DNA of 20,435 nt from a virus. Positions 1-20,435 of this stretch are shown here, piece by piece (within the stretch, counting starts at the first letter, position 1; each line of letters starts with the position of its first letter). The stretch covers positions 1-20,435 of IMG/VR virus record IMGVR_UViG_3300033149_001666. The stretch is one strand, 5' to 3'. Position numbers and translations under genes: made by a program. The notes under the pieces are model-generated. The model saw nothing but the letters and a program-made list of their open reading frames with translations, searched no databases and was not told where the DNA came from.

Positions 1-39
1 CTTTGCTTTGAAGGTGAAGTATTAACGTGTGGGATATAG
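1..39 (+). CDS. 3' end of a gene that begins before the window
   Basis: Two reading frames are open from base 1 and either could be the tail of the previous gene. One ends ...FALKVKY with TAA at 23-25, the other ends ...LTCGI with TAG at 37-39. The second stop lies inside the ribosome site of the next gene, which is usual in this window. There is too little sequence to name a product. Confidence 0.3.
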   Translation, partial: LCFEGEVLTCGI

Positions 40-48
40 GAGAAATAA

Positions 49-426
49 ATGGACGCAAAACAAAAAACTTTAGCTTTACTGGCGACATATGACAACCTTG
101 ATCTTAATGTTGCAGACTTAACAAATCTTTATACATGCCCTGCGGGAATGGAATGTTTTATTACAAAAGTCGTACTGAGAAAAGTTGACATTGCGACTTT
201 AAATGCAGTCAAGCTGTCTTTCGGCTGGGATGCATTGGCCACGGATGTTGTCGCCTTAACTGGCGCTCTCTCTACAAATACGGATGAATATATGGATTTT
301 ACTATAATCGCCGCTTATCCTGTTCGGGGGGCTGCTGGTGAAATATTCAAAGTTGACGTAGAGACGGCTGAAGGTGAAGCAGCAACCGGCTCAATCGATG
401 TATTCGGTTATCTTGTGCCGGTATAA
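49..426 (+). CDS. Small beta-rich protein, probably phage structural
   Basis: The protein has 125 residues, no cysteine cluster, no membrane segment and no signal peptide. After a short polar N-terminus it alternates hydrophobic and polar residues (for example FITKVVLRKVDIATL, then FKVDVETAEG and IDVFGYLVPV at the end), which suggests an all-beta sandwich such as a head-decoration or fibre-tip protein. It ends the gene run on the left of the window, and the next promoter lies 130 bases further on, so it is probably the last gene of a late operon. The start follows TAGGAGAAATAA. I do not recognise a named family; the structural role is an inference from composition and position. Confidence 0.75.
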   Translation: MDAKQKTLALLATYDNLDLNVADLTNLYTCPAGMECFITKVVLRKVDIATLNAVKLSFGWDALATDVVALTGALSTNTDEYMDFTIIAAYPVRGAAGEIFKVDVETAEGEAATGSIDVFGYLVPV

Positions 427-468
427 AAACTAAAAATTGTCCTCTTTTATCTAAAATCGATTCATCCA

Positions 469-551
469 TTTCAAATTAATTCAAATTTATTTGCCTTCCT
501 AACTATATCAAAATAAACGATTTACAGATTTTGCCAAAAATAATTTGAATT
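469..551. repeat. AATTTGAATT repeats upstream of the early promoter
   Basis: The gene-free stretch 427-600 holds a short repeat family. TTTCAAATT at 469-477 is followed directly by AATTCAAATT at 478-487, and the exact reverse complement AATTTGAATT lies at 542-551, six bases before the -35 box at 558. This is a possible operator or bend upstream of the promoter; AT-rich chance similarity is the alternative. No convincing terminator hairpin was seen after the gene ending at 426. Confidence 0.35.
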
Positions 552-557
552 TAGGAC

Positions 558-585
558 TTGACAACTTGTGTTTTTTATATATAAT
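558..585 (+). promoter_or_regulatory. Near-consensus sigma70 promoter for the early genes
   Basis: TTGACA at 558-563 and TATAAT at 580-585 are both perfect boxes, separated by 16 bases. The predicted transcription start is near 592, shortly before the first early gene. It lies in the only sizeable gene-free stretch at this end of the window, which supports it as a real promoter for the rightward early operon. Confidence 0.8.
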
Positions 586-618
586 TAGGTATATAAAACA
601 ATGAAAAAGGAGAAAACC

Positions 619-747
619 ATGTATCAAGTCTACGGGATGACAGATTTGCCTATTCCTTGGGACATCGGGCAAGCTAATTTTATCCAAGAAATTATTGATT
701 TAATTGGATATTCTTGTTTCGATGTAATTACAGTTATCGAAAACTAA
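619..747 (+). CDS. Small unknown early protein (42 residues)
   Basis: The frame runs from ATG 619 to TAA 745-747 and follows AAAAAGGAGAAAACC, a good ribosome site. An in-frame ATG at 601 would add six residues but would sit almost at the predicted transcript start. The product is acidic and hydrophobic (MYQVYGMTDLPIPW... ends ...CFDVITVIEN) and has no motif I recognise. It is the first gene after the promoter at 558 and is followed by another ribosome site at 749-754. Confidence 0.55.
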   Translation: MYQVYGMTDLPIPWDIGQANFIQEIIDLIGYSCFDVITVIEN

Positions 748-758
748 AAGGAGAAACT

Positions 759-956
759 ATGAAATTCAAACACCTGCTTTATGGTCCTAATGAGGAAGTT
801 TATTTATTCTACACAGAAGATCAAATTCAACTAATGGCAATGCGCACTATAGGTAAAAAATTAAACTCTAAAGAATTGAGATATCTTAAAGTTAAGGCAA
901 TTACAGAGATGCAAAATTTAATTATTAAGATCGATTCAAGCGGTGTAGAAAAATGA
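759..956 (+). CDS. Small unknown early protein (65 residues)
   Basis: The start at ATG 759 is chosen because it follows AAAAGGAGAAACT. A longer version from 714 would run back through the previous gene. The protein begins MKFKHLLYGPNEEVYLFY and is mixed alpha/beta by composition, with a basic helix (GKKLNSKELRYLKVKAI). No cysteine cluster, membrane segment or known motif is visible. Its stop overlaps the next start by ATGA, so the two are probably translationally coupled. Function unknown. Confidence 0.6.
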   Translation: MKFKHLLYGPNEEVYLFYTEDQIQLMAMRTIGKKLNSKELRYLKVKAITEMQNLIIKIDSSGVEK

Positions 957-1081
957 AGAAAAAAACCAAGAAAATCAAACTATCTGAGATCGACAAGAAG
1001 ATATTACTTATAGGATTGAAAGAGCGCAAGCGGATTGGAGAGAGGAAAGCAAGGCAATATCGATTGAATTATATGAGATAA
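953..1081 (+). CDS. Small highly basic protein with QYRLNYMR tail
   Basis: The product has 42 residues, is very rich in lysine and arginine (MKKKTKKIKLSEIDKK...), and its start overlaps the previous stop by ATGA. It may bind nucleic acid. Its last residues, QYRLNYMR, match the tail of the methyltransferase gene (QYQLKYMR) and a further copy just before that gene (QYQLEYMK). That recurrence suggests the frame is translated and that these genes share a tail module. No family recognised. Confidence 0.5.
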   Translation: MKKKTKKIKLSEIDKKILLIGLKERKRIGERKARQYRLNYMR

Positions 1082-1096
1082 AAAGGAGATAAGATA

Positions 1097-1288
1097 ATGA
1101 AAATAGGATATCAAATAAAATTTTGGAGCATAACACTCAAAAACAATAGACGTTTAGACTGGGAAAGACATAAAGATAATACATTTACGGGAAAAATAAT
1201 AGACAAGGAAACAAATAAAACCATCAAAACAAAATCTCATGTAACAAAAGAAGAAATTTATAAATGGATAAAAAATAATGACAAATAA
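1097..1288 (+). CDS. Small basic unknown protein (63 residues)
   Basis: It starts MKIGYQIKFWSITLKN after AAAAGGAGATAAGATA, a strong ribosome site. The sequence is lysine-rich with a short beta-like N-terminal half (IKFWSITLKN, TFTGKIIDKETNKTI) and a helical end (TKEEIYKWIKNND). No motif identifies a function. It belongs to the early run that follows the promoter at 558. Confidence 0.55.
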   Translation: MKIGYQIKFWSITLKNNRRLDWERHKDNTFTGKIIDKETNKTIKTKSHVTKEEIYKWIKNNDK

Positions 1289-1296
1289 GGAAAAAA

Positions 1297-1404
1297 ATGA
1301 TTGAAGCTGTAACTATAATAATATATGCTTTTTTGAAACTCATGACATTATTGGTTTGGATGTTAATAATTCTAAACTATTACGATATAAAGGAAAGGGA
1401 TTAA
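1297..1404 (+). CDS. Tiny membrane protein, probably frameshifted near its end
   Basis: The frame MIEAVTIIIYAFLKLM...NYYDIKERD has 35 residues with one long hydrophobic segment, so a single-pass membrane protein is likely. It follows AAGGAAAAAA. Removing one base near 1397-1400 would join it to the open frame that continues IKDQKIKQYQLEYMK to TAA 1445-1447. That stop overlaps the methyltransferase start as TAATG. Since the methyltransferase has no ribosome site of its own, the longer product may be the true one, coupling translation to the methyltransferase. Function unknown. Confidence 0.5.
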   Translation: MIEAVTIIIYAFLKLMTLLVWMLIILNYYDIKERD

Positions 1405-1420
1405 AGACCAAAAGATTAAA

Positions 1421-1442
1421 CAATATCAGCTTGAGTATATGA
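1421..1442 (+). repeat. 22-bp direct repeat, left copy (before methyltransferase)
   Basis: This copy matches 20 of 22 bases of the segment at 2053-2074. It reads KQYQLEYM in frame and lies directly before the methyltransferase start. The pair brackets the gene from just upstream to its last codons. Confidence 0.7.
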
Positions 1443-1446
1443 AATA

Positions 1447-2079
1447 ATGAAGATATTAAATCTTTATTCCGGGATAGGGGGTAATAGAAAACTCTGGAGA
1501 GATTGCGAGGTAGTTGCAGTTGATAACAATAAACAAATAGCTGAGATTTATAAAGATTTTTTTCCTGATGATAAAGTTATCACTGGCGATGCACATCAAT
1601 ATTTATTAGATCATTACGAAGAATTTGATTTCATCTGGTCAAGCCCGCCATGTCAAAGCCATTCAAGCTTTAGGCAGAATATTTGCGTTCGATATAGAGG
1701 AACAAAGCCTGTCTATCCAGATATGAGATTATACCAAGAAATATTATTTTTAAAGTATAATTTTAAAGGTGATTGGATAATTGAAAACGTTAAACCATAT
1801 TACAATCCTCTTATAAAGCCGAACTTTATTTTGCAACGACATTATTTTTGGAGTAACAAAACAATTGAACCGATGAAGTTTAAACAAGATATTATTAGGA
1901 AAGCACAAATACAAGACTTACAAAGAATACACGGATTTGATCTTTCTAAATATAAATTAAAAAACAAGCGACAAATATTAAGAAATTGTGTTTATCCGGA
2001 ATTGGGAAAATATATATTAGATAGTTTCAGAAATAACAAAAACATAATAAAGCAATATCAGCTTAAATATATGAGGTGA
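1447..2079 (+). CDS. Compact DNA (cytosine-5) methyltransferase
   Basis: This is a Dcm-type enzyme that would transfer a methyl group from S-adenosylmethionine to carbon 5 of cytosine in DNA. Motif I is LYSGIGG (residues 6-12), motif II is VVAVDN (22-27), motif IV is SSPPCQSHS with the catalytic Cys69, motif VI is IIENV (111-115), and QRHYFW (130-135) resembles motif VIII. NCVYPELGKYI (180-190) resembles the final Asn-Val-Pro motif. At 210 residues it is far shorter than typical family members of over 300, so the target-recognition part between motifs VIII and IX must be tiny. No restriction enzyme partner is seen; a solitary phage enzyme protecting its DNA or altering promoters is likely. 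Start ATG 1447 lacks a ribosome site and overlaps an upstream stop (TAATG). Confidence 0.9.
   Translation: MKILNLYSGIGGNRKLWRDCEVVAVDNNKQIAEIYKDFFPDDKVITGDAHQYLLDHYEEFDFIWSSPPCQSHSSFRQNICVRYRGTKPVYPDMRLYQEILFLKYNFKGDWIIENVKPYYNPLIKPNFILQRHYFWSNKTIEPMKFKQDIIRKAQIQDLQRIHGFDLSKYKLKNKRQILRNCVYPELGKYILDSFRNNKNIIKQYQLKYMR
2053..2074 (+). repeat. 22-bp direct repeat, right copy (end of methyltransferase)
   Basis: This is the second copy of the repeat at 1421-1442, with two mismatches. It encodes the methyltransferase tail KQYQLKYM. A protein-level relative, RQYRLNYMR, is encoded at 1055-1078. Confidence 0.7.
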
Positions 2080-2091
2080 TAAGGAGGAAAC

Positions 2092-2265
2092 ATAAAAAAA
2101 GGCGATATCGTAGAAATTTATGAACATCCATTGACCGAAACAAAGCTAGAGGGAAAGGCTAAGTTAATATCACTTATCAGAGGGTTGAATGTAGAGATTG
2201 AGCTTTGGAGGGTTAAATTTCTTAGTGATGGTTATATTTGCAACCGTGCTATTAAAGTTAAGTAG
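2092..2265 (+). CDS. Small SH3/KOW-like phage protein with an AUA start codon
   Basis: The frame is open for 57 codons to TAG 2263-2265 and contains no ATG or GTG start; TTG occurs only internally, the first at codon 14. The perfect ribosome site AAGGAGG at 2081-2087 sits four bases before ATA 2092-2094, giving the product start (M)KKGDIVEIYEHP, a typical beginning for small barrel-like phage proteins. The body (KLEGKAKLISLI...IELWRVKFLSDGYICNRAIKVK) alternates as expected for a beta-barrel and resembles small hypothetical phage proteins. The next gene's ribosome site follows directly. Function is unknown; regulation by the rare start codon is possible. Confidence 0.65.
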   Translation: MKKGDIVEIYEHPLTETKLEGKAKLISLIRGLNVEIELWRVKFLSDGYICNRAIKVK

Positions 2266-2273
2266 GAGACAAC

Positions 2274-2327
2274 ATGAAGGATGAGAAATTAAGCATTGCC
2301 ATGAAGGATGAGAAATTAAGCATTGCC
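2274..2327 (+). repeat. Perfect 27-bp tandem duplication at a gene start
   Basis: Bases 2274-2300 and 2301-2327 are identical, each beginning with ATG and encoding MKDEKLSIA. The reading frame is kept, and only the first copy is preceded by the AGGAG ribosome site. This looks like a recent slippage or template-switch event. Confidence 0.95.
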
Positions 2328-2513
2328 CCAGGAATGGAAGGCAAAACAAAACACGGTACTCCGGTTGAGATCCTCAGAGAGCTTGATCCTTTCCGGTATA
2401 ATGGAAAAACGGAATTAAGGCGTGTTGAAGTTGTGTTTTTTGGCCGGCATACCGGTCAGCTTATCTTAGATATGAATCTTGAAAATATAATGTTTGAGGA
2501 AAAGGAGGATTAA
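2274..2513 (+). CDS. Small unknown protein with duplicated N-terminus
   Basis: The product has 79 residues and starts with two copies of MKDEKLSIA, followed by PGMEGKTKHGTPVEILREL and a beta-rich C-terminal half (RRVEVVFFGRHTGQLILD). The undelayed form without the repeat would be 70 residues. The start follows GTAGGAGACAAC. The central part looks like a small barrel similar in style to the preceding gene product, but I cannot assign a family. It ends three bases before the next gene. Confidence 0.6.
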   Translation: MKDEKLSIAMKDEKLSIAPGMEGKTKHGTPVEILRELDPFRYNGKTELRRVEVVFFGRHTGQLILDMNLENIMFEEKED

Positions 2514-2516
2514 ACA

Positions 2517-2714
2517 ATGGCAATTGAACTCTTGGTAAACTGTGATGAGTGCAGAACTAGGCTTGATGAAAATGATGAGGTTTACTGCATAGATTGTTAT
2601 AGTAAATTAGATAATGAAGTGGATGATCTTGAAGAAAAAATAACCCAGTTAGAAGAGGAAATAGAGGCTTTAAATGAAGAGCTGGAGACTTTGCATGACC
2701 GGATAAACAAATGA
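2517..2714 (+). CDS. Zinc-ribbon plus coiled-coil protein
   Basis: Residues 9-27 hold CDEC and CIDC, two CxxC pairs that should bind one zinc ion. From residue 32 onward the sequence is a continuous acidic coiled coil (VDDLEEKITQLEEEIEALN). This layout suggests a small dimeric adaptor. The start follows AAAGGAGGATTAAACA. The stop overlaps the next gene by ATGA. Function unknown. Confidence 0.65.
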   Translation: MAIELLVNCDECRTRLDENDEVYCIDCYSKLDNEVDDLEEKITQLEEEIEALNEELETLHDRINK

Positions 2715-2830
2715 TAGAAATCACAGCACTGTCCATAATCGCAACGCTAATTTTTATTGATTTATTAATCTTAATCGGGCTGCTCTGGAAGGCTATATTT
2801 AAGAAGAAAGGGAAGAAGCGGAAGGGGTGA
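2711..2830 (+). CDS. Tiny single-pass membrane protein
   Basis: The 39-residue product begins MIEITALSIIATLIFIDLL, has one hydrophobic helix of about 22 residues, and ends in a basic cluster (KKKGKKRKG) that would stay in the cytoplasm. It overlaps the previous stop by ATGA. It is the last gene before the promoter at 2839. No family recognised. Confidence 0.5.
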   Translation: MIEITALSIIATLIFIDLLILIGLLWKAIFKKKGKKRKG

Positions 2831-2838
2831 GAAATTTA

Positions 2839-2867
2839 TTGACATCAGTGCTCTGTTGTATTATAAT
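2839..2867 (+). promoter_or_regulatory. Perfect-consensus sigma70 promoter
   Basis: TTGACA at 2839-2844, a 17-base spacer, and TATAAT at 2862-2867 make an ideal promoter. The start would lie near 2874. It begins nine bases after the preceding stop codon and drives the zinc-ribbon, XRE and YopX genes. Confidence 0.85.
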
Positions 2868-2877
2868 TATATCGTTA

Positions 2878-2890
2878 AACTAGTTATAAC
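2878..2890. promoter_or_regulatory. Candidate operator: overlapping palindromes at the promoter start
   Basis: AACTAGTT (2878-2885) and GTTATAAC (2883-2890) are perfect 8-base palindromes that overlap, just downstream of the predicted transcription start. A repressor here would block the promoter. The XRE-type protein encoded at 3502 in the same transcript is the obvious candidate. Inference only. Confidence 0.35.
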
Positions 2891-2902
2891 TGGAGCTCAG
2901 AC

Positions 2903-3111
2903 ATGAACAATACTAAAAACATGAATACCACGGGAAAGCCAAGTGCGCACAATGTGGGGCTTTATTTAAAAAAAAAAGAAGCTGGCATATTTACTGTTCT
3001 ACTAAATGTAGGGTTGCACATTGGCAATCAGAACACTGGGGGTCAAAAAAGATAGTTGATGTTGAAAAACGCCTTGAAGAAGTTGAAAAGAAGCTGGGGA
3101 TAAATAAATGA
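2903..3111 (+). CDS. Zinc-finger/coiled-coil protein with a frameshift near its start
   Basis: The convincing coding frame ends at TGA 3109-3111 and holds a CAQC...CSTKC zinc finger (AKCAQCGALFKKKRSW, YCSTKCR), then a coiled coil (VEKRLEEVEKKLG). Upstream it is closed by TAA at 2914-2916 and has no start codon. The good start, ATG 2903, lies in the neighbouring frame. One extra A in the A5 run at 2915-2919 would join them as MNNTKKHEYHGKAKC. So this is a frameshifted gene, a homopolymer sequencing error, or a recoding event. It is the first gene after the promoter at 2839. Confidence 0.55.
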
Positions 3112-3127
3112 TTATTGGAGGACATCT

Positions 3128-3328
3128 ATGAAACTAAAACAACCAAGTAAAGACGCATCGTCTAAAATTCGGATGAGGGTTTCGCAAGGCTGGGTTGAAA
3201 GTCTAATAATCGGTGTAGTACGCAACCATAATAAGACTGGTGGCGCCTACTTAATGTTTGACTTTGTAGTAAATGAACTCAACCGCAAGGGAATATATAT
3301 CATTCCCACAAAGGAAATAGATAAATGA
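3128..3328 (+). CDS. Small unknown protein (66 residues)
   Basis: The start follows TTGGAGGACATCT. The product begins MKLKQPSKDASSKIRMRVSQ, is basic, and has two short hydrophobic strands (ESLIIGVVRNH, AYLMFDFVVNEL). No cysteines or catalytic motif are seen. The next gene overlaps its end by four bases (ATGA). Function unknown. Confidence 0.55.
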   Translation: MKLKQPSKDASSKIRMRVSQGWVESLIIGVVRNHNKTGGAYLMFDFVVNELNRKGIYIIPTKEIDK

Positions 3329-3501
3329 AATTTATATTTGTAAAGGACATTACATATAAGCGGACAACCGTAACCGCAGATGCATGTTTCTGGTGTAGTT
3401 GTGGAAGGGATATTAGATTATGCAAAGATGACGACATAAAAGAATGCAAATGCGGCAAGAAATATCGCCTTGCTCTATATATCGAAGTTAAGGAGAAATA
3501 A
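3325..3501 (+). CDS. Small zinc-ribbon protein
   Basis: The 58-residue product starts MKFIFVKDITYKRTTVTADA and contains CFWCSCG, a single Cys, and CKCG: six cysteines spread as in a zinc ribbon. It overlaps the previous gene by ATGA and its TAA directly abuts the next ATG. It may bind nucleic acid or protein through zinc. No named family. Confidence 0.6.
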   Translation: MKFIFVKDITYKRTTVTADACFWCSCGRDIRLCKDDDIKECKCGKKYRLALYIEVKEK

Positions 3502-3774
3502 ATGAACCAACTTAACAGAATAAAAAAATGGCTTTCCGGGGCTGCATTTACTCAGCTTATGGAGAAGGAGAAGACAAACAAATACAGGATCGCCCGGGAT
3601 ACAGGCTTGTCATATCAAACATTATTGAACTGGGAGGCCGGCCGGAATAAACCGTCTGACATGAGCGCTAAAATAGTTGCAGGTTATTTAGGACTTATGT
3701 CTAAGGATGATCGGATCGCAGAGCTTGAGCGACAGAGGGCGGAGATTAAGGCTAAGTTGGAGAGGCTGACATGA
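3502..3774 (+). CDS. XRE-type helix-turn-helix regulator
   Basis: Residues 15-60 form a Cro/CI-type helix-turn-helix: FTQLMEKEKTNKYRIARDTG then LSYQTLLNWEAGRNKPS, with the usual spacing of scaffold, turn and recognition helix. The tail (KDDRIAELERQRAEIKAKLERL) is a coiled coil, probably for dimerisation. At 90 residues it is DNA-binding domain plus dimerisation tail only, with no peptidase domain, so it is not a LexA-like CI. It lies in the operon from the promoter at 2839 and could regulate it through the palindromes at 2878. The start follows AAGGAGAAATAA, and its end overlaps the next gene by ATGA. Confidence 0.85.
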   Translation: MNQLNRIKKWLSGAAFTQLMEKEKTNKYRIARDTGLSYQTLLNWEAGRNKPSDMSAKIVAGYLGLMSKDDRIAELERQRAEIKAKLERLT

Positions 3775-4172
3775 GAAAAATTAAGCTTAGGGCTTGGAAT
3801 AAAGAATCAGATAAAATGTGTGATGCTGGGAGTTTACAGGACCTGCTTCTTTCGGAACGTAACAATGGGATTGCTGAGGGTTCTTTGGATATGCCACAAA
3901 TTGGCATGGGAAAAGCAGAGGAGGAATATGACCATCTAATATTCATGCAATACACAGGACGAAAAGACAAAAATGGCAAAGAGATGTTTATGGGGGATAT
4001 CATAGAGGCGAATATTATAAAATATCATTTACAAACGAGAGGTTGTATTGTATTTGATGAAGATTTATTATTGTATGCGAATGAGAATGAAGCGGGGAAT
4101 ACGCCTTTATTCGAGCTAGATCAAATTCGCATCACCGGAAATAAATTCGAGAATCCGGAGCTTATGAAATGA
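3771..4172 (+). CDS. YopX-family phage protein
   Basis: The start MRKIKLRAWNKESDKM and the core FMQYTGRKDKNGKEMFMGDIIE are the hallmarks of the YopX family, small proteins common in phages of many hosts. The usual length is about 120-150 residues; this one has 133. The biochemical role of the family is unknown. The gene is coupled to both neighbours by ATGA overlaps. Confidence 0.88.
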   Translation: MRKIKLRAWNKESDKMCDAGSLQDLLLSERNNGIAEGSLDMPQIGMGKAEEEYDHLIFMQYTGRKDKNGKEMFMGDIIEANIIKYHLQTRGCIVFDEDLLLYANENEAGNTPLFELDQIRITGNKFENPELMK

Positions 4173-4465
4173 CTGAACAAGAAAAACAATTATGGCTTGA
4201 AGCGATTGGAAAGCTGGGGGAGCATTATAAAAAATATGAGCTTGATCAGATTCCTCCTTCTTATCGTAGGGGTACGGGAAAATTATGTCCTTTATGTGAG
4301 GCAGATAATAACATAAAAAGACCTGGTATAAAAACTTGCGAATCTTGTCTTTGGCCGAAATTTGAGGATGGCTACTGCGGAAGTAAGAATTGGGCTAGAC
4401 ATTTAACCCTTCAACGCCTTGACCGCCTGGATAGATGGGAAAGGCTGATAAAGGAAATGAAATGA
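4169..4465 (+). CDS. Cysteine-rich (zinc-binding) phage protein
   Basis: The 98-residue product carries CPLC (residues 40-43), then CESC and a further Cys in GYCG, arranged as a zinc-binding fold, flanked by helical N- and C-terminal arms (KQLWLEAIGKLGEHYKKYEL; LTLQRLDRLDRWERLIKEM). Proteins of this kind are frequent in phage early regions, but no activity is known to me. It overlaps its neighbours by ATGA at both ends. Confidence 0.65.
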   Translation: MTEQEKQLWLEAIGKLGEHYKKYELDQIPPSYRRGTGKLCPLCEADNNIKRPGIKTCESCLWPKFEDGYCGSKNWARHLTLQRLDRLDRWERLIKEMK

Positions 4466-4560
4466 CCATCGAAACAATCCTTACCATAATGTTTTTAGGG
4501 CAAGTTTTACTGATTGTTGTTGGTAAAGCTTATAGAAGTTTTGGAGATATTAACGGATAA
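4462..4560 (+). CDS. Tiny membrane protein (32 residues)
   Basis: MTIETILTIMFLGQVLLIVVG is one hydrophobic helix, followed by a short polar tail (KAYRSFGDING). It overlaps the previous stop by ATGA. It is one of several one-helix proteins in the window. Function unknown. Confidence 0.45.
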   Translation: MTIETILTIMFLGQVLLIVVGKAYRSFGDING

Positions 4561-4613
4561 TGATTAAATAAATGGAGGCTATATGGAAATTAAATTGGGA
4601 TTGTAGAGAAAAA

Positions 4614-4643
4614 GATCCCCTCAAAAGGAGTAAAGAGGGGATC
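4614..4643. promoter_or_regulatory. Perfect 9-bp hairpin in an intergenic region
   Basis: GATCCCCTC (4614-4622) and GAGGGGATC (4635-4643) form a perfect stem with a 12-base loop that itself contains AAGGAG. On the + strand the stem lies between A-runs and is followed by A6, so it lacks the U-tract of a terminator. Read on the - strand it is followed by T5, a possible minus-strand terminator. On the + transcript it may be an mRNA-stabilising or regulatory hairpin. The rest of 4561-4715 is AT-rich without a clear gene. Confidence 0.6.
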
Positions 4644-4715
4644 AAAAAAGGATGAAAATTAATTAATATAGTTAATATACTAATTGAAATATCCTTTGTC
4701 AAGGAGGAGGATTAA

Positions 4716-4916
4716 ATGGAAAAAAGATCAGATGGATTTCTTGCTGTGGATAAAATATCCCATGATAGCGGAATCTTTAATTACATAAGCGAGCTACATG
4801 ATTATTTATGGCGTTTTGTACGCTGTCAATTTCCTGGGGCGAGCGGTCATTTATGTGATTATTTAGATATAGCAATTGAAAATAGGGAATATCAGGTCGA
4901 AGGAAAACAAAAATGA
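4716..4916 (+). CDS. Small unknown protein (66 residues)
   Basis: The start follows AAGGAGGAGGATTAA. The product begins MEKRSDGFLAVDKISHDSG and is mostly helical (FNYISELHDYLWRFVRCQF), ending in a polar tail. It leads the gene run containing the recombination ATPase. A 14-codon frame (4913-4957, MTDTKKKDSKKDFK) overlaps its stop by ATGA and may be translated as a lysine-rich peptide or only serve coupling. Confidence 0.55.
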   Translation: MEKRSDGFLAVDKISHDSGIFNYISELHDYLWRFVRCQFPGASGHLCDYLDIAIENREYQVEGKQK

Positions 4917-4969
4917 CAGATACCAAAAAAAAGGATTCCAAAAAAGATTTTAAATAAAGGAGGAATTAA

Positions 4970-6025
4970 ATGAGTATTTTCAAAACCGGAGAATTAGAGA
5001 TGGCCTATCTAAAAATGGGGATGTATGGAGGGGCTGGAAGCGGCAAAACCTTCACAGCTTCAGATATCGCCATAGGTTTATATGCTTTTGCTAAAGCAAA
5101 AAAACCTATCTATTTTCTTGATACGGAAACAGGAAGTGATTTTGTTCTTGATAAATTCAAGGATGCTAAAATAAAACTTCTTGTAGCAAAATCAAGAGCG
5201 TTTAAGGATTTGGTTGCTGGAGTTGATGAGGCCGAAAAAAAAGGATCAATAATAATAATTGATTCAATAACCCATTTCTGGAATGAGCTAATGGATGCCT
5301 ATCAAAAAAAGCATGAACTGTCACGGATAACGTTACGCCATTGGATACCCCTAAAGCAGAGCTGGAAAGAATTTACAGAGAAATTTGTAAGTTCTAAACT
5401 CCATATAATCATGTGCGGAAGGGTAGGTGATGTCTGGGAAGATATTGAAGATGAGGAAGGTGTGCTTGAGACAAAAAGAACCGGGACCAAAATGAAAGCT
5501 GAGGTTGAAACTGCTTTTGAGCCGTCTCTTCTTGTAGAGCTTGTAAAACATCGTATATCATCCAGGGCGGGAGCTGGCTGGGTTCATAGAGCCTGGGTTG
5601 TAAAAGACAGATTTGATACTATTGATGGGAAACATTTTGATGATCCCGGATTCAAGGAGTTTTTACCACATATCAAAAAATTAAATATTCATGGCAAACA
5701 CAGAGCTCTTGATTCTGAGCGTAATTCTGAGGACATGTTCCCGGATAATAACAGGTATGCAAGGGGTAGGGAGCGGGATATTATGATTGAAAAAATTGAA
5801 GCAGAGATTCACCTACTCTGCCCGGGATCAGCTCAAAATAGTGATGTCAAAACAGCACGGCTAAATCTCATGCAGGAGATATTTAACACTAAATCTAAAA
5901 AGGAAATAAGCGGAATGCAGAATGAGATTTTAATTATTGGCTATAAGGCTTTGAAGAATAAATCATTAATCAAGGCTAAGGCCGAAGAAGAAAAACCCAA
6001 GAAAGAGAAGGAGAAAAAACAATGA
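4970..6025 (+). CDS. Sak4-like P-loop ATPase (AAA_24 type), phage recombination/replication
   Basis: Residues 13-27 hold the Walker A motif (MYGGAGSGKT) and residues 94-99 the Walker B strand (IIIIDS), with an acidic strand between them (YFLDTET, 48-54). This matches the RecA-like phage ATPases called Sak4/AAA_24, which load or assist single-strand annealing together with a phage SSB. The family core is about 230 residues; this 351-residue protein adds a helical C-terminal domain and a Lys/Glu-rich tail (KAEEEKPKKEKEKK). The SSB-like gene starts inside its stop (ATGA), as expected for functional partners. The start follows AAAGGAGGAATTAA. Confidence 0.85.
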   Translation: MSIFKTGELEMAYLKMGMYGGAGSGKTFTASDIAIGLYAFAKAKKPIYFLDTETGSDFVLDKFKDAKIKLLVAKSRAFKDLVAGVDEAEKKGSIIIIDSITHFWNELMDAYQKKHELSRITLRHWIPLKQSWKEFTEKFVSSKLHIIMCGRVGDVWEDIEDEEGVLETKRTGTKMKAEVETAFEPSLLVELVKHRISSRAGAGWVHRAWVVKDRFDTIDGKHFDDPGFKEFLPHIKKLNIHGKHRALDSERNSEDMFPDNNRYARGRERDIMIEKIEAEIHLLCPGSAQNSDVKTARLNLMQEIFNTKSKKEISGMQNEILIIGYKALKNKSLIKAKAEEEKPKKEKEKKQ

Positions 6026-6456
6026 AATTACCAGATTATCAATCAAGAATGTTACCGGAGGGGACTTATATTTTTACGCTTACAAAAGACCCGGAAAAAC
6101 GCAAGCGATCCGGTGAAGCTGGAGATTTTGTAACCGTATTATTCAAGTTTAAAGTTACCGGAAATAATGAGGAAAAACGGTGGCACTCAGAATCCTTTAT
6201 CCCCTGGAATGAAAATTATGGCCAGTTATTAAGGGCTTTGGGCGGCAAGGAAAGAGAAGATGGCACTATCCATTTAAGCGATAGTATTGATATTGTTGGG
6301 GCTTCGTTTAAAGCGGATATTATTCACGCAGAAGATGAGAGGGATCCTCAAAAGAAATGGGCGAGATTATCTAATATTCAAGTTGAAAGTGTCGAAAGTG
6401 ATGACGATACAAAGGAATTGCCAGTAGAAGATGATGAGGAAGAAATTCCTTTTTAA
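6022..6456 (+). CDS. Phage single-strand DNA-binding-like protein (DUF669-like)
   Basis: The 144-residue product has an OB-like pattern of strands (GTYIFTLTKDPEKRKR; DFVTVLFKFKVTGNN) and the typical phage sentence ending RLSNIQVESV. It closes with a strongly acidic tail ending DDEEEIPF, very like the DDDIPF tip by which bacterial SSB recruits partner proteins. It directly follows and overlaps the Sak4-like ATPase, a known pairing in phages. It would coat single-stranded DNA in replication and annealing. The exact family (DUF669 or another SSB type) is a judgement from pattern only. Confidence 0.75.
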   Translation: MKLPDYQSRMLPEGTYIFTLTKDPEKRKRSGEAGDFVTVLFKFKVTGNNEEKRWHSESFIPWNENYGQLLRALGGKEREDGTIHLSDSIDIVGASFKADIIHAEDERDPQKKWARLSNIQVESVESDDDTKELPVEDDEEEIPF

Positions 6457-6468
6457 CATGACAAACCA

Positions 6469-6538
6469 GGGCGCAGATGTTTAGTAAAACTTCATATCCC
6501 TCCTTGACGGCTATTTTTTTTGTCTGCGCCCTTTTTTT
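6469..6538 (+). terminator. Intrinsic terminator with a long loop
   Basis: GGGCGCAGA (6469-6477) pairs perfectly with TCTGCGCCC (6523-6531), followed by seven T residues. The loop is 45 bases, unusually long, and contains a T8 run. It ends the Sak4/SSB transcript and sits two bases before the next promoter box. Confidence 0.8.
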
Positions 6539-6540
6539 AC

Positions 6541-6569
6541 TTGACAAATGATTTATGGTTTAATATTAT
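6541..6569 (+). promoter_or_regulatory. Sigma70 promoter for a structured RNA
   Basis: TTGACA at 6541-6546, 17 bases, then TATTAT at 6564-6569. Transcription should start near 6576, exactly where a 12-bp pairing element begins. A terminator lies immediately upstream, so this is an independent unit. Confidence 0.75.
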
Positions 6570-6575
6570 ATAAAT

Positions 6576-6683
6576 ATGGATCATCAGAGAAATGAACGAA
6601 CAAAATAAAGCTCGCCTACCAGTCCGTCTTTTTGCCCCGTCGTGGGTAAATCTGATGATCCAGCTGGAGGCGGGCTTTTTTAT
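6576..6683 (+). ncRNA. Structured small RNA, possibly pseudoknotted, with its own promoter and terminator
   Basis: Three pairings can be read. P1: 6577-6588 with 6651-6662, 12 perfect pairs. P2: 6631-6637 with 6644-6650, 7 pairs including one G-U, with a CGUCGU loop. P3: 6607-6622 with 6664-6678, 15 pairs with one bulged A at 6618 and one G-U, followed by a U-run, so it also works as an intrinsic terminator. P1 and P3 interleave, so together they make a pseudoknot; P2 abuts P1. The A-rich 6589-6606 is a single-stranded linker. No protein frame of note lies here. It may be a free small RNA or an attenuator for the HNH gene, whose GTG start is 14 bases beyond the U-run. I do not recognise a known RNA family. 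Confidence 0.65.
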
Positions 6684-6696
6684 ATTGGGGGGATAA

Positions 6697-7185
6697 GTGA
6701 AACATTTAAGAATATTAAATAAAGAATTAAAAAAACAAGGGAATAAAAAATGTTACAAGTGTGGGAAAATTAAATCAATTACAGAATTTTATAAAAGGGG
6801 AAATACTGATTCTTATCAAGCTTTGTGTAAAAAATGTGTACTAAAATATTATCATGAAAAATGGAAAAAAAGAACTCCTAAAGAGAGAGAGTTGAGAAGG
6901 AAAAAATATAGACAATGGTATGATAAATTAAGAGATGAAATTATAAAAGAATACGGGGGAAAGTGTGGATGTTGTGGGGAAAAAAGAGTTGAATTTTTAA
7001 GTATAGACCATATTAATGGGGGGGGGACAAAGCATAGAAAAATCCTTGGCGGAGGAACGGCCTTTTTCCAATATCTTAGAGAAAACAATTACCCTAAAGA
7101 TAAATATAGAATTTTATGTATGAATTGCAATTGGGCAAGAGGAAGGTATGGATATTGTCCACATGAAAGGGAGAATCTCAATTAA
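6697..7185 (+). CDS. HNH endonuclease, free-standing homing type
   Basis: The 162-residue protein has an N-terminal zinc finger (C19-x2-C22 and C44-x2-C47), a basic linker, and a C-terminal HNH domain. The domain shows CGCCGE (90-95), the LSIDHINGGG motif with Asp104-His105, and RILCMNCNWARG (138-149) with the second zinc pair. It would cut DNA with a divalent metal. Such enzymes are common selfish insertions in phage replication regions. It starts with GTG after GGGGGGATAA, unlike the ATG starts of its neighbours, and its last codons overlap the start of the replication gene, consistent with insertion. Confidence 0.88.
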   Translation: MKHLRILNKELKKQGNKKCYKCGKIKSITEFYKRGNTDSYQALCKKCVLKYYHEKWKKRTPKERELRRKKYRQWYDKLRDEIIKEYGGKCGCCGEKRVEFLSIDHINGGGTKHRKILGGGTAFFQYLRENNYPKDKYRILCMNCNWARGRYGYCPHERENLN

Positions 7186-7909
7186 CAAGCCACCTGCTTT
7201 CCAGTTTTACCCTAAAGATTTTCTTATGGATGATAAGGTTATTGTTATGAATTTAGAAGAAATTGGAGTATATATTAAACTTTTATGCTTCTGTTGGAAT
7301 AATAATGGACTCACAAAAAATCAAAAAGAATTAAAAAATATGTGCGGAAATCCAAATAATTGGGAGTCTATATGGGTAAGGGTTAGTAAATGTTTTTATG
7401 AAAAAAAAGGAAAACTTTATAATAAACGACTTGAAAAAGAATATAGAAAACAAAAAGCATGGAGAAAAAAATCACAACTTGGCGGTATTAAAAGTGGCAT
7501 TTCCAGGGGCAAAAAGGATGAACCAAAATTAAAGGGTGGTTCGCAAATAGTTCAAACTAAAACTCAACCAAAGGGCAACACTTCTTCTGCATTTTCTTCT
7601 GCATCTTTAAAAAAGTCTTTAAAAGAAAAGACCGTCTCTCAAAATAAAATCTATGAAACAGCCTTTAAAGAATTCTGGGAAGCCTATCCAAATAAAATAG
7701 CCAAAGAATATACAAAGGAAAAGTTTATGATTCTTATGCGAAAAGGCGAATTAGAAAATGTTCAAAAAGCGTTCACAGGATATATGGATTATTTAAAGCA
7801 TAAGCGGGTAAATGAAAATTTTAAACAAGCGGTTTTGAATCCAGCAACATTTTTAATGAAAAATCGCTGGCGTGAATTTATAAATTTCCGATATAAAGCG
7901 AGGTTATAA
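7163..7909 (+). CDS. DUF1376-type phage replication protein
   Basis: The N-terminal 110 residues match the YdaU/DUF1376 pattern: NKPPAFQFYPKDFL, a winged-helix-like body (EEIGVYIKLLCFCWNNNGL), and KSQLGGIKSG. After a Ser/Lys-rich linker, the C-terminal part (FKEFWEAYPNKIAKEYTKEK... AVLNPATFLMKNRW) is the helical domain seen in phage replisome-organiser or helicase-loader proteins. The start is uncertain. ATG 7148 and ATG 7163 lack a well-placed ribosome site, whereas ATT 7181 lies seven bases after AAAGGGAG and would begin (M)NKPPAF, where the conserved domain starts. The gene overlaps the HNH gene. Confidence 0.8.
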   Translation: MKGRISINKPPAFQFYPKDFLMDDKVIVMNLEEIGVYIKLLCFCWNNNGLTKNQKELKNMCGNPNNWESIWVRVSKCFYEKKGKLYNKRLEKEYRKQKAWRKKSQLGGIKSGISRGKKDEPKLKGGSQIVQTKTQPKGNTSSAFSSASLKKSLKEKTVSQNKIYETAFKEFWEAYPNKIAKEYTKEKFMILMRKGELENVQKAFTGYMDYLKHKRVNENFKQAVLNPATFLMKNRWREFINFRYKARL

Positions 7910-8193
7910 TGAAAAAAAGAAAGGGTTGGTACAAAAAAGCAAGAGATAAATTTGTACGAAAAAGAGTTTATAGTTATACATATGAAAAAGATGTTTTATC
8001 TTCTTATATGATTGAAGTATATCGAGATACGGCAGAAATTTCATATTCTACGAAGGATGATTGGTACCAAAGATTGAAGAAAATAGAAAATAAGGGTTTT
8101 ATTGGTGGATTTTGGTATGCAAGAGCTTTAAGTAAAATACATATCGGAAATTTTTATTGGGATAAAATTCTTAAAGAGGAGGTTATAAAATGA
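7909..8193 (+). CDS. Basic unknown protein (94 residues)
   Basis: The start overlaps the previous stop as TAATG. The product begins MKKRKGWYKKARDKFVRKR, strongly basic, and continues with an aromatic-rich alpha/beta part (YTYEKDVLSSYMIEVYRD; GGFWYARALSK). It may bind nucleic acid. I recognise no family. It overlaps the next gene by ATGA. Confidence 0.55.
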   Translation: MKKRKGWYKKARDKFVRKRVYSYTYEKDVLSSYMIEVYRDTAEISYSTKDDWYQRLKKIENKGFIGGFWYARALSKIHIGNFYWDKILKEEVIK

Positions 8194-8345
8194 GAATTGC
8201 ATTGTTTATTATTATTTTATTTTTAGGGGTGATAGTTGCTAAATTAGAAATAATGCCAGCAAGGCCAATATCTATATTAGGTATATTAGCCGGTATTGGC
8301 TGGAGTGGATTATTGCATGATTATTTTAAAAGCAAAAAGAAATGA
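8190..8345 (+). CDS. Two-helix small membrane protein
   Basis: The 51-residue product begins MRIALFIIILFLGVIVAKLE and has a second hydrophobic stretch (ISILGILAGIGWSGLL), with a basic end (KSKKK). It starts on an ATGA overlap and follows GAGGAGG. Function unknown; possibly a host membrane modifier. Confidence 0.55.
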   Translation: MRIALFIIILFLGVIVAKLEIMPARPISILGILAGIGWSGLLHDYFKSKKK

Positions 8346-8349
8346 GACT

Positions 8350-8478
8350 ATGATGCTAAAAATATTTGAATGGTTTTGCCGGATATATATGACAATTGTG
8401 ATTATATTAATTGTTATTATAGCCGGGATTGTAACGTTTCCGGTGATTATACTTGAGCTTTTATTGGAGGAGAAATAA
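8350..8478 (+). CDS. Single-pass membrane protein
   Basis: MMLKIFEWFCRIYMTIVII continues into a long hydrophobic helix (LIVIIAGIVTFPVIILELL), 42 residues in all. A longer start at 8296 would run through the previous gene, so ATG 8350 (or 8353) is preferred. The TAA stop shares its last base with the next ATG (TAATG). Confidence 0.5.
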   Translation: MMLKIFEWFCRIYMTIVIILIVIIAGIVTFPVIILELLLEEK

Positions 8479-8855
8479 TGGACACTTCAGAAACTTATAT
8501 AAAGATGTGTGACCATCCGTTGATTCAGCAAAAAATACAGGAATGCGGAGATGATTATAATAGATTCAGACATATAGAAATAACAAAAGAGCATATAAAG
8601 GCAGTATGGCTTCCTCGCCAAGACCAAACACAGAAGATATTAGGCATTGAAGATGTAGATGATTTCTATGAAGCTGTTTTTGATATATTTTTTAAAAGTG
8701 ATGCCACTGGACACTATAACGCATTGCCGAAATGGAGAGTGATGTATTATGATTCCACGGAAAGATTCTCTACTCCTGACCAGCTTTTATTAGGTTATTA
8801 CATGCACGAAAAACATAGTTTAATATGGGAGAATGATAAATGGGTAAAAGAATGA
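8478..8855 (+). CDS. Conserved phage protein of unknown function
   Basis: The 125-residue product shows a pattern seen in many phages: CDHPLIQQ near the start, AVWLPRQDQTQKILG in the middle, and PDQLLLGYYMHEKHSLIWENDKW at the end. The WLPRQDQ motif is its best marker. No enzyme activity is established for such proteins as far as I know. The start follows TTGGAGGAGAAATA. It lies between replication and resolvase genes. Confidence 0.7.
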   Translation: MDTSETYIKMCDHPLIQQKIQECGDDYNRFRHIEITKEHIKAVWLPRQDQTQKILGIEDVDDFYEAVFDIFFKSDATGHYNALPKWRVMYYDSTERFSTPDQLLLGYYMHEKHSLIWENDKWVKE

Positions 8856-9247
8856 ACAAAAATCCTTTTCCCCTAAAAATAGTAATGCCAAACATAGTGA
8901 CCCCATCCCAAAATCAGATAGCACGCTGGCTGCAATATGAATATTATAGGATTATTCAGGCAAAAAAGGATTACTGGCATATACTATTATCATGCAACGC
9001 TCATGAGGATAAATATAAAGCAAAGCCAAAGGAAAAGCGAATTGTACATTTTTATTCTTATAGGTCCCGGAAGATTGATAGGTTAAATTTAATTGCAGGC
9101 TTTAAATACCTTGAGGATCAGCTTGAGAAGATGGGATTAATCTGGAGGGACAGCGAGGAATTTTTAGAGGCTAAATATTATCAATATACGGAGAGCAAGG
9201 AGCCACGGACTGAGATTGTAATCTATTTAGTTGAGGGGGATAAATGA
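8852..9247 (+). CDS. RusA-like Holliday junction resolvase
   Basis: RusA enzymes are small dimeric nucleases that cut four-way DNA junctions before packaging. The 131-residue product has the RusA layout: an N-terminal strand (FPLKIVMPNIVTPSQNQ), the acidic core RKIDRLNLIAGFKYLEDQLEKM with Asp76 and Asp89, then GLIWRDSEEFL with Asp100, and a C-terminal strand ending in EIVIYLVEG. The typical DxDN motif is changed to DRLN, so one acid is not in its usual place. ATG 8852 is chosen since it overlaps the previous stop (ATGA); 8840 would add four residues. The nuclease gene follows by ATGA overlap. Confidence 0.75.
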   Translation: MNKNPFPLKIVMPNIVTPSQNQIARWLQYEYYRIIQAKKDYWHILLSCNAHEDKYKAKPKEKRIVHFYSYRSRKIDRLNLIAGFKYLEDQLEKMGLIWRDSEEFLEAKYYQYTESKEPRTEIVIYLVEGDK

Positions 9248-9723
9248 CTCACAAAGAATTAGTTGAAATCGGCAAGAAGTGGCTTTGGCAGAAATGCGAT
9301 ATAGTTGTAACAGAGCTGACAACCGGAATATCAGAGACTCCAGATGTTATTGGATGGAAAGGGGGCATTTCAACGCTGATAGAATGTAAAGCAAATAGAC
9401 AAGACTTTCTTAGCGATAAGCACAAAGGCTCAAGGCGTGTGCCTGGGATGGGAGTTGGTAATTGGAAATATTATTTAGCATTGCCGGGAATTATAAAAGA
9501 ACACGAAATCCCAGAAAAATGGGGGCTGTTAGAGATTGATAAAAACAGGAAGATTTATTGTCTTCGAAAATCACAGTATTTCAAAGTTGGGTTTTTTGGA
9601 GAAATAACAATCCTTGTATCCTGTATTCGGAGAATAGGGCAAAATCCACCTAAAAACATGAGCGTTAGAGCTTATAAATATAAAACAAAATGCAGGGCAT
9701 CTATAGGGGTAAAGGAGGATTAA
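9244..9723 (+). CDS. PD-(D/E)XK-type nuclease
   Basis: The motif is clear: TPDVIGW (32-38) with Asp34, then STLIECKANRQDF (43-55) with the Glu47-x-Lys49 pair, and Glu24 before it in VVTELTTG. This is the metal-binding core of restriction-like nucleases, resembling MmcB-type DNA repair nucleases. The 159-residue product has an all alpha/beta core and a basic end. Next to the RusA gene, it probably works in phage DNA recombination or host DNA breakdown. Substrate unknown. Confidence 0.75.
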   Translation: MTHKELVEIGKKWLWQKCDIVVTELTTGISETPDVIGWKGGISTLIECKANRQDFLSDKHKGSRRVPGMGVGNWKYYLALPGIIKEHEIPEKWGLLEIDKNRKIYCLRKSQYFKVGFFGEITILVSCIRRIGQNPPKNMSVRAYKYKTKCRASIGVKED

Positions 9724-9724
9724 A

Positions 9725-9907
9725 ATGAGAAAATCAGAGCTGGAAGACATGATAGATAATTTAAAAAACCAGGTAACTCAACTAGAAAGGGATAGGGGGG
9801 ATTTATACAACCGGCTTAACGCTATGGCAGAATGTTTAAACCTTGAATATGTGCCGGAAAAAACAATCAAATCGAAATATAAAAAAAATAACAGGGGCAT
9901 AAAATGA
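9725..9907 (+). CDS. Small coiled-coil protein
   Basis: Residues 1-38 form a coiled coil (ELEDMIDNLKNQVTQLERD), followed by a basic tail (KSKYKKNNRGIK). The 60-residue product follows AAAGGAGGATTAAA and overlaps the next gene by ATGA. Function unknown. Confidence 0.6.
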   Translation: MRKSELEDMIDNLKNQVTQLERDRGDLYNRLNAMAECLNLEYVPEKTIKSKYKKNNRGIK

Positions 9908-10833
9908 ACAAAACATGGTGGAGAAAGAGAGCTTTAAAGTGGAGAAAAAGGTATCTAGCTATGAAAATCGAAAGAACCAAATGGAGAAAACAATCCGATA
10001 TATGGCAGGAAGACTGTGAAGACTGCGAGGAAGAACTCGCAGAATGCAAAGAAGAACCCGACCCGCAACCTGACCCCGCCATAAAATCTCTAACGATTAA
10101 GAACGGAAAGTTTATCGTCAACGGCAAAGTAACAAAGCTGATAGGTGTATCAAAGCGAGAGATGATTTGTGCAAGCGCAGGAGTTGTGCCTGATTTAAGC
10201 TATGATCCCTACCGAGTGAAAAAATCTATTATAGCCTCAAATACAAACTATATTCGGGTTCTCGCACCAAAAGATTTAGTATTTTTTAGACAAGAAGTGA
10301 TTGATTATCTTGAGGCTGGTAAAGTTGTTGAGGTTGAATTATTCGATGCCGGCAAGCCAGATAGGGAATATCAAGCCCACTGGAAAAATACATTCAATGC
10401 GGCTAGAGATTTACCTGTATTTTTTGATGCTCATAATGAGTTTGTGGATAAAAGTCTAGTGTCAGAAGTAAATACAATCGTTAATTATATTGTAGATCAT
10501 GGCGGGCTTATATGCGCAGGTGCATGGGGATCGTCTAATTACGGAGAGAAATATTCCAAAGAATTCAAAGCTATGAATAACAAATATCAGATAGTTTCCC
10601 ATCATCGGGAATGGACTAAAGCAAGCATAGAAGGCGATAGAGAGCCAGGAAAGCCATTGGTATGGAACGAGATACATACTATGGATAACAATCTTGAAGC
10701 CGCAAAAACAAGGCTGAAGCTTGGTTATCTGATATGTGAGGGTGTGCAATTATACCCACTCGGAAATTTCGACAAGAATAATGGCGCTAAATTTCAGCAG
10801 ATACTGGATTATGCGGGGAGTTTGGTTAAATGA
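9904..10833 (+). CDS. TIM-barrel glycoside-hydrolase-like protein (GH5-like)
   Basis: From residue 58 the protein reads like a cellulase-type barrel: LTIKNGKFIVNGKVTKLIGV at the entry strand, VFFDAHNEF with Asn178-Glu179 as likely acid/base, HH at 233-234, and VWNEIHTM with Glu256 as likely nucleophile. It would cleave a polysaccharide, perhaps host capsule or matrix. The first 57 residues are unusual: a strongly basic stretch (MNKTWWRKRALKWRKRY), then an acidic Cys-rich coil (EDCEDCEEELAECKEE) and a Pro/Asp linker. No signal peptide is seen. The exact family is unsure. Confidence 0.7.
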   Translation: MNKTWWRKRALKWRKRYLAMKIERTKWRKQSDIWQEDCEDCEEELAECKEEPDPQPDPAIKSLTIKNGKFIVNGKVTKLIGVSKREMICASAGVVPDLSYDPYRVKKSIIASNTNYIRVLAPKDLVFFRQEVIDYLEAGKVVEVELFDAGKPDREYQAHWKNTFNAARDLPVFFDAHNEFVDKSLVSEVNTIVNYIVDHGGLICAGAWGSSNYGEKYSKEFKAMNNKYQIVSHHREWTKASIEGDREPGKPLVWNEIHTMDNNLEAAKTRLKLGYLICEGVQLYPLGNFDKNNGAKFQQILDYAGSLVK

Positions 10834-11027
10834 AAAAAATATATAGAATTACATTTAACGAATACACAAACGCTCTTAGAGATACTATTTATAATGAGGA
10901 TGAAGATCGATATTTAGACATACCGGATTTATTTTTAATTAAAGAAGGAGATGTCCAATTTTTTCAAGGGTATGGAGGAGGAATAAAAGAAATGAAATTT
11001 GTTGGGGAATTATATGAGAATGCTTAA
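10830..11027 (+). CDS. Small acidic unknown protein (65 residues)
   Basis: The product begins MKKIYRITFNEYTNALRD and contains acidic loops (NEDEDRYLDIPD) and a strand-rich end (DVQFFQGYGGGIKEMKFVGEL). It lies between the two glycosidase-like genes and overlaps the first by ATGA. No family recognised. Confidence 0.55.
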   Translation: MKKIYRITFNEYTNALRDTIYNEDEDRYLDIPDLFLIKEGDVQFFQGYGGGIKEMKFVGELYENA

Positions 11028-11052
11028 CCTAATTTTTATAGGAGGTTTAATC

Positions 11053-12210
11053 ATGGCTCAAATAAGCGTACCGCCAACAAAGATAGAGCCTATATTCCCC
11101 GCTAAACAACCGAAGCAATATGAAGTAATAAAGGAACTACGGGTAATAGAGATTAAAAAGAGGACAGGCAGACCGTTTTTCCTGGCAACCTTGTTTATAC
11201 CTGAAATGCTCTGGACAACACGTATGCCTGATCTTGCTGAAGTGTTGAATAATTATTGTAGATATAAAGCGGGTAATACGACTCGAGTGTTTTTATTCCC
11301 ATCAAGCTGGGATGCGAAATATAACAGGTGGGCTGAGGATATATTTTTAAGGGACGAAGAGGGGATATTCCTTTTGCCTAATCCGAATAAGGCAAATAAG
11401 CAAATAGGGCGGTTTATTAATTCTGAGTGGGAAGATCAGGTCATAGAGCGGATACAAAAGGTAGTAAGGCGAAAGATAATGTTGATTCTTAGTTTATGGG
11501 ATCACTGTAGCACTCGCTTAAAGATTCCTGGATTCTGGAGTGAGAATTTCCTTAATCCAAAAAATAACAGAATCAACACAAGCAATGATAACCATGCTTA
11601 TTATAAATATGCCTCAGACCCATCTATTGAAATGCAAAACACAGGTAAGATCGTAGAAGCCTTAACCCGATATATGCTCAATACAATTTACGACAACTTA
11701 ACTCCGAAAGAGAGGAGATATATCGCCGTTGAAACCTGTAATGAGGGATATTCAGGTACGGCATGGCATATAAGGATGAAGGCGATTATTGACGAAACTT
11801 GGGGTTCAGATTGTCCTAGATGGAGAAGATTTACTTCGGCAGAGGATATAACACTTAAAATAAAACATCATTTTACTCCGGTTATTCATCAGGTAGGCAA
11901 CTTAAGAAGCTATTATGATAAAACATTACTCATGCCTTACCTTAGCGGAATCTCAACCGATGGCTGGAAAGAACAGGGTGAGTATAGCATAATGCCGATA
12001 CCAGTTAAGACGGCAAAGAAGTTGCTAAAGCGAGCCTATATAGACGGGTATATACTTATGGAAATGCTCCACGGGCATAGACATCTTAATCAGAGGATTC
12101 CCGAAAGCCCTGATAATACGACTGAAAACGGATACTTTTACGACAATTCTGTTATCTTGTGGGAGGAAATGAGACAGATGGGGAAAGCACTCTTGAGGCT
12201 GACGAAATGA
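11053..12210 (+). CDS. Second glycoside-hydrolase-like barrel protein
   Basis: ATG 11053 follows AGGAGGTTTAATC and is preferred to an earlier in-frame codon at 10999 that runs back into the previous gene. The 385-residue product has barrel-like strands: RPFFLATLFIPEMLW (40-54), IMLILSLWDHCS (142-153), and YIAVETCNEGY (223-233) with Asn230-Glu231, the usual acid/base pair of clan A glycosidases. FTPVIHQVG (274-282) fits a later strand. The nucleophile is uncertain, perhaps Glu337. It shares little direct sequence with the first barrel gene. No signal peptide. The glycosidase call is from fold pattern and may be wrong in detail. Confidence 0.6.
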   Translation: MAQISVPPTKIEPIFPAKQPKQYEVIKELRVIEIKKRTGRPFFLATLFIPEMLWTTRMPDLAEVLNNYCRYKAGNTTRVFLFPSSWDAKYNRWAEDIFLRDEEGIFLLPNPNKANKQIGRFINSEWEDQVIERIQKVVRRKIMLILSLWDHCSTRLKIPGFWSENFLNPKNNRINTSNDNHAYYKYASDPSIEMQNTGKIVEALTRYMLNTIYDNLTPKERRYIAVETCNEGYSGTAWHIRMKAIIDETWGSDCPRWRRFTSAEDITLKIKHHFTPVIHQVGNLRSYYDKTLLMPYLSGISTDGWKEQGEYSIMPIPVKTAKKLLKRAYIDGYILMEMLHGHRHLNQRIPESPDNTTENGYFYDNSVILWEEMRQMGKALLRLTK

Positions 12211-12419
12211 TTGGAAAATACAAACCATTAAACGGCAAACAATTCATAGGTTTTATGGAAAAATTCTGTTATAAATGCATACATAGGCATAAAGGCTGTA
12301 GAATATTAGCATTAGTGCTTAGGCTTAATGTGTTAGATGATAAATATCCAGAACAATGGGTTTATGATGAAAAAGGAAATCCCACTTGTACATCTTATCA
12401 CAGAGAATTAAATGATTGA
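12207..12419 (+). CDS. Small cysteine-rich phage protein
   Basis: ATG 12207 is chosen by its ATGA overlap with the previous stop. The 70-residue product has FCYKCIHRHKGCRIL (CxxC then Cys) and WVYDEKGNPTCTSYH, a layout common in small phage proteins with a four-cysteine metal site. Function unknown. Confidence 0.65.
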   Translation: MIGKYKPLNGKQFIGFMEKFCYKCIHRHKGCRILALVLRLNVLDDKYPEQWVYDEKGNPTCTSYHRELND

Positions 12420-12576
12420 ATTTTTATTAGGCTTATCTGTTGGGCTTTTTATGTTGATCATTTATGCCGTACTTGTTTTCGGCGCAAAATATGATTCGGA
12501 AATGGAGAATGCAAGGCTCAGGAGAGAATTGAAGATTTTAAAGGGAGGAAAGGATGAGAAGATTAAAAGGGCTTAA
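12412..12576 (+). CDS. Single-pass membrane protein with basic tail
   Basis: MIEFLLGLSVGLFMLIIYAV is a hydrophobic helix; residues 30-54 are a charged helix (YDSEMENARLRRELKILK). The 54-residue frame overlaps the previous gene by eight bases and the next by 23. Function unknown. Confidence 0.55.
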   Translation: MIEFLLGLSVGLFMLIIYAVLVFGAKYDSEMENARLRRELKILKGGKDEKIKRA

Positions 12577-12724
12577 ATTTAGAGGATTATTTTTTACTTT
12601 AGGAATACCGCCAGACGAGCCTACAGCTTTAATGTTTCCAAAAAAATGGAAAATAGGATGGGCTACAACACAAATGAATGAGTTTTTATTTTTAGGTTAT
12701 TGTTATTTATCCTGGTCAATATAA
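12554..12724 (+). CDS. Small unknown protein (56 residues)
   Basis: It begins MRRLKGLKFRGLFFTLGIPP and ends LGYCYLSWSI, after AAGGGAGGAAAGG. It is basic and aromatic-rich with no clear motif. It overlaps the previous gene, which itself supplies the ribosome site. Moderate support only. Confidence 0.45.
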   Translation: MRRLKGLKFRGLFFTLGIPPDEPTALMFPKKWKIGWATTQMNEFLFLGYCYLSWSI

Positions 12725-12735
12725 GGGAAAATGAA

Positions 12736-12975
12736 ATGCCATATAATGACAGACCATTAAATAAGGGAGGAAATAGGGGAATAGACGTTGATTTCTCAAG
12801 AAAAGCGCCAAAGGGTAAATTTCGTGTAATATGTGTAGATACTTTCGATGGGACAGATTGGATAGTGGGTGATTATAAAGATTTTTTAGACGCAAGGCGG
12901 GCGGCAACGGTAAGGATGGGTAAGTTATTGAAAGTATATATTTATAACAATAAAGGAAAATGTTTAAATTTTTAA
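12736..12975 (+). CDS. Small unknown protein (79 residues)
   Basis: ATG 12736 gives MPYNDRPLNKGGNRGIDVDF; a longer version from 12700 would run through the preceding gene. The C-terminal part has strand-like segments (FRVICVDTFDGTDWIVGDY) and a helix (DFLDARRAATVRMGK), ending in a basic strand. The look is of a small alpha/beta domain common in phage genomes. No function known. Confidence 0.6.
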   Translation: MPYNDRPLNKGGNRGIDVDFSRKAPKGKFRVICVDTFDGTDWIVGDYKDFLDARRAATVRMGKLLKVYIYNNKGKCLNF

Positions 12976-12991
12976 AGGAGGAGAGAAAATA

Positions 12992-13066
12992 ATGAGAAAA
13001 AAATCATTATTAATAACCTTAATATGTTTTGCAATAGCTTTATTCTTTGCATTATTTTTAAGGTAA
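12992..13066 (+). CDS. Tiny membrane peptide (24 residues)
   Basis: MRKKSLLITLICFAIALFFA continues only a few residues to FLR. One hydrophobic helix with a positive N-terminus fits a phage membrane peptide. It has an excellent ribosome site (AAAGGAGGAGAGAAAATA), which makes translation likely despite its size, and is followed directly by AAAGGAGGAGGAAAGG of the next gene. Confidence 0.5.
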   Translation: MRKKSLLITLICFAIALFFALFLR

Positions 13067-13081
13067 AAGGAGGAGGAAAGG

Positions 13082-13432
13082 ATGAAATCAATTATTTTAG
13101 ACATTTACAAAAAGAATCATTTAGGAAAAGAAAACGCCATACCTAGGTATGATTTTTCCTTGAAATATTGGGAAGATTTGCCAGACATAACAGATCGAAA
13201 ATTCCGAAATATTTATAGCCAGCTTCCCATTGTAACCTGCGACAAGGGAGGCTTCTATCCGATTCGGAGAGAGGAGATACTAGAATATAGAGACTATCTG
13301 AGGAAAAAAGCAATCCCGCTTTTCGAACGTTTTCGAATGGTATGCAATGCCCACCCTGAGCTTGCTGATAATGTGGGTCAATTAGAGCTTTTTGGATTAG
13401 AATTATCTAAGAAGGAATACATAGGAGAATAA
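13082..13432 (+). CDS. Winged-helix-like phage protein
   Basis: The 116-residue product follows a familiar phage pattern: GKENAIPRYDFSLKYW, then DITDRKFRNIYSQLPIVTCD (recognition-helix region), a GGFYPIRREEILEY wing and a closing helix DYLRKKAIPLFERFRM. Such proteins are thought to bind DNA as winged helices near replication or regulation genes. The start follows AAAAGGAGGAGGAAAGG. No specific operator is identified. Confidence 0.7.
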   Translation: MKSIILDIYKKNHLGKENAIPRYDFSLKYWEDLPDITDRKFRNIYSQLPIVTCDKGGFYPIRREEILEYRDYLRKKAIPLFERFRMVCNAHPELADNVGQLELFGLELSKKEYIGE

Positions 13433-13433
13433 T

Positions 13434-13718
13434 ATGACCGATAAAGAATATATAAAAGTAAAATTGATATGTGCAATTACTATAGGGTTGATTATCGGGA
13501 TAAGCGCCGGAGCTATAATTGTAAGCTTGCGATATGACATTGATATCCGGACTGATCAGCTTGAGTTGAAAGAACAGGTTGCTGAGATAGAAGATAATAA
13601 AGCCATGATTGACAATTTAACTCAGAGACTTTTATTTCAGCTTGAGCAGATACAGGCAGACAGGAAGAGTCTGGAAAGGTTAAAAATAAGATTAAGCAAA
13701 GGAGATGAAAATGAGTAA
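13434..13718 (+). CDS. Membrane-anchored coiled-coil protein
   Basis: One N-terminal helix (LICAITIGLIIGISAGAIIV, residues 11-30) is followed by a long coiled coil (LELKEQVAEIEDNKAMID... QLEQIQADRKSLERL). This is the layout of an inner-membrane spanin (Rz-like), but it lies before the holin and apart from the lipoprotein-like gene at 16319. A role in lysis is possible but unproven. Confidence 0.6.
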   Translation: MTDKEYIKVKLICAITIGLIIGISAGAIIVSLRYDIDIRTDQLELKEQVAEIEDNKAMIDNLTQRLLFQLEQIQADRKSLERLKIRLSKGDENE

Positions 13719-13872
13719 ACATAAAGACCCATTTTATCTCTTAGAACAAAAAGAAAAAGAATTGCGAGATTTGCTTTTTTCCGTGTTGACAGAGAATGCC
13801 CGATTAATTGAGGAAAATAAAAGATTAAGAAAGGAGAGAAAGAATGAATTCAATCAAGAAAATGACGGATGA
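13711..13872 (+). CDS. Small coiled-coil protein
   Basis: The 53-residue frame overlaps the previous gene by eight bases and the next by 29. After MSKHKDPFYLLEQKEKELRD the sequence is a charged coiled coil (ENARLIEENKRLRKERK). It could pair with the preceding coiled-coil protein. Its end carries the ribosome site of the next gene. Confidence 0.55.
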   Translation: MSKHKDPFYLLEQKEKELRDLLFSVLTENARLIEENKRLRKERKNEFNQENDG

Positions 13873-14083
13873 GGTGATTGATTTTGCATTAGAGGGCATG
13901 TATTCCGAAATAGAAGAGTGGGACGAGGAAGATGGCCATCATGTTGATGTCAATCTATCGCCAAAGCCGGAGCTATACGAAAAGCTGAACCAATTTTTTG
14001 CTAATATGTATATTGAGATTATGATTGATGTATTGAAAAATTATTATGATCAAAAAGAGCCGGAGAAGGCTCTGAGGAGGTGA
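13844..14083 (+). CDS. Small acidic helical protein
   Basis: The 79-residue product starts MNSIKKMTDEVIDFALEG after AAGGAGAGAAAGA. It is acidic in its first half (SEIEEWDEEDGHHVDV) and helical in the second (LYEKLNQFFANMYIEIMIDV). No motif recognised. It lies directly before the holin-like gene. Confidence 0.55.
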   Translation: MNSIKKMTDEVIDFALEGMYSEIEEWDEEDGHHVDVNLSPKPELYEKLNQFFANMYIEIMIDVLKNYYDQKEPEKALRR

Positions 14084-14090
14084 GAAAGAT

Positions 14091-14432
14091 ATGAGTAGAA
14101 AAACTTTAACGGCCGCAATAGGCATTGTGGGTGCTGTGCTTGCTTTTTTCAGTGAGCAATTCGGGCTGAGCATTGATCCGGTTGCCGTAATGGCTGGGTT
14201 GAGTTCAATAGTTCTCTACGTGTTATTAGAAGGAAAGCTGGATATAAAGCGTGTAGGTTCGCAGATTGGGAAATTTAAGGACCCGAAATTTATTATTGCG
14301 CTTATATCAACAATCCTTGTGGCAGTTAGCGAAGCCTTTGGGCTTGAGCTGCCAGTTGAAGCCATTGTTGCAGTATTGACTGTAATTATGGGCGTATTAT
14401 TCAAGGCAGAATTCAACAAGGCTAAAAAGTAA
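14091..14432 (+). CDS. Holin-like membrane protein with internal duplication
   Basis: The 113-residue protein has two similar halves. Residues 18-46 (AFFSEQFGLSIDPVAVMAGL...) and 77-104 (VAVSEAFGLELPVEAIVAVL...) share SE-x-FGL and two following hydrophobic helices, giving four membrane helices split by the polar GKFKDPKF linker. This fits phage holins, which form the holes that start lysis. The NlpC/P60 hydrolase and spanin-like genes follow. The start comes after GAGGTGAGAAAGAT. Confidence 0.75.
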   Translation: MSRKTLTAAIGIVGAVLAFFSEQFGLSIDPVAVMAGLSSIVLYVLLEGKLDIKRVGSQIGKFKDPKFIIALISTILVAVSEAFGLELPVEAIVAVLTVIMGVLFKAEFNKAKK

Positions 14433-14441
14433 GTAAATTTG

Positions 14442-14460
14442 AGGGAGGGGGGAGGGACGG
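14442..14460 (+). promoter_or_regulatory. G-run upstream of a start codon
   Basis: The intergenic purine tract contains GGG, GGGGGG and GGG separated by single A residues, then ACGG. It could fold as a G-quadruplex in DNA or mRNA and lies just before the ribosome site (AAAGGAAGGAATT) of the gene at 14474. Confidence 0.35.
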
Positions 14461-14473
14461 AAAGGAAGGAATT

Positions 14474-14692
14474 ATGGCACATGAAATTATAAAAGACATA
14501 ACAGATAAGGTTGAATTTGGCGGCAATGATGATGAATTGTTGCCATTAACTAAGTGTATTTGTGGGAAGACTTTTGAAAGTTGGACCTTTATTTTAAATG
14601 CAGACAAGAGCAGCCCCACTAAATGTCTAGCTTGTGGAAGAAATTTGTATTTTGAAATAGGGATTAGAGTTTATGAAATAAAAGAGAAATGA
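14474..14692 (+). CDS. Zinc-ribbon protein
   Basis: The 72-residue product carries CICG (28-31) and CLAC (51-54), two CxxC-like pairs 20 residues apart that should bind zinc. The rest alternates strands (WTFILNADKSS; LYFEIGIRVYEI). Likely a small nucleic-acid or protein adaptor. No named family. Confidence 0.65.
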   Translation: MAHEIIKDITDKVEFGGNDDELLPLTKCICGKTFESWTFILNADKSSPTKCLACGRNLYFEIGIRVYEIKEK

Positions 14693-14721
14693 ATGGGTAA
14701 GCATTAGGAAGAAATGTTGGA

Positions 14722-14862
14722 ATGAGAAAATTATTATATTCTTTGTTAGTTGCAGGAGAAAAAGCGTGTACGGCCAGAAAGAGAAAAAGGCTTGCAAGGG
14801 CTTATAAAAAGCAAAACATTGCTATGATGCGCAAAATTTTATTGAAAGAAAAGGAGGAATAA
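14722..14862 (+). CDS. Small very basic protein (46 residues)
   Basis: The frame MRKLLYSLLVAGEKACTARK continues with RKRLARAYKKQ and ends ILLKEKEE. Its own ribosome site is weak, but its last codons form the AAGGAGGAATAATG site of the next gene. It could bind nucleic acid. Moderate support. Confidence 0.45.
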   Translation: MRKLLYSLLVAGEKACTARKRKRLARAYKKQNIAMMRKILLKEKEE

Positions 14863-15245
14863 TGCCAACCTGTAAAAAATGCGGCAGACCCATAAAAGGC
14901 AAGGGCAAGACTGGGCTATGTAAATCCTGTGCACATAGAACTAAAAATATGAAGAACAAGAAAAATAGACGATGTGTTATCTGCGGCAGCCCTATAGCGG
15001 ATTGGAATAAAACGGGGCGTTGTCAAGAACACTGGCACAGCAAGGGTGGCAATACGAATATACCCAGGCAGTCTAAAAGGGCCAGAATTCGGTGCTGGAA
15101 TAATCACTGTAAGAAGCTGTTTTATGCTGGCCCGAATCAGCACCCTAAATATTCATTATGTCCGGCGTGTAAAGCTGCGAAAGAGTTGATGAGCAGAAAT
15201 GGGCGAATGGTGCGAGATACAAGTTTTTCTAATGCGGCGGAGTAG
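14862..15245 (+). CDS. Protein with three zinc-binding modules
   Basis: Three cysteine modules lie in a row: CKKCG...CKSCAH (residues 4-24), CVICG...CQEHWH (38-59) and CWNNHC...CPAC (78-103). The third lies in a longer fold than the first two. Basic linkers suggest RNA or DNA binding. It starts on the TAATG overlap with AAGGAGG upstream. No named family. Confidence 0.65.
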   Translation: MPTCKKCGRPIKGKGKTGLCKSCAHRTKNMKNKKNRRCVICGSPIADWNKTGRCQEHWHSKGGNTNIPRQSKRARIRCWNNHCKKLFYAGPNQHPKYSLCPACKAAKELMSRNGRMVRDTSFSNAAE

Positions 15246-15289
15246 GAGGTAATTTTGGGAACAAATAAAAAAAAAGAAATGATTGAATT

Positions 15290-15391
15290 ATGTATTATTC
15301 ATGGCTCAGAAGCCCAAAGCCCTGGGGTGGAGGTAAGGTTGTTAAATCTTGGCAAGTTGATAAAGAGCTTATAGAAGAAGCAATCAAGTAA
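15290..15391 (+). CDS. Small unknown protein (33 residues); start and frame uncertain
   Basis: ATG 15290 gives MYYSWLRSPKPWGGGKVVKS and ends DKELIEEAIK; tryptophan-rich and plausible, but it lacks a ribosome site. The overlapping frame from TTG 15255 to TAG 15374 (begins MGTNKKKEMIELCIIH) has the strong site TAGGAGGTAATT. The two may be coupled, or only one may be real. No other gene lies in 15246-15446. Confidence 0.4.
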   Translation: MYYSWLRSPKPWGGGKVVKSWQVDKELIEEAIK

Positions 15392-15399
15392 ATTCTTGC

Positions 15400-15428
15400 T
15401 TGACAAAACAAATATAATCCTTTAGATT
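15400..15428 (+). promoter_or_regulatory. Possible promoter before the cell-wall hydrolase
   Basis: TTGACA at 15400-15405 and TAGATT at 15423-15428 are 17 bases apart. A perfect TATAAT also lies at 15413-15418 but is only seven bases from that -35 box. This would drive lysis and packaging genes. Confidence 0.45.
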
Positions 15429-15446
15429 TATTGCATTGGCAGCACA

Positions 15447-15989
15447 ATGAGCAAGAGAGAAGTTTTCATGGACTATATTATGTCCTGGCTTGGCCGGTAT
15501 TATGTTTGGGGAGGAGACGGGCCGGAGTTTGATTGCTCAGGATATGCCGTTGAGGGCCTGAAGGCTGTTGGCTTATTATTCCCATACGTAGATTATACGG
15601 CAGCCGGACTATTCGATTTATACAAAGATAATCAAAAAAACTTTTATAAAAGGTCATATCTTGCCTTCTGGATGAATCAGGCCGGAGCGGTGATTCATGT
15701 AGAAATATTAATTGATGGGGATCATACAATTGGGGCTTCCGGTGGGGGCCGGCCTAAATTTGACCTGTACGAAACGATAATAAACGACCGAATATTAAAA
15801 TCATTCTATCCTGAGAATATGTCTAGGGTTCAATTCGAATCCTACGAAAATGAATTCATACCCACGATGGTGAAAAGACAGCTATATGAATTGCAGGCTG
15901 ACCGACAGAATGCCTTTATAAAAATACGGCCCATTAAATATCGTGGTGATAACTTTATTGTTTGCGATCCATTCGGAGATGAGGGATGA
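15447..15989 (+). CDS. NlpC/P60 family cell-wall peptidase (endolysin-like)
   Basis: NlpC/P60 enzymes cut peptide cross-links of peptidoglycan with a Cys-His pair. Here YYVWGGDGPEFDCSGY (18-33) places the catalytic Cys30 at the start of the core helix. AGAVIHVEIL (79-88) gives His84, and DHTIGASGG (92-100) gives His93 as the likely third residue. The length of 180 residues fits a single catalytic domain with a short C-terminal extension and no cell-wall binding repeats. No signal peptide is seen, so release through the holin is expected. The ribosome site is weak. Confidence 0.85.
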   Translation: MSKREVFMDYIMSWLGRYYVWGGDGPEFDCSGYAVEGLKAVGLLFPYVDYTAAGLFDLYKDNQKNFYKRSYLAFWMNQAGAVIHVEILIDGDHTIGASGGGRPKFDLYETIINDRILKSFYPENMSRVQFESYENEFIPTMVKRQLYELQADRQNAFIKIRPIKYRGDNFIVCDPFGDEG

Positions 15990-16123
15990 AAAAAGCAACC
16001 TGTAAAAAGTGTAAATTGTTAATGGAGATACTTAAAAGATCACCTATGACAAATAGAGATTATTGGCTAATGACAGAATTATTTGTACTATTGCATGGGT
16101 CTGATGTGTGCGAGGCGGCATAA
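15986..16123 (+). CDS. Small conserved phage protein with DYWLMTE...LHGSD motif
   Basis: The 45-residue product has CKKC at residues 6-9 and the motif RDYWLMTELFVLLHGSDVC, which I recognise as recurring in small phage proteins of unknown function. It starts by ATGA overlap inside the hydrolase stop. Four cysteines, including the last one in DVCEAA, may bind a metal. Confidence 0.6.
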   Translation: MKKATCKKCKLLMEILKRSPMTNRDYWLMTELFVLLHGSDVCEAA

Positions 16124-16237
16124 ATGAAACGCATTATCTTTACAGCATATGTGTTAATCATTTCCCTTATAGTCGGGATAGATAAGCCATTTAAAGCACT
16201 TGCATATGGATGGGATGAGGCGAAGAAATGGGGATAA
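16124..16237 (+). CDS. Tiny membrane protein (37 residues)
   Basis: MKRIIFTAYVLIISLIVGID is one hydrophobic helix with a positive N-terminus, so a signal anchor is likely; the rest (KPFKALAYGWDEAKKWG) is short and polar. It directly abuts the previous stop. It lies in the lysis cluster and may assist hole formation or be an antiholin; unproven. Confidence 0.45.
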   Translation: MKRIIFTAYVLIISLIVGIDKPFKALAYGWDEAKKWG

Positions 16238-16398
16238 AAATGAAAAAAATATTCAATGTTTTATCTGCCCTAACGACTGCAATTATAAATATAGGGAAAT
16301 ATATTAAAAAAAGGAAAAATGCAAAGGAAAAAAAGGCGATTAAACAGGCTATCCTGGACGGCGATGTTGATCGTGTGCGCAAGCTTCTGTTTAAATAG
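16228..16398 (+). CDS. Possible inner spanin-like small protein
   Basis: The frame gives MGIKMKKIFNVLSALTTAII with a weak hydrophobic segment, then a basic helix and KKAIKQAILDGDVDRVRKLL, a tail pattern seen in small phage lysis-region proteins. ATG 16240 is an alternative start. The end of the frame overlaps the lipoprotein-like gene at 16319 in another frame by 80 bases, the layout of nested Rz/Rz1 genes. The assignment is tentative. Confidence 0.5.
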   Translation: MGIKMKKIFNVLSALTTAIINIGKYIKKRKNAKEKKAIKQAILDGDVDRVRKLLFK

Positions 16399-16603
16399 CG
16401 CTTGCAAGCCACGGGTCATTATAACACCATCAACAGAGATAGGCGAGATTGAGATATACGGATTTATAGAAAACGGGATTATTCCCGACGATGTATTGAT
16501 AAAGATCAAGGATAAAAACCCTGCAATCGTATCCAAAGGATTCATTTATCAGTATTGGCGCATGATGAGATTATTGGAGATTAATGGAATTGAAATTTTT
16601 TAG
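16319..16603 (+). CDS. Possible outer-membrane spanin-like lipoprotein
   Basis: The 94-residue product has a basic start (MQRKKRRLNRLSW), a hydrophobic segment (AMLIVCASFC) and LNSAC, an imperfect lipobox with Cys at residue 29. The mature part is strand-rich (RVIITPSTEIGEIEIYGF). Starting within the preceding gene in a different frame, it resembles Rz1-type outer spanins, which are needed only in diderm hosts. The non-ideal lipobox (Asn at -3) keeps this tentative. Confidence 0.5.
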   Translation: MQRKKRRLNRLSWTAMLIVCASFCLNSACKPRVIITPSTEIGEIEIYGFIENGIIPDDVLIKIKDKNPAIVSKGFIYQYWRMMRLLEINGIEIF

Positions 16604-16615
16604 CAGGAGATTTAA

Positions 16616-16900
16616 ATGTCAATACCAATTGAACCGGCAACGGTTGGAATAAGTGCAGTATCCGGAGGGGCTGTAATTCTTTTTATAATGAAAATGGCTC
16701 CCATCCTATTAAGAAAAATGAATGGTAATAGCAAGGGATATAATGGGAAGCCAGGGCATACTAAGATTTGTATAAAAAATAGCAATATGCTGGCCGGCCA
16801 CGAGGTTTTAATAAATCAATTATGTGTTAATCAGGAGAAGGCTGAAAAATCAGCAGAGATAGCAAGGAAGGAAAACCGGGAAGATCATAAAATATTATAA
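16616..16900 (+). CDS. Membrane-anchored protein of the lysis region
   Basis: Residues 8-31 are hydrophobic (TVGISAVSGGAVILFIMKMA), then a basic Gly/Lys-rich part and a helical charged tail (NQEKAEKSAEIARKENREDH). It may be a second holin or an accessory; unknown. The start follows AGGAGATTTAA. Its stop overlaps the likely ATA start of the ParB-like gene (ATAA). Confidence 0.5.
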   Translation: MSIPIEPATVGISAVSGGAVILFIMKMAPILLRKMNGNSKGYNGKPGHTKICIKNSNMLAGHEVLINQLCVNQEKAEKSAEIARKENREDHKIL

Positions 16901-17391
16901 AGGTCCCGATATCAAAGATTAAGCCGTGGAAGGATAACCCGAGAGATATTACAAAAAAGGGATATAAGAGACTCTTAAATCAGCTTACAGAGCTTGAAAT
17001 CTATAAACCGCTATTAACTTGTCTTGAAAATGGATTCTATACGGTTTTAGATGGGAATAAGAGGCTTATGGCATTTCAAGAGCTAAAATATACTGAAGTT
17101 GAAATTGTTGTCGTAGAAGTTTTTTCCGAAGCTGATAAAATCAAATATTCACTATCAGCTAATGACAATGCGGGAATAACAGATGATCAGAAAATGGCAG
17201 AATTGATTTATCCGATAAAGGAAGAGATTAATTTAGATGATTATAGCATAAATATAAGTGATTCAATAGAAATTAGCCGGATGCTGGATGATTTTGCTCC
17301 TGGAGAGATAAAAGAACAGGCCCGGCTTGATAAATTAGCTGAGAAAGAAAAGATAAAATGTCCGGAATGCGGATGCGAATTTTTACCATGA
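16897..17391 (+). CDS. ParB-like (IbrB-type) protein with non-ATG start
   Basis: The open frame before the first ATG (17068) encodes the key ParB/Srx motifs: VPISKIKPWKDNPRDI, then YTVLDGNKRLMAF with the GNKR pocket. The domain is therefore complete only if translation begins upstream. The upstream in-frame stop is TAA 16888-16890; the only start-like codons are ATT 16894 and ATA 16897, the latter overlapping the preceding stop as ATAA. The product would be about 164 residues and ends with a zinc pair (CPECGCEF). Paired with the PAPS-reductase-like gene, it matches IbrB of the IbrA/IbrB pair, regulators in some E. coli prophages. Nuclease or NTP-binding activity is untested. Confidence 0.75.
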   Translation: MKVPISKIKPWKDNPRDITKKGYKRLLNQLTELEIYKPLLTCLENGFYTVLDGNKRLMAFQELKYTEVEIVVVEVFSEADKIKYSLSANDNAGITDDQKMAELIYPIKEEINLDDYSINISDSIEISRMLDDFAPGEIKEQARLDKLAEKEKIKCPECGCEFLP

Positions 17392-18362
17392 ATAAATTAG
17401 CAGAAGCAATAGCAAATGAGCCGGAATATAAGATTCCACATCGGGATCCTAAAAAAACCGTATTTACTGCAATAGGAAAAGATAGGATAAATCAGTCAAT
17501 ATCGATTATAGAAAGGGCATTAAAGCCAAACAGGAAGCCTTGCCTTGCCTTTTCCGGCGGGAGCGACAGTTCAGTTTTGCTGGATTTAATGTGTAATGCT
17601 GGATATGAACCAACTATAATCTGGGCTGATTCTCAAATGGAGTATCCGGGAACTGAGGAATATATTAAAAACATAGCAGATAATTACGGTCTTGATTTAA
17701 AGATAGCGATATCAAATAGGGCCCCAATGGAACAATGGAAAGCAACAGGCTGGCCTATGCTGGGGAAAATAGCTGCCAGGACTTGGATGCAGAAAAATAG
17801 AGGACAGATGGGATTTAAAATAAATGTATCAGAATGCTGCAGGGCAATGAAAATAGTACCGGCCCGATTAATGACTAAAAAATCAGGCTGCAATGTCCAG
17901 ATTACAGGGCAGAGGGGAAAAGCGGACGATAACCTAAGGGGATTAAGAACTATAAAAGACGGTGATCTGTATTTTCAGGTTAAAGATAATTTATGGATTG
18001 CCAATCCTTTAAATGGCTGGACTGATGCTGAAATTAATGGCTATATCAAAGCACATAATCTACCAGAGCATCCGGCCCGGATAAGAGGGGCCAAGACGAT
18101 AGGTTGCGTGTATTGCGGAGGTGGTAGCCAGTACACAAATTCAGGCTACCGAGTGTTGAGAAAAACCTGGCCTGAGGCTTGGCATCGTTTTATGGTAGAT
18201 TGGAAAGGGGGATTAATAATTCTTGCGCTTCGTTATAAAACTCACCTATATCATATCGAAATGGCCGTCAAGGAAATAGGCGGCCTTGGTTATATAGCAG
18301 ATAATATGCCCTGGCTGTTTGACTTTACAAGGAAAAAGCCGATATTAGGATATAATAAATAA
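17388..18362 (+). CDS. PAPS-reductase-like ATP pyrophosphatase (IbrA-type)
   Basis: The PP-loop CLAFSGGSDSSVLLDL (52-67) is the ATP-binding motif of the adenosine-phosphosulfate reductase/N-type ATP-pyrophosphatase superfamily. C150-C151 (SECCRAMK) and GCVYCGGG (C240-x2-C243) could bind an iron-sulfur cluster or zinc, as in DndC/IbrA relatives. It lacks a sulfate-assimilation context. The family, 324 residues here, is widespread in phages next to ParB-like genes; the role (sulfur modification of DNA or RNA, or regulation) is not established. ATG 17388 is chosen since it overlaps the previous stop (ATGA); 17358 would add ten residues. Confidence 0.85.
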   Translation: MNKLAEAIANEPEYKIPHRDPKKTVFTAIGKDRINQSISIIERALKPNRKPCLAFSGGSDSSVLLDLMCNAGYEPTIIWADSQMEYPGTEEYIKNIADNYGLDLKIAISNRAPMEQWKATGWPMLGKIAARTWMQKNRGQMGFKINVSECCRAMKIVPARLMTKKSGCNVQITGQRGKADDNLRGLRTIKDGDLYFQVKDNLWIANPLNGWTDAEINGYIKAHNLPEHPARIRGAKTIGCVYCGGGSQYTNSGYRVLRKTWPEAWHRFMVDWKGGLIILALRYKTHLYHIEMAVKEIGGLGYIADNMPWLFDFTRKKPILGYNK

Positions 18363-18363
18363 A

Positions 18364-18822
18364 ATGGCTAAAACGAAATATAATGATGATTTTCCACTCC
18401 TAGCTGAAGGGTACGCAAGGGAAGGCATGATTGATAAAGATATAGCCGCAAAGTTAGGGATATCGAAAGATGCTTTTTATCGATATTTAAAAAAGTACCC
18501 AGACTTTTATGACTCCTTAAAGAGAGGTAAGGCTCCAGTTGATACGGAAGTTGAGAACGCTTTGCTGAAGCGGGCTAGAGGATATGAGTATGAAGAAACG
18601 ACAGTAGAATATGATGCGGCAGTAGAAGGCAAGAAGGCATCTCCAAGGAAAATAAAGAAGGTAACAAAACAGGTTATCCCGGACACAACGGCTGAGATAT
18701 TCTGGCTCAAGAACCGGAAGCCTAAGAAATGGCGGGATAAACAAAACATAGAGCTTTCCGGTGAAGATGGGGAGCCTGTAAAGATTGAGTTTGTGCCGGT
18801 TAAGAAAAGGGAAAAGAAATGA
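18364..18822 (+). CDS. terS: Terminase small subunit
   Basis: The N-terminal helix-turn-helix (GYAREGMIDKDIAAKLGISK then DAFYRYLKKYPDFYDSLKRG) recognises packaging sites on phage DNA. The middle (ALLKRARGYEYEETTVEY...) is the oligomerisation part, and IFWLKNRKPKKWRDKQNIEL near the end is a signature of this terminase family. The length of 152 residues is typical. It lies one base after the IbrA-type gene and precedes the large subunit. Confidence 0.9.
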   Translation: MAKTKYNDDFPLLAEGYAREGMIDKDIAAKLGISKDAFYRYLKKYPDFYDSLKRGKAPVDTEVENALLKRARGYEYEETTVEYDAAVEGKKASPRKIKKVTKQVIPDTTAEIFWLKNRKPKKWRDKQNIELSGEDGEPVKIEFVPVKKREKK

Positions 18823-19040
18823 AAGCTGTAATATGTCCGGTATGCGGGGGAACCGGTCATGTAGATTTAGGTTTTTATAATCAAACCTCTGGTCAATGGA
18901 CTTCAGCAGGGGGGCTTGAACCTTGTCGCTCCTGCGGGGGACAGGGGTATGTTATTATCCCAGATTATGATGTACATTCAATTTTCCCCAGTGAAGAGGA
19001 TAATGAAGACATAAGAGAAATAATAAAAGGCTGTTCATAA
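18819..19040 (+). CDS. DnaJ-type zinc-finger small protein
   Basis: Two CxxCxGxG modules (CPVCGGTG and CRSCGGQG), as in the central zinc region of DnaJ, lie 22 residues apart; the rest is acidic (DNEDIREIIKGC). It probably binds one or two zinc ions. It is wedged between the terminase subunits by ATGA and TAATG overlaps, so it may help terminase assembly or capsid protein folding. Function not known. Confidence 0.7.
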   Translation: MKAVICPVCGGTGHVDLGFYNQTSGQWTSAGGLEPCRSCGGQGYVIIPDYDVHSIFPSEEDNEDIREIIKGCS

Positions 19041-19732
19041 TGATAACAAAACAAGTTGAGGTAACCCGGGTATTCGAAGAGAATATCTATGCGGAAAAAA
19101 CTATAGTTGTAAATGTGGGCGGAGCGAGGAGTTCAAAATCATATAGCATAACTCAAATTATGATCCAAAAGTTCAATCAAGAAAAGAAAAAAGAATTATT
19201 AACAACGAGAAAAACTAATCCGGCATTGAAAAATACAGCCTATAAGGTTGCTATTAACTTATTAAAAGAATATGGAATTTATAATAAATTAGTGCATAAT
19301 AAGACTGACCAGACATTATACAATCCAAGGAATGGCAATGCATGGCTTTTCACATCAATTGACAACCCGGAGAGAATCAAAAGCACAGAGTTTAATTATA
19401 TTCACATGGAAGAGGCTTCAGAGTTTACCTATGATGATTTTATGATTCTAAAGCTGCGGTTAAGCGGTAAATGTGGGCCGGATGAAAAAAATCATATGTA
19501 TTTAAGTCTTAATCCAAACGATAAGAATGGCTGGATTAAAGAGGAGTTGATTGAAAAGTGGGATATTGAGCTTATAGAATCAACCTATCTTGACGCAATA
19601 GAATTTCTTCCGGCTGAGTATGTATCGGAATTAGAGGGATTAAAGGATCAAGACCCTGAATATTATGACGTTTATGCGCTTGGGAAATGGGCTGAATTAT
19701 CAGGTATAATCTGGGGGAATTCCCGGAAGTAA
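19040..19732 (+). CDS. terL: Terminase large subunit, ATPase half
   Basis: This is the motor of DNA packaging. Walker A is VNVGGARSSKSYS (24-36), close to the GxxxxGKS form of phage terminases; Walker B is NYIHMEEA (119-126) with the catalytic glutamate. The motif YLSLNPN is the coupling motif. The product ends at YALGKWAELSG then IIWGNSRK, just where the nuclease half should begin. The nuclease half follows in the -1 frame (from about 19696). One extra G in the G5 run at 19713-19717 would restore a single gene reading IIWGEFPEV. Start ATG 19040 overlaps the previous stop (TAATG). Confidence 0.85.
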   Translation: MITKQVEVTRVFEENIYAEKTIVVNVGGARSSKSYSITQIMIQKFNQEKKKELLTTRKTNPALKNTAYKVAINLLKEYGIYNKLVHNKTDQTLYNPRNGNAWLFTSIDNPERIKSTEFNYIHMEEASEFTYDDFMILKLRLSGKCGPDEKNHMYLSLNPNDKNGWIKEELIEKWDIELIESTYLDAIEFLPAEYVSELEGLKDQDPEYYDVYALGKWAELSGIIWGNSRK

Positions 19733-20435
19733 AAGAGGTAATATATGGCCAGGATTATGGTTATAATCATCCGTCTACGCTGATTGAAATCGGGATAGAT
19801 ATGGATGCTATGGCATTGTATTTTAGGGAATTAATCTTTGAAACACATCTTACAAATGGCCAGTTAATAGACAGAATGAAAGAGGTTATGCCGGAAGAAA
19901 TTAGGGGTCGTGAGATATATGCCGATTCTGCCGAGCCGGCCAGGATTGAAGAAATATATAATGCCGGATTTAATATAAAACCTGCTGATAAAGGAAAGGA
20001 TTCCATCAGGAATGGAATTGACATGGTTAAGCGATTTAGGCGATATAGTCTGGAATCAAATGTAAATTTAAATAGTGAATTCGGAGGCTATAAAAACAAG
20101 GTTGATAAGAATGGGAAAATATTAGATGAACCTGTTGACTATGAAAATCATTCTTGCGATTCTGTCAGATATGCTGTATACACACATATGAAGGAACGAT
20201 TTAAGGATTTAGGGCCCGGGAAGGTTTATCACAGAGGGCGGGAGAGGGCGGAGAAAACTCCAATGATACTTGAGGATATTGAGCTGGCTGAAAAGACACG
20301 GAAGCTTATAGATAAACATGGATATGCTGCGCTCGGAGTGTTTGCCTATTCAATCTCAATGCCGGAGGAAACTTTACGTCAAAGATTAATAAAGTTAGGA
20401 TTTAATGAGCATAAAAGAAATCGTTTTATATATGG
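19696..20435 (+). CDS. terL: Terminase large subunit, nuclease half (in -1 frame, runs off window)
   Basis: This frame has no ATG near its beginning and opens after a stop at 19693-19695. It encodes the RNase H-like nuclease of TerL: VIYGQDYGYNHPSTL with the first Asp, REIYADSAEPARI with the second, and SCDSVRYAVY with the third. The frame stays open beyond 20435. After the usual end of the nuclease (about ERFKDLGPGK) it continues with 70 or more residues (AEKTRKLIDKHGYAALGVFA; MPEETLRQRLIKLGF), which look like a helix-turn-helix. It overlaps the ATPase half by 34 bases (19696-19729). Confidence 0.85.
   Translation, partial: MIRYNLGEFPEVKEVIYGQDYGYNHPSTLIEIGIDMDAMALYFRELIFETHLTNGQLIDRMKEVMPEEIRGREIYADSAEPARIEEIYNAGFNIKPADKGKDSIRNGIDMVKRFRRYSLESNVNLNSEFGGYKNKVDKNGKILDEPVDYENHSCDSVRYAVYTHMKERFKDLGPGKVYHRGRERAEKTPMILEDIELAEKTRKLIDKHGYAALGVFAYSISMPEETLRQRLIKLGFNEHKRNRFIY

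Follow-up and report, generated by a model that had tools for sequence, protein, structure and literature searches.

A promoter-leader-terminator cassette with interleaved RNA helices recurs upstream of HNH endonuclease genes in uncultivated phages and may act as a transcription attenuator

An HNH endonuclease gene in the window, as the whole 20,435-nt stretch of DNA analyzed here is called (IMG/VR virus record IMGVR_UViG_3300033149_001666), is preceded by a compact unit that recurs in other phage contigs with an RNA structure which, we are very confident, has been conserved by compensatory change. At a probability of about one half, the sequences point to an autonomous promoter-leader-terminator cassette working as a translation-linked transcription attenuator, which would hold HNH genes and a few accessory genes low; that the unit keeps genes of DNA-cutting enzymes at low expression is probable. 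An attenuator for the HNH gene had been suggested in an earlier sequence-only reading of the window, and it stands as the best reading in view of the helices P1 and P3 with their U-run, the recurrent association with HNH genes and a leader reading frame running through the terminator, the last of which had been overlooked. The RNA family is apparently undescribed and displays clear compensatory evolution in uncultivated phages, and the presence of one regulatory cassette repeatedly before genes of various HNH subfamilies suggests a common way to check potentially self-damaging nucleases.

The unit lies on the plus strand and begins with a σ70-type promoter, TTGACA-17-TATTAT (6541-6569), composed of a –35 hexamer (6541-6546) and a –10 hexamer (6564-6569) separated by a 17-nt spacer. 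The predicted transcript starts at about the first base of P1, a perfect 12-bp helix detected by repeat analysis, whose 5′ arm (6577-6588) pairs with a 3′ arm (6651-6662) placed directly ahead of the 3′ arm of P3. Hairpin P2 (6631-6650, arms 6631-6637 and 6644-6650) was identified by folding and contains 7 bp including one G-U pair, while P3, visible by direct reading, is the intrinsic terminator, with its 5′ arm (6607-6622) inside the P1 loop and its 3′ arm running into the U-run (6664-6681). The promoter and the three helices had been described by the sequence-only reading and were all recovered at the same positions; only the perfection attributed to P3 (6607-6622/6664-6678) was not borne out, since A6618 is bulged and positions 6612 and 6673 form a U-G pair. 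The arms of P1 and P3 have no common bases and interleave, so that a pseudoknot is possible, as had been proposed, and a CAGCTG junction (6661-6666) is conserved. In every version of the unit, a TTGACA/TATAAT-type promoter with a 17-nt spacer is followed 5-7 nt past the –10 hexamer by P1, this helix being predicted to start almost at the first transcribed base, and an intrinsic terminator (a GC-rich hairpin, then a U-run) is likewise present in all versions. Among 20,000 dinucleotide shuffles of the window RNA, 20 contained a 12-bp P1 anchored at base 1 or 2, and the folding energy of this RNA (z = –1.99) is weak evidence taken alone.

Direct reading and repeat analysis placed the terminator of the preceding operon immediately upstream (6469-6538, arms 6469-6477/6523-6531 plus a U-run). 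It also occurs directly before versions A and A′ of the unit and is absent before C, D, E and F; it probably insulates the unit, as a neighbor rather than a component of it. The loop of this terminator (window 6478-6522, and the minus strands of loci L025 and L028 ahead of A and A′) carries a conserved ATATCC(C)(C)TCCTTGAC, an anti-Shine-Dalgarno-like CCUCCUU motif kept in three phages with differing flanking loop bases.

Six sequence versions of the unit were found across five phage contigs (G000, G001, G002, G004 and G017). Version A, on the 57-kb contig G001 (IMGVR_UViG_3300033145_001062), follows the same preceding terminator as the window copy and has a wholly different P1 sequence that is still paired. 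A scanner for promoter, P1 and interleaved terminator revealed that G001 also holds versions C, D and E, the last two of which have identical copies on G017 (3300033388_002884); A′, nearly identical to A, is carried by G002 (3300033143_003584), and version F by G004 (3300031355_000070). In the combined scan, real units scored 73-86, the next best match 60.5, and shuffled DNA yielded no match. No match to the unit was obtained among known phages by blastn or among plasmids, and Rfam returned no match above the gathering score in the window, so that the RNA fits no known Rfam family. When GTDB genomes were scanned with a strict pattern, the single match (L062) proved to be due to chance and devoid of the structure, and the pattern matches in IMG/VR were mostly due to chance.

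Comparison of the versions provided the decisive evidence for the structure. The P1 5′ arms read TGGATCATCAGA in the window, TGAGCTACCAAG in A and A′, TGAGACGCTGGA in C, TGAAAAGCTGGAGT in F, TGGATAGTATAA in D and AGAGAATAAGTATT in E, and the helix ranges from 12 to about 22 bp, the longest being that of E; the terminator arm lies directly 3′ of the P1 3′ arm in every version. The sequence-only reading had predicted compensatory changes in P1 and P3, and the alignment of window, A, A′, C and F (five sequences, four independent P1 versions) agreed with it: all P1 cells were paired, 10 of the 12 P1 pairs were altered on both sides, and the upper four P3 pairs covaried. The covariation score reached 0.764 against 0.381 ± 0.053 in shuffles, none of 500 being as high, and sliding the partner by 1-3 columns reduced pairing from 98% to 27-45%. 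P2 also held in this alignment, with 93% of its cells paired, as did the upper P3 pairs; manual inspection of alignment A5 showed the lower P3 stem to be paired in all versions, and this stem was excluded from the pair count owing to a one-column MAFFT shift in C and F that stems from the bulge in the window and A. A covariance search across related phages, the check that had been suggested, was made with a model built without the window; it recovered the window copy with 79.6 bits (E = 9.5e-16) and gave E-values of 1.5e-5 for a truncated remnant on G001 and 0.0074 for version E. Version D was missed by this model, and its kinship rests on the common architecture. Moreover, the best P1-like helix after nine other σ70-like promoters of the same phages had 9 bp and a score of 16.5, versus 24 to 44.5 in the units.

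The gene downstream of the window unit (6697-7185, plus strand, GTG start) encodes a 162-aa endonuclease VII-like HNH protein (PHROG HNH, 3.5e-18) with no Pfam match above the cut-off. Its match to HNH/endonuclease VII only is consistent with the earlier remark that the protein lacks RuvC. A G-run at 6687-6692, on the plus strand and outside the structure, would serve as its Shine-Dalgarno sequence (anti-SD ΔG –9.3). The placement of a structured RNA directly upstream of an HNH gene proved real and recurrent, given that five of the six versions (window, F, C, D and E) directly precede HNH endonuclease genes of different subfamilies. Every PF01844 match sits behind a unit (three on G001, one on G004 and two on G017, representing four distinct genes), and two weaker HNH-like genes on G001, of 211 and 152 aa, have no unit in front. 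Version A on G001 is followed by an 84-aa gene without known function, and the near-identical A′ precedes an unrelated gene in a second phage. This gene, located after position 3567 of L028 on the minus strand, encodes a YADPPWQF motif and presumably specifies an MT-A70-type DNA methyltransferase. At 21 loci of other phages with relatives of the window HNH protein or of the C and E HNH proteins, no unit was found within 700 bases upstream (265 bases only at L016). In view of these neighbors and of the 21 unit-free relatives, the cassette is regarded as a property of one phage lineage, mostly but not solely used for HNH genes.

When G001 was aligned with the window, unit E and its HNH gene proved to be part of a segment that is replaced as a block. 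On the minus strand of L025 (15294-15394, G001), a truncated unit remnant stands before a 114-aa gene, having lost the promoter and the P1 5′ arm and kept P2, the terminator and the AUG. At its 3′ end this remnant matches the window unit with 94% identity across 33 nt, which suggests that genes are exchanged at the units, these acting as joints.

A leader frame of 34 codons, MNEQNKARLPVRLFAPSWVNLMIQLEAGFFILGG, opens in the window unit with an AUG at nt 16 of the transcript (6592-6696, plus strand), crosses P3 and the U-run, and ends with a TAA (6694-6696) directly before the HNH GTG. The AUG falls exactly at nt 16 in five versions (window, A, C, F and E), and its maintenance while the surrounding bases vary suggests that it is a start codon. 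In the same five versions the leader frames comprise 32-38 codons and are stop-free through P3 and the U-run, whereas the remaining two frames contain stops in each of them; the product of the shuffle probabilities for stop-free frames was 3e-4, a figure in which independence is overstated by partly common ancestry. The leader stop adjoins the next start as TAA|GTG in the window, overlaps it as ATGA in A and is located within the downstream gene in C and F; in E it precedes the next start by about 10 nt. In version D the AUG opens just a 6-codon frame. The leader Shine-Dalgarno sequences are weak (ΔG –1.9 to –5.2), and the peptide is not conserved past P2, the P3 3′ arm being read in differing frames between versions.

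In the attenuator mechanism that we infer from these sequences, the outcome would depend on whether a ribosome loads early on the leader. In a ribosome-free leader, P1 would close over the weak leader start site once its 3′ arm is made, P3 would then form next to P1 as a pseudoknot, and most transcripts would be released as stable RNAs some 105 nt long. An early-loading ribosome trailing RNA polymerase would instead melt P1 and occupy the P3 5′ arm, allowing the polymerase to read through, and would end at or near the nuclease start codon; in the window, the gene so controlled would be the HNH gene at 6697-7185. This scheme resembles the pyrBI-type attenuator of E. coli, where an intrinsic terminator lies inside the leader gene and a close-following ribosome would prevent the hairpin (PMC4824070), and a leader frame overlapping an intrinsic terminator occurs in five of the six versions. 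Unlike pyrBI, the unit is found without a pyrimidine gene, its leader starts at nt 16, and a long-range helix anchored at +1 interleaves with the terminator. Against the attenuator stand the poor leader Shine-Dalgarno sequence in most versions, the short frame of D and the unconserved peptide, as well as the finding that ribosomes tend not to suppress a terminator lying within the initial 100 bp of a coding sequence (PMC4824070).

If the attenuator model is true, its geometry would be unusual, with a pseudoknot involving the very first bases of the transcript helping to decide termination. A more tentative extension is that the units constitute a new attenuator class, in which a helix at the first transcribed base might act as a timer. 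Leader initiation by ribosomes would be restricted to the time before the P1 3′ arm is made, P1 might then join the terminator in a coaxial, locked pseudoknot, and a single phage lineage would have redeployed the cassette ahead of various selfish endonuclease genes. The elements, namely attenuator, leader frame, pseudoknot and endonuclease restraint, are of known kinds; what appears new, as far as the searched collections go, is the RNA family and the way these elements are combined. For example, in T4-like phages RNA structures restrain the homing endonuclease genes I-TevI, segB and Aeh1 mobE (PMC2988022), and the unit shares with them an RNA structure just upstream of a phage endonuclease gene, which there limits expression (PMC2988022). 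In the T4 type, the ribosome-binding site of the gene itself is sequestered, whereas in the unit it lies beyond the terminator, the window G-run being past the U-run, and the unit has its own promoter and a P1 that covers the leader start. In version D, the P3 G-run could double as a ribosome-binding site.

Among the alternatives, it is unlikely, if plausible in several respects, that the unit produces an independent, trans-acting small RNA of the phage, with the downstream gene on constitutive low readthrough and the 5′-end P1 shielding the RNA from decay. The unit does have its own promoter and terminator, a strong structure and a 5′ end held in a helix, and version A stands before unrelated genes in two phages. 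However, outside the unit the longest match to the P1 arms in the same genomes is 9 nt and no pairing target was seen there, and such an RNA accounts for neither the HNH association nor the absence of stops from the leader frame. A guide or antisense role of the P1 arms was rejected as well, second copies not being found in the same genomes.

Folding calculations bear on how P1 and P3 are related. In the nascent RNA ending with P1, the predicted mean pair probability of P1 was 0.96-0.98 in five versions, and in version E the minimum free energy structure was the 22-bp P1. Energy calculations without pseudoknots predicted that P1 and P2 form before P3 in the growing RNA, and that the full-length RNA forms only P3 in four versions (window, A, C and F) and only P1 in D and E; in the window, full-length P3 reached about –36 kcal/mol versus –28 for P1. 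These pseudoknot-free folds mean that P1 could instead oppose termination, that is, act as an antiterminator which forms first and blocks the terminator kinetically or topologically, until a factor or ribosome removing P1 lets P3 stop transcription. The order of folding and the greater stability of full-length P3 in window, A, C and F would fit this proposal, which we consider improbable, because P1 and P3 have no common bases, unlike classical antiterminator pairs, and because P1 is the more stable helix in D and E, so that the balance would be opposite between copies. Pairing of loop L2 with the P1 3′ arm was not above chance, and a classical switch by competition between these two segments was accordingly discarded. 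The simplest view is that P1 and P3 coexist in the same RNA, as their arms never overlap and their 3′ arms adjoin in window, A, C and F. In these four versions U6623 and G6663 are conserved, and a wobble pair between them could close the gap and let P1 and P3 stack end to end; by rough length estimates, L1 (16-20 nt) and L2 (8-10 nt plus P2) would be long enough for such stacking.

Also improbable is an RNA antitoxin of the AbiF or type III kind, in which the 105-nt RNA in excess would bind and inhibit the nuclease made from a rare readthrough transcript. The layout is close to that of RCd22-abiF in the C. difficile prophage phi027, a phage locus with a SigA promoter, an ncRNA of about 100-130 nt, a terminator, a ribosome-binding site and a potentially toxic gene (PMC12373285), and since the RCd22-abiF RNA also binds its protein (PMC12373285), a trans-acting role of the unit is conceivable. 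Nevertheless, the genes behind this one RNA family comprise HNH genes of several subfamilies, a methyltransferase gene and one unknown gene, a diversity that a single RNA-protein pair does not predict, and the unit has a leader frame and no abiF motifs or repeats. In particular, a classical type III antitoxin was rejected, as tandem RNA repeats are absent from 6440-6720, Rfam gave no match, and the downstream proteins are HNH proteins for which PADLOC yielded no ToxN or AbiF match. The chance of a guide-like RNA for the HNH protein, the HEARO/omegaRNA link to IscB on which the sequence-only reading had speculated, is negligible: structured RNA 5′ of an HNH gene and 12 variable nt at the 5′ end are in its favor, and the defining features contradict it, since the variable arm is always self-paired, the RNA is far smaller, no HEARO model matched at E ≤ 10, the HNH subfamilies differ, the other four HNH proteins matched HNH families and none RuvC or IscB, and non-nuclease genes follow version A.

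Some further features of the window were observed apart from the unit. A repeat of about 33 nt, AATGCTTAACCTAATTTTTATAGGAGG, was detected at window 11019-11051 and at six sites in the minus strand of L025 (12037-13670), ahead of many genes; it contains a mini-frame, MLNLIFIGG, with an embedded Shine-Dalgarno sequence, runs into the next start codon, and in its sequence resembles a reusable translation-initiation cassette. The frame at 2274 opens with a perfect peptide duplication, MKDEKLSIAMKDEKLSIA (2274-2327), and a PAPS reductase family gene (PF01507, 9e-24) is located at 17358-18362, near the terminase genes.
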